The translations under genes were made by a program, and so were the position numbers. Below, piece after piece: positions 1 to 60,308 of a stretch of DNA of 60,308 bases; the stretch's first letter is position 1; every line of letters starts with the position of its first letter. The DNA is from Methylophaga sp. (lineage in GTDB: Bacteria; Pseudomonadota; Gammaproteobacteria; Nitrosococcales; Methylophagaceae): assembly GCA_002696735.1 (NCBI GenBank), contig NZSL01000012.1:80718-141025 (forward strand), read 5' to 3'. The notes beneath the pieces are model-generated. The model was given only the letters and a program-made list of their open reading frames with translations. It was not told where the DNA came from and did no database searches.

Positions 1-128
1 GCTTTACCACTGTCGAGCATTCCCAGAACTTCATTGACGGCATTACGTACTTGCGCATCAGCATTGGCTGGGGTGATTTCTGCACGGCGTTCAAATGCCG
101 TTTCGATAATCTGCTGGATATCACTCAT
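1..128 (-). CDS. dapD: DapD N-terminus, tetrahydrodipicolinate N-succinyltransferase (partial)
   Basis: Only the first 42 codons lie in the window; the gene runs off the left edge. The product starts [20 protein letters not shown], which closely resembles the start of Escherichia coli DapD ([18 protein letters not shown]). DapD transfers succinyl from succinyl-CoA to tetrahydrodipicolinate in the succinylase branch of diaminopimelate and lysine synthesis. The ATG follows a GGAGAAACCG ribosome site. It lies just downstream of dapC on the same strand, so the two enzymes of consecutive steps are probably cotranscribed. The catalytic hexapeptide-repeat domain is outside the window. Confidence 0.93.
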
Positions 129-144
129 CGGTTTCTCCAAATTA

Positions 145-1341
145 TTAAGATAAGGTTTCAATATAGTCACGGATCCGCATAGCCGCTTCGACGCACTCAT
201 CTTGAGGTGCAACCAATGCCATGCGGATCCGGTTAACGCCAGGATTACCCTGTTTGGTATCTCTGGCTAAAAAACGTCCCGGCAATACGGTGACGTTATA
301 TTGATCAAATAAGCCGCGAGCAAAATCGGTATCGGCAATCGGTGTTTCTGCCCATAAATAAAAACTTGCCTCGGGCTGGGTGACATTCATCACCGGGGAC
401 AGAATGTCGAGTACGGCTGCGAATTTTTCTCTATACAGGTGCCGGTTGTGTGCCACATGCGCTTCATCTGTCCAGGCAGCAATAGAAGCAGACTGGGTTG
501 ATGGTGGCATCGCACAGCCATGATAGGTACGGTAACGCAGAAAGGATTTCATAACACTGGCATCGCCTGCCACAAAACCACTTCTTAATCCTGGCGCGTT
601 AGAGCGCTTGGATAAGCTGTGAAAAACGACACAGCGGCTTAAATCGTTATAGCCAGCTGCTACAGCTGCTTGTAATAAACCTACTGGTGGTAAGGCTTCA
701 TCAAAGTAGATTTCGGAATAACATTCGTCAGCCGCAATAATAAAATCGTATTCATGGGCCAGTTGAATCAGTTTGGTCAGCGTTTCTGCATCAACAATCG
801 CACCAGTCGGGTTGCCCGGGCTGCATAAATATAACAACTGACAGCGAGACCAGACACTTGCGGGAACAGCATCAAAATCGGGTACAAAGCTGGTTTCTTC
901 AGTGCAGTTAAGCAGATAGGGTTCTGCTCCTGCCAGAAATGCCGCACCCTCATAGATCTGATAAAACGGGTTGGGCATGACAATCAGTGGATCTTTACGA
1001 CGATCAATAATCGCCTGAGCAAAGGCAAATAATGCTTCTCGGGTGCCATTAACCGGCAGAACCTGCGATAAAGGGTCGATATGTCCTGCTAACTGAAATC
1101 GTTGATCCAGCCAGTTTGCAATGGTATGGCGTAATTCGATACTACCTGCCGTTGTTGGATAGGCCGATAAGCCATGCAAATGACTAATGACCGCTTCAGT
1201 AATAAAACCGGGAGTAGGATGCTTTGGCTCACCAATGGATAACGAAATATGCGGCAGATCACTCGGCGGTTGGCAACCTTGCTGCAGTTCGGCTAATTTC
1301 TCAAAAGGATAAGGGTGTAATAGGGCCAGATCTGGATTCAT
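145..1341 (-). CDS. dapC: DapC-type N-succinyldiaminopimelate aminotransferase
   Basis: A 398-residue fold-type I, PLP-dependent aminotransferase. It is expected to convert N-succinyl-2-amino-6-ketopimelate to N-succinyl-diaminopimelate with glutamate as donor. Seen: the PLP lysine in [14 protein letters not shown] (about residue 245), the SPGNPTG loop and the DECYSEIYF motif with the cofactor aspartate. The frame extends 16 codons further upstream, but [16 protein letters not shown] matches how DapC proteins begin, so I place the start at 1341. Sixteen bases separate its stop from the dapD start, which supports a dapC-dapD operon and the DapC assignment over a generic aspartate aminotransferase. 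It is transcribed away from the EamA gene across a 74-bp gap. Confidence 0.9.
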
Positions 1342-1415
1342 TAATACATATCGCCGGATAACAAAAATTCGGCCATTATAACGCTTCAACTGACTGTCGT
1401 GTTATAAGCATCATT

Positions 1416-2300
1416 ATGAACACTATTAATCCAATAGAATCCAAGCTTGCAATCCTTAGTCTGTTATTTGCTGCCACAATGTGGGGCATTATCTGGTATC
1501 CGATGCGCCTGTTCGAACAGGCTGGCATGTCGGTGGTCTGGGTGACGTTGATTATGTACCTCACAGCAGGCATCGCCAGTCTGCCGATTTTTATCAAAAA
1601 CCGTTATCGCTGGAAACATATTCCTGCCGATCTGCTTTGGCTGGCCCTGGCGGCAGGTATGACCAATCTTGCTTTTTTAGTCGCGTTGAATGAAGGTCAG
1701 GTAATGCGGGTGATGTTGTTGTTTTACTTATCGCCGTTATGGTCTGTGATATTAGGTCGCTGGTGGCTAGGTGAAAAGTTGTCTCTGGCAGCCATTATTA
1801 TGTTTGTGCTGGCGATGGGGGGCACGGTCTTAATGTTATGGCGACCCGAAGTGGGATTTCCATGGCCACATGGGCTAGCAGATTGGCTGGCCTTGTTTGC
1901 CAGTCTGTGTTTTGCGGTGAACAATGTGTTGAGTCGAAAGCTGGCGGCAGTGCCAATGGCTTTAAAAACTACCATCATTTTATGGGGAGTGGTCGCGGTA
2001 TCAATAGTCGTTTTGCTATTACAGCAGGCTTCCTTACCCTCAGTGGGTCTATCTGTATGGCTAAGTGCTGTTTTGGTGGGGGGCGGAATTATCATCGCCA
2101 TGACAATGACCGTTCTATATGGACTTGCCAGAATGCCGGTTTATCTGGCAGCAGTTATCATGTTGTTTGAATTGATTGTTGCCGCGATTTCCTCAGCTTT
2201 ACTCACTACAGAAATGATGACCGTTCAGGAATGGCTGGGTGGGGCATTTATTTTTGTTGCTGCATTCGGAATTGCTCAGGTAGAAAAAGCCAATCGCTAA
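1416..2300 (+). CDS. EamA/DMT-family permease
   Basis: A 294-residue inner-membrane protein of about ten hydrophobic helices, made of two EamA repeats (roughly residues 10-143 and 155-288). This is the usual drug/metabolite transporter size. FAATMWGIIWYPMR near the first helix and the GEKLSLAAIIMFVLAMGG stretch at the end of repeat one are typical of the family. The substrate cannot be told from sequence; relatives export amino acids, nucleobases or metabolites. It is divergent from dapC, so an amino-acid efflux role is possible but unsupported. No strong ribosome site is visible before the ATG. Confidence 0.85.
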   Translation: MNTINPIESKLAILSLLFAATMWGIIWYPMRLFEQAGMSVVWVTLIMYLTAGIASLPIFIKNRYRWKHIPADLLWLALAAGMTNLAFLVALNEGQVMRVMLLFYLSPLWSVILGRWWLGEKLSLAAIIMFVLAMGGTVLMLWRPEVGFPWPHGLADWLALFASLCFAVNNVLSRKLAAVPMALKTTIILWGVVAVSIVVLLLQQASLPSVGLSVWLSAVLVGGGIIIAMTMTVLYGLARMPVYLAAVIMLFELIVAAISSALLTTEMMTVQEWLGGAFIFVAAFGIAQVEKANR

Positions 2301-2503
2301 GCCTGCGGCCAATTTATTTTGATTAACCACTTTGTTTCACCCTTTCAGTCTTGGACTGTTTTCCGCGCTATTGTGTTGGAAATGACTTATGTAGAATGGT
2401 TACACCACGCCAATAGGCCTGGTTGAAAGAAACGACTCTGCTCAGAGGAGACTCTAAAAGAGCAATAGCCCTTGGTTTTTATTTTAATTTGCAGGAATTG
2501 TTT

Positions 2504-2890
2504 ATGATTAAGTCTATAGCGCATGCCAGTTTTCTGGTGGCTGATTTAGCTACGTCGCTGAAGTTTTACTGTGATGTCTTGCAAATCCCTCTCAATTCGA
2601 ATCGCCCTAAATTTGCCTATGACGGCGCATGGCTGGATTTGGATAACAAACAACAATTACATTTGATGGTATTACCCAATCCTGACTCGACAGATGGTCG
2701 TCCGGAACATGGAGGGCGGGATCGTCATGTCGCATTGCTTGTCGAAGATCTTGAGGCACTTGCCGAACGGCTGGAACAGGCAGGTGTAGAATTTTCACGC
2801 AGCAAGTCCGGTCGGGCTGCTTTTTTCTGCCGTGATCCAGATGGAAATGCACTGGAATTTGCAGAAGATTTTACTCCGCCCGTTAAGTAA
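2504..2890 (+). CDS. VOC-superfamily (glyoxalase/bleomycin-resistance fold) protein
   Basis: A 128-residue protein of one vicinal-oxygen-chelate domain: a SIAHASFLVADLATSLKFY start, LDLDNKQQLHLMVLP in the middle and DPDGNALEFAE near the end. This is the standard paired beta-alpha-beta-beta-beta layout. Candidate metal ligands are His7 and the final Glu of LEFAE, which glyoxalase-like members use. The substrate is unknown. The ORF is open 27 codons further upstream, but the ATG at 2504 has a GCAGGAA ribosome site and begins the domain directly. It stands alone between the EamA gene and the repeat-rich gap. Confidence 0.82.
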   Translation: MIKSIAHASFLVADLATSLKFYCDVLQIPLNSNRPKFAYDGAWLDLDNKQQLHLMVLPNPDSTDGRPEHGGRDRHVALLVEDLEALAERLEQAGVEFSRSKSGRAAFFCRDPDGNALEFAEDFTPPVK

Positions 2891-2911
2891 CTCAGGCATT
2901 TAAAAGAAACA

Positions 2912-3145
2912 ATCAATGGCTTAGCGACTTACTCACAATTTCTGTGGATAAGTCTGTGTGTAACAATGGTGAAAAACGCTAAGTCGTTAATCTATAAAAG
3001 TGCTGTTCAAAATGGTTAAAATTTAACCAGTTGCAAAAAATAAATAAAATCAAATGGTTATGTAACAATTTTGTATATTCAACAACTTAGCAAAACTTGT
3101 TGTAACAGCACTGTAACAATTTAGGAAAAAGTGAATAACTTACTG
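2912..3145. repeat. DnaA-box direct repeat, copy 1 (about 235 bp)
   Basis: This is the first of two diverged copies; copy 2 begins 399 bp downstream. The first 47 bp (2912-2958) are identical to 3311-3357, and similarity continues with gaps to GTGAATAACTTACT. Elements in order: CTTAGCGACTTACTCAC, a perfect DnaA box, CGCTAAGTCGTTA (inverse of the first element), the palindrome TGGTTAAAATTTAACCA at 3013-3029, ACTTAGCAAAACTTGTTG, CACTGTAACAAT, and a near-DnaA box at 3130-3138. It is AT-rich with no supportable ORF. I cannot assign a function; a DnaA-binding or replication-control site is the leading idea. Confidence 0.85.
2943..2951 (-). promoter_or_regulatory. Perfect DnaA box in repeat copy 1
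   Basis: TGTGGATAA on the plus strand is TTATCCACA on the minus strand, the strict DnaA box consensus. A second, weaker box (AGTGAATAA, 3130-3138) sits in the same orientation at the right end of the copy. Confidence 0.7.
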
Positions 3146-3310
3146 CGATTGGCAGCATTAAAAATCAAAGATTGTGCCATAAAATTTATTTTTGCTTTTC
3201 ACACAGCTAACTTTAAATCATCCTGCTATTTGATTCTTTCAGTGTTTAATATTTGAAATATTCATTTTTGTTGTTGTAATAGCCTGCTAGTCAATTAGTT
3301 AAAAGTGATG

Positions 3311-3545
3311 ATCAATGGCTTAGCGACTTACTCACAATTTCTGTGGATAAGTCTGTGGTTAACATTGTTGAAAATCGCTAAGTCATTATTCTTTAACAGA
3401 GCTGCACTAAATGGTTAAAAAATAACCATATTTAAAATTCATTTAAAATCAATAACATATGGTTGTTTTGTGTACATTCAATGACTTAGCAAAGTATGTT
3501 GTAAGAGCACTGTAACAATCCATCGGAAAGTGCATAACTTACTAT
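3311..3545. repeat. DnaA-box direct repeat, copy 2 (about 235 bp)
   Basis: The second copy keeps the same order of elements as copy 1. The DnaA box lies at 3342-3350, CGCTAAGTCATTA follows, and the palindrome has drifted to TGGTTAAAAAATAACCA at 3412-3428, so its arms are kept while the centre changed. Then come ACTTAGCAAAGTATGTTG, CACTGTAACAAT and AGTGCATAA (3529-3537). Survival of the arms, the DnaA box and the end motifs amid drift suggests selection on these parts (inference). It ends 15 bp short of the ttcA stop codon. Between the copies (3146-3310) I see only AT-rich sequence and a small AATATTTGAAATATT palindrome. Confidence 0.85.
3342..3350 (-). promoter_or_regulatory. Perfect DnaA box in repeat copy 2
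   Basis: TGTGGATAA (TTATCCACA on the minus strand), inside the 47-bp block identical to copy 1 and exactly 399 bp from the first box. A partner near-consensus box is at 3529-3537. Confidence 0.7.
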
Positions 3546-3560
3546 GCTGGTATTAAGAAA

Positions 3561-4427
3561 TTACACTCGTGCTAATGCAGGAATGATCTGCTCATCAAAG
3601 GCCGAATCTTCATCACCTGTTGGTTCGAGGCGAAATTGCTCAAGTCCCTTAAAATCAAATAATTGCTGATCTGCCAATTGTGAGGGGGCCACATTCTGGA
3701 TGCTACGGAAAATATTCTCAACACGACCGGGATGCTGTTTCTCCCAGGTTTGCAGCATTTCCTTAATCACCTGACGTTGCAGATTTTCCTGAGAGCCACA
3801 TAAATTACATGGAATGATTGGGAAGGCTCTCGCTTCAGCATAGCGGGTGATATCCGACTCTTTGGCATAACAGAGTGGTCGGATAACAATATTGGTTTTA
3901 TCATCACTCAGCAGTTTGGGCGGCATGGCTTTGGTCTTGCCGCCATAAAACATATTTAAAAAAAGCGTTTCAATAATATCGTCACGATGATGGCCTAAGG
4001 CGATTTTTGTGATGCCATGCTGACGCGCATAACCGTATAACGATCCACGACGTAGTCTCGAACAAATACCACAGGTGGTTTTGCCTTCAGGAACCACTTC
4101 CTTAACAATGCTGTAGGTATCTTTTTCGATAATATGAAATGGCACGCCGATTTTACTGAGATATTCTGGCAATACATGCTCTGGAAATCCGGGTTGCTTT
4201 TGATCAAGATTGACCGCAATCAACTCAAAATCAATTGGTGCGTGATCGCGTAAATTCAGCAAAATATCGAGCATGGTGTAGCTGTCTTTACCACCTGACA
4301 GGCATACCATGACTTTATCGCCATCCTGAATCATGTCGTAATCAGCAATTGCCTGGCCGACCTGGCGGCGTAGCCGTTTATGTAATTTGTTGAATTCGTG
4401 TTGTTGTTTCAATTGATTTTCAGACAT
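3561..4427 (-). CDS. ttcA: tRNA 2-thiocytidine(32) synthetase TtcA
   Basis: A 288-residue cytosolic PP-loop ATPase that thiolates cytidine 32 of certain tRNAs with the help of an iron-sulfur cluster. Seen: the ATP-binding [10 protein letters not shown] motif near residue 45, the [13 protein letters not shown] pair of cysteines and a later CNLCGSQ cysteine pair, all hallmarks of TtcA. Length agrees with the family (about 300). Its ATG overlaps the moeA stop by one base (TAATG), so translation is probably coupled to moeA. The link to molybdenum cofactor genes looks positional; both use sulfur chemistry. Confidence 0.95.
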
Positions 4428-5686
4428 TAGATCAGACCTGCGAAGGGTTGCACGGTGACAGATTGACCGGCAGCTACACCGTCACAATCTTCATCCAGTA
4501 AAATAAAACAGTTGGCATGACTCATGGAATGCAGAATGCCGGAGCCTTGTTCGCCGGTCATCGTAACTTCCAATTGATTGGCAGAATTGCTGCGTAATAA
4601 TCCCCGTTGAAATTCGAACCGCCCAGGGCGCTTACGAATATTCTCAGCTGCAATCGCCTGTAATACCATTGGCGCGTGATAAATGGCACCCGCCAACTTG
4701 TGTAAAGCAGGTTGTACAAACTGATAGAAAGTTACCATCACCGAAACCGGATTACCGGGCAGACCGAAAAAATGAGCATCTGCAATTTTGCCGTAAGCAA
4801 GCGGCCTGCCGGGTTTCATTGCGATTTTCCAGAAATGCACTTCGCCGAGTTCATCCAGCAATTGCTTAACATAATCGGCTTCACCCACTGACACACCACC
4901 AGAGGTAATCACCACATCGGCTTCCTTGGCGGCCTGCAGCAAAGCTTCACGTAATGTGTCGGGATTATCGGTAACGACTCCCATATCGATGATCTCAGCA
5001 TCCAGACGTGTCAGCATGGCATACAAGGTATAACGGTTACTGTCATAAATATCGCCGGGGTTCAAAGTTTCGCCAAGCGAACGTAGTTCATCACCAGTAG
5101 AAAAAAATGCCACCCGAATTCGACGACGAACCTTTAGTTCTGCAAATCCCAATGACGCCAGTAAGCCTAAATCGGCTGAGGTAATTCGACGTCCTGCAGT
5201 AAGCACCACAGCGCCGGTCTGAATATCTTCTCCGGCGAGTCGCACATTTTCGCCGCTATGATGTTCTCCGTGCAGCGTTATCAGATCATTATTAACTTCA
5301 GCTTGTTCTTGCATGATGACCGTGTCACAACCCTTGGGCATCATTGCACCCGTCATGATTCTTACACATTCACCGGTATGAACGGTTTTGTCGAAAGGTT
5401 TGCCAGCAAAGGCACTGCCCACCCGTTTTAATGAGATTAATTGATGCTTCAAATCTTCGCCACGTACCGCATAACCATCCATTGCCGAATTAGCATGCGG
5501 AGGGACGGATAGCGGTGAAATCACATCTTCATGTAATACCTGTCCCAGCGCATCGCGCAATGCGACTTTTCGCCAGCAGCTGATTGCTGATATCTGCTGC
5601 AGAATTTTCTCTCTGGCGTCTTCCACTCTCAGAGTGTTAACGGGTTCAGGAGTGGCGCAGCTTGGTTGGGGCGTAAAGTCAGTCAT
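4427..5686 (-). CDS. moeA: Molybdopterin molybdenumtransferase MoeA
   Basis: A 419-residue cytosolic enzyme that inserts molybdate into adenylated molybdopterin to give active molybdenum cofactor. Domains in order: the MoeA N-terminal region with [15 protein letters not shown], the central MoCF-binding domain with [31 protein letters not shown] and [14 protein letters not shown], and the C-terminal domain IV. Family length is about 410. Its start overlaps the mobAB stop by 8 bp, and its stop overlaps ttcA. This gives a mobAB-moeA-ttcA operon in which the last cofactor-assembly steps are encoded together. Confidence 0.95.
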
Positions 5687-6794
5687 GGTGGTATTGCCGA
5701 ATATAGTTGTTTATAAAGTTCAGGATGGCGCCAAAATCGTTTAAATTCAATACGGGTATTTGAGGTTCAATTGTCAGTTCGGAGTCAGTGGCAATGGCAA
5801 TAATATTGGGATCCTCCGGAAACAACAGAGGTTTACCAATGCTTGCGCGATGTAATTCCAGCTTCGGTATTGCTTCCTGTTTAAAGCCTTCGACCAGAAT
5901 CAAATCCAAATTCTCTAAATCCAGACGCGCCAGACAGTCGGATAAAAGTGGTTCTTGTTGTCCATTTTCATTGGTTTGCATCAGTGCCAGCAGTTTTCGG
6001 GAGGCCACTAGTACCTGACTGGCACCTGCTTCACGAATTCGGTAACTGTCTTTACCGGGCTGATCGATATCAAATAGATGATGCGCATGTTTTATAACCG
6101 CTAAGCGTATTCCGGCAGAGCGAAGTTTAGGAATCAACTGGGTGAGTAAGGTGGTTTTGCCAGTGCCACTAAATGCGGCAATTCCCAATATAGGTACTGA
6201 ACAGGACAAGGCAGGTGATTGCAGGTCTTCCGGATGATTGAAATTGGTGAAACTCTCAGGTTGGTCAGAAAAATCTACTTCAATCATTCCCTGTTGCTTA
6301 AACCAGCGATCAATCTTTCTTTCCCCAGAAGCGAGATATTTCTGTAAATCCTCTGCCAGTTCACAGTGTAATAATGAAAATACTGGTTGAATACGCTTGC
6401 CATCGGTGGCGACAGCGATTTTTTTACATGAGCATAATAAACTCTCCAGCATGCGTTGTCGTAACTTCGGACTGGGAGAGGGGCTGTCACAGGGAGCCGT
6501 CAGAATATAATCGGTGGTTGCCATTTGCATTCCGGCCAGCATGCCAGCCAATGGTCCTTGAAAGCCGGAAAGCGAATCGCTGATGACAGGATAGCCAAAT
6601 TGTTGATAACGCTCTATATTACGATTAGCGTTGATGAGCAACTGCTCAACCTGAGGTGCAAGATGATGAATGACATGCGCAATCAACGGCTGATTTACGT
6701 AAGGTATCAGGCCCTTGTCATTACCGCCCATACGGCGTGCTTCGCCACCGGCGAGAATGATGCCGGTCACGGTAGGGTAAGTTGATTCAGTCAT
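5679..6794 (-). CDS. mobA: MobA-MobB fusion: molybdenum cofactor guanylyltransferase plus GTP-binding MobB
   Basis: A 371-residue protein with two enzymes in one chain. The N-terminal half (about 1-195) is MobA, with LAGGEARRMGGNDKGL for GTP/Mg binding and GPLAGMLAGM. It attaches GMP to Mo-molybdopterin to form the guanine dinucleotide form. The C-terminal half (about 205-371) is MobB, with the P-loop SGTGKTTLLTQL and VIKHAHH. The halves are separate genes in E. coli. I start at the ATG at 6794 (MTESTYPTVTGIILAGG); the frame runs 20 codons further upstream without family similarity. It is first in the mobAB-moeA-ttcA operon and divergent from the protease gene. Confidence 0.92.
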   Translation of the reverse strand: MTESTYPTVTGIILAGGEARRMGGNDKGLIPYVNQPLIAHVIHHLAPQVEQLLINANRNIERYQQFGYPVISDSLSGFQGPLAGMLAGMQMATTDYILTAPCDSPSPSPKLRQRMLESLLCSCKKIAVATDGKRIQPVFSLLHCELAEDLQKYLASGERKIDRWFKQQGMIEVDFSDQPESFTNFNHPEDLQSPALSCSVPILGIAAFSGTGKTTLLTQLIPKLRSAGIRLAVIKHAHHLFDIDQPGKDSYRIREAGASQVLVASRKLLALMQTNENGQQEPLLSDCLARLDLENLDLILVEGFKQEAIPKLELHRASIGKPLLFPEDPNIIAIATDSELTIEPQIPVLNLNDFGAILNFINNYIRQYHHD

Positions 6795-6832
6795 GCTGTT
6801 TGCAGTTAATGGCTTTTTGTTGAGTGGGTACA

Positions 6833-7477
6833 ATGCATAAATTAACAATATCAATGTTCATTATACTGTGTATTCCACAGAACGTATGGTCACAGGATTT
6901 GCAGATTCTGGTTATGGGACTATATCGCGATCATGCCGTGTTGGAAATTAATCAGCAGCAACATTTTTTATCTGTTGGACAGCGAACTCCGGAAGGCGTG
7001 ACCTTAATCAGCGCAAACAGCAATCAGGCAATATTGGATATTGCAGGCAGGCAGGGTGTATTTGAACTGAATAATCGGGTTGGTGCTATGTATTCGGCCC
7101 CTGTTGAAATGCCTGTAGTGAGTATATGGCCGACCAATGGGATGTATTTGACCAGTGGTTCAGTTAATGGATATACAGTAGATTTTATGGTGGATACTGG
7201 AGCATCAGTCATTGCTATAAATGGTGAGACTGCAAAACGGTTAGGCTTAGATTATCTTAACGCGAACCAGATTGGTGTCAGAACCGCTTCTGGTGTTGAA
7301 CTTGCTTACAGTATCGAACTGGAATCTGTGCAACTAGGTGATATTTCACTGGAAAATGTTGCGGCTGTCGTGATTGATGGTCCAGAACCACAACGGGCTT
7401 TATTGGGAATGAGTTTTCTAAATGCGTTTGATATGGAACGCAAAGGCGAACGGCTGGATTTACGCCAAAAATTCTAG
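6833..7477 (+). CDS. Retropepsin-like (clan AA) aspartic protease, exported
   Basis: A 214-residue protein with a hydrophobic signal sequence (MHKLTISMFIILCIPQNVWS, likely cleaved near residue 20). A single retropepsin-like domain carries the catalytic DTGAS motif in FMVDTGASVIAINGETAKRLGL. As with retroviral proteases, one Asp per chain implies a dimer. LLGMSFLNAFDMERKGERL at the end is typical of the bacterial TIGR02281-like family. The substrate is unknown; location is periplasmic or membrane-attached. A GTG 9 bp upstream is in frame, but the ATG after GAGTGG fits better. It ends at a bidirectional terminator. Confidence 0.83.
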   Translation: MHKLTISMFIILCIPQNVWSQDLQILVMGLYRDHAVLEINQQQHFLSVGQRTPEGVTLISANSNQAILDIAGRQGVFELNNRVGAMYSAPVEMPVVSIWPTNGMYLTSGSVNGYTVDFMVDTGASVIAINGETAKRLGLDYLNANQIGVRTASGVELAYSIELESVQLGDISLENVAAVVIDGPEPQRALLGMSFLNAFDMERKGERLDLRQKF

Positions 7478-7487
7478 TCAAATAAAA

Positions 7488-7513
7488 AAGCCAGTTGCGG
7501 GTGCAACTGGCTT
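7488..7513. terminator. Bidirectional hairpin between the protease gene and folE2
   Basis: A perfect 11-bp stem AAGCCAGTTGC / GCAACTGGCTT with a 4-base loop lies between two convergent genes. An A-run (7481-7489) on the left acts as a U-tract for the folE2-side transcript; on the right the run is weaker (CTTAATTAG). Confidence 0.85.
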
Positions 7514-7539
7514 AATTAGTAAAAGGCATCTTCAGTAAA

Positions 7540-8349
7540 TCAATCAAAACCCTGAGTGATCAACGCATAGGCTGAATGATTATGAATCGATTCAAAGTTT
7601 TCTGATTCGACTGTATATGCTTTGATACGGCTATCGGCATTTAAACGCGCTGCAACGTCGCGAACCATATCTTCAACAAATTTCGGATTGTCGTAAGCAT
7701 GCTCGGTGACATATTTTTCATCCGGACGCTTCAACAAACCATAGATTTGGCATGACGCTTCGTCTTCTACCAGATCAATCAAGTCTTCAATCCAGATAAA
7801 GCTATCTGTTTTCACGGTCAATGTGACATGTGAACGCTGATTATGTGCACCGTAATCCGAAATATTTTTTGAACATGGGCACAAGCTGGTAACCGGCACA
7901 ATGACTTTGACAGTCATGCTGGTTTTCTTGGCAACAATTTCACCAATAAAACTTACTTGATAATCCATCAGACTGCGGACTTTTGAAATCGGTGCTTCTT
8001 TATTTACAAAATAGGGGAAGCTCATTTCAATGTAGCCGGATTCAGCATCCAGACGTTCAGTCATTTCGCCCAACATGGTATGAAATGACTTAACGGTAAT
8101 TTCACGTTCATGTTGATTAAGAATCTCAACAAAACGTGACATATGTGTGCCTTTAAACTGATGTGGCAGATTCACATACATATTAAAATTGGCAACAGTG
8201 TGCTGTTCACCGGTAGTGCGATCACTGACCACAACAGGATGGCGAATATCTTTTATGCCAACTTTATCAATCGCAATGTGACGTTTATCTTTGATATTCT
8301 GAACGTCTTCGATTTCTGCTGCAGCTATTGGCTTGTTTTGATCGGTCAT
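7540..8349 (-). CDS. folE2: GTP cyclohydrolase FolE2 (type IB)
   Basis: A 269-residue enzyme that makes dihydroneopterin triphosphate from GTP, the first step shared by folate and queuosine synthesis. It has the FolE2 pattern rather than FolE1: DIRHPVVV near the start, a central [25 protein letters not shown] with the catalytic cysteines and an exposed-Glu region [14 protein letters not shown]. FolE2 enzymes do not strictly need zinc and often replace FolE1 when zinc is scarce; I see no obvious Zur box here. Its start is 8 bp after the queD stop, so the two are cotranscribed and the product is QueD's substrate. Confidence 0.94.
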
Positions 8350-8357
8350 GATTCGGG

Positions 8358-8738
8358 TTAATCCTCACTATATTTGACACAGGCACGGTCGGTTTCCCAT
8401 ACCGTGACACCAGAGACTCTGGCTGTGTCGGTGTTTAGCGTATCGCTAAGGCGCTGGTAAAAAAACTGGGCGATATTTTCTGCCGTAGGATTAATCTCAT
8501 CAAACGGGGGAATATCATTCAGATAACGGTGATCCAGTGTTTTTGCTAACTCACGAGTCGCCGTTTTAATGGTTTTAAAATCCATGCCCATACCATGCTG
8601 GTTAAGTGCATTGGCAGTGACTTCGACTTCAAGTTTCCAATTATGGCCATGCATGCGACGACAATCCCCAGGGTAGTCCCTAAGGGTATGTGCAGAGGCA
8701 AAATCAGCCAGAATTTTTAAGGTATAGGTGGCGCTCAT
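8358..8738 (-). CDS. queD: 6-carboxytetrahydropterin synthase QueD
   Basis: A 126-residue PTPS-family protein converting dihydroneopterin triphosphate to 6-carboxytetrahydropterin for queuosine (7-deazaguanine) synthesis. Seen: the first zinc His in [10 protein letters not shown], the catalytic Cys and two further zinc His in [24 protein letters not shown] and [11 protein letters not shown]. The pairing with folE2 supports QueD over an eukaryote-type pyruvoyl synthase. A strong TATAAT (8749-8754, minus strand) lies only 10 bases before the ATG, with no Shine-Dalgarno site between, so the mRNA may be nearly leaderless. Transcription could also come from dxs, 47 bp upstream. Confidence 0.92.
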
Positions 8739-8785
8739 AATGTTGACTATTATACTCGGGAATTAACCTATCGAACAGGCTATTA

Positions 8786-10609
8786 TTACGCAAAATAACG
8801 ATTGATGGTATCGATAATGCCACTTGCATCCAACCCACAGGCACTGAGCATCTGGTCATGATCACCATGCTCAATGAAGTGGTCAGGCAAGCCCATCATC
8901 CGCAAATGTGTCTCAATACCCTGCTGTTGAAAATATTCATTTACCGCGCTACCAGCTCCGCCCATCAGTGCATTTTCTTCAATAGTGATAATCAATTCAT
9001 GACTGGCAGCAATTTCATCCAGTAGCGTGGTATCCAATGGTTTAACAAAACGCATATTCACCACTGTGGCATCAATTTGCTCTGCAGCGTCAAGTGCTGT
9101 ATGCAATAAGGTGCCAAAAGCCAGAATGGCGGTCTTTTTGCCTGTCCGACGGGTTTGTGCTTTACAGATGGGCAAGCTATTCAGTTGTGGTTCTATCGCC
9201 GTACCGTTGCCACAACCGCGAGGATACCGCACTGCGGCAGGGCCATTATGATGATATCCGGTGGTTAACATTTGCCGACATTCGTTCTCATCGCTGGGTG
9301 TCATTATCAGCATATTCGGAATACAACGCAGATAACTTAAATCAAAACTTCCGGCGTGTGTTGGCCCATCAGCGCCTACCAATCCCGCCCTATCAATAGC
9401 AAATAACACCGGCAGGTTTTGCAGAGCCACATCATGAATCAATTGATCATAAGCGCGCTGCAGAAAGGTTGAATAAATGGCAACTACCGGTTTTTTGCCT
9501 TCACAAGCAATGCCTGCCGCTAACGTAACGGCATGTTGCTCTGCAATGCCGACATCAAAATATCTTTCTGGAAACCGTTCAGCAAAAGCATTCAGACCGG
9601 AGCCTTCACACATAGCGGGTGTAATCGCAATCAGATCTTCAGAAGCTGCTCCCATATCACACAGCCATTGACTGAATACTTGGGTAAAGGTTGGACCGGA
9701 TTTTTTATTGCTATTGGCAGGGCTTACACCATGATATTTACAGGGTTGCTGCTCAGCAGGTTCGAAGCCTTTACCTTTTTTGGTCACAATATGCAGGAAC
9801 TGAGCACCTTTGCTGTTGCGCAGATTGCTTAACGTGGTAATCAAGGTGTCAAGATCATGGCCATCAATCGGGCCAATATAATTGAACCCCATTTCTTCAA
9901 ATAACGTACCTGGCACCATCATGCCTTTGACGTGTTCTTCGGTACGTCTTGCGAACTCCCACGCAGGCGGAATTTTTTCCAGCATTTTCTTGCTGCTTTC
10001 GCGGGCAGAGCGATAAAAACGACCAGAAAGTAGTCGGGCTAAATAATTAGCCATGCCACCGACATTTTTGGATATCGACATTTCATTGTCATTGAGTACG
10101 ACCAGCATGTCAGCATTCAGATCACCGGCATGAGCCAACGCCTCGTATGCCTGACCTGCTGTCAGTGCACCATCACCGATAATGGCCACAGAACGACTTG
10201 GTAAGCCGCTGGCCCGAGCGGCAATCGCCATGCCTAAAGCGGCGCTGATTGATGTACTGGAATGACCGACACCAAAGCTGTCATAGTCACTTTCACTGCG
10301 CTTGGGAAAACCGGAAAGTCCTCCGGGTTGACGCATGGTATGCAGTTGGTCTCGACGTCCTGTCAGGATTTTATGAGCATAACTCTGGTGACCAACATCC
10401 CAGACCAAATGGTCTTCAGGGGTGTTAAACACATAATGCAGAGCCAATGTTAGCTCGACAACCCCCAAATTTGACGAAATATGTCCCCCCGTTTGCTGAA
10501 TCTGATCAATTATTAATTCGCGGATTTCGATCGCTAATTGATCCAATTGTTTACGTTCTAATTGACGTAATTGGGCAGGGGAGTCGATTTGTGCAAGTAA
10601 ACTTGTCAT
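8786..10609 (-). CDS. dxs: 1-deoxy-D-xylulose-5-phosphate synthase
   Basis: A 607-residue thiamine-diphosphate enzyme that joins pyruvate and glyceraldehyde 3-phosphate, opening the MEP isoprenoid pathway. Seen: HVGH-type [16 protein letters not shown], the ThDP/Mg motif [18 protein letters not shown]...[11 protein letters not shown], the transketolase pyrimidine-domain [18 protein letters not shown] and [15 protein letters not shown]. Length agrees with E. coli Dxs (620). The start lies 15 bp after the ispA stop in the conserved order xseB-ispA-dxs, so the first enzyme and a later prenyl transferase are made together. It provides precursor for ubiquinone, undecaprenyl and possibly carotenoids. 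Confidence 0.97.
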
Positions 10610-10624
10610 GTTAAATCAATGTGA

Positions 10625-11521
10625 TTAAAAGGTTCGTTGCACGACAAACGTTGCCAGTGCCCGCAGAGCTAAACATTCATTTCCGAGATTATTCAATGCT
10701 GTCAATGCCTCTTTCACCAGCATCTGCGCCTTTTGCTGGGCGGCTTCAAGTCCCATTAAAGCGGGGTAGGTAGGTTTGTTTCGAGCAATATCTGCACCTT
10801 GTTGTTTCCCCAAGGTAGCAGTATCCGCGATCACATCCAATACATCGTCTTGCACCTGAAATGCCAGGCCAATAGCTGTGGCATAATTGTTGAGATATTT
10901 TAAATCCATCGAACTGTAATTTTTACCACAGTAAGCTCCCAGCAAAACACTGGCTTGGATCAAAGCGCCGGTTTTCAATAAATGCATGGCTTCCAGATCT
11001 GTTTGGTTAAGTTGTTTACCCACCGAAGCCAGATCGATGGCTTGGCCCCCGGCCATTCCCATAACACCGGAAGCCTGTGCCAGGCATTTAACCATAGCGA
11101 TTTGCTGATCTGCCGGCAAATCGTTTTCGGTCAGACATTCAAACGCCAGACTTTGCAATGCATCACCCACTAATAAAGCAGTTGCTTCATCATAGGCTTT
11201 ATGGCAAGTGGGTTTACCTCGGCGCAAATCATCATCATCCATCATTGGCATATCATCATGAACCAGGGAATAGGCATGAATCATCTCAACGGCGCAGGCC
11301 GCTGAGTCCAGGGCATCAGTATTGGCATTAAATGCCTCACCTGTTGCATAAACCAACATGGCCCGCAAACGTTTCCCTCCGTTCAACGTTGCATAGTGCA
11401 TGGCTTCTGATAACCGTGCAGCGGCTATAACGTTTTGATTGGGTAATCGTTGTTGCAAAGCCAGGCTGATACGTTGCTGGTGCGAAGACATCCAGTCAGA
11501 AAGCGAAAACGTTTTTGTCAC
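10625..11521 (-). CDS. ispA: Farnesyl diphosphate synthase IspA
   Basis: A 298-residue all-helical prenyl synthase joining dimethylallyl and isopentenyl diphosphates to geranyl and farnesyl diphosphate. Seen: GGKRLRAMLVYATGE near residue 55, the first aspartate-rich motif in LVHDDMPMMDDDDLRRGKPT, and the second, FQVQDDVLDVIAD. The two residues between the Asp pairs of the first motif (MPMMDD) fit the bacterial type II FPP synthases. Its ATG overlaps the xseB stop by 4 bp (ATGA), indicating coupled translation. Confidence 0.96.
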   Translation of the reverse strand: MTKTFSLSDWMSSHQQRISLALQQRLPNQNVIAAARLSEAMHYATLNGGKRLRAMLVYATGEAFNANTDALDSAACAVEMIHAYSLVHDDMPMMDDDDLRRGKPTCHKAYDEATALLVGDALQSLAFECLTENDLPADQQIAMVKCLAQASGVMGMAGGQAIDLASVGKQLNQTDLEAMHLLKTGALIQASVLLGAYCGKNYSSMDLKYLNNYATAIGLAFQVQDDVLDVIADTATLGKQQGADIARNKPTYPALMGLEAAQQKAQMLVKEALTALNNLGNECLALRALATFVVQRTF

Positions 11522-11763
11522 GATGCCTCGGAGTCTGGATCAAAATCCACTAAAGCAGACTGGCCGGATTGCTGTAATAACATTTGTACTTTTTGCTCGG
11601 CAGCTTGTAATGCTTCCTGACAATCACGGGTAAGTAATACACCGCGTTCATAAAGTTTTAATGATTCTTCAAGGCTGATATCGCCTTTTTCCAAGCGTTC
11701 TACCAGTGATTCAAGCTCACTGACTGCCGCTTCATATTCAAGTTTTTTGCGTTTTGCCACCAT
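11518..11763 (-). CDS. xseB: Exodeoxyribonuclease VII small subunit
   Basis: An 81-residue helical protein, the usual length for XseB. It binds the long C-terminal coiled coil of XseA to form single-strand-specific exonuclease VII. Seen: KLEYEAAVSELESLVERLEKG followed by SLEESLKLYERGVLLTRDCQEAL, the standard two-helix hairpin. It is first of the xseB-ispA-dxs cluster, a gammaproteobacterial arrangement without an obvious functional link. The gap to ribF is divergent and about 120 bp long. Confidence 0.95.
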   Translation of the reverse strand: MVAKRKKLEYEAAVSELESLVERLEKGDISLEESLKLYERGVLLTRDCQEALQAAEQKVQMLLQQSGQSALVDFDPDSEAS

Positions 11764-11887
11764 ATTGGCCTCTGTACAAATCTCGCGTTAACGACACATT
11801 ATAAGTTAATCGAAGCTTACATGCCCGCTGGAATGTTTGCTAATTTCCCGTTAGTCTGTTGTGTTTTCCTTTTACACTGAACTATTC

Positions 11888-12823
11888 ATGCCAAAAATCA
11901 TCCGCGGCTTACACAATTTGCCCGATCCTGCACAAGGATGCGTGGCGACGATTGGTAACTTTGATGGTGTACATCTGGGGCACCAGGCTGTACTGACGCA
12001 ATTGGCAATGAAAGCGGATATGCTTAATTTGCCCGCGGTGGTCATCACCTTTGAACCGCAACCGTTTGAATATTTTGTGCCGGAAAAAGCACCGGCCAGA
12101 TTATCGCGGTTTCGTGAAAAGGTTGAGGCGCTACGAGCTTACTCAATCCAGAAACTTTGTGTGTTGCGGTTTAATCGTCAATTAGCTGAAATGCAGGCCG
12201 AAACCTTTATCCAGAAATTATTGGTTGAAGGCCTGAATGTTCGTTACCTGGTTGTTGGTGATGATTTTCGTTTTGGTAAAGATCGACAGGGTGACTTTGC
12301 CTTATTGCAACAAGTAGGGAAACAGCATGGTTTTCAGGTTGTTAACATGCATACTTTCGCCATTGATGACATGAGAGTTAGTAGTACAAGAATTCGCGAA
12401 GCGTTGCAGGACGGTGACTTGGCAGTGGCTGAGAAGTTATTAGGTCGTCCTTACCGGATGAGTGGCAGAGTCGCGCATGGTGATAAACGTGGCCGTAAAA
12501 TGGGGTATCCGACAGCCAATATTCATTTGCATCGAGCAAAAGTACCGTTAAACGGTGTTTATGCGGTACAACTTTATGGCATTGATGAAGAGCCGGTAAA
12601 TGGTGTGGCCAATATTGGTGTCAGACCCACTATTTCAGGTAGCGATAAGGCACTACTTGAAGTACATCTCTTTGATTTTAAACGTGATATTTATGGTGAG
12701 CACGTACAGGTTTATTTTCTGAAAAAACTGCGTGAAGAACAGAAATTTGCCAGTTTGGAACAGCTGATTGAACAGATCCATATCGATTCTGCGCAGGCTA
12801 AAAACTTTTTTCAGCCTAATTAA
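11888..12823 (+). CDS. ribF: Bifunctional riboflavin kinase/FAD synthetase
   Basis: A 311-residue cytosolic enzyme making FMN and then FAD from riboflavin. The N-terminal FAD synthetase domain (about 1-180) shows IGNFDGVHLGHQAVL and the nucleotide-binding VSSTRIREALQDGDL. The C-terminal kinase domain (about 185-310) shows GRVAHGDKRGRKMGYPTANI, GVYAV and NIGVRPT. The frame opens 9 codons earlier, but the ATG at 11888 gives the family start MPKIIRGLHNL. Its stop is 3 bp from the convergent DUF2007 stop. No FMN riboswitch is visible upstream. Confidence 0.95.
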   Translation: MPKIIRGLHNLPDPAQGCVATIGNFDGVHLGHQAVLTQLAMKADMLNLPAVVITFEPQPFEYFVPEKAPARLSRFREKVEALRAYSIQKLCVLRFNRQLAEMQAETFIQKLLVEGLNVRYLVVGDDFRFGKDRQGDFALLQQVGKQHGFQVVNMHTFAIDDMRVSSTRIREALQDGDLAVAEKLLGRPYRMSGRVAHGDKRGRKMGYPTANIHLHRAKVPLNGVYAVQLYGIDEEPVNGVANIGVRPTISGSDKALLEVHLFDFKRDIYGEHVQVYFLKKLREEQKFASLEQLIEQIHIDSAQAKNFFQPN

Positions 12824-12826
12824 GAA

Positions 12827-13066
12827 TTAAGATCCATCGTCTTCACCACTGGCAAATTTACCGGCGTCATAATCCCGAATCAGTTTTTCTGCTGCTTCGA
12901 CATCGTCATTATTTACCAATACATGGGCGAAATCAGTGGCAGGTAAGTCGCCTACAGCGCCTTGCAGATAATGTCCTGCAACATGTGATTCTATGCCATG
13001 CGCATCCAGCAAGCCTGCAACAATATGGGCTTCTAGAATATTAGATCCGCGAAAGATTAACTTCAT
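12827..13066 (-). CDS. DUF2007-family small protein
   Basis: A 79-residue protein, MKLIFRGSNILEAHIVAGLL..., matching the small DUF2007 domain (a ferredoxin-like alpha/beta fold annotated as a possible signal-transducing protein related to the PII fold). The domain fills residues 1-70, and an acidic tail (GEDDGS) follows. The function is unknown. The start is only 2 bp downstream of the META-domain lipoprotein stop, so the two probably form one transcript. It is convergent with ribF. Confidence 0.8.
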   Translation of the reverse strand: MKLIFRGSNILEAHIVAGLLDAHGIESHVAGHYLQGAVGDLPATDFAHVLVNNDDVEAAEKLIRDYDAGKFASGEDDGS

Positions 13067-13068
13067 GG

Positions 13069-14115
13069 TTATTGCAGATGTACTGCTTCAAATCGGGCCA
13101 TCACATTACCTTCCACATCAGCCAGCTCAAGATGTTGTCCTTCAATTTGCCAATAACGCACTTTTTCGAGCATAAAATGAACTTCCTGAGCCGTTTCCAT
13201 ACCTTGAGGGCACGCCATCATCGTGCTGGCAATACGACTGAATTTCAGCTTGTCTTCACGAAGTTGATAAGTCCCCATGATTCGATTACAGCCATCCGAT
13301 CCCGATAGACGATTATCTTCAGTGGCTAAAATAAGCGAGGGTTCATGCTGATCTTGATAAACGTCAACGGGCTCATCATTCAATCGGGTCAGTTTCCAGT
13401 ATGTATTCAGCAAACTTTCATTGAAGCCTAATTGACCGCAGGTTTCTCCAGGCCATATATCATCGGCCTTTGTGACAATCAACGTTGGCTGCAATATTCC
13501 AGTATTGCTGTTGGCTCTTGGTTCAAGGTGACCGGTTGCTTCAACTAATATTGGTTGATTAGGCGCTTCGATATATTCCAGATACAGCGATTCAAGTGCT
13601 GCGTTATCCGCTTCCTGGGCGACAAACCAACGCTGACCGGTAAGGCATTCCTTAAAGACTCCGCTATCCGCCATATAGTTGTACATACCGTGAAACTGCA
13701 TGTTCGGATAGACCGCGTAAAAGTCATTGTCCCGTTGAAGTTCATAATTCAAAGGGCTGTTAATCAAAACATACTCCTGATCCATAAGACGAATGTTGCC
13801 ATCTTTTTCAATCTGGAAAGCTGTTTGCTGTGGATCGTCCGAAAGCAGCCTCAACTGATCCGAATTTTGCTGCCATTGCCCCAGTTGATAAAAGGTCGAA
13901 TTTTCGCCTGAATCCTGATAATGCATTTGCAGATAATAGCTTTTATCTGCGAATAAATTGAGACGATAATCAATACCCGGGCAATCAGCACAGGGCAAAG
14001 TGCCGCTGTAGCTGGCCGGAAAATCGTCAATAATCACGTGACGTTCATCAGCTTCTTCAGTACTGCAAGCACTGAAAAACAAAATCAACAGCAGGGCCAG
14101 CCACTTTTTAAACAT
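13069..14115 (-). CDS. NlpE/META-domain envelope lipoprotein
   Basis: A 348-residue lipoprotein: MFKKWLALLLILFFSAC gives a lipobox with the acylated Cys at 17. Residues about 30-110 resemble the NlpE N-terminal domain, including the CADCPGIDYRL pair of cysteines. The last 110 residues form a META/HslJ domain (NTYWKLTRLNDEPV, SGSDGCNRIMGTYQL, TMMACPQGMETAQ). The middle part looks like the NlpE-like membrane-fusion region. NlpE proteins relay envelope or surface stress in enterobacteria; no CpxAR pair is visible here. I start at ATG 14115 because the 17 upstream codons would put polar residues before the signal peptide. Confidence 0.8.
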   Translation of the reverse strand: MFKKWLALLLILFFSACSTEEADERHVIIDDFPASYSGTLPCADCPGIDYRLNLFADKSYYLQMHYQDSGENSTFYQLGQWQQNSDQLRLLSDDPQQTAFQIEKDGNIRLMDQEYVLINSPLNYELQRDNDFYAVYPNMQFHGMYNYMADSGVFKECLTGQRWFVAQEADNAALESLYLEYIEAPNQPILVEATGHLEPRANSNTGILQPTLIVTKADDIWPGETCGQLGFNESLLNTYWKLTRLNDEPVDVYQDQHEPSLILATEDNRLSGSDGCNRIMGTYQLREDKLKFSRIASTMMACPQGMETAQEVHFMLEKVRYWQIEGQHLELADVEGNVMARFEAVHLQ

Positions 14116-14143
14116 AGTAAACTCCAGATGCATTTGATCAGAG

Positions 14144-14569
14144 TTATCGGTGATATTCACCTGCACGCTCTGGTTGGTATTCTATGGTTTCAATTCTGAC
14201 TTGCAACATTCCACCATGACCATCCTGCCAGTCAATTTCATCGCCTTCTTTCAATCCCAGCATGGCACTGCCGACCGGCGCTAAAATTGAGATGGTGTTA
14301 CCAGAGTCATCCATATCTTTTGGATAGACCAATTTCAGCGTAAAAGTTACCCCGGTAGAGATAACTGAAAATTTTACCTGAGAATTCATTGTCACCACAT
14401 TTGCCGGAATCTGTTCTGGAGCAACCAGCTCAGCACGCTCGAGTTCGGTTAACAATGCTGATTTGATATTTGTCGCAATGCCTGGTGTAGCCCGCAATAA
14501 ATTGTCGATACGGCTGTAATCGAGTTCAGAAATAATAATGTCAGGTTGTGAATTCACAATAAACTCCAT
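14144..14569 (-). CDS. rnk: Nucleoside diphosphate kinase regulator Rnk
   Basis: A 141-residue protein of the Rnk family. A short N-terminal coiled-coil finger (IISELDYSRIDNLLRA) precedes a GreA/GreB C-terminal-like FKBP fold (FTLKLVYPKDMDDSGNTISILAPVGSAMLGLKEGD). Rnk binds RNA polymerase near the secondary channel and influences nucleotide pools in relatives. Family length is about 136. It is upstream of, and not overlapping, the META lipoprotein gene; 28 bp separate its stop from that start, so cotranscription is possible. Confidence 0.9.
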   Translation of the reverse strand: MEFIVNSQPDIIISELDYSRIDNLLRATPGIATNIKSALLTELERAELVAPEQIPANVVTMNSQVKFSVISTGVTFTLKLVYPKDMDDSGNTISILAPVGSAMLGLKEGDEIDWQDGHGGMLQVRIETIEYQPERAGEYHR

Positions 14570-14653
14570 TAAACAAGTTTATTCACGCACAAAAGCTACC
14601 GACATGTTTTGACGGCATCAGTTGAGGTGAAGTTGGGGAAAATAATTGGTTAT

Positions 14654-14716
14654 CTGGGCCTGTTGCTCTTGCAGAGTCACCACCGCTGTTGAAGTTGAAC
14701 GATCAACAGCCCGTAA
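14654..14716. repeat. Degenerate copy of the CTAGGGCTTGTTG hairpin repeat
   Basis: The left arm CTGGGCCTGTTGCTC and right arm GATCAACAGCCCGTA form an imperfect inverted repeat. The centre (CAGAGTCACCACCGCTGTTGA) keeps the CAGAGTCAC block of the copy at 14999. It is intergenic, between rnk and the DUF6868 gene. Confidence 0.5.
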
Positions 14717-14725
14717 CAGGCGAGC

Positions 14726-14971
14726 TTATGATGGCACAAATTTCAAGCTAATATAAGGTGCCAGCAAAAACAAAAAAATGGCTAATTTATAAATCATCAT
14801 GCCTAGATAATGCAGTTGTGAAAATTGCTCTCGAGTCATGACGAACCAACGACTATGTAACCGGTAAATTCTGTCACTGCCTACAGCATAAAACGTAAAC
14901 CAGAATATCAATGCCAGATAGTTTAGAAATGTGGTCCAGCCGAGAACAAAAGTAACATTTTCCAGCGTCAT
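14726..14971 (-). CDS. DUF6868-family small membrane protein
   Basis: An 81-residue protein with two hydrophobic helices (about 8-31 and 56-76) joined by a polar, arginine-containing loop (GSDRIYRLHSRWFVMTREQFSQ). It matches my memory of the DUF6868 family of small inner-membrane proteins found in aquatic gammaproteobacteria; their function is unknown. The start follows GGAGAACCTGCA, a good ribosome site. Hairpin repeats flank it on both sides. Confidence 0.72.
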   Translation of the reverse strand: MTLENVTFVLGWTTFLNYLALIFWFTFYAVGSDRIYRLHSRWFVMTREQFSQLHYLGMMIYKLAIFLFLLAPYISLKFVPS

Positions 14972-14998
14972 TGCAGGTTCTCCTTAATTAGCAGAACT

Positions 14999-15061
14999 CT
15001 AGGGCTTGTTGATCTTTCAGAGTCACAACAGAGGCGGCTATGAAAGTTCAACAAGCCCTAG
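14999..15061. repeat. Complete hairpin repeat (CTAGGGCTTGTTGATC family)
   Basis: Arms of 21 bp pair with one mismatch: CTAGGGCTTGTTGATC (continuing CTTTCA) and TGAAAGTTCAACAAGCC (continuing CTAG). The 21-base centre contains CAACAGAGGCGG. It lies downstream of the 752-residue ORF and upstream of the DUF6868 gene. It could end or stabilise transcripts, but lacks a clear U-tract. Related copies are at 59072-59131 (complete), 29112 (one good arm) and 14654 (degenerate). Confidence 0.8.
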
Positions 15062-15133
15062 GATCTATTTATCGTTAATGATCAACAGACCTCAATCTAC
15101 GCCGAGTTGTTACTGAATAAAAGTCACCGGCTT

Positions 15134-17392
15134 TTAATGGTTGCCACGCAGTTTAGTGAACAGGCGTTTAATAGCCTTGCGTCCATAGCGACGTTTGAAT
15201 TTAACTTTAAAATCATAAAGGTAAAACGGTAAACGGCAACGGAAGTTAAACAGCAATTTATACTTGGTATGTTGAAGATAATGTCCAACCAGTTTTTCCC
15301 GCCCTGACCAGTGTAGTTTGTTGCAAATCCGCGTGAGATCCGACAAACGCTCGGATAATGTCGCATTACGGTTGAAAAAACGCGCCCTGTTGATATCGAT
15401 AAGCGTAAAGCCCAGTTTATCCCCGGCTTGTTTTTTTATCAGGATATTCCCGCCAGCCAAATCCCGGAAAAACACCCCACGCCCATGCAAATCCAACAGG
15501 AATTGACTGAGTTGCTCGTATAAATCGTCTTCTCTGACACCCTGGTATTCGGTTGCACCTTCATTAAATGCCGTCAAAATATCCCTGGCGGAAAAGTCAT
15601 GATCAACCATGTCGCACAGATAATAGTTTTCAGTCAGTGTTTTATCATCTGCCTGTTCAAAGTAGGCGATAGGCAGAGCTGTGGGAATTCCTCGGCGTAA
15701 TAATTCGGCTGCGGCATTCCAGCTGCGTCTGGACTTACACGGTTTAAATTTATCAAGCAGCCGTTTATGTGCTGGCATACGTAATGGTTTTTTTGCGACA
15801 ACGGTCTGATCCAGCAGATTATCGATACGCCAGATAATATTTCGGGCTTTGCGTAAGGTGTTTGCTTCGGTTGCTTTGGGAAGATAGGCCGGGTGTAGCT
15901 TCAGTTTCAGCTCTTCCGCCTGTGAAGCATTTTCAGCAATCAGTACACCTTTCCAGCCATCCTGCTCAAATCCGTACAAATTTTTACCAGGGGCATGACG
16001 ATATAATGATATGCGTTCCCGGGCCTTAGGACTTGCTTTTAACTGAATTTTTGTATCAGATGACCAGCAGAGGAATACGGGAGTTTCGGTGACAAACTCG
16101 GGTTTTTCACTGACAGTCGTTCCATCACGGGAAATAATCTCAACATCCTCCAGTTGTGCAGGAGCATATAAGGCATGCATTGGCATTGCCTGACCATTTG
16201 CGGTCCATAACACATGGATTAATTTATCGTTGTTTCGAAATGCATGAACTTCAATGGCTTCGGCCGTCGCTAATGGCCCTTCATACAAACTGCCAGGGAT
16301 CAATCGAATAAAATTCTGCATCGCATAAAATGACGGACGCAGACGGAAATCCTCGCGTTTTCCCAGTACTGAGCGGTAATGCGTAATGCGTTCCAGCTCA
16401 GGGTAAACCTCATAACCGTCATCAATTAGTCCTTCTCGATGACAAATGAATGGTCCCCAATAAGCCTGCTGCATTGCACCGGAAGCAGCGAGTAAAGTGA
16501 GGTAACGACTTAAATAATCTGCTTGTTTTTCTTCGCCATTGACCAAAACCCGCCGAATCCTCGGTAATGTCCAGAAAGCTGCTGGCGATATAAATTCAGT
16601 TACCCCAAAATCATTGCTGATCTTTTTCAGAATCCGAGCTTTTTTGACCAGATTCACTTTTAAACGCATGGCGAGCTTAGTGCCAAAAATACGATGGTCA
16701 AAGCGTTCCGGTTCGGTCACCCGCTCACTGAACAGATTATTGGTGTGGATATCGGGTAATTGATTATCACGGCGTAAGCGGGTTAATACAGCAATGTTAT
16801 GCAACGGTTCAAAATCAGAAATATTCGGTCCGGCAATCTTGATATGACGGGATTTTATTTCTTCATAGGCAATCCGCCAGGCATTAAAAAAACTTTCGGT
16901 GTCATAACCCGCCCAGCGACGACGGTTACTGGTTGAGCCCACTTCAATCGCTGTGACTCGTGACCCAAACCGGCTGGCGGCGGTTTGCACAAATTCACGC
17001 CAGCGCAGTTGTGCGCTGCCGGTTTTCATTTGTTGCGCTTCAGTAAAGGGCTGAACCAGATGTAATAGCACTTTGATATCGGTCGCCAGTAACCGTTCCA
17101 GTAACCGTGTTACCGGGCCACCTTCATCACCATATGTGTAATCGAGGCGGACCTGTTTAATCTGCAGCTCAGCAAGTTGCTGCAGAATATAATCATCGAC
17201 AGCGGGATCCTCGGAGGTGGTGACGCCCACACCAACAAAATCGTTCGGGACGATATGTTGGGCTTCTGGTAAATGTCCATCAGGCAACGCCAGCCGGCCA
17301 GCAAATGCGTAACGTAATGCATGACCCAATGAATTTGCATCCATTAATGGGCCGTTTTCAATTTTGTTTTGCGATGGGTCTGACGAGCTCAT
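15134..17392 (-). CDS. Glycosidase-like TIM-barrel fused to an LPS-kinase-like domain
   Basis: A 752-residue protein I recognise only by domains. Residues about 45-470 look like a GH39/GH-A-type barrel: strand-like DFVGVGVT, KQVRLDYTYGD, IKVLLHLVQPF, then a candidate acid/base Glu in AIEVGSTSNRRRWAGY (about 151) and HIKIAGPNISDFEP. Residues about 530-730 resemble WaaP/InaA-type sugar kinases: AELLRRGIPTALPIAYFE, a modified HRD loop FFRDLAGGNILI (about 640) and LIDINRARF in the DFG position. The basic C-terminus (KFKRRYGRKAIKRL) suggests membrane contact. There is no signal peptide. A role in polysaccharide or LPS modification is inference. It stands alone on the minus strand. Confidence 0.65.
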   Translation of the reverse strand: MSSSDPSQNKIENGPLMDANSLGHALRYAFAGRLALPDGHLPEAQHIVPNDFVGVGVTTSEDPAVDDYILQQLAELQIKQVRLDYTYGDEGGPVTRLLERLLATDIKVLLHLVQPFTEAQQMKTGSAQLRWREFVQTAASRFGSRVTAIEVGSTSNRRRWAGYDTESFFNAWRIAYEEIKSRHIKIAGPNISDFEPLHNIAVLTRLRRDNQLPDIHTNNLFSERVTEPERFDHRIFGTKLAMRLKVNLVKKARILKKISNDFGVTEFISPAAFWTLPRIRRVLVNGEEKQADYLSRYLTLLAASGAMQQAYWGPFICHREGLIDDGYEVYPELERITHYRSVLGKREDFRLRPSFYAMQNFIRLIPGSLYEGPLATAEAIEVHAFRNNDKLIHVLWTANGQAMPMHALYAPAQLEDVEIISRDGTTVSEKPEFVTETPVFLCWSSDTKIQLKASPKARERISLYRHAPGKNLYGFEQDGWKGVLIAENASQAEELKLKLHPAYLPKATEANTLRKARNIIWRIDNLLDQTVVAKKPLRMPAHKRLLDKFKPCKSRRSWNAAAELLRRGIPTALPIAYFEQADDKTLTENYYLCDMVDHDFSARDILTAFNEGATEYQGVREDDLYEQLSQFLLDLHGRGVFFRDLAGGNILIKKQAGDKLGFTLIDINRARFFNRNATLSERLSDLTRICNKLHWSGREKLVGHYLQHTKYKLLFNFRCRLPFYLYDFKVKFKRRYGRKAIKRLFTKLRGNH

Positions 17393-17607
17393 AAAAAATC
17401 CGAAAAGTGATGCCCTGCATTGGGCTTTTTAAAGCAGAAATACATCATGCTTGGGTTTGTGTCATAGCTATCACTGCTGGAAGCTTATTTTGTCCAAGTG
17501 GGCGTGAGGTGTTGGTATTCTACATAAGTCATTTCTAACGCAGTAGGGCGGATATACCCCGAATCCTGCTGGAAACTATCTCCTGAAATAAGGCTGACTT
17601 GAAGAGT

Positions 17608-17940
17608 TTAATGCGTCAAGCTACTGGAAAAGACATTTAACACCACTACGCCGCCTAAAATCATTGAAATGCCAATGATGGCAGGGGTGTCCAGCTTCTG
17701 ACTAAACACAATCCAACCTATTAAAGCGATTAATACCACTCCAATACCTGCCCAGATCGCGTAGGCGATACCGACAGGAATGACTTTTAATGATAAAGCT
17801 AAAAAGTAAAAAGCGACGATGTAACCTACGATAACAGCTACAGATGGCCAGAATCGGGTAAACCCCTCAGAAGCTTTGAGAAAGCTGGTTCCGAAGACCT
17901 CGGCAATAATAGCAATACTTAGTAATAACCATTTAGACAT
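17608..17940 (-). CDS. SMR-family multidrug efflux protein (EmrE-like)
   Basis: A 110-residue, four-helix inner-membrane protein of exactly EmrE length. Proton/substrate-coupling Glu14 is present (MSKWLLLSIAIIAEVFGTS), followed by YAIWAGIGVVLIALIGW with the Trp and the Gly kink of helix 3. It is expected to work as an antiparallel dimer exchanging cationic compounds or polyamines for protons. The track frame extends 22 codons upstream but overlaps DUF202; the ATG at 17940 gives the right N-terminus. It follows the DUF202 gene by 10 bp and is probably in one operon with it. Confidence 0.9.
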   Translation of the reverse strand: MSKWLLLSIAIIAEVFGTSFLKASEGFTRFWPSVAVIVGYIVAFYFLALSLKVIPVGIAYAIWAGIGVVLIALIGWIVFSQKLDTPAIIGISMILGGVVVLNVFSSSLTH

Positions 17941-17950
17941 ATTATGGGAC

Positions 17951-18319
17951 TCAATTGTAGGTGAGGAACAGGCTGATAGCCAACAGACTACCCAGCAATG
18001 CAACAATTAAACTAACAATGACGCCCCATTGCGTCCGATACCCTTCGGGAAATTCAGATTCCCCAAGTGTTTTTAACACACGCTGAAATTGTCTGGCAGC
18101 ATACAAGGTGGTCACACTGCCAAGTAGAATAAACGCCAGTCCTATGACAAAAGTCATGGTGGTGTTCAAGTGTTCCTGACCATTTGCTAATACTTCAATC
18201 AACAAACCTGAACGTTCAATCAAAAAACCAAACATGATAAACGTCAATCCAGTGCGATTCCAGGCGAGTAATGTGCGCTCTGCAGCGAATAAAACTCGCG
18301 GATCCTGAAGATAGGACAT
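17951..18319 (-). CDS. DUF202 (YidH-family) membrane protein
   Basis: A 122-residue protein with three hydrophobic helices (about 20-38, 53-74 and 99-120) and the YidH/DUF202 signature AAERTLLAWNRTGLTFIMFGF at its start. The family is widespread in bacterial inner membranes and in yeast vacuolar VTC proteins; its function here is unknown. It sits 3 bp after the oxygenase stop and 10 bp before the SMR start, so three genes form one run. Confidence 0.85.
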   Translation of the reverse strand: MSYLQDPRVLFAAERTLLAWNRTGLTFIMFGFLIERSGLLIEVLANGQEHLNTTMTFVIGLAFILLGSVTTLYAARQFQRVLKTLGESEFPEGYRTQWGVIVSLIVALLGSLLAISLFLTYN

Positions 18320-18322
18320 TGA

Positions 18323-18964
18323 TTAAACCGCCTTTACTTTGCGTTTTCTCAACCAGTTTTTAAGCTTGGCGCTTAATTTGTGAAAAAAACGATGTTTGTT
18401 GCCAGCGGCTTCGCTGGTCAGAAAGTTTATCTGGATAGAGCGGCGTGTACCTTCAAAACTAGGATAGCCATGCCAGCAGTTATCAGTCACTTTAAACGCG
18501 ACTAATGAGCCAGGACCGGGAATAATTTCATCGACATAATCTTGCATATCCTGTGCATTATTTAAAATTCGTAAGCGTCCCGTGGCAGCATCCCAGCTTT
18601 CATTCAGATAAATTAAAATGGTGACCAGCTTGGTTTTGGAGTCTGTGTGAATGCGCCCGTCTTTTTGTCGTGAATAGCCTCTTAAGGTCATCATCATCGG
18701 TAGATCCATCACTTTGACATCAAACTTTTCACAGATAACTTGTCTGAATTCTGGACTGTCGATGGAGTCAAGGAACGCTTTGAAATCAGGATTTACTGAC
18801 ACATCATCAACGTTGAAACTGCCCCCGTCACCGATGTCAGGGAAATCACCAATCACACGCTCCAGCACATCCTGACGGATCGATCGCTCCACCTTGAAAA
18901 AAGGGAAAGGTACGGTGTTAACTGTTGCAGCTTTTAAGGCCTGCATATCCAGTACTGAATTCAT
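18323..18964 (-). CDS. 2-oxoglutarate/Fe(II)-dependent oxygenase-like protein
   Basis: A 213-residue protein with the double-stranded beta-helix features of prolyl-hydroxylase-like oxygenases. The iron pair HxD is in GRIHTDSKTKLVTILIYLNE, the distal His in DNCWHGYPSFEG and the 2OG-binding Arg in TRRSIQINF. The lysine/arginine-rich C-terminus (KLKNWLRKRKVKAV) is unusual and may bind membrane or nucleic acid. The substrate is unknown. I prefer the ATG at 18964, since the in-frame ATG 12 bp upstream lacks a ribosome site. It is divergent from fpr, first of a run with DUF202 and SMR genes. Confidence 0.78.
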   Translation of the reverse strand: MNSVLDMQALKAATVNTVPFPFFKVERSIRQDVLERVIGDFPDIGDGGSFNVDDVSVNPDFKAFLDSIDSPEFRQVICEKFDVKVMDLPMMMTLRGYSRQKDGRIHTDSKTKLVTILIYLNESWDAATGRLRILNNAQDMQDYVDEIIPGPGSLVAFKVTDNCWHGYPSFEGTRRSIQINFLTSEAAGNKHRFFHKLSAKLKNWLRKRKVKAV

Positions 18965-19198
18965 AGGATTTCTCATTAATGCATGTAAAGGTAATTACTA
19001 CATATGATAGTACAAAATAGCCATACAATCTGGTTACTGAAGTGGAATACATCCGTTATTTTATTCACTAGCAATGGTAATAGTGAATCAAGATAATTGC
19101 GACGCAATTGAATCGATGAATAAATTAATGATTCTGTTTTGCAGCAACCTAGTAGAAGTTGATATGGTCATTCAATAAACGCTAATCAGGAGATATCC

Positions 19199-19939
19199 AT
19201 GTCAAAGTGGCAAGAAGGTCGGGTGGTAGAAAATAAACAATGGACCTCCACTATACATTCTCTGAGGGTTGAGGCCCCCCTGGCATCGTTTGAAGCCGGA
19301 CAATTTACCCGACTGGCACTGGACATTGACGGTGAAGAGGTCAGTCGACCATTTTCGCTGGTGAATGCACCTGGCGAACAACCGCTGGATTTTTATTTTA
19401 TTGAAGTCCCAGGCGGAATATTCTCAACAAAGCTGGCAAAGCTTAATCCTGGAGATAGCATCAAGGTTGCTACCAAGGCCACAGGGTTATTAACCCTTAA
19501 ACAACTGCCGCCAGCCAAAAAGTTATTTTTACTGGCGACCGGTACCGGCATTGGTCCTTTTTTATCCATTATTAAAACACCCGAGGTGTGGCAACAATTT
19601 GAACGGATAACGCTGGTCCATGCTGTGCGCTATATGGAAGAGTTGACCTATCAACAACTGATCCGCAACATCGCCGAAAAGCATACCCATCAATTCAGTT
19701 ATATTCCAATGGTCAGTCGAGAGGCATGTGACTACGCTATTCCGGGGCGGATTCCTGCAGCGATAATGGACTCCAAACTTGAGTTACGTGCTGGCGGACG
19801 TATCGATAATGAGAGTCATGTCATGCTTTGTGGTAACCCGGATATGGTGCAGGATACGATGAATGTGCTGTTAAAACGCGGGCTCACAAAGCATAGCCGA
19901 CGCGAACCAGGTCATATCAGCATAGAAAAGTATTGGTAG
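19199..19939 (+). CDS. fpr: Ferredoxin/flavodoxin-NADP reductase
   Basis: A 246-residue FAD enzyme passing electrons between NADPH and ferredoxin or flavodoxin. Seen: the FAD-binding RPFSLVNAPG, the NADP-binding GTGTGIGPFLSI and the aromatic C-terminus SIEKYW typical of bacterial Fpr (E. coli ends EHYW). The ribosome site CAGGAGATATCC precedes the ATG. It is monocistronic: 237 bp follow before the doe operon, with no obvious terminator. It could feed oxidative-stress repair or iron-sulfur enzymes; no SoxR box was identified. Confidence 0.92.
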   Translation: MSKWQEGRVVENKQWTSTIHSLRVEAPLASFEAGQFTRLALDIDGEEVSRPFSLVNAPGEQPLDFYFIEVPGGIFSTKLAKLNPGDSIKVATKATGLLTLKQLPPAKKLFLLATGTGIGPFLSIIKTPEVWQQFERITLVHAVRYMEELTYQQLIRNIAEKHTHQFSYIPMVSREACDYAIPGRIPAAIMDSKLELRAGGRIDNESHVMLCGNPDMVQDTMNVLLKRGLTKHSRREPGHISIEKYW

Positions 19940-20176
19940 TAAAATGAAGTGGTTGTGAGATTCAATTGATCCAGAATACACGTTAGTTGAACCAAATATT
20001 ATTCAACCAGTCACTAGTGGCATAGCAATTGCCTTTCATTTAAAAAATGCTGGCTTTGCAGCAGAACCATAATATTGCATTGCAAATTGCACTAAAAAGT
20101 CACATTGTTAACAGACAAGGTTTTATAACGGATCACCCGACAATTTTGTTGCTCGGTCCAAAACAGGGGAGGGCTC

Positions 20177-21355
20177 ATGTCAGATGTCTGGCAAGACACT
20201 ATCACCACAGCTGAAACAATCCGCCGCGAACTCCATGCTCATCCGGAAATGGGCTGGCAGGAACATCGCACCGCTGAGCGTGTACGCGAAATTCTCAGCT
20301 CACTGAATATTAGCTGGCGTAGCTGTGCAGGCACTGGCACGGTCGGTGTACTGAATCCTAATGGAACGGCTGGGCCGCACATTGCCTTGCGCGGTGATAT
20401 GGATGCATTACCTATTCACGAAGCCACTTTAAAAGCCTGGAGCTCAATGAATGAGGGGTGTATGCATGCCTGTGGTCATGATGGTCACACTGCAACCTTA
20501 TTAGCGACAGCAAAATGGCTTAAGTATCACGAAGCGCAACTGAATGGACCGGTCAGCCTGATTTTTCAGCCCGCCGAAGAGGGGGGACATGGTGCCAGAG
20601 AAATGATCAACGATGGCGCGCTTGAGGGGGTTGACGAAATTTATGGCTGGCACAACTGGCCGGCTATTTCATTTGGTCAAATGCTTTGTCCCGATAGTTT
20701 GGTGATGTGTGGAAATGGCACATTTAAAATCACGCTGCACGGGCAAGGCGGCCATGCCAGCCAGCCGGAACTGTGCCGTGACCCAGTGTTAGCGGCCAGT
20801 GCGATTACCCTTAACCTGCAACAGATTATCAGTCGTCGGCTAGCGCCTCAGCAGGCTGCGGTGATCAGTGTCACTTCAATCGAAGCGTCAAGTGCGCCTA
20901 CCGTGATTCCGCAAAATGCTGTTCTCGGCGGCAGCATCCGGGTCCCAGACAGAAAAACCCGTGATGAAATCTATCGGTTTATCACTGAGATCAGCCAGCA
21001 AACTGCCGCGAGTTATGGTGTGGTGGCTGAAGTGGAAAATTTTCCCCGCTATGACGCAACCATTAATCATTCGGTACAGGCTACAAACATGCGGCGGTTA
21101 TGGCAGGACATTAACGGTTCTGATTCACTGGATTTTGTTACGTCGACACCGATTATGGCCTCCGAAGATTTCAGTTATTACCTGCAGCATATTCCCGGCG
21201 CATTTGCGTTGATTGGCAGTGATGATGGCCCCGATCACCAGGTGCCATGTCACAGCCCTTATTACGACTTTAACGATCGCCTGATACCGGCGGTCACACG
21301 ATTGTTTTCGCGCCTGGTCGGAGTTGGCGTACCTGTTCCGGAGGAACTGCCCTAA
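20177..21355 (+). CDS. doeB2: M20-family deacetylase DoeB2, N-acetyl-diaminobutyrate hydrolase
   Basis: A 392-residue amidohydrolase of peptidase family M20. Seen: HAHPEMGWQEHRTA, metal-site ALRGDMDALPIHE, CMHACGHDGHTATL, catalytic FQPAEEGGHGARE and MASEDFSYYLQ. By position, first in a gene set with DoeD, DoeA and DoeC, it should remove acetate from N-acetyl-L-2,4-diaminobutyrate after ectoine is opened. Halomonas uses a different (AspA/AstE-type) DoeB; the M20 type is usually called DoeB2. GGGGAGGG lies before the ATG. No EnuR or AsnC-type regulator is encoded nearby, unlike many doe clusters. From sequence alone it could also be a hippurate-type hydrolase. Confidence 0.82.
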   Translation: MSDVWQDTITTAETIRRELHAHPEMGWQEHRTAERVREILSSLNISWRSCAGTGTVGVLNPNGTAGPHIALRGDMDALPIHEATLKAWSSMNEGCMHACGHDGHTATLLATAKWLKYHEAQLNGPVSLIFQPAEEGGHGAREMINDGALEGVDEIYGWHNWPAISFGQMLCPDSLVMCGNGTFKITLHGQGGHASQPELCRDPVLAASAITLNLQQIISRRLAPQQAAVISVTSIEASSAPTVIPQNAVLGGSIRVPDRKTRDEIYRFITEISQQTAASYGVVAEVENFPRYDATINHSVQATNMRRLWQDINGSDSLDFVTSTPIMASEDFSYYLQHIPGAFALIGSDDGPDHQVPCHSPYYDFNDRLIPAVTRLFSRLVGVGVPVPEELP

Positions 21356-21389
21356 ATCGTCCCAGTGACGTGTTCAAGAGGAGATTTAA

Positions 21390-22670
21390 ATGAGTATTTT
21401 TGAAGAAAGAGAGTCTGCGATCCGCGCTTATTGCCGAGTATATCCGGTGGTATTCGATAAAGCGGTTAATGCCCGCCAGACTGATGAAAGCGGCAAGGAA
21501 TATATTGATTTTTTTGCGGGTGCCGGTGTGTTAAATTTCGGTCATAACAATCAGCGTATGACCAAAGCGGTAGTCGATTACATTCAATCAAATGGCGTGA
21601 CGCACAGCCTTGATATGCACACCACTGCTAAACGACAGTTTATGCAGCACTTCACCGATACCATTCTGAAACCTCGCAATATGCCGCATAAAATGCAATT
21701 TATGGGGCCTACCGGAACCAATGCGGTGGAAGCCGCAATGAAACTGGCAAGAAGAGTTACCGGTCGTCAGGATGTCGTGGCTTTCAGTCATGGCTTTCAT
21801 GGCATGACACTGGGGGCACTGAGCGCCACGGCAAATCAGTACTTCCGTAATGCAGCCGGTGTGCCGCTGAACCATGTGAAACATTTTGCCTTTGGCTGTG
21901 AAGAGGTATGTCCGGGCTGTGAACTGGGTTGTGGAATGCAAAGTATTGATCAGTTAACAGCAATCTATAAAGACAGCTCCAGCGGTATTGCTCCGCCCGC
22001 AGCATTTTTACTTGAAACGATACAGGCAGAAGGCGGTGTGAAGGTAGCATCAAAAGAATGGTTGCAGGCCCTGGCAAAATTGGCCAAAGAAGTCGGGGCA
22101 TTATTAATCGTCGACGATATTCAGGTGGGCGTTGGCCGAACCGGTTCGTTTTTCAGTTTTGATGATCTGGGTATTGACCCTGACATTATCTGCCTGGCCA
22201 AAGGTATTGGTGGCATGGGCACACCGATGGCGATGAATCTGGTGAAGCCGGAACTTGATGAACACTGGTCGCCCGGTGAACATACTGGCACTTTCAGAGG
22301 CCAGGATATTTCCTTTGTCGCTGGTGATCAGGCACTGACTTATTTTGACAATGATGAGTTGATGAAAGAAGTCAAAACCAACGGCCAGCAAATGGCTGAA
22401 GCACTGGCACCATTGGCGCAGCGGTATCCGGAAGTGAATGTGACCGGTAAAGGCATGATTCTGGGGTTGGACGTCGGCAATGGAGATAGAGCCAAAGCGA
22501 TTGTGAATCAGTGTTTTGATGCCGGGTTACTGATTGCCAGCTGTGGTACCGGTGGCCGTGTTGTCAAATTGATCCCCCCATTAACCACGCCCCAATCTGA
22601 CTTAAAGACGGGACTGGATATTCTGGTTGAAGTAACAGACAGAGTCATGCAAATGGAGGAAGCCGCATGA
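21390..22670 (+). CDS. doeD: Diaminobutyrate transaminase (DoeD, EctB-like)
   Basis: A 426-residue class III PLP aminotransferase, very like EctB over its length (IDFFAGAGVLNFGHNN, THSLDMHTTAKR, GPTGTNAVEAAMKLAR, PLP Lys271 in CLAKGIGGMGTPM). EctB makes diaminobutyrate for ectoine; in this gene context the reverse, catabolic reaction (diaminobutyrate to aspartate semialdehyde) is likely. Oddly, residues 170-181 hold four cysteines, CX3CX2CX3C (FGCEEVCPGCELGCG), where the EctB sequences I recall have a short cysteine-free loop. A ribosome site AGAGGAG precedes the ATG. Its stop overlaps doeA (ATGA). Confidence 0.85.
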   Translation: MSIFEERESAIRAYCRVYPVVFDKAVNARQTDESGKEYIDFFAGAGVLNFGHNNQRMTKAVVDYIQSNGVTHSLDMHTTAKRQFMQHFTDTILKPRNMPHKMQFMGPTGTNAVEAAMKLARRVTGRQDVVAFSHGFHGMTLGALSATANQYFRNAAGVPLNHVKHFAFGCEEVCPGCELGCGMQSIDQLTAIYKDSSSGIAPPAAFLLETIQAEGGVKVASKEWLQALAKLAKEVGALLIVDDIQVGVGRTGSFFSFDDLGIDPDIICLAKGIGGMGTPMAMNLVKPELDEHWSPGEHTGTFRGQDISFVAGDQALTYFDNDELMKEVKTNGQQMAEALAPLAQRYPEVNVTGKGMILGLDVGNGDRAKAIVNQCFDAGLLIASCGTGGRVVKLIPPLTTPQSDLKTGLDILVEVTDRVMQMEEAA

Positions 22671-23926
22671 GACAGCGTGATGATATGACTTTTCCGTTTG
22701 AAGAATACGAGCGACGACTACGCGAGTTAAGAGAACGTATTGCCGAACGGCATATGGATGCTGTGGTCATTTCCGATCCTGAAAATATTATGTATCTGAC
22801 GGATTATCAGACGACTGGCTATTCATTTTTTCAGGCATTGGTAGTGCCGTTGGAAGATGAACCGTTCATGATTACCCGTAAACTGGAAGAATCTAATGTA
22901 ATCCATCGGACCTGGGTAGAGATTACCCGGCCGTATCCTGATACTGGCGATGCCATTCAGATGCTGGTCGATGCACTGCGTGAGTTTGGACTGGATAAAA
23001 AACGCATTGGATATGAACGTAACAGCTACTTTTTCCCTGCCTATCATCAGGACTGCATTCATACCACTTTGACCGATGGCAAACTACTGGATTGCTTTGG
23101 CATCGTAGAGGAAGGGCGGGTATGCAAATCAGCTATGGAAATTGCCTTGATGCAGAATGCTGCCAGAGCCACTGAAGCAGGTATGCAAGCCGGTATTGAC
23201 GCTGTGCAGGAAGGCGTTACTGAAAATGAAATTGGTGCGGCAATCAGCGCAGCAATGTTTAGAGCAGGAGGTGAACCACCTGCGGTGATGCCGTATGTGA
23301 CTTCCGGACCACGCACCATGATTGGTCATGCCACTTGGGAAGGCCGTATTGTTCAACCAAATGAACATGTTTTTCTTGAGGTGGGGGGATGTTATCGCCG
23401 GTATCACACCGCAATGATGCGCACAATTGTTCTGGGTGCATTAAGCCCATCAATGTATAAAGCCCAGGAAATTATGAAAATGGCGCTGGACGCAGTACAT
23501 AAGAATTTTCAGCCTGGCATGACCGTATCCGATGCCGACAATATGATTCGTAATATCATTACTAAAAATGATATTGGTGCACGGCTGGTGACCCGGTCGG
23601 GTTATTCAATTGGTATCGCCTTTCCACCCAGCTGGGATGAAGGGTATATCGTTAGTCTCAAACAAGGTGAATCTGCTGTGCTGAAACCTGGCATGACGTT
23701 TCACATTATCCCGTGGATGTGGGGCATTGATGGGGATAAAACCTGTGGTATCTCTGACACCATTCATATTACCGAAGATGGCTGCGAGTCCTTTTTCACC
23801 ATGGATCGGGATTTTGTGGTGAAAGCCGATCAGGGCAAACAAAAGCTCATCTCGGTTGATAAAAGCCCAAAAAGCGAAGTGAAAGCTGACAAACAAATTG
23901 AGCGTTCTCAGAAATCCGCTAGCTAA
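22667..23926 (+). CDS. doeA: Ectoine hydrolase DoeA (M24 peptidase fold)
   Basis: A 419-residue creatinase/prolidase-fold enzyme expected to open the ectoine ring to N-acetyl-diaminobutyrate. An N-terminal creatinase domain (VVISDPENIMYLTDYQTTGYSFFQALVV) precedes the M24 pita-bread domain (residues about 165-395). Metal ligands of true prolidases are changed: EVGGCYRRYHTAMMRT stands where a D...D-T-R pattern is expected. This fits the creatinase/EutD type. GGAGG upstream favours the ATG at 22667 over an internal one at 22685. The lysine-rich tail after about 395 (KSPKSEVKADKQIERSQKSAS) looks disordered. Ectoine hydrolase rather than plain Xaa-Pro peptidase is supported by neighbours. Confidence 0.87.
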   Translation: MRQRDDMTFPFEEYERRLRELRERIAERHMDAVVISDPENIMYLTDYQTTGYSFFQALVVPLEDEPFMITRKLEESNVIHRTWVEITRPYPDTGDAIQMLVDALREFGLDKKRIGYERNSYFFPAYHQDCIHTTLTDGKLLDCFGIVEEGRVCKSAMEIALMQNAARATEAGMQAGIDAVQEGVTENEIGAAISAAMFRAGGEPPAVMPYVTSGPRTMIGHATWEGRIVQPNEHVFLEVGGCYRRYHTAMMRTIVLGALSPSMYKAQEIMKMALDAVHKNFQPGMTVSDADNMIRNIITKNDIGARLVTRSGYSIGIAFPPSWDEGYIVSLKQGESAVLKPGMTFHIIPWMWGIDGDKTCGISDTIHITEDGCESFFTMDRDFVVKADQGKQKLISVDKSPKSEVKADKQIERSQKSAS

Positions 23927-23940
23927 TTAAAGAGGTCAAC

Positions 23941-25302
23941 ATGCTAACAGCAACAAATCCGTATAGCGGAAAAAAAATCGATAGTTTCCCCTGTCTCACA
24001 AAACATGAAATGTATGCCCGAATCGGTGAGGCCAGTGCAGCTTATGCTGACTGGAGTGATCGCAGTTTTGAGGAACGTGGTGAAGTGTTGCGTGCAGTCG
24101 CCAGACAGTTACGTGCAGAAAAACATGATCTGGCACAACTGATGGCTTTGGAAATGGGTAAGCCAATAAGAGAAGGGGTACCAGAGGTTGAAAAAGCAGC
24201 CTTTTGTGCAGAATTCTATGCCGATAATGCCGAAAAGTTTCTGGCCAGAGACACTATCGAATCGGATGCATCACTTAGTTATGTCTGTTATCAACCTTTG
24301 GGCACATTGCTGGGCATTCTGCCCTGGAATGCACCATTATGGCTGGCATTCCGCTATCTGGCACCCGCGCTGATGGCAGGCAATACTTGTGTGATGAAAC
24401 ACGATCCCCATGTGCCGCAAACAGCCCAGGCAATCGCAAATGCCTTTGTTAAAGCTGGCGCACCGGAAAATATTATGGTGAATTTGCCCCTGGAAACCCC
24501 AGAAGTAGAATTAGCGATTCGGGATCCACGCATAATGGCTGTTTCGTTTACCGGTTCTGGTGGTGCAGGCCGGAAAGTAGCTGAAATTGCAGGCAGTGAA
24601 ATCAAACCCTGTGTTCTGGAACTGGGTGGTTCGGATCCCAGTATTATTCTGGCTGATGCTGATCTGGAAACGGCCGCGGATGTGGTGACTCTGTCACGAA
24701 TCATTAATGCAGGACAGTCCTGTATTGCCGCAAAACGAATTATTGTCGAGGCTGAAATCTACGACCATTTTGTCGAACTACTATTAAATCGACTCAAAAA
24801 ATTGCAAATGGGCGATCCATTACAACCTAGTACCGATATCGGGCCGATTGCTCGCAAGGATTTGCAACTGAATCTGCATCGTCAGGTGGAAGATACCGTT
24901 GCGGCAGGTGCGAAATGTTTATTAGGAGGCGAATTACCGGATACCGATGGTTTTTTCTACCCGGTCACCTTGCTGACTGAAGTGACTCCCACAATGTGTG
25001 CGTTTCGTGAGGAAACCTTTGGGCCAATTATGGCGGTGATTAAAGCAGAAGATCACGAACACGCACTGGAAATGGCCAATGACACGGAATACGGTTTAGG
25101 CGCAAGCATCTGGACTAAAAATGCCGAATTGGCTTCGCATCTGGCCATGCAGCTTCAATCTGGTCAGGTTGCAATAAATGGCATTGTGAAAACCGATCCT
25201 CGATTGCCCAGCGGTGGAATCAAGGGATCCGGTTTTGGCCGAGAGCTCGGGCCACATGGAATCCATGAATTTGTGAACGCCAAACAGGTGTGGATTAAGT
25301 AA
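23941..25302 (+). CDS. doeC: Semialdehyde dehydrogenase DoeC
   Basis: A 453-residue NAD(P)-dependent aldehyde dehydrogenase, shorter than the about 490-residue DoeC I recall from Halomonas and closer to short GabD-like enzymes. Seen: the Rossmann region LPWNAPLWLAFRYLAPALMAGN, SFTGSGGAGRKVAE, catalytic Glu in LELGGSDPSIIL, nucleophile Cys in NAGQSCIAAKR and EETFGPIMAV. By context it oxidises aspartate semialdehyde from DoeD to aspartate, which enters central metabolism; by sequence alone succinate semialdehyde is equally possible. AAAGAGG precedes the ATG. It is last in the doeB2-D-A-C operon and ends at a strong hairpin. Confidence 0.82.
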   Translation: MLTATNPYSGKKIDSFPCLTKHEMYARIGEASAAYADWSDRSFEERGEVLRAVARQLRAEKHDLAQLMALEMGKPIREGVPEVEKAAFCAEFYADNAEKFLARDTIESDASLSYVCYQPLGTLLGILPWNAPLWLAFRYLAPALMAGNTCVMKHDPHVPQTAQAIANAFVKAGAPENIMVNLPLETPEVELAIRDPRIMAVSFTGSGGAGRKVAEIAGSEIKPCVLELGGSDPSIILADADLETAADVVTLSRIINAGQSCIAAKRIIVEAEIYDHFVELLLNRLKKLQMGDPLQPSTDIGPIARKDLQLNLHRQVEDTVAAGAKCLLGGELPDTDGFFYPVTLLTEVTPTMCAFREETFGPIMAVIKAEDHEHALEMANDTEYGLGASIWTKNAELASHLAMQLQSGQVAINGIVKTDPRLPSGGIKGSGFGRELGPHGIHEFVNAKQVWIK

Positions 25303-25319
25303 TTTCAATCAGGTTCAGA

Positions 25320-25344
25320 GGGTGAGATCATATTGATCTCACCC
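25320..25344. terminator. Hairpin between convergent doeC and pqiC
   Basis: A perfect 11-bp stem GGGTGAGATCA / TGATCTCACCC with a 3-base loop lies between two convergent genes and can end both. AATTTAAAT follows on the plus strand, a modest U-tract. Confidence 0.82.
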
Positions 25345-25352
25345 AATTTAAA

Positions 25353-25940
25353 TCAATATTTTGTGATTTCAGTAGCTAGTTTTTCAGCTAATTTATCCAA
25401 GTTGCTACCTAATGCCCGCACTAAAGCTGGATAACCATCCGCTGCCAGAGTTGTTTCAATGTGAAAGGGTGAGAGGACAATCAATTCGCCTGTGTGATCG
25501 CGTAAACGCCATTGTCCGCTGGTCACCGCTTTGCCAGTAAAATGCCCATGAAACTGCTCAATATCCAATTGTAAATTCCACGCCGTTTGTTTTAATCCCC
25601 GACTATCTGACAGCACCAGCAACTCTGGGAGTTGTTTGCTCAATCGACTACGCAATCCACGCCGTATTTGTTGGCCCAGGTTTTCTGCCCAAAGATGCTC
25701 ATTGGCTTGATGCAGAGTAATGTCATCCATTTGCAACGCAATCTGTTCGCTGTCAAGAAACTCAGCCAGGCTAATAGAGCCTATTACAAGGACTTGTGCA
25801 TCAGGCGTTGAAGCCTGATCAGAGGATTGAAAGGTTTCTGGCAGGGTATATCGTTGTGTATTAATTGCTTGATTGGCACAAGCAAGTAAACTCAATACCA
25901 GCAATAAGCTAAAAAACAATTTATTGATTGTTATCAACAT
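25353..25940 (-). CDS. pqiC: PqiC-family outer-membrane lipoprotein
   Basis: A 195-residue lipoprotein: LLLVLSLLACANQ is a signal peptide with a lipobox (Cys about 21). The body matches the DUF330/ABC-transport auxiliary family (QRYTLPETFQ, LHQANEHLWAENLGQQIRRGLRSRLSKQLP, LQLDIEQFHG). PqiC anchors the tip of the PqiB tube to the outer membrane in E. coli. It ends the pqiABC operon, 12 bp after pqiB, and the full set supports lipid transport or envelope maintenance. Confidence 0.88.
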   Translation of the reverse strand: MLITINKLFFSLLLVLSLLACANQAINTQRYTLPETFQSSDQASTPDAQVLVIGSISLAEFLDSEQIALQMDDITLHQANEHLWAENLGQQIRRGLRSRLSKQLPELLVLSDSRGLKQTAWNLQLDIEQFHGHFTGKAVTSGQWRLRDHTGELIVLSPFHIETTLAADGYPALVRALGSNLDKLAEKLATEITKY

Positions 25941-25952
25941 AAATAATCCCGA

Positions 25953-27623
25953 TTATTTTGGTGCTCGTGGTAGAGGATCGTCGCTTTCACGACGATCAAA
26001 AATCAGTGCGTTGGGTTGTTCGCCCAAAGTACGTGCGACTGGCTGAAGATCACGCAGCAGTTTTTCCAAACGTTGCAGGGTGCCCGTCATCTCTTGATAA
26101 GCAGATGAATCAGGCGAGAGTCCCTGCAAAGTGGCTCGAATATCGGTCAGTGTCTGATTAATATTTTCAGGGATTTGCTGCGTTTCAGAAGCATTGACCA
26201 AAGTTTGAATGCTGGCGGTTAACACCCTGATTTCGTTCAACATGGTTTCGGAGCTTTCCAGATTACGATCCATGCCGGTTAGAATCGGTTCAACTTCCAG
26301 TTGATTGAGTTTATCCAGCAAATTCGACACTTTCAGTTCGATTTGCGCCAAGCCTGTTGAACTGGTTGGCAGAACCTGATGCCCTTCAAACGTTCTGGCA
26401 ACAAACTCATAGGTATCATCACGCTGGAAGTTAAGATCAACGAATAATGATCCGGTCAACAGATTACCTGATTTGAGTGTGGCTCTTAATCCGGCATTCA
26501 ACATGCGGTCGAAGCGAGCTGCCCAGTCTTTGATATCAACTTTTTCACTACCGCCTAAGCGTTGAGGTTCCAGGCGGATTAACACCGGAATAGCAAAGCC
26601 GCTCTGCGCATTGCGTTCGGGTGAGGTGAATTTCCAGGGTACACTCGAAACGGTACCAATACGAATGCCACGAAATTCAACCGGCGCCCCTTTGGAAAGG
26701 CCACGGACGGTATCTTCGATTAACAGTACATATTCAAGGTATTGAGTATAAGCTTCCTGACGTGCACTCTCCTCATCACCGTAAAGGGTAAAAATACTAT
26801 CGGGTGGGGCAGGAGAACCGACTGGTAAATCCTCAAGGACTCCAAATGTCACGCCACCGCCTAATAATGCTTCCAATGAGGCAATATTGATTTTGAAACC
26901 TTCGGAATCCAATTTTAAATCGACGCCACTGGCAGACCAGAAACGGGTTCCTTCGGTGACAAGAACATCGTAAGGGCTTTCAATAAATAACTGGTGGCGC
27001 ATTTCACGCTTTTCGCTATCAAACTCAGCGCTTTCAACCCTGCCCACATTAAACCCCTGATAAGTCACGGGGTCACCTACTCGTAGTGAGTTGCCCAGCT
27101 GACTGATCAGATTAATGCGTAAACCTTGCACACCGAGAGTTGAAATAGGCGGTTGTTCAAGCACCTCAAATTCACGTTGTTCGATCTTACTTTCACCGGG
27201 TTGTAATTGAATATAAGCGCCAGATAGAACTGTATTAAGGCCACTGATCCCTTCTCGACCTATACGCGGTTTTACGACCCAGAAGCGGGAGTCATCGACC
27301 AGCATCGGTTCGGCCTCTGGATTAATACGCGCAATGATTAATGTATGGGTTAAATCTTCTGATAGACGCACCTGTTCAACCTGACCAATATCCACATTGC
27401 GCGTTTTGATCATGGTTTTGCCAGCTTCTATCCCCTCTGCATTTGACATCGTTAAGGTAATTCTGGGCCCTATACGACTGTAGTTGTCATATATCAGCCA
27501 TAAACCAATCATGACTGCGACAATCGGCACAATCCAGATGGGGGAAAGACGAGACTGTCTGCCTGATTTTGCTCGATGCTGGTCAGTCAGATTGTCTTCA
27601 TTAGAGACAGGGGAATCACTCAT
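25953..27623 (-). CDS. pqiB: Intermembrane transport protein PqiB (three MCE domains)
   Basis: A 556-residue protein with one N-terminal transmembrane helix (LSPIWIVPIVAVMIGLWLIYDNY). Three MCE/MlaD domains follow, starting near 50 (GPRITLTMSNAEGIEAGKTMI), 165 (LGNSLRVGDPVTYQGFNVGRVESAE) and 290 (VRGLSKGAPVEFRGIRIGTV). A long helical C-terminal region (about 415-530) would form the tube. It bridges inner and outer membranes as a hexamer in E. coli and is about that length (546). Its start is next to the pqiA stop. Confidence 0.93.
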   Translation of the reverse strand: MSDSPVSNEDNLTDQHRAKSGRQSRLSPIWIVPIVAVMIGLWLIYDNYSRIGPRITLTMSNAEGIEAGKTMIKTRNVDIGQVEQVRLSEDLTHTLIIARINPEAEPMLVDDSRFWVVKPRIGREGISGLNTVLSGAYIQLQPGESKIEQREFEVLEQPPISTLGVQGLRINLISQLGNSLRVGDPVTYQGFNVGRVESAEFDSEKREMRHQLFIESPYDVLVTEGTRFWSASGVDLKLDSEGFKINIASLEALLGGGVTFGVLEDLPVGSPAPPDSIFTLYGDEESARQEAYTQYLEYVLLIEDTVRGLSKGAPVEFRGIRIGTVSSVPWKFTSPERNAQSGFAIPVLIRLEPQRLGGSEKVDIKDWAARFDRMLNAGLRATLKSGNLLTGSLFVDLNFQRDDTYEFVARTFEGHQVLPTSSTGLAQIELKVSNLLDKLNQLEVEPILTGMDRNLESSETMLNEIRVLTASIQTLVNASETQQIPENINQTLTDIRATLQGLSPDSSAYQEMTGTLQRLEKLLRDLQPVARTLGEQPNALIFDRRESDDPLPRAPK

Positions 27624-28958
27624 TCACGGTTTCCTTGGAGTGCTGTTTTTTTTGCTTGTAGTAGGTGTATCCCATATCAGGCGTGGATCAAATGTCATCG
27701 CTGCTAACATGGTTAAAATAACGACAGCGCCAAATGCTAGTGCTGCCGGACCTGGGGTTATAGACATTAAGTTTCCTGCCCGAATCAATGCCACCAGTAT
27801 AGCGACTACAAATAAATCTACCATGGACCAGCGACCAATAAATTCGGTAATACGATATAAATTGGTTCGGCTATTAGCGCTGAGTTCACTACTTTTACGT
27901 ACCACAAATGACAGCCAGATCAACGCCAGCATCTTGCCGACAGGAACCAGAATACTGGCAAAAAAGATTACTGCTGCAATTGGCCAGGAGCCCTTTTGCC
28001 ACAAATCAATAATGCCACCAATAATGGTTGCCGGTTGGGTCTGGCCCAGCACCGTTGTTGTCATAATAGGATAGGCATTTGCAGGAATGTACATCACAAT
28101 TGCTGCCGCCAAAAGCGCCCAGGTACGTTGCAGGCTATGTGGTAAACGGAGATGCAGCGGTTCGCCACAGCGGCGGCAATGTCCATGACCGGACTCGGAC
28201 AGTTCATTTATCAAATCACAGGTTGAGCAACCTGCCAAACCTTGTGAAGCTGCCGTTTCGCCTGTGCGAATACCTTTTGGGGCCTGAGGTTCACCCGCAA
28301 GTGAAAACCACATCCAGTCGGCATCAATAGAGCGCGTGGTCATTAACAGTAAAATTGCAAAGGCACAAAATGCCCAGAATGAAATTCCTAATTCAATCTG
28401 TGCCATCCCAGCGATTTTTATCAAACTGACTAGGGCGGCAATGATAAATACATCCGCCATCATCCAGGGATGCATATGTGCTAGTGAACGGGCAATACCA
28501 CGACTAAATGGAAATGGATCTCCCCGGAGCAAACCAAATTGCAACCAAATCACCCCTGATAGGTAAACTGCCGGCAATACAATGATCGTTAGTGCCACAA
28601 TGAGTGCAACCATGGGTTGATGGAAACCAATCATACTGGTGGCGGTTTGAGTAAGCTCAATATTGTTGCTTATGCCTCTGGCTTCAAAACTCACAAAAGG
28701 AAACGAGATTGCCAGAATCAATGCAATTAATGCACTGATGGCATAAGCCATACTGCGCTGAGCTGGTCGAAAATGTCGACGTACCAATATATGTTCGCAA
28801 CGAGGACAGGTGGCATGCTCACCAGGACGTAATGCAGGTAATACCACCACCCAATCACACTCATGACAGGCACGCATTCTTCTTAATGAAACACGGCTTT
28901 CCGGTGAATAGGGAGCAATATCATCAGGCATGTTTTCGACAGTTGCGGGTTGTTTCAA
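27624..28958 (-). CDS. pqiA: Intermembrane transport protein PqiA
   Basis: A 444-residue inner-membrane protein of two PqiA repeats, each starting with a zinc-ribbon-like pair (CHECD...CPRCEHIL and CSTCDLI...CRRCGEPL) followed by four helices (eight in all). E. coli PqiA is 417 residues. The frame opens with TTG at 28958; an ATG at 28931 (MPDDIAPYSPES) also comes before the first CxxC. Neither has a strong ribosome site, so the start is uncertain. First gene of pqiABC; in E. coli this operon is induced by paraquat and envelope stress. Confidence 0.92.
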   Translation of the reverse strand: MKQPATVENMPDDIAPYSPESRVSLRRMRACHECDWVVVLPALRPGEHATCPRCEHILVRRHFRPAQRSMAYAISALIALILAISFPFVSFEARGISNNIELTQTATSMIGFHQPMVALIVALTIIVLPAVYLSGVIWLQFGLLRGDPFPFSRGIARSLAHMHPWMMADVFIIAALVSLIKIAGMAQIELGISFWAFCAFAILLLMTTRSIDADWMWFSLAGEPQAPKGIRTGETAASQGLAGCSTCDLINELSESGHGHCRRCGEPLHLRLPHSLQRTWALLAAAIVMYIPANAYPIMTTTVLGQTQPATIIGGIIDLWQKGSWPIAAVIFFASILVPVGKMLALIWLSFVVRKSSELSANSRTNLYRITEFIGRWSMVDLFVVAILVALIRAGNLMSITPGPAALAFGAVVILTMLAAMTFDPRLIWDTPTTSKKNSTPRKP

Positions 28959-29291
28959 TTCATTTTTCCGTGACGTCGACCAAGAAATGTAAGCAGAGAA
29001 CTGGCATTATACGCGTTGGCAATAGATATGTTGGGCATCAGTAGAGAGAGGTTAATTCCAATCCTATTTGGTATGACACGGAATTGAAAATGATGTTCAT
29101 TTATTGCCAAACTAGGGCTTGTTGATCTTTTATCTTCGCCGGTTAAGAGCTGAAAAGACGTCAACTAAAGCAGTATGACAGCTGTTTGTGATACATCCAT
29201 GTATCTCACCTCAGGCTCTGGAGTAAAACAAAAACTGAAAGGGATGTTGGTTGATCATCCACTTATTATTAAATGTTAAGGAGAAAACTAA
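28959..29291. other. Gene-free gap between divergent pqiA and DUF4282 gene
   Basis: 333 bp holding the promoters of both divergent genes. It contains one good arm of the hairpin repeat (CTAGGGCTTGTTGATCTTTT from 29112), with only a weak partner arm (TGAAAAGACGTCAACTAAAG, about 29151-29170). AAGGAG at 29278 is the ribosome site of the DUF4282 gene. A 69-codon frame runs through the repeat on the minus strand; I do not support it as a gene. Confidence 0.6.
29112..29170. repeat. Half-degenerate hairpin repeat copy
   Basis: The left arm CTAGGGCTTGTTGATCTTT is identical to the arm at 14999 over 19 bases. The centre differs, and the right arm GACGTCAACTAAAG pairs only in part. Confidence 0.6.
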
Positions 29292-29534
29292 GTGAGAGAT
29301 ATCCTGTTTTTAGATTCAATGCTAACGCCTAAAATCATTACTCTGGTTTACTGGTTGTTATTAGGCGCCGCGCTGGTTTCTGGTTTAGGTATGATGTTTA
29401 CGGGTGGTTTTGGCAGTTTTCTTATGGGAATCTTTACCATGCTGGCGGGAGCTGTTGGTGCGCGCATCTGGTGTGAGCTGTTGATCGTATTATTCAAAAT
29501 TAATGAAAATATGAAAAAACTAGCCGATCAATAA
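29292..29534 (+). CDS. DUF4282-family small membrane protein
   Basis: An 80-residue protein with two hydrophobic stretches (about 15-33 and 37-67) broken by a GGFGSFLMG turn. The pattern SMLTPKIITLVYWL...VGARIWCELLIVLFKINENMKKL matches the DUF4282 domain, of unknown function. The start is a GTG with AAGGAG 8 bases before it. It stands alone, divergent from pqiA, with its own terminator, so it is probably expressed as a single-gene transcript. The IS3 element begins 44 bp after its stop. Confidence 0.8.
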   Translation: MRDILFLDSMLTPKIITLVYWLLLGAALVSGLGMMFTGGFGSFLMGIFTMLAGAVGARIWCELLIVLFKINENMKKLADQ

Positions 29535-29545
29535 TCTCCACAAAA

Positions 29546-29566
29546 AAGGGCTCTAATCGAGCCCTT
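29546..29566 (+). terminator. Rho-independent terminator of the DUF4282 gene
   Basis: Stem AAGGGCTC / GAGCCCTT with loop TAATC, 11 bp after the stop. A-run before, short T-run after. Confidence 0.8.
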
Positions 29567-29632
29567 AAATTGCTGCAATGACCCGTCCTAAATAAGGTTG
29601 ACACTTTTCAATAAAGACAATTGGAGAGTGTT

Positions 29633-30037
29633 ATGAATCCTGATAAAAAGCGTACCCAGCGTGATTACTCCCTAGCCTTTAAATTGGCCGTTGTTGACCA
29701 GATCGAAAAGGGGGAGATGACCTATAAACAAGCTCAGACTCGCTATGGCATCCAGGGCAAATGTACGGTTTTAGTTTGGCTTCGTAAGCATGGTCGGTTA
29801 GATTGGTCAGGCGGAACTCCCAACCATCAGGCAAGGCAAGGAGTACTTATGTCTGATAAAAAAACTACTTTGACACCAGAGCAGCGGATTAAAGAGCTTG
29901 AACGAGAGCTGGCAGTTAGCCAGCAAAAAGCACAATTTTTTGAAGCAGTTGTGGATGTCTTGAAGAAAGACTATGGAGTGAAAGTGGTAAAAAAGCCGCT
30001 CGGCAGGTCATCCAACAAAAAATCGTCGCCCAATTAA
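29633..30037 (+). CDS. IS3-family transposase OrfA
   Basis: A 134-residue DNA-binding protein. An N-terminal helix-turn-helix (RDYSLAFKLAVVDQIEKGEMTYKQAQTRYGI) is followed by a leucine-zipper-like coil (TPEQRIKELERELAVSQQKAQFFEAVVDVL). I take the ATG at 29633 after a GGAGAG site rather than the one 12 bp upstream. In IS3 elements OrfA alone represses or regulates; the active transposase is OrfAB made by a -1 slip near its 3' end. Confidence 0.88.
   Translation: MNPDKKRTQRDYSLAFKLAVVDQIEKGEMTYKQAQTRYGIQGKCTVLVWLRKHGRLDWSGGTPNHQARQGVLMSDKKTTLTPEQRIKELERELAVSQQKAQFFEAVVDVLKKDYGVKVVKKPLGRSSNKKSSPN
29989..29995 (+). other. Programmed -1 frameshift heptamer A-AAA-AAG
   Basis: AAAAAAG is read as A AAA AAG in the orfA frame. 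A -1 slip enters the orfB frame (GCC GCT CGG CAG), which is open from here through 30714. This is the canonical IS3 slippery site and gives an OrfAB fusion. Confidence 0.85.
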
Positions 30038-30857
30038 AGGTTGCGCATGCCTGCCAATTTTTAGGGATCACTCGCCAAGCCTATTACCGTTACTGGAGCC
30101 GTGCAGCACAGGTAGCTGAGCGCAATGTGGCAATTCTCTCATTTGTGAGTGAAGAGCGGATGCTTCAGCCTCGCCTAGGTGGACGCAAACTGCATCATTT
30201 GATGAAACAGGCTGGAATCGACTACATCCCGGGGCGGGACAGATTGTTTGCCCTGCTTCGCGAACACCGGCTGTTAGTCCCGGTAAAACGGGCTTACCAT
30301 AAAACCACGCAAAGTCATCATCGCTTTCGTTGCCATCCTAACTTGACCAAACCCGGCGCAGATCAGACGCTTGTGCAGCGCCCTGAACAGTTATGGGTAG
30401 CGGATATAACCTATTTGCCGGTGCGCCAGGGTGAAGCCTACCTCAGTCTTGTCACCGATGCGTTCTCGCGAAAAATTCTCGGGTATCACGTGCATGACAC
30501 ATTGCGCGCTGATGCGGTGTCACAGGCGTATGTCTTGGCCTTGAAGCAAAGGCAATGCGCGGACAAGCCTCTCATTCATCACTCTGATAGAGGTATCCAG
30601 TACTGCTCAGGGCACTATCAGGCGATTCATCAGAAGTACAGCGTCACCTGTTCGATGACAGATGGATACGACTGCTATCAGAATGCCCTAGCAGAGAGGT
30701 TAATGGTATTTTGAAGAATGAATATCTTCTACAAATACCCAAAGATCTTAACGAGGCGGCGATGATGGTTAAACAGTCCATCCAGCTATATAATCAGAGG
30801 CGGCCGCACATGGCCCTACAATACAAAACGCCCGATGCGGTGCATCGGGCGTTTTAA
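29995..30857 (+). pseudogene. IS3-family transposase OrfB, frameshifted near its 3' end
   Basis: The DDE integrase: the HTH_21 region, WVADITYLP (first Asp), LIHHSDRGIQYCS (second Asp) and NALAER (Glu) are all present. At about 30697-30700 one base is missing (GAGAGGTTAATGG), so the frame ends LMVF at 30714. In the next frame the normal family ending resumes, VNGILKNEYLLQIPKDLNEA, and runs through RRPHMALQYKTPDAVHRAF to a stop at 30857. The catalytic Glu is kept but 52 C-terminal residues are lost. A sequencing error could give the same picture. Confidence 0.85.
30825..30855 (+). terminator. Hairpin at the right end of the IS3 element
   Basis: A perfect 14-bp stem AAAACGCCCGATGC / GCATCGGGCGTTTT with a 3-base loop overlaps the original orfB stop. 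It may also end the yjdM transcript coming from the other side. Confidence 0.75.
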
Positions 30858-30911
30858 TCGAAATAAGTGTCAACTTATTTCAGGACAAGACACAAAGATG
30901 CTGTCGAAGCG

Positions 30912-31253
30912 TCAGACTTTTTTCACAAACTGCGATTTAAGTTTCATCGCACCGATGCCATCAATCTTGCAATCAATATCGTGATCGCCGTCGACCAGAC
31001 GGATGTTTTTGACCTTTGTGCCGACTTTTACCACCAGCGAAGAACCTTTCACTTTCAGATCCTTGATGACAGTCACGCTATCGCCATCCTGTAACACATT
31101 GCCATTGGCATCCAGGATCTCATCTGATGTTTCGACCTTGTCAGTTGCCGTATCTGCTGACCATTCATAAGAGCATTCCGGACAAATCAGAATATGATCA
31201 TCTTGATAGACATATTCGGAATCACACTTCGGACAATTAGGTAAATCGCTCAT
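30912..31253 (-). CDS. yjdM: YjdM/PhnA-family zinc-ribbon protein
   Basis: A 113-residue protein: an N-terminal zinc ribbon ([10 protein letters not shown]...CPECSYEW) and the SH3-like PhnA domain ([32 protein letters not shown]). Despite its old name (alkylphosphonate uptake PhnA) it is not part of C-P lyase; the function is unknown. The frame runs 34 codons upstream but the family start is [10 protein letters not shown]. The IS3 insertion ends 19 bp past the stop and has replaced its native terminator region. Confidence 0.9.
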
Positions 31254-31382
31254 TTCAAACCTCAGGCTACGTTGGCATAGCGCGCTATAGTACGCCAGCA
31301 GACAGTTTTTTGCTGATAAATGAACTGTAAAACCTTCACACCATTTTCTAAGCAAATGATGTCAGGTCATTGCTTCACAATG

Positions 31383-31856
31383 TTAGTTGTCTTGCTGGTA
31401 GGCCTGTTCCAACTGAGAGATATCCAGTTTATTCATGGTCAGTAATGCCGACATGACGGCCGGAGCACCCAGCTTATCCTGCAGCATTTTATCCAGCATA
31501 GCGGGCACAATCTGCCAGCAAACACCAAACTGATCCTGAACCCAACCACATTGCAATGTCCTGCCGCCATTGACCAGTAACTTATCCCAAAGCAGGTCGA
31601 TTTCGCTTTGATTATCGCAGCGGACCAGCAATGACATCGCATGATTAAATGCCACATCCGTGCCACCATTGAGAGCGATCAATTTCTGGCCACAGAGTTC
31701 AAATGTGATAGACAGCACTGAACCATCAGGTCCGGGGCCCGCACTATTGTAATAGAGCCGGTCCATTTCGCGACCACCGAATACTGACAGATAAAAATTC
31801 ACCGCCTGTTCGGCATTGCTGTTAAACCACAGACAGGTTTGCAGTTTTTGCGTCAT
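31383..31856 (-). CDS. PhnB-type VOC protein of the DGPF operon
   Basis: A 157-residue protein of the PhnB/3-demethylubiquinone-methyltransferase-like VOC subfamily: CLWFNSNAEQAVNFYLSVFGG at the start, GQKLIALNGG in the middle and CGWVQDQFGVCWQIVP near the end. Such proteins are regular partners of ECF42 sigma factors and DGPF proteins; their activity is unknown. Its ATG overlaps the stop of the DGPF gene upstream (ATGA). It is the last gene of the four-gene operon; 129 bp separate it from yjdM. Confidence 0.85.
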   Translation of the reverse strand: MTQKLQTCLWFNSNAEQAVNFYLSVFGGREMDRLYYNSAGPGPDGSVLSITFELCGQKLIALNGGTDVAFNHAMSLLVRCDNQSEIDLLWDKLLVNGGRTLQCGWVQDQFGVCWQIVPAMLDKMLQDKLGAPAVMSALLTMNKLDISQLEQAYQQDN

Positions 31857-32245
31857 GGTGATGAATCTCCTTTACCGCCACTGCTATTGTCTTCGGTTTG
31901 CAGTTCACGCACCGGGCGAATTTCAATACTGCCATAACGTGCTGGTGGAATATTGCCCGCCAGTTGAATAGCTTCGTTAATATCGCGCGCTTCCAATAGA
32001 TAAAACCCGGCAAGTTGTTCTTTGGTTTCGGCAAAAGGTCCATCGGTCACCGTCACTTTTCCATTACGTACACGAACAGTGGTGGCCGTCTCGACCGACT
32101 GCAACGCTGAACCATCCAGCATATGACCAGTGCTTTGCAGTTTTTCACCACAAGCCATACATTCCTGATTCAGACTGTCCCATTCCTGCTGAGACATTTG
32201 ATTCATGATCTGTTCCTGGTAATACACCAAAGCCAGATATTTCAT
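31853..32245 (-). CDS. DGPF (YCII-related) protein
   Basis: A 130-residue protein of the YCII/DGPF family: MKYLALVYYQEQIMNQM and the name-giving VTDGPFAETKEQLAGFYLLEARD. The domain is a dimeric ferredoxin-like fold; in ECF42 systems it is the most regular target gene product, with unproven function. The C-terminal 15 residues (TEDNSSGGKGDSSP) are likely disordered. I start at ATG 32245, 1 bp after the upstream stop; the frame opens 11 codons earlier. Confidence 0.87.
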   Translation of the reverse strand: MKYLALVYYQEQIMNQMSQQEWDSLNQECMACGEKLQSTGHMLDGSALQSVETATTVRVRNGKVTVTDGPFAETKEQLAGFYLLEARDINEAIQLAGNIPPARYGSIEIRPVRELQTEDNSSGGKGDSSP

Positions 32246-32246
32246 T

Positions 32247-33089
32247 TCAATCCTCCTCACCTTGTAAGCATTGGCCACAATTAATCATCCACGGCGTGCC
32301 AAATCGATCCACCAGCATGCCAAAACGCCTGGCCCAGAATGTTGGCTCAAAGGGCATATGTGCCATGCCGCCTTCGGCCAGTTGATTAAAGGTGATTTCA
32401 GCTTGCGGCTCGTCTTCAAAAGCAATCTGTACATGAAAACCTTGTGGTTTTTCAAACATGCCGGGTGGGCAATCTGATCCCATTAACATCCAATTGCCGA
32501 CTTGGAGAGAGACATGCATAACCTTGTCAGCGAACTCGGCAGGCATGTCATCTGCCATCGGTGATTCGCCTCCGGTCATCATCATGACAATATCGCCACC
32601 TAACACCTCTGCATAAAACGCAAAAGCTTCACGGCAGTTGCCATCAAACAACAGATAAGAACTAGTAGAAAGTGGTTGTTTACGGATTTTTTGATCAAGC
32701 TCGATATGTTTTTGCAAACCCGGCCCATCAGCAAAATCACTCATTTCATAGAGTTGTCTGACTTCCAGTTCAACGTTGCCATCAGCATCTTCCACTGGCC
32801 AGCGTGTGGCCCAATCCAGAGCTTCCTGTATGGAGTTGACCTCAATAATAGTGTAACCGGCGAGTAATTCTTTGGTTTCAGTAAATGGGCCGTCAGTAAT
32901 TAATGGCTTACCCTGCTGAAATTTAATGCGTGCTCCGTCACGGGTCGGTTTCAAGCCTTCCCCGGTTCTTAATATTCCAGCCTGAGCCATTTGCATGTTG
33001 TAGTCGCCCATGGCCGATAATAATTGTTCACTGGGCATCACACCTTTTTCAGTATCGGCATCGGCTTTACGTAAAATCATAAATTTCAT
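32247..33089 (-). CDS. DGPF-VOC fusion protein
   Basis: A 280-residue protein of two parts. Residues about 1-115 are a DGPF domain (MKFMILRKADADTEKG, LITDGPFTETKELLAGYTIIEV). Residues about 140-275 are a PhnB-like VOC domain (SSYLLFDGNCREAFAFYAEVLGG, RRFGMLVDRFGTPWMINC). The two parts occur as separate genes immediately downstream, so the operon holds the same pair both fused and split. AAGGAG stands before the ATG at 33089. Both halves may act on a common small molecule (inference). Confidence 0.88.
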   Translation of the reverse strand: MKFMILRKADADTEKGVMPSEQLLSAMGDYNMQMAQAGILRTGEGLKPTRDGARIKFQQGKPLITDGPFTETKELLAGYTIIEVNSIQEALDWATRWPVEDADGNVELEVRQLYEMSDFADGPGLQKHIELDQKIRKQPLSTSSYLLFDGNCREAFAFYAEVLGGDIVMMMTGGESPMADDMPAEFADKVMHVSLQVGNWMLMGSDCPPGMFEKPQGFHVQIAFEDEPQAEITFNQLAEGGMAHMPFEPTFWARRFGMLVDRFGTPWMINCGQCLQGEED

Positions 33090-33099
33090 GGTGTGCTCC

Positions 33100-33537
33100 T
33101 TACCAGGCTGATTCTGGTGTGAGATGAAACAGAGCGGCGCCGGATGCCATATCAAAAGGTAATGAAAAATGTTCGTGAATAATCAACCATTGGCCGTTAC
33201 GTTTTTGATAAACCTGAGTACCGCGAATCCAGCCAACCTGTTCTTCACCAGTTTTTTCATCCATGCCACCACATTGATTCAGAAAAGCACATACCGCCAG
33301 CTCACCATCCTGGTTGATATCAAGCTGGCCAATTTCAAATTTAGTCATCGTGCACAATTCCAAACAGTGCTGCCAATGATCTTTGTATTTTCTGCGATTG
33401 GTAAACTGTAATTCGGCAATCGCATCAAACGCTCGCACGTCTTCCGCATAAAAAGCCATGATTTGTTCGAGATCCTGGCTGATAACCGCTTTTTTCCAGT
33501 TTTCCAGTTGTTGTTCAACTTCATTTTTTACGTTCAT
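33100..33537 (-). CDS. SnoaL/NTF2-like protein, first gene of the DGPF operon
   Basis: A 145-residue protein with the NTF2-like cone fold of the SnoaL/DUF4440 group: LENWKKAVISQDLEQIMAFYAEDVRAFDA at the start and YQKRNGQWLIIHEHFSLPFD near the end. Members include isomerases and binding proteins; no catalytic set can be assigned. CAAGGAGAAAT precedes the ATG. The ECF42-type promoter lies 45-73 bp upstream, with 10 bp to the next gene. Confidence 0.85.
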   Translation of the reverse strand: MNVKNEVEQQLENWKKAVISQDLEQIMAFYAEDVRAFDAIAELQFTNRRKYKDHWQHCLELCTMTKFEIGQLDINQDGELAVCAFLNQCGGMDEKTGEEQVGWIRGTQVYQKRNGQWLIIHEHFSLPFDMASGAALFHLTPESAW

Positions 33538-33859
33538 ATATTTCTCCTTGTTATAAGACTCAGAATAGTGGTCTTATCAACTAGTCGAATAAGCAAACGT
33601 AAAATCGACAGTCAGAAAAAATACAGATTTCTTTTTTCAAGCCGATAACTTAGCTAATTGTAATGTATCGGCAAAAAGTATTAATTCAGGTTATAGCAGG
33701 TTTTTTTTACCTGGTTAAACTGTCTCTGCCAGAAGGCTTACAGACAACGGATTTGTGAACCAATACCTAAATATAAGTAGCATAGGTGCTAGCATTTAAC
33801 TGAGTCTATCAGGGAAGATAATTCGATAATTACTAAGACAATCTAAAGAAGGATTTCCT
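33538..33859. other. Divergent intergenic region between the DGPF operon and the pseudopilin gene
   Basis: 322 bp of AT-rich sequence. The left part holds the ECF42-type promoter. The middle has an imperfect hairpin CAGGTTTTTTTTACCTG near 33698. AAGGA at about 33849 is the ribosome site of the pseudopilin gene. No further gene is supported. Confidence 0.6.
33582..33610 (-). promoter_or_regulatory. Candidate ECF42-sigma promoter of the DGPF operon
   Basis: On the minus strand: TGTCGA (33610-33605), a 17-bp spacer, then CGACTA (33587-33582). ECF42 promoters, as I recall from Streptomyces work, have TGTCGA at -35 and CGA at -10. Transcription would start near 33575, giving a leader of about 38 bases before the NTF2-like gene. 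The matching sigma factor is encoded at 37197-38426. Confidence 0.72.
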
Positions 33860-34345
33860 GTGAGGCTAAAGAAGTTGAATATAACTTCACAAAAGGCAAT
33901 GACGCTAATCGAACTGATGTTGGTGATTGCTGTCCTTGGGGTCATCGTGACTATCGCGATACCCAGCTACCAAAACTATATTGATAAAACGAATAATGCA
34001 TTGGCTGTTTCGCAAATTGTCACTATCCAATCCGTTATCGAACGTTACTATCTGCAAAATCAGCGTTATCCCGACAAATTGGATGATATTGCTGGCAGTT
34101 TACCTGACAATGGAGTTGATCCTTGGGGTAACAAATACATTTATTTAAATATTGCTGATGATTGGCCACAATCAAGAGGGCCCTCCAGAAAAGATCGCAA
34201 TATCAATCCAATTAATACGCAATATGATCTCTACAGCGTGGGAAAAGATGGTCAAACCAAAAAACAGGTATCTCAAAAAGATAGTCTGGATGACGTTATA
34301 TTGGCCCGAGATGGACGATTTATAGGCCTCGCGGCTGATTTTTAG
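33860..34345 (+). CDS. GspG-like type II secretion pseudopilin, stand-alone
   Basis: A 161-residue protein with a type IV pilin-like N-terminus (MTLIELMLVIAVLGVIVTIAIPSY) and a GspG-like body (ERYYLQNQRYPDKLDDI, DPWGNKYIYL, YDLYSVGKDGQT). The expected GFTLIE cleavage site is AMTLIE, so the residue before cleavage is Ala, not Gly, and PilD may process it poorly. The start is GTG with AAGGA 6 bases before. No other gsp genes are in the window. It is followed 13 bp later by the GGDEF-EAL gene, suggesting cotranscription. Confidence 0.83.
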   Translation: MRLKKLNITSQKAMTLIELMLVIAVLGVIVTIAIPSYQNYIDKTNNALAVSQIVTIQSVIERYYLQNQRYPDKLDDIAGSLPDNGVDPWGNKYIYLNIADDWPQSRGPSRKDRNINPINTQYDLYSVGKDGQTKKQVSQKDSLDDVILARDGRFIGLAADF

Positions 34346-34358
34346 GCTTGATAAATAC

Positions 34359-37178
34359 TTGATGATAAAAAAAACGTCACCACATCGTAATAAAGTTGCT
34401 CGCCGGATTCTGTTGTCTTTTGTTGTTGCTTCATTAATACCTGTCTTAGTTCTCGGGGGATTGTCTTTTCATCAAGTCAGTCAGCAGCTATATCAGCAAT
34501 CCTATGATGCACTGCAAAAAAGCAGTAAAGATTATGGCTTGCGATTTATTGATCGACTGGTATTGGCTGAAAGTGCCTTACGGTTACTGGCAAATCGAAT
34601 TGAACGCTCAAACAGAGGATTAAGGGATCAGAATTTATTTCGTGATCAGAAAATACAAAAACAGTTTAACGATTTAGCAATCATTACAGGCACTGGCCAA
34701 AGAGCCTCTTTATTGGGTGATACCCGGATGGTGCCTTATCTCACTAAGGAAGAAATCGAAGCCGTTCGCTCTGGATTAACCCTTATTAAAGCGGTTGATA
34801 GTGATGAGCTTGGCATTAAACAAATTTGGATCGCGTTAAATTTCAATGAAAAGACACCCGATTCCGGGATTTTAATGGCTGAATTACACCCCGAAGCCTT
34901 ATGGGAAGTCGATAATATGGGGATCAATCAGCTGTTAGTGATGACAGAAGTAGGTGAATCCTGGTTCAGCTCATTACCAAAAAAGTCATTACCAAACCAG
35001 TTATTAACCGAGCTTCTCGACAAATACAGCGGTAGTTTTAATCAAAATATTGGAGACAATGTCTACCTGGGTGGCTTCTGGCAGGCACCAATAGGCAATA
35101 TGTTCGCCTCTCCAGATCTGATTATTGTGCACGCCCAACCAAAATCCGTAGCACTTAGTGCAATCAACTATTTCACCAAAGTGTATCCACCGGTTATTTT
35201 GCTGACAGTATTAATAGTCGCGTTTCTCAGCACCAAATTGATCGCCAAATACCTTTCACCACTCTCCGCTTTAAAAAAGGCAACTGAACGCATTGCAGAT
35301 GGTGAGTTTGATTATCAGGTAGAAGTAGACAGCAAAGACGAATTTGAAGCTTTGGCGGATTCATTTAATGAAATGACTCGACGACTGCGAAGCCAGTTTG
35401 AAATTCAGTCCACCATGGCTGAAATCGACAGACAGATCCTTTCTGTACTTAATGCAGATGAAATAGTGGAAACGGCTTTAAATCGTTTGCCCGGAATATT
35501 GTTCAGCGACCTGATATCGATTGCCAAATTCGATGCCGAAAACCGTTTGCTCGTAGCAGTCCACACTCGTCGTGATGATCAACATTTTGATCTGCAAGAG
35601 CAGTCAATGGCCCTTACCAACGAAGATTTAGCTGAATTGCAGCAAAGTCAGGGGAGTGTGCTGGAAATTAACGATAACAGGCTTTTACCGGTTTACCTGA
35701 AGATTTTAAATCTGGCCGGGAACTGGTTTTATCTGGTGATACCGGTGGTGGTGAATGGCCAGGTTGCAGCCTCCATCAGTTTTGCTTATCAGCAACCTAA
35801 AGTCATCGGCAATGAACTAAAATCGATTGCCAGAAGTTTTGGGGATCGTATTGCGGTGGCCTTATCAAATGCTGCCTGGGAAGAGAAACTTTTTCAACAA
35901 GCGCATTTTGATGGATTAACCGGCTTACCTAATCGTTTGGTATTAAATGAGCGATTGCAACAGGAAATAGCTCGGGCAGATCGTGATTCGAAACAGTTAG
36001 CGGTGTTTTTCCTGGATCTGGATCGGTTTAAAAATGTAAATGATTCTCTTGGACATTCGGCCGGTGATGAACTACTGGTAAAAGTCGCCAAGCATTTATC
36101 TAACAGTATCCGCACCACTGATTTAGTGGTTCGCATGAGTGGGGATGAGTTTGTTGTATTAATAACCGATATAGACAATCCTGACCTTATCAACATGATC
36201 GCCAATAAAGTATTAAAAGCAGTGGATACAACGTCAATCGTGGCAGGTCAGTCAGTGAAATCCACTGCGAGTATGGGCATTGCGATGTATCCTGCTGATG
36301 CTATTACTCCTGAAGATCTTCTCAAGTATGCTGATTCAGCAATGTATTATGCGAAAAATGATGGCCGGGCAAATTTTCGCTTCTATTCTGCGGATATGAC
36401 CGAGAAAGCGCTGGAAAATATCAAGCTTGAACATGACTTGCGGGAAGCAATAAGTAAAGGCGAAATTGTCGTTTATTACCAACCAAAATTTGATAGTGAT
36501 AAAAATATCATTGGTGCTGAAGCATTAATTCGTTGGAAGCATTCTGAATTAGGCATGATTTCGCCGGCCAAATTTATTCCTATTGCTGAGCAATCCATGT
36601 TGATTGTTGAAATTGGACGATGGGTACTTGAACAAACCTGTGAATTGATTAAATCATTTACTAACCTTGGAATTGAGCCGGTACCTATTTCAGTGAATAT
36701 TTCGGGCGTTGAATTCGATCGACCTGACATTGTCGCCAATGTGGCCGAAATCCTTAAGCGCACACGAGTTAACCCTGATTTTATCGAAATGGAGCTGACT
36801 GAAAACGTTGCGATAGGTAATCGTGAAGCCTGCATCGAAAGAATGCATCAATTGAAAGCATTGGGGCTGCGACTGGCAATGGATGATTTTGGTACCGGTT
36901 TTTCTTCATTGTCCTATTTGCAGGATTTGCCATTGGATGTACTGAAAATTGATCAGCATTTTATTCGTGAGCTGGACACCGGCATCAATAGCCAGGCGAT
37001 TGTAAGAGCCATACTCGCTTTGGGGGATGGTTTACATATGCAGGTAATTGCTGAAGGGGTGGAGACGGAGTCACAATTAACATTTCTGCAGGACCATCAA
37101 TGTAAATTCTTTCAGGGCTTTTTATTCAGCAGGCCGATTCCGGCAGCTGAGCTGGTTAAATTACTGCTAGATAAATAA
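34359..37178 (+). CDS. Membrane GGDEF-EAL protein with HAMP and GAF-like regions
   Basis: A 939-residue c-di-GMP protein. Layout: a helix at about 15-37; a periplasmic sensor region (about 40-275); a second helix (about 278-300); HAMP (about 300-347, IADGEFDYQVEV); a GAF-like region (about 350-510); GGDEF (about 520-680) with RMSGDEFVVLI, so the first Gly of the motif is Ser; EAL (about 690-935) with GAEALIRWKH, ENVAIG, DDFGTGFSS and AEGVETESQL. The EAL motifs look intact, so phosphodiesterase activity is likely; the SGDEF site may be weak or regulatory. It sits in the same transcript as the pseudopilin. Confidence 0.9.
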   Translation: MMIKKTSPHRNKVARRILLSFVVASLIPVLVLGGLSFHQVSQQLYQQSYDALQKSSKDYGLRFIDRLVLAESALRLLANRIERSNRGLRDQNLFRDQKIQKQFNDLAIITGTGQRASLLGDTRMVPYLTKEEIEAVRSGLTLIKAVDSDELGIKQIWIALNFNEKTPDSGILMAELHPEALWEVDNMGINQLLVMTEVGESWFSSLPKKSLPNQLLTELLDKYSGSFNQNIGDNVYLGGFWQAPIGNMFASPDLIIVHAQPKSVALSAINYFTKVYPPVILLTVLIVAFLSTKLIAKYLSPLSALKKATERIADGEFDYQVEVDSKDEFEALADSFNEMTRRLRSQFEIQSTMAEIDRQILSVLNADEIVETALNRLPGILFSDLISIAKFDAENRLLVAVHTRRDDQHFDLQEQSMALTNEDLAELQQSQGSVLEINDNRLLPVYLKILNLAGNWFYLVIPVVVNGQVAASISFAYQQPKVIGNELKSIARSFGDRIAVALSNAAWEEKLFQQAHFDGLTGLPNRLVLNERLQQEIARADRDSKQLAVFFLDLDRFKNVNDSLGHSAGDELLVKVAKHLSNSIRTTDLVVRMSGDEFVVLITDIDNPDLINMIANKVLKAVDTTSIVAGQSVKSTASMGIAMYPADAITPEDLLKYADSAMYYAKNDGRANFRFYSADMTEKALENIKLEHDLREAISKGEIVVYYQPKFDSDKNIIGAEALIRWKHSELGMISPAKFIPIAEQSMLIVEIGRWVLEQTCELIKSFTNLGIEPVPISVNISGVEFDRPDIVANVAEILKRTRVNPDFIEMELTENVAIGNREACIERMHQLKALGLRLAMDDFGTGFSSLSYLQDLPLDVLKIDQHFIRELDTGINSQAIVRAILALGDGLHMQVIAEGVETESQLTFLQDHQCKFFQGFLFSRPIPAAELVKLLLDK

Positions 37179-37196
37179 CACAGGATTCTTTTCGGT

Positions 37197-38426
37197 CTAA
37201 GAAGTTTTTACTGATAATTCAGCAAGACGTCGCTGCAAAAAACGTTGCTCCGGGCCTTGCTGAGTTAAAGCAAGCGCTTGTTGATAGGCCATTCGGGCAG
37301 CAGCAAATTGCTGCAGGCGTCGACATAAATCAGCTTTAGCCGCATAGATTAAATGATAGTTCTTGAGTTCACCTTCGGCCAGTAATTGCTCAATGGTGAT
37401 TAACCCAGCTTCCGGGCCCTGCAGCATGGCGATTGCTACAGCTCGATTCAACCTGACGACTGGGGAATCGGCATATTGCATAAGTGCATCATACAAACCC
37501 ACAATCTGTAGCCAATCAGTCTGCTCGAAAGAGGGTGCCTCGGCATGCACTGCAGCAATAGCGGCTTGCAGGGTAAAAGGTCCAAAGCGTTGCGTTCGTA
37601 ATGTCTGAATGACCAGTTTACAGCCCTCCCCAATTTGCTGTTGATCCCACAGCCTGCGGTCTTGTTCATCCAGGGTAATCAGATCGCCATTTGCATCCAA
37701 CCGGGCAGAGCGCCTCGAATCCTGTAACAGCATTAATGCCAATAAACCGTCTACTTCCGGTTCAGGTAATAATTGGGCTAATAATCTGCCAAGACGAATG
37801 GCCTCACTGGCCAAATCATGTTTGACCAGCAACTCACCATTGCTGGCAGAATAGCCTTCATTAAAAATCAGATAGATTACCTGTAATACGGAGTGTAGCC
37901 GTTCAGCTAATTGATCTGTTTCAGGGAGTTCATATGGAATAGCGGCTTCACGAATTTTGTTTTTGGCGCGAACAATTCGTTGAGCAAGTGTCGTCGGTTT
38001 TTGAAGAAAAGCCCGGGCAACTTCCTCAGTTGTCATGCCACAGACCTCACGTAAGGTCAGCGCAAGGCGGGCTTCTTCAGCCAAAGCAGGATGGCAACAG
38101 GTGAATATCAGACGTAATTGATCATCTTCAATCTGCTGTTCATTCGACTCAGCTTCTTCAGCAACCAGCTCATTAATGACGGTATCAATGGAATAGTCAA
38201 AGCGAGCCTGCCGGCGCAATTGATCAATCGCTTTAAAACGTGCAGTCGATATAAGCCAGGCCCGGGGATTATCTGGAACGCCATCTATTTCCCATTTCTG
38301 CAAGGCAATCGCAAAGGCTTCATGCATGGCCTCTTCAGCCAAATCAAAATCGCCAAGTAAGCGGATTAATGTACTCAGAATCTGTCGAGATGCTGTTTGA
38401 TAGATCTGATTGAGCAACGGTTTCAT
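37197..38426 (-). CDS. ECF42-type RNA polymerase sigma factor with C-terminal extension
   Basis: A 409-residue sigma factor, twice the usual ECF length. Region 2: LIRLLGDFDLAEEAMHEAFAIALQKW and NPRAWLISTARFKAIDQLRR. Region 4: LALTLREVCGMTTEEVARAFLQKPTTLAQRIVRAKNKI. The C-terminal about 220 residues (VLQVIYLIFNEGYSAS, RLGRLLAQLLPEPEVDGLLALMLL, tetratricopeptide-like AKADLCRRLQQFAAARMAYQQAL) are the DUF6596-type extension that defines the ECF42 group. These have no anti-sigma factor and go with DGPF genes, which lie 3.7 kb away. Its 3' end is convergent with the GGDEF-EAL gene (18-bp gap). It follows the SDR gene by 25 bp. Confidence 0.9.
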   Translation of the reverse strand: MKPLLNQIYQTASRQILSTLIRLLGDFDLAEEAMHEAFAIALQKWEIDGVPDNPRAWLISTARFKAIDQLRRQARFDYSIDTVINELVAEEAESNEQQIEDDQLRLIFTCCHPALAEEARLALTLREVCGMTTEEVARAFLQKPTTLAQRIVRAKNKIREAAIPYELPETDQLAERLHSVLQVIYLIFNEGYSASNGELLVKHDLASEAIRLGRLLAQLLPEPEVDGLLALMLLQDSRRSARLDANGDLITLDEQDRRLWDQQQIGEGCKLVIQTLRTQRFGPFTLQAAIAAVHAEAPSFEQTDWLQIVGLYDALMQYADSPVVRLNRAVAIAMLQGPEAGLITIEQLLAEGELKNYHLIYAAKADLCRRLQQFAAARMAYQQALALTQQGPEQRFLQRRLAELSVKTS

Positions 38427-38451
38427 TTGGACATTTAATGGTTGGTCTGAT

Positions 38452-39120
38452 TTAACCCAACCGACCTTTAACCGATTTTATAAAAGCTTCTTGAATTGGC
38501 ATGTCACCTTGATACAACTCTTCAATCTGATTAACGGTTTCTGAATGGTCCAGACATTGTAAAATGCAGGCAGCGACATCGGCTCTGGAAATAACTTGTT
38601 GCTCCTGATCTGACGGGCGCACAGTGGTAATTTTCCCCGTTAACGGTCCATCAGTTAATCTGCCGGGACGGAGAATGGTGTAGGGCAGGTGACTTTCAAT
38701 AAGATGTTTATCGGCGAAATATTTGCAGATGTTGTAATGCTTAATGGCCTTGGTGCCGTGTTCCGGGTCACCGGCATCCCGTGAGCTGACCATAACAAAT
38801 TGTTTAATGGCATGTTGTTTTGCCTTATCAACCGCTTTACACGCACCCCATAAATCCACCAGAATAGTTTTATCGGCACCGGTTTTACCTCCGGAACCAG
38901 CCGTAAATACGACTTTATCGCAATCAGCAAAAGCGTGGTCTGGCAGATCAGCTTCGAGATCCGCTATTACAACATCAGCCCCCAATTTTTCAAATTCACC
39001 AGCCTGTTCTGGGTTACGCAGCATGACTTTCACCGGCATTTTCTGCTCGGCCATCATTTGAATTAATAGCTTACCTATTTGGCCATTGGCGCCAATGACA
39101 AGGGTCTGTTTATCTTGCAT
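38452..39120 (-). CDS. Atypical SDR / NmrA-like NAD(P)-binding protein
   Basis: A 222-residue Rossmann protein of the atypical short-chain dehydrogenase type: LVIGANGQIGKLLIQMM (nucleotide loop), CDKVVFTAGSGGKTGADKTILVDLWGA, FVMVSSRDAGDPEHG and YTILRPGRLTDGPLTG. There is no classical YxxxK pair in the usual place. Relatives act as NADPH sensors, epimerase-like enzymes or flavin reductases. AGGAGAAAAAC precedes the ATG at 39120. It lies directly before the ECF42 sigma gene on the same strand and is probably cotranscribed. Confidence 0.85.
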   Translation of the reverse strand: MQDKQTLVIGANGQIGKLLIQMMAEQKMPVKVMLRNPEQAGEFEKLGADVVIADLEADLPDHAFADCDKVVFTAGSGGKTGADKTILVDLWGACKAVDKAKQHAIKQFVMVSSRDAGDPEHGTKAIKHYNICKYFADKHLIESHLPYTILRPGRLTDGPLTGKITTVRPSDQEQQVISRADVAACILQCLDHSETVNQIEELYQGDMPIQEAFIKSVKGRLG

Positions 39121-39245
39121 GTTTTTCTCCTGTGGCAGATTCACGGGATGATTCGGGTGAAAAGTGTCCTTCCGAATGCATATTAAAACAGAGTATGGCG
39201 GGTATTATGCAGAACTCAAGAGCCGGTAGGTCTGAGTTGCAATAA

Positions 39246-39270
39246 ACCGCCTCCCGAGATGGGAGGCGGT
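39246..39270 (-). terminator. Terminator hairpin after the DUF5610 gene
   Basis: A perfect 10-bp GC-rich stem ACCGCCTCCC / GGGAGGCGGT with a 5-base loop, followed on the minus strand by TTTATT. It lies 10 bp beyond the stop of the DUF5610 gene. Confidence 0.8.
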
Positions 39271-39279
39271 AAAAAGTGT

Positions 39280-39870
39280 TTAGGCTTCTTGAGAAGCTTG
39301 ATAGTTTTCTACAAAGGACTGCAGGCCTTGTTGAACTAAATCGTAGGTTTTATCGATATTGCCTGCTATATCGCCTTCCAGTACTTTCAGGCCACCAAGA
39401 ATGTCGCGTGCTTCTTTGAACCCCTGATCGATTCCACCGCCAATCACTTCGACAAATGATTTCAGGGCTTCTTCAAGCGGCATATCCTGACGGGTGCTGT
39501 AATAAGCATCAAAAAAAGCAGTACTCATTTGCACAATGCGTTCGGAAGTCGCTTCGGGTGATACATCAATGCCTTGTTCATAAGCTTTTTGAATGGCGTT
39601 ATCGCCAAACTCGGCCTTCAAAGAGTCATTGATGCCCTCAAGAGCTGTTTTGAACAGCAATGCCATGGCACCATCACCATTGCCGTCACTGATATTAAAC
39701 GAGACCTGCAGAATGGAAAGGTTCATTTCGCTATTGGACTCAGATACTGAAAACTTTTTTTCCTGGGCCAAAACCGAAACCTGCTGACCAAAAGGGCCTT
39801 CCTGCTTATTCACAGGATCCTTTGCCATCGAACTAACGGTTTGGCCAAACGGAGCAGTGTTAATTGTCAT
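39280..39870 (-). CDS. DUF5610-domain protein
   Basis: A 196-residue acidic, soluble protein. Residues about 55-190 match the DUF5610 helical domain (LSILQVSFNISDGNGDGAMALLFKTALEGIND, DVSPEATSERIVQMSTAFFDAYYSTR, VIGGGIDQGFKEARDILG). The N-terminus holds two copies of a short motif, APFGQTVSSMAK (6-17) and GPFGQQVSVLAQ (25-36). No signal peptide is seen. The function is unknown; such proteins occur in aquatic gammaproteobacteria. It stands alone with its own terminator, 55 bp downstream of the MFS stop. Confidence 0.8.
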   Translation of the reverse strand: MTINTAPFGQTVSSMAKDPVNKQEGPFGQQVSVLAQEKKFSVSESNSEMNLSILQVSFNISDGNGDGAMALLFKTALEGINDSLKAEFGDNAIQKAYEQGIDVSPEATSERIVQMSTAFFDAYYSTRQDMPLEEALKSFVEVIGGGIDQGFKEARDILGGLKVLEGDIAGNIDKTYDLVQQGLQSFVENYQASQEA

Positions 39871-39925
39871 TTTCTTATCCTCGAATGGATCTACTCTAAG
39901 GCTAGCGGCCTCGAGAAGAATGACT

Positions 39926-41158
39926 TTAATCTTGTTTTAATGAATGATGATTTATTTTTTCAGCTTCACGAATAGGAGCTTGGGCTAGCAACCATCCCGC
40001 AAACATAAATATCAGCATGCCAAGCAGAATCGCTTCAAATTGCACACCACCATCAATCAGGAAACCTAGTACAGCGGGTGCCAGGCCGGTTGAAAACACC
40101 ATAAAAGCTGATTTGACACTACGTACACGGCCTAAATGTTCACGACCCCAAAGTACAACTAATAAACTATCTACCACAGGCGAAGACATGCCAAGTGAAA
40201 TTCCGGCACCAATCATTAAAATCAAAACACCTGCATTGCCACCGACTAATACCGCCAAAATGATAGCGAATGCAAAAGGAGCCAGGTACAAGCGAGCTAG
40301 AAGCGATACTCCTAACTCATCTATCCAGCGCCCTCCAAGTAATGCGCCGGGAAAACGAGCAATACCCATTGCCGTTAAACCCAAGGCATATGCGGTGGTG
40401 GTGGCATTTAAATCTAGGGTCATTTGGGCCTGAAAAATAAAAATACCGGTTAAAGTGACTGGCAAAGCCATGGTCAATGGAATAATTAGCCAGAAACGTT
40501 TTTCCAGCATCGGGTTGGGACCTTTGATTTTGTTACCACTGCTATCACGCTTGATTTCAGGTGCTTCAGGCCATTTTGCCAAAAGCAGTAATACCAACCA
40601 GATGAGAAAAATGACGGCGGCCACTGCCCACCAGATTTGCTGCCAGCTCAGCCAGCCAATTAATAATGCGATGACTGGCGCCAGAATAATTTCACCCATT
40701 GGCATGCCGAGACTGACCAACCCCAGAGCTCGACCACGGTTAATGGTAAATTCGCGGCCAGCTAATGTACTGCCAAAATGGGTCATCAAACCTTGACCAC
40801 ATAACCGTACTAAGCCCAGCCCAATTAAAGCTGGAATCAGCCATGGTGAAGTGGTCAGTAAAATCACCCCCGCCAATAACGCTGTCAGCACTAACAAGGC
40901 ATATCTCCGGGGGGCAATCCAATCCAGTTTCTGGCCGAAATGTAACACCAGAAATCCGCTTGCCATCGTAAGTGCCGAATACACAGCTCCAAACTCACCT
41001 GCTGATAAATTTAACGAATGGGCAATATCAGATTGAAACAAACCAATGAAAAAGCTTTGTCCAAGGTTACCAGTGAAAAGTGCAATAAAACCAATAGCCA
41101 GTAAACCAAACTGGTTGCGGATCAAACTGAAATAACTGTTCGCTTGAGGAGAAGTCAT
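39926..41158 (-). CDS. MFS transporter
   Basis: A 410-residue inner-membrane protein of about 12 helices in two halves, joined by a polar loop (KRDSSGNKIKGPNPMLEKRF). Seen: FGQKLDWIAPRRY after helix 2 (the place of the MFS signature), RLCGQGLMTHFGSTLAGREF and INRGRALGLVSLGMPMGEIILAPV. This resembles the nitrate/oxalate-type or generic MFS-1 group; the substrate is unknown. The frame opens with TTG at 41167; the ATG at 41158 is preferred. A 251-base gap separates it from the convergent-side lipoprotein gene. Confidence 0.85.
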   Translation of the reverse strand: MTSPQANSYFSLIRNQFGLLAIGFIALFTGNLGQSFFIGLFQSDIAHSLNLSAGEFGAVYSALTMASGFLVLHFGQKLDWIAPRRYALLVLTALLAGVILLTTSPWLIPALIGLGLVRLCGQGLMTHFGSTLAGREFTINRGRALGLVSLGMPMGEIILAPVIALLIGWLSWQQIWWAVAAVIFLIWLVLLLLAKWPEAPEIKRDSSGNKIKGPNPMLEKRFWLIIPLTMALPVTLTGIFIFQAQMTLDLNATTTAYALGLTAMGIARFPGALLGGRWIDELGVSLLARLYLAPFAFAIILAVLVGGNAGVLILMIGAGISLGMSSPVVDSLLVVLWGREHLGRVRSVKSAFMVFSTGLAPAVLGFLIDGGVQFEAILLGMLIFMFAGWLLAQAPIREAEKINHHSLKQD

Positions 41159-41421
41159 AAATTCCAATGAATGAATAAACTGGATGGCTCTTTCCCAACA
41201 GAGAAAAAGTATATGCTCGGAATTATAGAGGAGCTGCCACTATCAGGCGAGTTTACCCAAAGTAACCGTATGCTCTTTTCAGTCGCAAGCGGCGGGCTAG
41301 GACGATTTTTTTTCGACAAATCCGTTCCAAATCACTTATACAGAACAGCTAAATCCCATCCTTTCCTCATTTATCGCGAAATGAACCACCAAGAATGGTG
41401 GAGACGAAAGGTAAACAAGCG

Positions 41422-41913
41422 CTAGAGCCTTAAAAGGTTCTGAATGATTTCGTCTTCTGTTTTACCTTTAGTGCGAAGGTTGTAATAGTACTGGCAGAGA
41501 GCTGAAAAGCTATGTGGAGTCTGTAACGTTGGAAGTTTAGTAAACCACTCTAATCTGTTAACCGCCGTTTCTTTAATATTATGTTCAAACAGCATGTCTT
41601 CCAGCTGAGCGGCACGATTGGCAATCATACGATGACTTTCATCAAACCGATCTGCAGCGGTGATAAGCAATTCTGCTGTGCGTTCAATTTCAGCTGTTTC
41701 ATCGTTTATTTCTGCACGACTGCGTTTGACCAGCCATTCCTGTGGTGACATTTCCACTTGGCCATCGAGCCAAAGGGGGATTTCGTTTTCATCGATTATC
41801 GGCGCAGCTTCCATCTGCGGAATGTCATCATTGTTTTGATCGCATGCGGATAACGAAAAGATCAACAGTAAGCTTAAGAATAATGATGGTAAAACCTTGG
41901 GTCTCTTGTCCAT
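41422..41913 (-). CDS. Hypothetical lipoprotein
   Basis: A 163-residue protein with a lipoprotein signal: VLPSLFLSLLLIFSLSACDQN, acylated Cys at about 24. Asp follows the Cys (CDQ), which in enterobacteria retains lipoproteins in the inner membrane. The rest is acidic and helical (PQEWLVKRSRAEINDETAEIERTAELLI, RAAQLEDMLFEHNIKETAVNRLEWFTKL). I do not recognise a family. The ATG at 41913 is chosen because it starts the basic n-region; the frame opens 15 codons earlier. It stands alone on the minus strand. Confidence 0.72.
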   Translation of the reverse strand: MDKRPKVLPSLFLSLLLIFSLSACDQNNDDIPQMEAAPIIDENEIPLWLDGQVEMSPQEWLVKRSRAEINDETAEIERTAELLITAADRFDESHRMIANRAAQLEDMLFEHNIKETAVNRLEWFTKLPTLQTPHSFSALCQYYYNLRTKGKTEDEIIQNLLRL

Positions 41914-42037
41914 ATCCACTCCAGAGAAACTTGCTGATGAACAGCAATCTACCGGCATACTAGAGTGCTATGGATGAAAGCACATCAGAGATAATCCTGA
42001 TATGTTAAGGAAGTTGTCACAAGTTGGCATCCAGCCA

Positions 42038-42736
42038 TTAATCGGGGCGTTGGGATTTAGCTGGTTCAGTTTTTCTTTTTTTGATAAACAGTCTTGGGTT
42101 TTTGGCGATAAATGACCATATCCAGCGTTCGAGAAACGATTTGGCTTGTGCTTTTTTTAGGTGGCCGTAGCCGAGTAATGAAATAAACAAAGCGCCTATG
42201 GCATCAACAATCAGGTCATACATGGTGTCAGTTAAGCCTGAGTAATCACCGAACATGGGTTTTTGCATATTCAAACCCAAAATTTTATCCATGGAAAATT
42301 CAAATATCTCCCACAATGCCCCCATACCCAAAGCAAACATAAAAGCAAAAAAAGCTATAAACCCCGGCATCATCTGTAAATGGATATATTCATTTTCATT
42401 CAGTAGATAAACCAGCAGAAAGCCAATAATACCTAACAGAAAACCTGAGCCAGTGTGCAAAGCAATATCCCACCACCAGAACTTGGTGTAATAGCCATGT
42501 ACTTCACCCAGAAATACCGATGCAAAGACAAAGGCAATTGCCAGAAGTTGAAATATAGCTGGCACATGAACATTGAATTTTCTGGCCAGTAATACAGGAA
42601 ATAAGCTGATGATAATAATGCCGAAAGTCGCTATCGCATTGAGCCATTGTTGTTCCCAAATAGACCCGAAAAATCCGGCAAACAATATAAATTGCAACAA
42701 GAGTGTCAATTTTTTAGGCATGGAATGAGGTGTCAT
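42038..42736 (-). CDS. YjdF/DUF2238-like membrane protein
   Basis: A 232-residue inner-membrane protein of about six helices. The middle has WWWDIALHTGSGFLLGIIGFLLVY and GMGALWEIFEFSMDKILGLNMQ, then SGLTDTMYDLIVDAIGALFIS, the conserved aromatic, His, Glu and Asp pattern of the YjdF/DUF2238 group. The function is unknown. The basic C-terminus (KKRKTEPAKSQRPD) faces the cytoplasm by the positive-inside rule. GGAGATCAA precedes the ATG. Confidence 0.75.
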   Translation of the reverse strand: MTPHSMPKKLTLLLQFILFAGFFGSIWEQQWLNAIATFGIIIISLFPVLLARKFNVHVPAIFQLLAIAFVFASVFLGEVHGYYTKFWWWDIALHTGSGFLLGIIGFLLVYLLNENEYIHLQMMPGFIAFFAFMFALGMGALWEIFEFSMDKILGLNMQKPMFGDYSGLTDTMYDLIVDAIGALFISLLGYGHLKKAQAKSFLERWIWSFIAKNPRLFIKKRKTEPAKSQRPD

Positions 42737-42902
42737 TTGATCTCCAGAGACTTGATTTTTCCCTAACTTTTCTAATGCGCAGTGAACTGTTTTCTAACGT
42801 ATGAATCAATAACAGCTTATTAGTAAGATTTTTTAGATAAAAAAACATGCCTTATTCATGGTAATGAAATTAATTTACTTTTGGGAATACCGAGAGGTTT
42901 AA

Positions 42903-43436
42903 ATGCGACAGTTGCTTACAGTTTTGCGATATGGTCTGTTTTTATCGCTGTTTTCATCAGCTTCCAGTATGGCAGATCAAGTTATTATTTTGCGCCATGC
43001 GCTAGCCCCTGGCGTCGGTGATCCAGAGGGGTTTGATTTGGCAGAATGCCAGACTCAGCGGGTATTGTCTTCTGAAGGACGTGAACAGGCGATAGAAATA
43101 GGTCAAAAACTTCGCGAATCAGGTATTACTGAGGCAGAGGTTTTCTCCAGTGAATGGTGTCGATGTTTGGAAACTGCAGAATTACTGGGGTTTGGTCCAC
43201 CGCAAAAGCTGACGGCACTGAATTCTTTTTTTCACGCATCAAATCGCCATTTAAAAAACCAATTTCTGCAAGATTGGAAAGCGCATATCAGCGAGGTGAA
43301 AACCACTAAAACCAAGGTTTATATCACTCATCAGGTCAATATATCCGGACTTCTCGACAAGTTTGTGTTATCGGGAGAGGGCGTAGTGGTGGAATTGAAT
43401 GAACAGGGACAACTGAAAATTGTATCGGTTTTGTAA
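42903..43436 (+). CDS. Periplasmic histidine-phosphatase-family protein
   Basis: A 177-residue protein with a signal-like start (RYGLFLSLFSSASSMA) and a short histidine-phosphatase domain. The RHG motif reads LRHALAP, so Gly is replaced by Ala next to the catalytic His. The second Arg/Glu region is EVFSSEWCRCLETAELLG, and the distal His is in VYITHQVNISGL. It resembles the small SixA-like or exported phosphatases of proteobacteria. The substrate is unknown. GAGAGG precedes the ATG. It is followed by a 228-bp gap before the MscS gene. Confidence 0.82.
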   Translation: MRQLLTVLRYGLFLSLFSSASSMADQVIILRHALAPGVGDPEGFDLAECQTQRVLSSEGREQAIEIGQKLRESGITEAEVFSSEWCRCLETAELLGFGPPQKLTALNSFFHASNRHLKNQFLQDWKAHISEVKTTKTKVYITHQVNISGLLDKFVLSGEGVVVELNEQGQLKIVSVL

Positions 43437-43664
43437 TGAACCCTTCCGCCTTGATAGGGTCACAGGGTCGTGGCTCTTTCCTAGCGACCTCTGTTCTGTT
43501 TGAAACATAAACAGACCCTACAACTGAAAACTACATTTGTTAAGCTGTTGATAGTAACCAATTGACGGCTTGAATCAATTATTGATTGCTACCTTCGCAT
43601 CAATCTAAAGCCTTTGGGCAAATAATAAATTTAAAAAAATCAAACAAAAGGAGATCACAGTATC
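43437..43664. other. Intergenic region with inverted repeats before mscS
   Basis: Near 43454-43524 are nested inverted repeats: outer TAGGGTC / GACCCTA, an inner AGGGTCG / GCGACCT pair and CTGTTT / AAACAG. This could be a decayed hairpin repeat or a terminator of the phosphatase gene. AAAGGAG at about 43647 is the ribosome site of the channel gene. Confidence 0.45.
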
Positions 43665-45992
43665 GTGTGGATTTTTGATATGAAATGGAAGTTAACTTCA
43701 GCTCTGCTGGTGACGTTGTTGTTAACATTCAGTTTGATAACCGAAACGGCTTGGGCCGAACCTGCTACTCCTCCCAATAATGAAAAACATTACTCAGTGC
43801 TTGCTGACACACTCGAAAATGAACAGTCCCGTGAAAAACTTATCGCAGAATTACGCGAATTGGCACAGGCGGCTGAAGCACTGGATCAAGAAGCCGCTTC
43901 AGAAGAGTTGGTTGATGAACCAACGTTTGCCAGACAGATTGCCAATACGACCCAATCCGTTGCCCAGCAGATTGTCTCAACAGTTGGGATGGGTTTTTCT
44001 GCTGTAGCTGCTATAGGTTCTGATGAAGCAGGCACATTTGATTGGCAGGACATGCTGGATGAAAGCTTCTTTCTACTGGTGGTGATTGCCAGCACGTTAT
44101 TAATGTTTTATGTGCTGCGAAGTCTGGCGCGTCATGCTTTTCGTCGTGCTAATGATTGGGCTGAAGCGGAGGGTGACTATCCTGAAATTCGCAAATTCAG
44201 CGCGATTTTGCTGGCAGCTGTAGTGGATTTACTGACAGTAGCCTTAGCATGGGTAGCCGGTTATGCCGTTGCCTTGTTTGCCATTGGCAGCAATGGAGAA
44301 ATGAATGTCAGTCAATCGCTATTCCTCAATGCGTTTTTGGCGATTGAAATATTTAAAGTCATTCTCCGTACGATATTTGCTGGACGTGATGATGCACTGC
44401 GTTTATTACCAATATCTGCCGAAAGTGCCACCTACTGGCATATCTGGTTAGTTCGGTTAACCAACTATATTGGTTATGGCATGTTGCTGATTGTGCCATT
44501 GGTTAATCTGAATATTAATCCGGTCGTCGGCCAACTGGTCAGTGTACTGGTGGTGTTAAGTGCATTTATCTATGCAGTTGTTGTCATCATGCAAAACCGT
44601 GTATCCGTTAAACAGCGTTTGCTCTCTCATGCACAACAGTCCTCATTCAGCTTTTCAAGAGTCAGTCTGGGGATCCTGGCACGTAGCTGGCACATGCTGG
44701 GAATAGTGTATTTTGCTGTGTTAGCTGTGGCTTTATTACTGCGTCCGGAGGATGCCCTGCCAATGATGTTAAAGGCCACTTTCCAGACCATTCTCGCGCT
44801 GGTGATCGGTGGACTGCTGGCGAAGTTCATGGCGAAAACCATTGGTCGTCCGGTACATGTTTCAGAAGATTTGCGTTCACGTTTTCCGATGCTGGAACAG
44901 CGGGTAAACGGATTTGTACCAAATATCTATAAAACCTTAAGAATTTTGCTGGTGGTGGTGGTTGCCGCAGTCATTTTGGATGCCTGGGGAATATTCAGCC
45001 TTACCGCATGGTTAGCCTCAGAGGCGGGTATTCACACTATCGGTACATTGATTAGTGTGGCTGCAATTCTTGTTGGAGCGATGGCAGTATGGATAGTTTT
45101 GGCAAGTTGGATTGAGCACCGGCTTAATCCTGGTGATGAAACGCATTTGCCAACGGCAAGAGCCAAAACATTACTGACAATTTTCCGTAACGCGGCGGCT
45201 ATTGCTCTCATCATAATGACCGTTATGATTGTGCTGGCGGAAATTGGTGTCAATATTGGACCATTACTGGCGGGTGCCGGTGTGCTTGGTTTAGCCATTG
45301 GTTTTGGTGCACAGAAACTGGTGCAAGATATTATTACTGGGGTGTTTATCCAAATGGAAAATGCCATTAATTCCGGTGATATTGTTACAGCAGGTGGCAT
45401 CACTGGTACAGCTGAGAAATTGACAATCCGCTCTTTAGGTCTGCGGGACCTTTCGGGAACCTATCATCTGATTCCATTTTCATCGGTAGATACCGTGTCC
45501 AACTTTATGCGCGAATTTGCTTACCATGTGGGTGAGTATGGCGTGGCATATCGTGAAGATACCGATCAGGTGATTGTGCATCTGCGTGAAGCTTTTGCCG
45601 AGTTAATGGCAGATGAGGATCAGCGTGAGAAAATTCTGGTTGATGAGCTGGAAGTTCATGGCATTACCGCTCTGGCAGATAGTTCAGTCAATATTCGGGT
45701 ACGGATTAAAACCCTGCCGGGTACGCAATGGGGTGTTGGCCGGGCTTATAACCGTCTGGTGAAACAGCATCTGGATGCAGCAGGAATTGAGATTCCATTC
45801 CCGCATATGACCATTTACTTCGGTCAGGATAAAGATGGATCGGCTCCACCTGCGCCGCTGAAAATGGTCGGAGATTCGGATTCAAATTCCGCCATTAAGT
45901 TGGAGCAAAAACCTGACAAAACAGAAAGCTCAAAATCATCAAAATCCAACCCAAAGGATAAACAGGATTTTGATGAAGAACATGAGAGCTAG
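43665..45992 (+). CDS. Large MscS-family mechanosensitive channel
   Basis: A 775-residue protein. A signal peptide (cut after ITETAWA) is followed by a short periplasmic part with a helical segment, then about ten membrane helices from residue 130 on. The MscS core is at about 530-700: the pore helix LLAGAGVLGLAIGFGAQKLVQDIITG and the beta domain FIQMENAINSGDIVTAGGITGTAEKLTIRSLGLRDLSGTYHLIPF. This looks like a YbdG/YnaI or small MscK/MscM-like subtype. The charged tail (KSSKSNPKDKQDFDEEHES) is disordered. It vents solutes under hypo-osmotic shock. The GTG at 43665 is 11 bases after GGAG; an ATG five codons on is the alternative. Confidence 0.9.
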   Translation: MWIFDMKWKLTSALLVTLLLTFSLITETAWAEPATPPNNEKHYSVLADTLENEQSREKLIAELRELAQAAEALDQEAASEELVDEPTFARQIANTTQSVAQQIVSTVGMGFSAVAAIGSDEAGTFDWQDMLDESFFLLVVIASTLLMFYVLRSLARHAFRRANDWAEAEGDYPEIRKFSAILLAAVVDLLTVALAWVAGYAVALFAIGSNGEMNVSQSLFLNAFLAIEIFKVILRTIFAGRDDALRLLPISAESATYWHIWLVRLTNYIGYGMLLIVPLVNLNINPVVGQLVSVLVVLSAFIYAVVVIMQNRVSVKQRLLSHAQQSSFSFSRVSLGILARSWHMLGIVYFAVLAVALLLRPEDALPMMLKATFQTILALVIGGLLAKFMAKTIGRPVHVSEDLRSRFPMLEQRVNGFVPNIYKTLRILLVVVVAAVILDAWGIFSLTAWLASEAGIHTIGTLISVAAILVGAMAVWIVLASWIEHRLNPGDETHLPTARAKTLLTIFRNAAAIALIIMTVMIVLAEIGVNIGPLLAGAGVLGLAIGFGAQKLVQDIITGVFIQMENAINSGDIVTAGGITGTAEKLTIRSLGLRDLSGTYHLIPFSSVDTVSNFMREFAYHVGEYGVAYREDTDQVIVHLREAFAELMADEDQREKILVDELEVHGITALADSSVNIRVRIKTLPGTQWGVGRAYNRLVKQHLDAAGIEIPFPHMTIYFGQDKDGSAPPAPLKMVGDSDSNSAIKLEQKPDKTESSKSSKSNPKDKQDFDEEHES

Positions 45993-46020
45993 ATTTGCTA
46001 GTAAGCCCTAGTATCACAAG

Positions 46021-46046
46021 ACACCCTGTTAATTTTAACAGGGTGT
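46021..46046 (+). terminator. Rho-independent terminator of the mscS gene
   Basis: A perfect 11-bp stem ACACCCTGTTA / TAACAGGGTGT followed by seven T's (46046-46052). It lies 28 bp after the stop. The convergent gene starts its 3' end at 46057. Confidence 0.93.
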
Positions 46047-46056
46047 TTTTTTATGG

Positions 46057-46920
46057 CTATCCGTTCAGACGTTGCTGTATCAATCGTTGCAAACTTCGGG
46101 TGCCGGTGCAGTTATCGCATTCATCAAGTGCGGTTTGTATTGTTGATTGTGCTGACCGGTAATCCTGTTTCAAATAAAGCAAGGTAGCGGTCATGAGTGA
46201 TTTATTCTGGTAATTGTCCAGTAAATCATCAACGACCAATCGCAGACCTGAATCAGCACTGAAATATCGCAGATCACGGGTATCGGCAATCAATGCCAGA
46301 TTTAACGCCCAGAATGCTTTATCTGATTCACCTTGCAAAGCTGTTGCCAGAGCAAAACCAATTTTGGGCAAAGATGCTTTGGGATCTTTTTGGGATTGTG
46401 CTTTAAATGCATTTATTGCTGTTGTTGACTCATAGCGCGATAACGCTTCCCAGCCATCAATATTGGAATAGTTCGAAATAGACGAAGTTGATGGCGAAGC
46501 AGGCCGGGCTGCATTGGTTGTATAGCGTCTTACCGGTTCCTCGTCACGGTAACCCTGAGAATAAATAATCGGTGCAATCAGGGTGATACTATTATTTCGA
46601 AAACCATAATAGCCTGATCGATAACGAGGCCGGATAGTATCGTAATGTCGATAATACGGTTTATAACGTGGTTGTTTAAAGTGATTTAGTCTGGGATCCA
46701 GTCCAAATGAACGGTGACCCGTGATGCCGATTGAGGGATGGCGGTAATGCTGGTTGCCAGAAAAGCCATGGTGAGGTCGATTATGCAGATTCTGACCAAG
46801 TTGCACGTTCACCGACACATCGGCATAACTGTTTTGACTGGGCAAAAGCAGCATAAGCCCGCTAAGCAAGCTGGCGCTGAAAACGGAAACAAATAGGGTT
46901 TTACTGAATGACATAGCCAT
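46057..46920 (-). CDS. Exported His/Tyr/Arg-rich protein with TPR-like C-terminus
   Basis: A 287-residue protein with a signal peptide (VFSASLLSGLMLLLPSQNSYA, cut near residue 33). Residues about 45-125 are rich in His, Tyr and Arg (RPHHGFSGNQHYRHP, KPYYRHYDTIRPRYRSGYYG), with possible metal or polysaccharide binding (inference). Residues about 155-287 are helical repeats (WEALSRYESTTAINAFKAQSQKDP, KAFWALNLALIADTRDLRYF, YLKQDYRSAQSTIQTALDEC) of TPR type, ending with a CDNC pair. I do not recognise a named family. It is divergent from dbpA. Confidence 0.72.
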   Translation of the reverse strand: MAMSFSKTLFVSVFSASLLSGLMLLLPSQNSYADVSVNVQLGQNLHNRPHHGFSGNQHYRHPSIGITGHRSFGLDPRLNHFKQPRYKPYYRHYDTIRPRYRSGYYGFRNNSITLIAPIIYSQGYRDEEPVRRYTTNAARPASPSTSSISNYSNIDGWEALSRYESTTAINAFKAQSQKDPKASLPKIGFALATALQGESDKAFWALNLALIADTRDLRYFSADSGLRLVVDDLLDNYQNKSLMTATLLYLKQDYRSAQSTIQTALDECDNCTGTRSLQRLIQQRLNG

Positions 46921-47063
46921 TACCTCACAGTTGGCTGGCTGATAATCATCAGACTGGTAACCGTGTTGATGGTTCGTTGCCCTGAATGTAAATTCAGGTA
47001 AAGCAATGTTTCAGCGAGCTTTTTGGTATCATGCCCGCTTTATTCTCTTCTTTAAAGCTCCCC

Positions 47064-48446
47064 ATGTCTGCTACTGATTTTTCATCGTTAAATTTATCTG
47101 CCGAACAACTGACTGTCCTTGATTCACTCGGTTATAAGCAAATGACTGCTGTCCAGGCACAAAGCCTGCCGTTAATTCTGCAAGGCAAGGATTTGATAGC
47201 CCAGGCCAAAACCGGCAGTGGTAAAACCGCAGCCTTTGGTATTGGCTTATTACAAACTATTCAACCGGATTTCTTTGCTGTTCAAGCGCTGATTATTTGT
47301 CCTACTCGTGAATTAGCCGATCAGGTCGGCAAAGAGTTACGTCGTTTGGGACGTGGCATACCCAATCTGAAACTGGTGATGTTATGCGGCGGTAAACCGT
47401 TAGGACCGCAAATTGCCTCATTGGAATATGGTGCACATATTGTGGTTGGTACACCTGGACGGATTCAGGATCATCTTAAAAAAGCCACCTTGAAACTCAA
47501 TAAAGTCAAAACCGTAGTGCTGGATGAAGCCGATCGCATGCTGGATATGGGCTTTGTCGATGCGATGCAGGAAATCATTGGACAGACACCAAGTTCCAGA
47601 CAGACCATGTTGTTTTCAGCGACGTTTCCCGACAGCATCAAACAGATTAGTCGTAGCATACAACGCGATCCGGCACGGGTAACGGTTGAATCACAGCATC
47701 AACAGGCTGTAATTGATCAGTTGTTTTATGAGATTAAAAAACATGAACGTAACAATGCCTTGATAATGTTATTCCAGCATTATCAGCCCAAAAACGCCAT
47801 TGTGTTCTGCCACACCAAAATACAGTGTGATGAAGTCGCAGAGATGCTGAGAAACAAAAAAATCGATGCTCAGCCGATTCATGGTGATTTGGAACAACGG
47901 GAAAGAGATCAGGTGTTGGTACGATTCGCCAACCAGAGTTGCCCGGTTTTGGTGGCCACCGATGTGGCTGCTCGGGGACTGGATATTAAGGCGATTGAAA
48001 TGGTGATTAATTATGAATTGCCCCGAGATCCCGAAGTATATATCCACCGCATTGGACGAACTGGTCGGGCGGGGGAGTCTGGCCTGGCAATGAGTCTGGT
48101 TGCTGAAGCTGAAGTACCCCGGATGCTGGCGATTGAGAAATATCAGAAAAAACCTTGTCGCTGTGATGTGCTGGCTTCTCTGGATCGTGATGACAGTTTT
48201 ACGCTTGAAGCCGATATGGTGACTATACAGTTGGATGCCGGGCGTAAAAATAAACTCCGTCCTGGCGATATTCTGGGCGCTTTAACCGGTGATGCCGGAC
48301 TAGATGGCGCTGATATCGGCAAAATTGATATTTTTGATATGTCGAGTTATGTCGCGGTAAGTAAATCGGCATTACGACAGGCAATGAATTACCTGGCTGA
48401 TGGCAAGGTTAAAGGGCGCGCTATTCGCGCCAGAAAAATACGTTAA
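47064..48446 (+). CDS. dbpA: ATP-dependent RNA helicase DbpA
   Basis: A 460-residue DEAD-box helicase acting in 50S ribosomal subunit maturation by binding helix 92 of 23S rRNA. Motifs in order: the Q-motif near the start, AQAKTGSGKTAAFG, PTRELADQ, GTPGRIQDHL, VLDEADRMLDMGF, FSATFP, VATDVAARGLDI and HRIGRTGRAG. The C-terminal about 75 residues (ILGALTGDAGLDGADIGKIDIFDMSSYVAVSK) form the DbpA RNA-recognition domain, which sets it apart from RhlB/RhlE. I start at ATG 47064, giving MSATDFSSLNLSAEQL, aligned with E. coli DbpA; an ATG 33 bp upstream is in frame. Confidence 0.95.
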   Translation: MSATDFSSLNLSAEQLTVLDSLGYKQMTAVQAQSLPLILQGKDLIAQAKTGSGKTAAFGIGLLQTIQPDFFAVQALIICPTRELADQVGKELRRLGRGIPNLKLVMLCGGKPLGPQIASLEYGAHIVVGTPGRIQDHLKKATLKLNKVKTVVLDEADRMLDMGFVDAMQEIIGQTPSSRQTMLFSATFPDSIKQISRSIQRDPARVTVESQHQQAVIDQLFYEIKKHERNNALIMLFQHYQPKNAIVFCHTKIQCDEVAEMLRNKKIDAQPIHGDLEQRERDQVLVRFANQSCPVLVATDVAARGLDIKAIEMVINYELPRDPEVYIHRIGRTGRAGESGLAMSLVAEAEVPRMLAIEKYQKKPCRCDVLASLDRDDSFTLEADMVTIQLDAGRKNKLRPGDILGALTGDAGLDGADIGKIDIFDMSSYVAVSKSALRQAMNYLADGKVKGRAIRARKIR

Positions 48447-48530
48447 ATAAACGCACAGAAAAAAAACAAAAAACCTTGTTTAAATTGTGGTAATAATTAC
48501 CCTGCGCTAACTGTTTTTACGAGTAGAGCC

Positions 48531-49469
48531 ATGACCGACCTGATCAATAATGTACCCACGGAAAATGATGTCTATAAAACCCTGCTGGAATCCACTAAAG
48601 CTATTCCGTGGAAATTAGACTGGGCTTCTATGCAATTCACTTACATTGGCCCGCAAATTGAGGCTCTGTTAGGTTGGGAGCCATCAAGCTGGAAGTCTGT
48701 TGAAGATTGGGCTGCTCGGATGCATGAAGATGAACGGCAATGGGTGGTGGATTACTGCGTTTCCCAATCCAAGTCAGGAATCGATCATGAAGCGGATTAT
48801 CGCGCACTGACAAAAGATGGTAACTATGTCTGGATCCGCGATGTGGTGCATGTAGTGCGAAAGGAAAATGGTGAGGTCGAATCATTAATCGGTTTTATGT
48901 TTGATATCAGCGAGCGCAAAAAGACCGAGCAGGAACTGATAAAGCTGCAAAAGGAACTGGAAGAGCTTTCCTTCAAAGATGGCCTGACCGGTGTGGCCAA
49001 CCGCCGGATGTTTGATTCCGTTATCGAAACGGAATGGCTTAAAGCCCGGCAAAATAAACAGCCATTGTCACTGATTATTATTGATATCGATTTTTTCAAG
49101 GAATATAACGATTTTTACGGGCATTTACAGGGCGATGACTGTTTAAAACAGGTAGCTGAAACACTTAATAACGTCAAAGCACGCTCGCGTGATTTCTTCG
49201 GGCGATTTGGCGGTGAAGAATTTATCATGCTATTACCTGAAGCAGATGAAAATGCCGCGTGGTCGATAGCGGAGCGTTGTCGTCAGGCTTTATTTAAAAA
49301 ACAAATACCACATGAACAGTCGAAAGTGAGTCAATTACTCACCATCAGCCTGGGAGTCAGTACGATGATTCCATCGCATGATGATGAGCATAATGAATTA
49401 ATCAGCAGGGCAGATAAACAGCTTTATCAGGCCAAGCACAAAGGGCGTAACTGCATTCAATCGGCTTAA
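48531..49469 (+). CDS. PAS-GGDEF diguanylate cyclase
   Basis: A 312-residue soluble c-di-GMP synthase. A PAS/PAC domain fills about 10-135 (IPWKLDWASMQFTYIGPQIEALLGWEP, YRALTKDGNYVWIRDVVHVV, GFMFDISERKKTE); a coiled linker precedes the GGDEF domain (about 150-310). The active loop GRFGGEEFIMLLPE is intact, and RSRD stands five residues before it, the spacing of the product-inhibition I-site. There is no membrane segment. The PAS ligand is unknown. Its stop overlaps the convergent dioxygenase stop by 4 bp. Confidence 0.93.
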   Translation: MTDLINNVPTENDVYKTLLESTKAIPWKLDWASMQFTYIGPQIEALLGWEPSSWKSVEDWAARMHEDERQWVVDYCVSQSKSGIDHEADYRALTKDGNYVWIRDVVHVVRKENGEVESLIGFMFDISERKKTEQELIKLQKELEELSFKDGLTGVANRRMFDSVIETEWLKARQNKQPLSLIIIDIDFFKEYNDFYGHLQGDDCLKQVAETLNNVKARSRDFFGRFGGEEFIMLLPEADENAAWSIAERCRQALFKKQIPHEQSKVSQLLTISLGVSTMIPSHDDEHNELISRADKQLYQAKHKGRNCIQSA

Positions 49470-50164
49470 ACTAGATTACCGCAAGCGCGATTAGCCGGTA
49501 CTGCTACATCCATCATTTTAGGATTGGGCAAGTTCAGGTTGTCCATAATATTTTTATATTCAATAACATCCTTCACTTGCAGGCGAGGATTATGCTCGCG
49601 TTCTTCACCAATGGTACTGACCATCCAGCCTTTATAATCATGCGCCGGATAGACCCAGGTATCCTCTGGGAATTTCAATAATTTATCGAACAGACTACGG
49701 TATTGATCTGTTGCACTGCCATTTTGAAAATCTGTTCGTCCGGTGCCACGAATCAATAATGTATCACCGGTAAACAGATACTTCTGTCCGTCATGTTCCA
49801 ACAGAAAGCTGTAAGAATCGTCAGTATGCCCGGGAGTGTGTAGGGCAGTGAGCGTGATTTTACCGACCACAATTTTACTGCCATCATTGAAACTATCATT
49901 GGCACAGGAAGAATTTGCCTGTTGTCCCATATAGGTTTCACAACCTGTGAGTTCCCGCAGTTTGCCAAGAGCCGTAATGTGATCAGCATGGGTATGGGTA
50001 TCCATTGCCACTTTCAGTGTTAAACCAAGTTCATTTAATAAACGAATATAACCATCTGTTTCATCTATCACCGGATCAATTAATACCGCTTGTTTGGAAA
50101 GTTTATCTGCAATCAAATAAGTGTATGTAGATGAGTTTTTTTCAAAAAGTTGTCTGAATAACAT
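49466..50164 (-). CDS. ETHE1-like persulfide dioxygenase (MBL fold)
   Basis: A 232-residue metallo-beta-lactamase-fold protein of the ETHE1/Blh type, oxidising glutathione persulfide to sulfite. Seen: THTHADHITALGKLRE (HxHxDH; ETHE1 keeps a mononuclear iron), HTPGHTDDSYSFLL, FTGDTLLIRGTGRTDFQNGS and YPAHDYKGWMVSTIGEE. The TGRTDFQNGS run is characteristic of this group and separates it from glyoxalase II. It is last in the bigR-rhodanese-TauE-dioxygenase run; TauE could export the sulfite formed. Confidence 0.9.
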   Translation of the reverse strand: MLFRQLFEKNSSTYTYLIADKLSKQAVLIDPVIDETDGYIRLLNELGLTLKVAMDTHTHADHITALGKLRELTGCETYMGQQANSSCANDSFNDGSKIVVGKITLTALHTPGHTDDSYSFLLEHDGQKYLFTGDTLLIRGTGRTDFQNGSATDQYRSLFDKLLKFPEDTWVYPAHDYKGWMVSTIGEEREHNPRLQVKDVIEYKNIMDNLNLPNPKMMDVAVPANRACGNLV

Positions 50165-50178
50165 GTTGATGAATGCTC

Positions 50179-51003
50179 CTATGTTGTTTGCACATAAAAC
50201 AGTGTTACTGCCACCAGTAAAAGACCAATAGAAAAGATTTTCTGCAGATGCGCATTCGCAATTCTGTGACTGATCAGTTGTCCTGCATACATACCTGTCA
50301 ATCCTCCAGCAATGAGCCAGGCCAGTGACTTAAAAGGTAAATAATTGATTTCACCGAATGTGAGATGTGAAATAAAGCCGATACTGCTAACCAGCGTGAT
50401 AACCACTAAAGACGTACTGACTGCCTGTACCATGCTGACCTGACTCAGTAACAGCAGTAGGGGAATGATCAAAAAGCCTCCACCCACGCCGAATAAGCCG
50501 GATAATATGCCGACCAAAAATCCACCCAGCAATAAACCACCCATGCATCTTGGACGCAGCTGAAATTTACCGTCGGGACTGAATTTACACAGAACACCCT
50601 TTGCATTATCCAGCGATAAATGACTGCTTCGCACCACTTTGCTGGCTTCCGGCATCGTTGTGGCTGTTAACCACATGCGAACAGCGATTATGACTGCCAA
50701 TAAGCTAAATCCTGCCACCAGTAGCACCTCACTTAATATTGAGGCGAATATCTGCCCTATCGGCGCACCCAACATTCCGCTTCCGGCTAATAAAGCTGCA
50801 GGTTTCCATAAAATGGTTTGATTGCCCAAATTTCGGAAACTGCCATACAACGTAATCGTGGCGACGGCGGCTAATGATAATGTCACCGCTTGATGAATTG
50901 AAACGTCACCCAGCAATATCAATAAGGGAACTGCAAACACCGAGCCACCGGCTCCGGTAAGGCCAAGCAGCAGGCCAATTACAATGCCAATTAACAGCAA
51001 CAT
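50179..51003 (-). CDS. TauE/SafE-family sulfite exporter
   Basis: A 274-residue inner-membrane protein with about eight helices in two homologous halves: GLLLGLTGAGGSVFAVPLLILLG near the start and GILSGLFGVGGGFLIIPLLLLL in the middle, the paired TauE/SafE signatures. A cytosolic loop (TMPEASKVVRSSHLSLDNAKG) separates them. The family exports sulfite or organosulfonates. Its position, 5 bp after the rhodanese stop and 14 bp before the dioxygenase, suggests it removes sulfite made by persulfide oxidation. Confidence 0.88.
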   Translation of the reverse strand: MLLLIGIVIGLLLGLTGAGGSVFAVPLLILLGDVSIHQAVTLSLAAVATITLYGSFRNLGNQTILWKPAALLAGSGMLGAPIGQIFASILSEVLLVAGFSLLAVIIAVRMWLTATTMPEASKVVRSSHLSLDNAKGVLCKFSPDGKFQLRPRCMGGLLLGGFLVGILSGLFGVGGGFLIIPLLLLLSQVSMVQAVSTSLVVITLVSSIGFISHLTFGEINYLPFKSLAWLIAGGLTGMYAGQLISHRIANAHLQKIFSIGLLLVAVTLFYVQTT

Positions 51004-51008
51004 CTAGA

Positions 51009-51542
51009 TTATTTATTCCATGGCATTTTTGCGAGGATCAGGCCCATTGCACAGCTATCGGTGATCCCTGAAAACATGAGTCCTGCGCCGACAAACCCCG
51101 ACAGCGCAAACCAGGCTGAATGTACAACAAATCCCAGAATTACACCGCCTAACACCAAACCACCTGCAGCGATACGTACCTGACGTTCTATCGATACTGA
51201 ACTACCTTGCGTGACCACCCAGTCACCATTGAGCTTTTCAACCGCCTGGATGCCGCCCTCAATAACCACTAGTGATTGGGAAACCTGGCCATCTAATTGT
51301 TTGGCGGCCGTTTCTGCTCGGCGACCTGAGTGACATAACAGTAATATCTTGTCAGGTGTTACTGTTTGTTGGTTAATTGCCTGTTGTAATGCTTCAACGG
51401 TGAGGTTTTGTAATGGCAAATGAATGGCACCCGGCAAAGATTTCGCTTTAACCTCGGCCGCTGTTCTGACATCAACAATAAAGCAATCTTTGGGTGTATT
51501 TTTGATAAACACATTCGCTGGTTTTTCGATGGAATAACTCAT
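51009..51542 (-). CDS. Rhodanese-DUF2892 membrane sulfurtransferase
   Basis: A 177-residue protein. Residues about 10-105 are a rhodanese domain (FIVDVRTAAEVKAKSLPGAIHLPL) with active-site loop LLCHSGRRAETAAKQL, so catalytic Cys is present. Residues about 115-177 form two hydrophobic helices of the DUF2892 type (RQVRIAAGGLVLGGVILGF). It would transfer sulfane sulfur at the membrane face. Its ATG overlaps the bigR stop (ATGA), so translation is coupled. The frame opens 5 codons upstream. Confidence 0.9.
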   Translation of the reverse strand: MSYSIEKPANVFIKNTPKDCFIVDVRTAAEVKAKSLPGAIHLPLQNLTVEALQQAINQQTVTPDKILLLCHSGRRAETAAKQLDGQVSQSLVVIEGGIQAVEKLNGDWVVTQGSSVSIERQVRIAAGGLVLGGVILGFVVHSAWFALSGFVGAGLMFSGITDSCAMGLILAKMPWNK

Positions 51543-51889
51543 GATTTTTCTCCACATGAAGCAGTTTGATATTCAGGACAGTAAAGCGATTGCAACACGG
51601 CGATGATGCGTAACGCGGCATCGCCATTAAGCCGGTAGTAAACAGTTTGTGAATCTTTGCGTGTTTTGACTAATTCAGCGTGACGCAGGCTGGCAAGGTG
51701 TTGCGATAATGCCGATTGACTGAGTGGCACCAGCTGATTGATTTCACTGACAGCCAGTTCCTGATTTCCCAAAGCGCATAAAATCATTAAACGGTGTTCA
51801 TTACTCATTTGCTTCAGTAAATCCGCCGCTGCTTTGGCATGAGTTTGCATCTCGTGCATTTCAGGAAAAGACAGGGGATTCGTGCTCAT
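51539..51889 (-). CDS. bigR: BigR/SqrR-type ArsR-family persulfide-sensing repressor
   Basis: A 116-residue winged-helix regulator. HTH: VSEINQLVPLSQSALSQHLASLRHAELV, then the wing RKDSQTVYYRLNG. Two cysteines are placed as in BigR and SqrR: one in MILCALGN and one in SLYCPEYQ; in these proteins they form a tetrasulfide link under sulfide stress, releasing DNA. An extra Cys near the end (ASCGEKS) is not part of the known pair. It heads the sulfur operon and probably represses it through the site at 51920-51971. Confidence 0.88.
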   Translation of the reverse strand: MSTNPLSFPEMHEMQTHAKAAADLLKQMSNEHRLMILCALGNQELAVSEINQLVPLSQSALSQHLASLRHAELVKTRKDSQTVYYRLNGDAALRIIAVLQSLYCPEYQTASCGEKS

Positions 51890-51919
51890 GGAATGTCCTT
51901 GTAAAAAATATAAGGCAAG

Positions 51920-51971
51920 TATATCAGTATTTTCTAAATTATATAAATCTAAATTATCAAATGCTGATATA
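51920..51971. promoter_or_regulatory. Candidate BigR operator
   Basis: An inverted repeat TATATCAGTATTT (51920-51932) / AAATGCTGATATA (51959-51971), 12 of 13 positions paired, with a 26-bp spacer that itself holds two copies of TCTAAATTAT. It lies 31 bp upstream of the bigR start in AT-rich DNA. Wide half-site spacing suggests two dimers or a looped site; the assignment is by position. Confidence 0.55.
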
Positions 51972-52045
51972 TAGGGCTCGAACGCTGCAATTATTGGATT
52001 AAGTGGAAGAAAAAGCTGGCGATATGCTCGCCAGCTGATGAAACT

Positions 52046-52543
52046 TTACTCGGTTTTTACAAATTCACTGACAGGTACGGTCGACATGATTTTTTGTAAG
52101 TCTTTGGCGCTTACTGCAAGCGCATAGCCTAATACGCCACTGCCGATAATCACCTGTTCAAATTGAAATGCGCTGTTATCGGCCAACACAGTAACTGTTT
52201 CAGGCAATGCAATGGGAGGCACGGCGCCAACGACATATCCTGTTGCTTCTGAGACTTCATTAAACTCGGCCATGCGCAGTTTTTTCTCGCCAAGCTGTTT
52301 GCGAAGCGCCGCCCAATCTGCACGTCCACCACCGGCTACTGCCAGCAGGCAAAACTGACCCGAACCAGTTTTAAATAACAGACTGCGCACCACAGAGTTG
52401 GGATCTCGACCCTGACCGCTAAGTAATTCTTCCAGATTGCGGATAGGTTTTTTATCCTCACTGAGCGGAATTTCAATCACATCAAAAGGAATGGCGTTGT
52501 TTGCTAATAACTCAGTGACCGGAGAGCTGATAGTCTGGCTCAT
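52046..52543 (-). CDS. YbaK/EbsC-family aminoacyl-tRNA deacylase-like protein
   Basis: A 165-residue protein of the YbaK/ProX editing-domain fold: LLANNAIPFDVIEIP, SVVRSLLFKTGSGQFCLLAVAGGGRADWAAL, LRMAEFNEVSEATGYVVGAVPPIALP. Family members hydrolyse mischarged Cys-tRNA(Pro) or Ala-tRNA(Pro). It has the GxxPP motif (VGAVPPIAL) and Lys in LFK, which the family uses. The exact misacylated substrate cannot be told. It stands between the bigR operator region and the manganese exporter; only weak sequence separates it from either. Confidence 0.88.
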   Translation of the reverse strand: MSQTISSPVTELLANNAIPFDVIEIPLSEDKKPIRNLEELLSGQGRDPNSVVRSLLFKTGSGQFCLLAVAGGGRADWAALRKQLGEKKLRMAEFNEVSEATGYVVGAVPPIALPETVTVLADNSAFQFEQVIIGSGVLGYALAVSAKDLQKIMSTVPVSEFVKTE

Positions 52544-52600
52544 GGATGCTCCATAGATGCTGTTAAAAGTCTCTACTTTATGAAGTAATCACTGCAACTG

Positions 52601-53155
52601 TCAAAGCAACAATGTCATTATCCCCAGCGTCATAAATACAATTGACGCTGCATAACGTGCAGCATTCAACGGTAGTTTCTGCATCAAGCGATGTCCGAAA
52701 ATAACGATTGGGACGTTGGCCAACATCATGCCAATAGTGGTACCGAGGGTTACCAGCATGAATTGCTGATATTGTGCTGCCAGAATGACCGTTGCGATTT
52801 GAGTTTTGTCACCGATTTCAGCCAGAAAAAATAACACCACAGTCGCAATAAAAGCTCCGTAACGATTGATATTTGAAGCGGCATCTTCTTCTTTATCGGG
52901 AATTAATATCCATAAGGCGACGGCAATAAAACTGATACCAACAAGTAATCGGCCTGTTTGCGGAGAGATAAACTCGGTGAGCCATACCCCCAGCCAGGCT
53001 GAAAGACCATGGTTAAGCAGGGTTGCGACTAAAATACCGAAAATAATAGGAATGGGTTTACGGAAACGGGCTGCAAGAAATAACGAAAGAAGTTGGGTTT
53101 TATCGCCGATCTCCGCCAATGCGACGGTAGAGGTTGAAACTAGAAAAGCTTCCAT
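52601..53155 (-). CDS. TMEM165/GDT1-family manganese exporter (MntX-like)
   Basis: A 184-residue inner-membrane protein of six helices in two repeats, each with the family motif: ALAEIGDKTQLLSLFLAARF (about 13-32) and FLAEIGDKTQIATVILAAQY (about 110-129). This UPF0016 family moves Mn2+ (and Ca2+ or protons) out of the cytosol. Placement behind a yybP-ykoY manganese riboswitch strongly supports Mn2+ efflux. The ATG is at 53155, about 20 bp after the riboswitch terminator. Confidence 0.93.
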   Translation of the reverse strand: MEAFLVSTSTVALAEIGDKTQLLSLFLAARFRKPIPIIFGILVATLLNHGLSAWLGVWLTEFISPQTGRLLVGISFIAVALWILIPDKEEDAASNINRYGAFIATVVLFFLAEIGDKTQIATVILAAQYQQFMLVTLGTTIGMMLANVPIVIFGHRLMQKLPLNAARYAASIVFMTLGIMTLLL

Positions 53156-53176
53156 GATTTAGTTACTCAGGCGGGA

Positions 53177-53229
53177 TAAAAAACCAAAGGCAAATAGCAG
53201 CTACCCGCCTATGGAGCTGTTATTTGCCT
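53177..53229 (-). terminator. Riboswitch-controlled terminator before the Mn exporter
   Basis: A 15-bp stem on the minus strand, AGGCAAATAACAGCT / AGCTGCTATTTGCCT (one G-U pair), with a 12-base loop followed by TTGGTTTTTT. The 5' arm starts directly after the aptamer's GGCAAGACC, so aptamer folding can control it. Confidence 0.88.
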
Positions 53230-53392
53230 CAGGTCTTGCCAATGCCACTCGTCAGAATGACACGAATTTGCCATGTGTCTTGAGGACACAAGTATGTTGA
53301 CAGATTCACGCACTAAGGCTTGTTTGTTTCTCATCGTTGATGGGAAATAAACAGGCCTTAAGATAGGTAGACTACTCCCCTAAGACAGTTGG
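53228..53392 (-). ncRNA. yybP-ykoY manganese riboswitch
   Basis: On the minus strand: TTAGGGGAGTAGTCTACC (the conserved GGGGAGUAG, 53380-53371), a long variable hairpin (arms at about 53312-53332 and 53341-53361), the conserved ACATACTTGTG following GTCA, a second hairpin region and a terminal GGCAAGACC (53240-53232). These are the paired conserved loops that hold Mn2+ in this class. Mn2+ binding usually turns the downstream gene on; here it would prevent the terminator at 53177-53229 and allow the exporter to be made. Boundaries are approximate. Confidence 0.9.
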
Positions 53393-53393
53393 C

Positions 53394-53422
53394 ATTATAA
53401 GCACCTCTGCCGGGCACTGCAA
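53394..53422 (-). promoter_or_regulatory. Sigma-70 promoter of the Mn riboswitch
   Basis: On the minus strand TTGCAG (53422-53417), 17 bp, TATAAT (53399-53394). The start would fall near 53387, just before GGGGAGTAG. It overlaps the 3' side of the HEAGH gene's terminator-less end. Confidence 0.8.
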
Positions 53423-53430
53423 TAAAAGGT

Positions 53431-53931
53431 TCAGACTCTGAGTTGCCAGGTAGGCTGATTTTTTTCATCAATTATCTGATGCTTGATTAACCATTGCTGG
53501 GCATCTTCCGCATCTTCTTCAAACCAGGCTTCGGCACTGCCGAGGCGGAAACTGTAGCCCCAGCTGTCCATATCCAGCATCATTCGCTGTTTACCCATTT
53601 CAGGCAGAAAATCACTGAGCAGGATCTGCAGATAACATACGCCATTTTCTTCATCATAATCCCCAGCAGCATCGGTATCTAACATTATGCGACGTTGATT
53701 ATCCATACAGATATAGTGGCCAGCTTCATGTAAGGCAGAGTGAACAGGCGTATCAAGACGTAACAATAATTGATTGCCTAGCAGACCGGCTTCACGTTCG
53801 CCAAAAAAACTGCCGGGAATAGTTTCATTTTCTTCAACCTGTCTGATTTCAATGCCGTAAGGTTTCAGCAGTTTTTGCAGGTGTTGTTGATAAAACGCTG
53901 TGCAGTTCACTACGTTTTGCGGATCAGACAC
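53431..53931 (-). CDS. Hypothetical protein with HEAGH motif
   Basis: A 166-residue acidic, soluble protein that I do not recognise by name. It contains TPVHSALHEAGHYICMDN near residue 70, a perfect HExxH zinc-protease motif, followed by many acidic residues (DTDAAGDYDEENGV) and QILLSDFLPEMGKQRMMLDMDSWGYSF. Hydrolase activity is possible but not shown. The frame is open to a TTG at 53946; I prefer GTG 53931, with GGTGA before it. It overlaps the 3' end of tcdA, so coupled translation is likely. Confidence 0.7.
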   Translation of the reverse strand: MSDPQNVVNCTAFYQQHLQKLLKPYGIEIRQVEENETIPGSFFGEREAGLLGNQLLLRLDTPVHSALHEAGHYICMDNQRRIMLDTDAAGDYDEENGVCYLQILLSDFLPEMGKQRMMLDMDSWGYSFRLGSAEAWFEEDAEDAQQWLIKHQIIDEKNQPTWQLRV

Positions 53932-54661
53932 GTCTTGCTTCACCAATAATATGATTAATGACCAGCCCTGCCAGGGTTAAGCCGAATATAGAAGGCATAT
54001 AACTCACCGTGCCGTTAACGGCTCGTGCCCGACCACGACTGACTGCCTCTGGAGGTAGTGGTGGTAAAGGATATTCCAGGGAATAAACAGTTTGGATTCC
54101 TTTGCCTACACCGCGTTTACGTAAATGTGAACGTAATTGTTTGGCGAGTTTGCAAATGGACGTATTCATTAAATCACCGGTACGCACTTGAGTGGGATCA
54201 AGTTTGCCGCCAGCCCCCATGCTGGAGAATACCGGTAACTCATTACGCCATGCGGTTTCCAGCAGAGCTGTTTTGCTGCTCATGCTATCAATGGCATCAA
54301 TGATCACGTCAAAGCCTTGATTGAGGGTGTCAGGAATCGTTTCCGGCGTTAAGAATTCAGTAACAAGGTTGAGTTCGCATTGTGGATTAATATCTGCAAT
54401 ACGCTCTGCCATCACTTCAACTTTCAATTTACCGACAGTAGAGTTCAGTGCCACCAGCTGACGATTCAGATTGGACGCCGAAACCACATCATGATCCACC
54501 AGTGTCATTTTACCCACGCCCATCCGCGCCAGCGCTTCTGCGGTAAATGAACCGACACCGCCCATACCCGCCAGAAAAACATGACTGTTTTGAAGACGCT
54601 CTAAGCCGGTGTCACCCAGCAGGATATGGGTGCGTTCAAATAATGGATTGCTATGCGCCAT
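53924..54661 (-). CDS. tcdA: tRNA threonylcarbamoyladenosine dehydratase TcdA
   Basis: A 245-residue ThiF/E1-fold enzyme that cyclises t6A37 to ct6A in tRNAs in an ATP-dependent way. Seen: VFLAGMGGVGSFTAEALARMGVG (ATP loop), LVDHDVVSASNLNRQL, VIDAIDSMSSKTALLE and SSMGAGGKLDPTQV. E. coli TcdA is 268 residues. I start at ATG 54661 (MAHSNPLFERTHILLG), after AGGGAAACGG; the frame opens 6 codons earlier. Sulfur donors CsdA/E, its partners in E. coli, are not in the window. Confidence 0.93.
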   Translation of the reverse strand: MAHSNPLFERTHILLGDTGLERLQNSHVFLAGMGGVGSFTAEALARMGVGKMTLVDHDVVSASNLNRQLVALNSTVGKLKVEVMAERIADINPQCELNLVTEFLTPETIPDTLNQGFDVIIDAIDSMSSKTALLETAWRNELPVFSSMGAGGKLDPTQVRTGDLMNTSICKLAKQLRSHLRKRGVGKGIQTVYSLEYPLPPLPPEAVSRGRARAVNGTVSYMPSIFGLTLAGLVINHIIGEARRV

Positions 54662-54779
54662 CCGTTTCCCTCTAAACATTACCTAAGGTTCACTATTTTC
54701 CGATAACGGTAAGCTAATGGCAAAAGCGCTTGAGCTATATGCAACTATCGGGATGCAATTTGCAGGTGGAAAAAGCCAT

Positions 54780-56828
54780 CTATCGGTGTGGGCGGAAATT
54801 TTTGACTGACTCGATAAAATCATCTTCCAGAGCTTCTCCACGATAACGCAGATGCATATAACAGTAACTGATCATGGCAATTTGTTGCTGATGATGTGGA
54901 AGCGCCAGTTGAGCGCGACGGGAAAAATCTTCCGGACCTTCATGGGGCTGACGCACAACACCATGCCTCGCAAGTTTAAAACAGAATTTCTGATAAAAAC
55001 GCTGGACTCGATCCTGAGGTAGGTTTTTTAATTTCAATGTTGTCCAGGCAATCCAGCCAAATATCAGCACAATGCCGATGGCCAGCCAGCGAATCATTTT
55101 TTCCCAGTCCGGCTGATGCATGCCGAGCTTTTCCAGCAACTGCAGTTGTCGATCCGGACCATAACTGACGACCCACATTTCCCAGGCACTATTCAAAGCA
55201 TCCCAGTTATTCTTTGCTGATTGCCACAGTTCTACCAAGCGATCATTTTTGGCTATTGCTGCAGGAGAACGACGTTCAGCCGGCAATAAATCCCGGATCC
55301 CAAAGTCGACACGCTCACTGGAGACGGCAGCTGTTGGATCAATTCTGATCCATCCCTGTTGTGGTAGCCAGACTTCTGTCCAGGCATGGGCATCGCGCTG
55401 ACGTACCGTAAGCACCTGATCTACCGGATTGATTTCTCCGCCTTGATAACCCGTCACAATGCGTGCTGGAATACCTGCGGCGCGCATTAACACGGTAAAA
55501 CTGGCGGCATAGTGCTCACAAAAGCCCTCACGACTCTCAAAAAGAAACTGATCAATGGTATCACCGCGTAATGCTGGTGGAGTCAGGCTATAACTGAAAT
55601 CCTGCTGACGATAATAATTTAGTACAGCTTCAATATAGGATTGATCTGTTGGACTTTTTTCTAAAAGACTACGTGCCAGCTGCAGACTTCTTGGGTGACG
55701 ATCTTCTGGCAAATTTAATCCATATTGCAGATAGGGATCATTTTGCGGGTTAAATAAATATTCAGTATGAGAACTTAACTGATATTGAGTGCGCTGTTTG
55801 ATTGCGTCACTGCTATTTAACTCTCCATCCACACTGAGACGAGTCCGCATGGTTTGCGGATAGTCCGTGGGGAAATCCAGAGCAAATAACCAGCGCCTGT
55901 CATGGGGCTCCAGGGTCATACTGTAAGAAAAAGGCTCTCCGGCAACATGAATTTTCGTGCCGTTTTCATAACGTTTTTGATTGTCAGTTAATGGCAACCA
56001 GCGCTTGCCATCAGTGTGCCACAACACTGGACCACGCCAATATAAGTCCTGGCGCTCAGGAAACTGATTGTTGTCGAACCTCACCCGAAAAGCTATGGCA
56101 TCGGATTGAATTAACTGACTGATATTGCCGATCGTAATATTGTCTGCCATGCCGGTCACGGCACTATTCTGCGGCGGTACTTCGCCTAAGGTCATACTGT
56201 CGGGCAGACTATCCGGGATATCCATAGCGTCATTTGGCAAGCCCCAGATAGGGCCGGAAATCCTGGGAAACAGCACAAACAATAACAACATCAGAGGCAT
56301 GGCCTGTAAAACCATCACAGTTGATTGTTTAAGCCGATGTTTAATGGAGCTGTCCGATTCATTGGCAGTAATCAGACAGCTGGTCAGCAGGATCACATTG
56401 ACCAGCATTAAAATGACGATTGGAATGCTCTGATTGAAGAAAAAATGGGTAATCACCAGGAAAAAACCCATGAAGCAACTCAGATAAACATCACGCAGAT
56501 TTTTAACTTCAACCATTTTGAAGGCTGCCATGGTGGTCAATAAAGCCACCCCAGCATCACGGCCGATGGTAATCCCATAACTGTAAAGCACCAGCACAAT
56601 TGTCAATATCGCGCCGACGGAATGCAGCACTTTTAACAGGCGTTTATCCGCCGGTAGTGGCCATCCATACCAGCTATTCATTAATCGCCAGCCCATCATC
56701 AACAGAAATATCGCAGCAACCCACAGTGGTTGATAGAAAAAATGCGGAATGGCGATAATCGTCAATGTCACCATTAACCAGTGAATGGACGATTTAGAAG
56801 GGATTTCAGCTGAACGTTTATTGGCCAT
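54780..56828 (-). CDS. tgpA: TgpA-type transglutaminase-like membrane protein
   Basis: A 682-residue protein: about six N-terminal helices with a DUF3488 region (residues 15-200), a periplasmic transglutaminase-like domain and one late helix (about 560-580). The catalytic Cys is in FLFESREGFCEHYAASFTVLMRAAGIPARIVTGYQGG, His in RQRDAHAWTEVWLPQQGW and Asp in RIDPTAA. Pseudomonas TgpA is essential. The C-terminal cytosolic tail is DUF4129-like. It overlaps the DUF58 gene by 11 bp in the MoxR-DUF58-TgpA operon. Confidence 0.92.
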   Translation of the reverse strand: MANKRSAEIPSKSSIHWLMVTLTIIAIPHFFYQPLWVAAIFLLMMGWRLMNSWYGWPLPADKRLLKVLHSVGAILTIVLVLYSYGITIGRDAGVALLTTMAAFKMVEVKNLRDVYLSCFMGFFLVITHFFFNQSIPIVILMLVNVILLTSCLITANESDSSIKHRLKQSTVMVLQAMPLMLLLFVLFPRISGPIWGLPNDAMDIPDSLPDSMTLGEVPPQNSAVTGMADNITIGNISQLIQSDAIAFRVRFDNNQFPERQDLYWRGPVLWHTDGKRWLPLTDNQKRYENGTKIHVAGEPFSYSMTLEPHDRRWLFALDFPTDYPQTMRTRLSVDGELNSSDAIKQRTQYQLSSHTEYLFNPQNDPYLQYGLNLPEDRHPRSLQLARSLLEKSPTDQSYIEAVLNYYRQQDFSYSLTPPALRGDTIDQFLFESREGFCEHYAASFTVLMRAAGIPARIVTGYQGGEINPVDQVLTVRQRDAHAWTEVWLPQQGWIRIDPTAAVSSERVDFGIRDLLPAERRSPAAIAKNDRLVELWQSAKNNWDALNSAWEMWVVSYGPDRQLQLLEKLGMHQPDWEKMIRWLAIGIVLIFGWIAWTTLKLKNLPQDRVQRFYQKFCFKLARHGVVRQPHEGPEDFSRRAQLALPHHQQQIAMISYCYMHLRYRGEALEDDFIESVKNFRPHR

Positions 56829-57780
56829 AAAGCGCCAGACTTCGCAGACAGAAATGACGATGCTGGTCGCCGGAATCTATCGCTATCGATTGCTTTGGCA
56901 GGATTAAACCGTATTGCATACCAGCGGTATCTGCAGTCAAAATCCACTGGCATAGTTGTGATAATTTCGCTTCAGTATCCGGTAAATCGGCTACATCGTC
57001 CCAGTTGAACAACATTTTTTGTCCGGAAGGACTGCTAAATTGTTTAGTTCGTAAAATGCCATCTCGAGCCAAGGCTTTCCAGGCAATATGCTGTCTGGCA
57101 TCCCCCACGCGATAGCGATGAAAACCGGCAAAATCATCAAGACCCTGTTGATGCTGCAACGCTCCGGAATCTTCCATAGCAGAAGGTGGAGGCAACGGTT
57201 TGTTGCCCATTGGTCTGGGATAAATCAGAACCCGTTGTCGGATATCAATAAAAAACCAGCTCAGCAATAATCCAATAGGGTAGACACTGGAAAGCCTCAT
57301 TCGCCCTAAATCCTGCCAGCCTCTTTTATTGGTGGGTATTGGAATCAGATGCAGGCTGGTTTGTTCTGCAGCAAGCTGAGGGGCTTTATACACAGGAAGA
57401 TACCGGGAAAATTGTTTTAGCGGCCACCAACCTGAACGTGAGATTGATGGCAGATAAGCGATATCTAATTGTCGGATAGGTCGTGGACTATGATTGGTCA
57501 GGTTCAGTGGCAACAAAACAGGCTGCTGGCAAAAAACCGGTTCAGCGCGGCCCAGCTGATAATCAAGCTGGCGGACATTACGATAACTGTGATGCATGGC
57601 TACATGGCCGACACCTACCAGCAGAAAACACAGTAAGTGACCGAGACTGTTGTTGTAGTTAATAGCGCCAAGCAACATCACCAAGATTAATATCGAATAA
57701 CTCAATCCATAGCGGCTGGGCAAAATAAATACCCGATAGCGTTGCTGTTGACGCCAGCGCTGCCAATATTGGCGCAACAT
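56818..57780 (-). CDS. DUF58-domain protein
   Basis: A 320-residue protein with two N-terminal helices (about 25-45 and 47-65) and a C-terminal DUF58 domain: RLSSVYPIGLLLSWFFIDIRQRVLIYPRP and DDFAGFHRYRVGDARQHIAWKALARDG (the conserved YRxGD...IxWKxxAR signature). The domain is a degenerate VWA-like fold that usually works with a MoxR ATPase. The start shares one base with the moxR stop (TGATG). It most likely recruits MoxR to act on an envelope complex containing TgpA (inference). Confidence 0.9.
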   Translation of the reverse strand: MLRQYWQRWRQQQRYRVFILPSRYGLSYSILILVMLLGAINYNNSLGHLLCFLLVGVGHVAMHHSYRNVRQLDYQLGRAEPVFCQQPVLLPLNLTNHSPRPIRQLDIAYLPSISRSGWWPLKQFSRYLPVYKAPQLAAEQTSLHLIPIPTNKRGWQDLGRMRLSSVYPIGLLLSWFFIDIRQRVLIYPRPMGNKPLPPPSAMEDSGALQHQQGLDDFAGFHRYRVGDARQHIAWKALARDGILRTKQFSSPSGQKMLFNWDDVADLPDTEAKLSQLCQWILTADTAGMQYGLILPKQSIAIDSGDQHRHFCLRSLALYGQ

Positions 57781-58691
57781 CAGGGAATCGCAACCTGCTG
57801 CAGGATCTCGGCTGCCCAGTCTGCAGATTGCAAATGTTCACGTGCTTGCAGTCGATGCTGCACAATACTGGGGAAAATCGCCTGCACATCTTCTGGAATA
57901 ACAAAATCTCGTCCGTTGATCATGGCCCAGGCCCGAGCGGCCTGAATCAAACCCAATCCGGCGCGTGGGGACAGACCATTATAAAATTGACCACTATTTC
58001 GAGTGTAGGCCAATAAGGCCTGCACATAATCAATCAACGCATCACTTAATGAAATTTTACTGGCTGCTTGCTGAAGCTGGATTAATTGGGGTGGCGTAAT
58101 TTCAGCTTGCAGTTGCCTGAGCATTTGACGTCTGTCTTCGCCTGTCAGCAAGGCACGTTCAGCTTGTTTATCCGGATAGCCAATCTGAATACGCATCAGA
58201 AAACGATCCAGCTGTGACTCAGGCAGGGGGAAGGTACCAACCTGATGAGCGGGATTTTGGGTCGCGATAACGAAAAAAGGATCTTCCAGAGGATGGCTGT
58301 CTCCCTCAATCGTAACCTGTTGCTCTTCCATGGCTTCAAGTAACGCACTTTGTGTGCGGGGAGAGGCCCGGTTAATTTCGTCGGCTAAGAGAAGTTGAGT
58401 AAAAATGGGGCCACGATGAAAACTGAACTGATGTTTTTCGGGGTCATAAATGGATACCCCAAGAATATCTGCCGGTAACATATCACTGGTAAATTGCACC
58501 CGTTGAAAACGGAGTCCCAACGTTGTGGCCAGAGTATGAGCCAGAGTGGTTTTGCCAACACCTGGCAGATCTTCAATTAATAAATGTCCCCGCGCCAGAA
58601 GACATGCTAATGCAAGTTTGACGGGTTGCTGTTTACCAAGAATGACTGAGTTAATGGCGTGGAGTATGCGTTCAGTGCTGCCTTGCGTCAT
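57780..58691 (-). CDS. MoxR-family AAA+ ATPase
   Basis: A 303-residue cytosolic ATPase. Walker A LIEDLPGVGKTTLAHTLA, Walker B LLLADEINRASPRTQSALLEAMEE, sensor 1 VIATQNPA, Arg finger region QLDRFLMRIQIGYP and sensor 2 YNGLSPRAGLGLIQAARAWA. MoxR proteins act as chaperones, inserting cofactors or remodelling VWA-domain partners. It heads the MoxR-DUF58-TgpA operon. Methanol dehydrogenase clusters also contain moxR, but this gene context is the general DUF58-TgpA one. Confidence 0.94.
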   Translation of the reverse strand: MTQGSTERILHAINSVILGKQQPVKLALACLLARGHLLIEDLPGVGKTTLAHTLATTLGLRFQRVQFTSDMLPADILGVSIYDPEKHQFSFHRGPIFTQLLLADEINRASPRTQSALLEAMEEQQVTIEGDSHPLEDPFFVIATQNPAHQVGTFPLPESQLDRFLMRIQIGYPDKQAERALLTGEDRRQMLRQLQAEITPPQLIQLQQAASKISLSDALIDYVQALLAYTRNSGQFYNGLSPRAGLGLIQAARAWAMINGRDFVIPEDVQAIFPSIVQHRLQAREHLQSADWAAEILQQVAIP

Positions 58692-58780
58692 GGAAAGTCC
58701 TGAATTGATTTAGGTTATTGTTGCTATCGGAATAGACATGCTATTTTCATCCGGGTTCTATTCATACTAAGGAATTGTAT

Positions 58781-59074
58781 ATGTCAAACGAAGGTTATCA
58801 TGAGCCGTTTAGCGAATTATCAGACGAAACCAAGGATATGCACCGCGCCATAGTTTCGCTTATGGAAGAATTGGAAGCGGTCGACTGGTATAACCAGCGG
58901 GTTGATGCCTGTAAAGATCCTGAGTTGAAGAAAATTCTCGAGCATAATCGTGACGAAGAGAAAGAACATGCTGCGATGGCTTTGGAATGGATTCGTCGTA
59001 AGGACAAAAAAATGGATCAACATCTGCGTGATTATTTATTTACCGAAGGTGAAATTACTGAACACCACGATTAG
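58781..59074 (+). CDS. Encapsulated-ferritin (EncFtn) homologue without cargo tail
   Basis: A 97-residue two-helix ferritin-like protein. The core AIVSLMEELEAVDWYNQRVDACKDPEL and HNRDEEKEHAAMALEWIRRKD match, from memory, the Rhodospirillum rubrum EncFtn core, with the ferroxidase Glu and the E/H pair at the place of Glu32, Glu62 and His65. EncFtn oxidises Fe2+ inside encapsulin shells as an annular decamer. The chain ends FTEGEITEHHD, with no encapsulin-targeting tail, and no encapsulin gene is adjacent. AAGGA before the ATG at 58781 selects that start; TTG at 58775 is in frame. Its stop lies inside a hairpin repeat. Confidence 0.85.
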   Translation: MSNEGYHEPFSELSDETKDMHRAIVSLMEELEAVDWYNQRVDACKDPELKKILEHNRDEEKEHAAMALEWIRRKDKKMDQHLRDYLFTEGEITEHHD

Positions 59075-59131
59075 GTCTTGTTTATCTTTCAGCTCTCAAC
59101 AAAGGCGGAGATGAGAGATAAGCAAGCCCTA
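59072..59131. repeat. Complete hairpin repeat between encFtn and tatD
   Basis: Arms TAGGTCTTGTTTATCTTTCA and TGAGAGATAAGCAAGCCCTA pair at 17 of 20 positions, with centre CAACAAAGGCGG. It fills the gap between the two convergent stop codons exactly, including the encFtn TAG. It belongs to the same family as 14999-15061 and may end both transcripts. Confidence 0.78.
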
Positions 59132-59132
59132 G

Positions 59133-59897
59133 TCAGATATTGAATAGTTGTCGACAATTTGCCGTGGTGATTTCAGCAATATACTCCGCTGATTCATCAC
59201 GTAATTGACTTAGTTTTTCCATGATAACCGGGATGTTTTCAGGAGTATTGCGTTCTCCCTGATGACCACAAAGTGGCATATCTGGCGCATCCGTTTCCAA
59301 CACGATTTGCGAGAGCGGTAATTCAGTAAACAGGCGTTGCAGTCTCTGTGCCCGTGGATAGGTTAACGCGCCTCCAACACCCAATAAAAAATTAAGTTTG
59401 CGGTATTGTTCTGCCTGTTGGGCACTGCCGCTGAAAGCATGCACGATGCCGCCGGATAATTTTTTCTGGCGAAGTACTTTTAAAACGTCATCATGGGCTT
59501 TGCGTACATGCAGGATAACCGGCAAATCAAACTGAACAGCAATATCAATCTGTGCTTCAAATAAGATGAGTTGAGAGGGGATGTCGGCATCTGCTACATA
59601 AAAATCCAAACCAATTTCACCAATGGCAATAGGCTGATATTGTTTCACGGCTTGCTCAAGAAGCTGTGCTGCATTCTCCGGATGATCAGTCATAAACATC
59701 GGGTGGCAACCCAGGGCCAGCGATAGCATCGGATTACTGTTGCATAACTCGATTTGTCTGGGCCAGCTGTTCACCGTCACGCCGGGGATGACAATTTTTT
59801 CGATACCTGACCTGGCACAGTTTTGCAGAATGTCCGTTCGATCTTTGTCGAAATCGTTAAAGTCGAGATGGCAATGACTGTCAATCAGGTGCACCAT
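59133..59897 (-). CDS. TatD-family metal-dependent hydrolase
   Basis: A 254-residue TIM-barrel hydrolase. Metal ligands: HCHLDF in DSHCHLDFNDFDKDR, Glu in IAIGEIGLDFYV, His in PVILHVRKAHDD, His in GGIVHAFSGS and Asp in VLETDAPDMPL. This is the complete TatD set for a two-metal nuclease centre. TatD members have 3'-5' exonuclease or D-aminoacyl-tRNA deacylase-like activity. It resembles the YjjV or YcfH branch; I cannot decide between them. It is divergent from the next gene by 34 bp. Confidence 0.92.
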   Translation of the reverse strand: MVHLIDSHCHLDFNDFDKDRTDILQNCARSGIEKIVIPGVTVNSWPRQIELCNSNPMLSLALGCHPMFMTDHPENAAQLLEQAVKQYQPIAIGEIGLDFYVADADIPSQLILFEAQIDIAVQFDLPVILHVRKAHDDVLKVLRQKKLSGGIVHAFSGSAQQAEQYRKLNFLLGVGGALTYPRAQRLQRLFTELPLSQIVLETDAPDMPLCGHQGERNTPENIPVIMEKLSQLRDESAEYIAEITTANCRQLFNI

Positions 59898-59931
59898 GTC
59901 AAAACGGCCTTTATAAACAGAGGATCATTTT

Positions 59932-60308
59932 ATGTCTGAAATCTACCATGATGCCAGTAAGCCACATGAGCGCTTAATGTTCAACGTGGCGATATTTCAT
60001 TTCCTGGTTCCGGCGATTCTGTTTGGTACCGAAAACCTGTGGCTGATTTTCTCATTATCGCTGTTGGGCTCGCTGATGATGATTGGTTCCATAGCCTACA
60101 AAGCTTACAACTCGCAAGATCAGACAGCACTTGTTCAGGCGCACTGGAAGCTGGCATGGAAGCGCAGTATGTATTTATTGGGCGCTTATCTGGTGGCGGG
60201 GGTGATATTTGGTATCGGCTCATTTTTATTGATGGCACAAGCGGATGAAAGCATGCGTTTTATTCAACGCTCAGTGCTGGGTTGGTTTGCATTAGTGCCC
60301 ATTTCACT
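59932..60308 (+). CDS. Polytopic membrane protein, partial at right edge
   Basis: At least 125 residues, open at the window end. MSEIYHDASKPHERLMFNVAIF starts it, followed by hydrophobic helices at about 17-34, 36-55 and 82-104 and a further one beginning about 115. I do not recognise the family; the visible part has no catalytic motif. AGAGGATC stands before the ATG. It is divergent from tatD, so the two share a short promoter region. Length and function depend on sequence outside this window. Confidence 0.65.
   Translation, partial: MSEIYHDASKPHERLMFNVAIFHFLVPAILFGTENLWLIFSLSLLGSLMMIGSIAYKAYNSQDQTALVQAHWKLAWKRSMYLLGAYLVAGVIFGIGSFLLMAQADESMRFIQRSVLGWFALVPIS

Follow-up and report, generated by a model that had tools for sequence, protein, structure and literature searches.

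Locus and repeat structure

The stretch of DNA analysed (the window, 60,308 nucleotides) comes from a Methylophaga sp. genome of 3.3 Mb in 19 contigs, and its contig is not joined to the one that carries dnaA. Gene calls and repeat alignment confirm a 670 bp gene-free gap with two diverged direct repeats 399 bp apart, as an earlier sequence-only reading had described. The two copies align over 154 nt at 82% identity and over 76 nt at 80% identity, and positions 2912–2958 and 3311–3357, compared by reading, are identical over the opening 47 bp. The perfect DnaA box reported for this identical stretch is present in both copies (2943–2951 and 3342–3350, minus strand); it is not a lone box, as had been thought, but the middle one of three per unit, the other two having been missed. 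A one-mismatch box closes each unit at its right end (3130–3138 and 3529–3537), and the TGGTTA...TAACCA and ACTTAGC motifs noted earlier are both present in the units. An Rfam scan of positions 2200–4600, with E values up to 1, matched nothing. Single consensus DnaA boxes are about as frequent in the window as expected (7 observed, 8.1 expected); only their arrangement is exceptional.

The features of the gap are given below. The IHF consensus, WATCAANNNNTTR (ATCAA...TTA type), was drawn from PMC4585315 and PMC4245941, and the Fis consensus, GnnYAnnnnnTRnnC, from PMC4245941.

End at 2890, plus strand: glyoxalase/VOC-like gene, left neighbour of the gap
2891..3560: intergenic gap (670 bp) with the twin element; the flanking genes end toward each other
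2911..2923, plus strand: unit A, IHF consensus match AATCAATGGCTTA, 0 mismatches, directly upstream of box I
2929..2937, plus strand: unit A, DnaA box I TTACTCACA, 1 mismatch
2943..2951, minus strand: unit A, DnaA box II TTATCCACA, perfect, head-to-head with box I, 5 bp between
2955..2963, minus strand: unit A, DnaA box III TTACACACA, 1 mismatch, separated from box II by 3 bp
2977..2986: unit A, conserved arm CGCTAAGTCG, inverse of the GCTTAGCG/ACTTAGC motif, listed for its conservation
3014..3028: unit A, Fis consensus match GGTTAAAATTTAACC, 0 mismatches, the palindrome noted earlier
3048..3060, plus strand: unit A, second IHF consensus match AATCAAATGGTTA, 0 mismatches
3077..3089, plus strand: unit A, third IHF-like site ATTCAACAACTTA, 1 mismatch
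3130..3138, minus strand: unit A, near-consensus DnaA box IV TTATTCACT, 1 mismatch
3310..3322, plus strand: unit B, IHF-like site GATCAATGGCTTA, 1 mismatch
3328..3336, plus strand: unit B, DnaA box I TTACTCACA, 1 mismatch
3342..3350, minus strand: unit B, DnaA box II TTATCCACA, perfect
3354..3362, minus strand: unit B, DnaA box III TTAACCACA, 1 mismatch
3376..3385: unit B, conserved arm CGCTAAGTCA, listed for its conservation
3413..3427: unit B, Fis consensus match GGTTAAAAAATAACC, 0 mismatches
3447..3459, plus strand: unit B, second IHF-like site AATCAATAACATA, 1 mismatch
3476..3488, plus strand: unit B, third IHF-like site ATTCAATGACTTA, 1 mismatch
3529..3537, minus strand: unit B, near-consensus DnaA box IV TTATGCACT, 1 mismatch
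End at 3561, minus strand: ttcA, right neighbour of the gap (TtcA 491.7 bits against a cut-off of 272)

Core geometry

Each unit contains a core in which box I (plus) is followed after 5 bp by box II (minus) and after a further 3 bp by box III (minus), giving offsets of 0/14/26. The cores of the E. coli DnaA-reactivating sequences DARS1 and DARS2 have offsets 0/14/26 and orientations +/-/-, equal to those of both window units. Triads in which each box has at most one mismatch occur twice in the window and not at all in 20 first-order Markov random windows. A geometry scan of E. coli K-12 stretches, as opposed to the whole genome, returned two sites, in the bioD-uvrB and rppH-mutH gaps, in agreement with the published places of DARS1 in the uvrB promoter region and DARS2 in the mutH promoter (PMC5835720). 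DARS1 was also sought in the gaps around ybhK, a location rejected in favour of the bioD-uvrB site given by the scan. The DARS core is described as three uniquely arranged boxes with box I opposed to box II, on which bound DnaA meets head-to-head and loses ADP (PMC8682772). The two chromosomal E. coli DARSs were found among 52 similarly arranged box pairs (PMC5835720); these are pairs rather than triads, so that a pair alone makes no DARS and the arrangement may not suffice, which slightly lowers our confidence.

The E. coli-like family f184 provides a positive control for the core pattern. Among its 17 genomes, the exact core gave two matches in 11, one in 3 and none in 3, with a third core in 0/17; five of them contain a 30-mer that agrees letter for letter with E. 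coli DARS1 (four genomes) or DARS2 (one), as judged without the neighbouring genes. With two mismatches tolerated per box and no more than four overall, no triad was found in the oriC, dnaA or datA regions of E. coli, the place of datA being our assumption, or in the dnaA region of the Methylophaga genome itself. E. coli genomes searched with an 83-bp query gave no chromosomal match and only seven plasmid records. The layout, which the sequence-only reading could not name, is thus nameable: each unit has the three-box geometry of DARS1 and DARS2, accompanied by IHF and Fis consensus matches.

Predicted IHF and Fis sites

Counted from the first base of box I, both window units have a Fis match at +85, IHF matches at -18, +119 and +148, and box IV at +201; the accessory sites suspected beside the DnaA boxes are therefore represented by predicted sites at fixed offsets. 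Over 36 ttcA-locus units from the genus and family, the Fis consensus lies at +85 in 28, at +84 in one and elsewhere once, and over 21 units from a second locus beside clpA it lies at +85 in 17 and elsewhere three times, leaving five other occurrences off +85 across all 57 units. An exact match at +85 is absent from 8/36 ttcA-locus and 4/21 clpA-locus units. IHF matches with at most one mismatch are found at +119/120 in 31/36 ttcA-locus and 20/21 clpA-locus units, and at +148/149 in 30/36 and 18/21, respectively. The match at -18 is present in 33/36 ttcA-locus units and in 0/21 clpA-locus units, and its absence from all of the latter counts against the DARS reading.

In the identical scan, E. 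coli DARS2 shows a pair of one-mismatch IHF sites separated by 3 bp, with a Fis match lying beyond them, consistent with PMC4245941. The order of accessory sites is IHF-core-Fis-IHF-IHF in the window units versus core-IHF-Fis in DARS2, a second point against the DARS reading. Such IHF and Fis matches are degenerate motifs in AT-rich DNA and, alone, poor predictors of binding. The ACTTAGC motif shares bases with the TTR end of the IHF-type sites. A conserved arm, CGCTAAGT, follows the core (2977–2986 and 3376–3385) and is the inverse of the ACTTAGC motif up- and downstream; we know of no protein that fits it.

Conservation and selection

Conservation was expressed as mean pairwise identity among four twin-bearing genomes (G000, G021, G017, G001). 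The cores reach 0.95 (unit A) and 0.98 (unit B), the Fis sites 0.93 and 0.89, and box IV 1.00 and 0.88, respectively, compared with 0.53 for the inter-unit spacer and 0.63 for ttcA third codon positions. Values are lower elsewhere within the units, at 0.57 and 0.55 for the stretches after the Fis site, 0.73 and 0.77 for the second IHF site, and 0.74 for the third IHF site of unit B. Conservation of the boxes and Fis sites greatly exceeds that of the spacer and of the ttcA third codon positions, and shows them to be under selection. The suggestion that drift around conserved parts implies selection is hence borne out by measurement, and the DnaA boxes are kept between species, with cores in 24/24 genomes of the genus.

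Copies, synteny and unit number

BLAST within the source genome returned the window pair, a 96-bp match in the cobO-clpA gap, and a weak 32-bp match, which does not describe a scattered repeat family; a pattern search of the same genome found three cores. Across the genus, a search allowing up to two mismatches found one to five cores in each of the 24 genomes and none with the reversed control, although these genomes are related and the counts are not independent samples. A unit lies beside ttcA or the glyoxalase-like gene in 23/24 genus genomes, the synteny that the sequence-only reading had proposed to examine; the sole genome without such a unit (G011) is 68% complete. A clpA-side unit is confirmed by its flanks in 19/24 genomes, the flanks of the remaining genomes' second loci lying outside the comparison, and is twin in two (G012, G019).

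The ttcA-side unit is twin in five genus genomes (G000, G001, G007, G017, G021), and G020, with cores at the ends of two contigs, may be a sixth. The other 18 of the 23, G020 and its contig breaks included, show one unit at this locus, and the twin state is therefore not required. Seven further family genomes with a ttcA-side locus were examined, one of which is twin (G030). The units of G000, G007, G017 and G021 fall into two groups in a FastTree phylogeny, one of A copies (support 0.88) and one of B copies (0.92); several other nodes of the tree are poorly supported. Thus, the doubling predates those four genomes and both copies have been kept. Unit spacing in five genomes is 399, 401, 388, 402 and 833 bp, and a helical-phase reading of the 399-bp distance was rejected because of this variation.

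Other arrangements were observed. Five genus genomes have a third locus with three cores ~184 bp apart (L076, L077, L080 and L082 at ~4000–4420; L081 at 3662–4063), whose box II or III sequences depart from the ttcA type; the next gene on one side in L076 encodes an ogt-type methyltransferase, the other genomes having been judged by eye. Another genome of the same family has six cores over ~17 kb (L078, G027:C16:10157-29910). A weaker core with two mismatches in box III lies at ~9057 of L003/L289 (G000:C1:75088), in a region that looks mobile-element-like by eye, with SSB-like and transposase-like ORFs.

Chromosomal position

Chromosome arms were set by dnaA, standing in for oriC, and dif in two single-contig relatives, G007 and G022; dif was not found in G010. 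The ttcA locus lies ~1.0 Mb (G007) and ~0.9 Mb (G022) from dnaA, in keeping with the earlier view of a conserved DnaA-box locus away from oriC. In G007 it is at 0.56 of the dnaA-dif arm, with the clpA locus at 0.75 of the opposite arm, and in G022 the corresponding values are 0.48 and 0.76. The E. coli elements also lie on opposite arms, DARS2 at 0.41 and DARS1 at 0.66 from oriC.

GC skew, sampled as 20 stretches of 8 kb per genome, switches sign near dnaA in both G007 and G022, rising from negative to positive values. No origin-type switch occurs at the ttcA locus of either genome, and no triad was found in the 30 dnaA loci examined. On the terminus side of G022 the values hover near zero. 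In G007 the skew turns from positive to negative between 2194 and 2351 kb, 200–360 kb beyond dif (1989 kb), as far as the coarse sampling can place it; this turn falls close to the clpA locus (2313 kb). Ten other genomes of the class were searched for dnaA, and the core positions, listed for eight, vary: G119 has cores ~1.0 Mb to either side of dnaA, and the core of G171, ~114 kb from dnaA, is the nearest seen among the genomes examined.

Distribution beyond the genus

The exact core is present in 180/369 sampled genomes of the Gammaproteobacteria, with a control count of 0 among the matches listed; it is absent from 189/369, which was counted against the DARS reading. A sample of the phylum yielded the exact core in 90/398 genomes, by hand count 67/137 within the class (own genome included) and 23/261 outside it, where 20 of the 23 core-bearing genomes belong to three families (f208, f212, f216). 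When the distance between boxes I and II was left free (0–30), 161/321 genomes matched; by hand count, 147 of the 150 matches listed have the E. coli spacing and three another, a tally in which a single place enters on both strands in each of G243 and G122.

A scan of a named collection covered at least 117 stretches with a pattern that fixed the ninth base of box I as A, which excludes E. coli-type DARS. Here 96/118 cores avoid ORFs of at least 100 aa, compared with 13.8% of random positions. The recurrent direct neighbours, as protein clusters named from one member each, are PriA (23 loci), HemW (10), TolQ/ExbB-like (9), XseA (8) and citrate synthase (6), and uvrB is near the core in two named loci, both Aeromonas. 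A tblastn search of the 117 named core loci with E. coli proteins found dnaA in one, rsmG in one and mnmG in none.

The gaps beside priA, hemW/gltA and xseA/tolQ recur (L117–L227); with uvrB, mutH and ogt added, many neighbours are DNA replication or repair genes, which may reflect chance or regulation. Six tandem cores lie between members of the TolQ/ExbB-like and XseA clusters in Undibacterium sp. TS12 (L161:1197-2060), and four cores lie in tandem in an Alcaligenaceae MAG (L162:2477-3404). The core of a MAG titled Candidatus Planktophila lacus (L129) has hemW as its neighbour, and the stretch also carries gltA; Woeseiaceae loci share this arrangement, and the contig may therefore be misbinned. 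Twelve conjugative plasmid records, including NC_022650.1:21117-21150, carry a 30–34 bp core stretch at 91–93% identity that is unannotated there; ColE1 offers a precedent for a DARS on a plasmid.

DARS conservation has been described for gamma-proteobacteria related to E. coli (PMC4245941) and for E. coli-proximal beta- or gamma-proteobacteria (PMC5742627), and a Vibrio RctB site has been likened to DARS (PMC3937223). No title among the literature matches listed concerned DARS outside E. coli relatives, and a literature search on DARS or DnaA in Methylophaga found none.

Interpretation and alternatives

The core geometry, the matches at fixed offsets, the evidence of selection, the place away from dnaA in two relatives and the presence of partner genes lead to the reading that the gap probably holds two tandem DARS of the IHF/Fis type. 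The partner genes are those for DnaA, Hda, Fis, IHF-alpha and IHF-beta, all encoded in the source genome, with Hda, Fis and both IHF subunits exceeding curated cut-offs. The orthologous neighbours uvrB and mutH were not found at either locus, which are flanked instead by glyoxalase-like/ttcA and cobO/clpA, and this counts against the DARS reading.

Any DnaA-box cluster is able to titrate, and DARS1, DARS2 and datA, with a total of 26 boxes, are held to account for much of the bound DnaA (PMC12371093), so the units might merely hold DnaA away from oriC without nucleotide exchange. This is unlikely, since titration gives no reason for a head-to-head 5-bp spacing kept in 147/150 of the matches listed, nor for Fis- and IHF-type matches at fixed offsets, and single boxes are not enriched in the window. 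An element of the datA type, likewise an intergenic set of DnaA boxes and IHF-type sites away from dnaA, is a very improbable identification: the triad was not found in the datA region of E. coli, datA is given five boxes and an IHF site, with no Fis site listed, in a figure legend (PMC4585315), and the window core matches DARS1 and DARS2 instead.

The placement of E. coli DARS1 and DARS2 in promoter regions (PMC5835720) raises the further idea of an operator through which DnaA regulates neighbouring genes. The genes flanking each of the two loci in the source genome are convergent, so that no promoter of a neighbour is expected in either gap, and the core adjoins unrelated genes elsewhere; an operator role is accordingly even less probable than a datA-type element. 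A secondary or relic replication origin, which the DnaA boxes and IHF-type site, set in AT-rich sequence, could bring to mind, is the least credible of these alternatives and was dropped on GC skew and gene neighbours. The skew switches near dnaA and not at the ttcA locus, ~1.0 and 0.9 Mb away (G007, G022), and dnaA, rsmG and mnmG are all but missing from the named core loci (1, 1 and 0 of 117). The sequence-only reading had likewise regarded oriC as unlikely.

As tandem DARS, the element would most likely regenerate ATP-DnaA under the control of IHF and Fis. ADP-DnaA would bind the three boxes of each unit, and the head-to-head pair of boxes I and II would bring two AAA+ domains into contact so that ADP is lost; the apo-DnaA would then leave, take up ATP and become competent again for initiation. 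Binding of IHF and Fis to the neighbouring consensus sites would bend the DNA and turn the element on in the proper growth phase and cell-cycle window, in the manner of E. coli DARS2. ADP release, its timing and the dependence on IHF and Fis are carried over from E. coli and presumed to apply here by analogy. The two units may provide a higher dose or form one larger cooperative assembly.

A broader proposal is offered tentatively, as a real possibility that we do not yet favour: DARS may be a widespread control element of the Gammaproteobacteria (Burkholderiales-type included) and of some other proteobacterial classes, situated in recurrent gaps, with the tandem number (1, 2, 3, 4 and 6 seen) an evolvable DnaA-recharging dose and the doubled unit kept in one Methylophaga branch, where each copy has its own lineage. 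If the DARS reading is right, a comparative study of DnaA recharging by DNA elements would become possible, and tandem units would provide natural variation in the dose of a cell-cycle regulator within a methylotroph genus. The spacing rule may serve as a search pattern, as its only matches in the 17 f184 genomes resemble DARS1 or DARS2.

Comparison with known systems

The E. coli datA locus resembles the window element as a non-coding DnaA-box cluster with IHF that modulates the nucleotide state of DnaA; it differs in having no triad in its region and, according to the papers, in an opposite effect on DnaA. The ColE1 plasmid DARS also has three DnaA boxes, two of which, correctly oriented, are essential (PMC5835720), but it is plasmid-borne and is likened here by description rather than by sequence. 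E. coli DARS1 shares the core geometry and an identical box II (TGTGGATAA) with the window units; unlike them, it is single, and the scan applied to it gave neither an IHF match (0–1 mismatch) nor an exact Fis match.

The right part of E. coli DARS2 (L083:1952-1986) shows, by eye, a perfect reverse box at 1966 and a degenerate forward box 14 bp upstream; this extra pair, 316 bp from the DARS2 core, is possibly a decayed second unit. DARS2 resembles the window units in its three-box core of identical orientation and spacing, in IHF and Fis consensus matches within ~160 bp, and in extra DnaA boxes beyond, and resembles the Methylophaga loci in its mid-arm place away from the origin. The window differs from it in site order, box sequences and neighbours, in its convergent gap and in its two complete tandem units. 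The DARS class is known; the twin layout, the site order and the breadth extend it.
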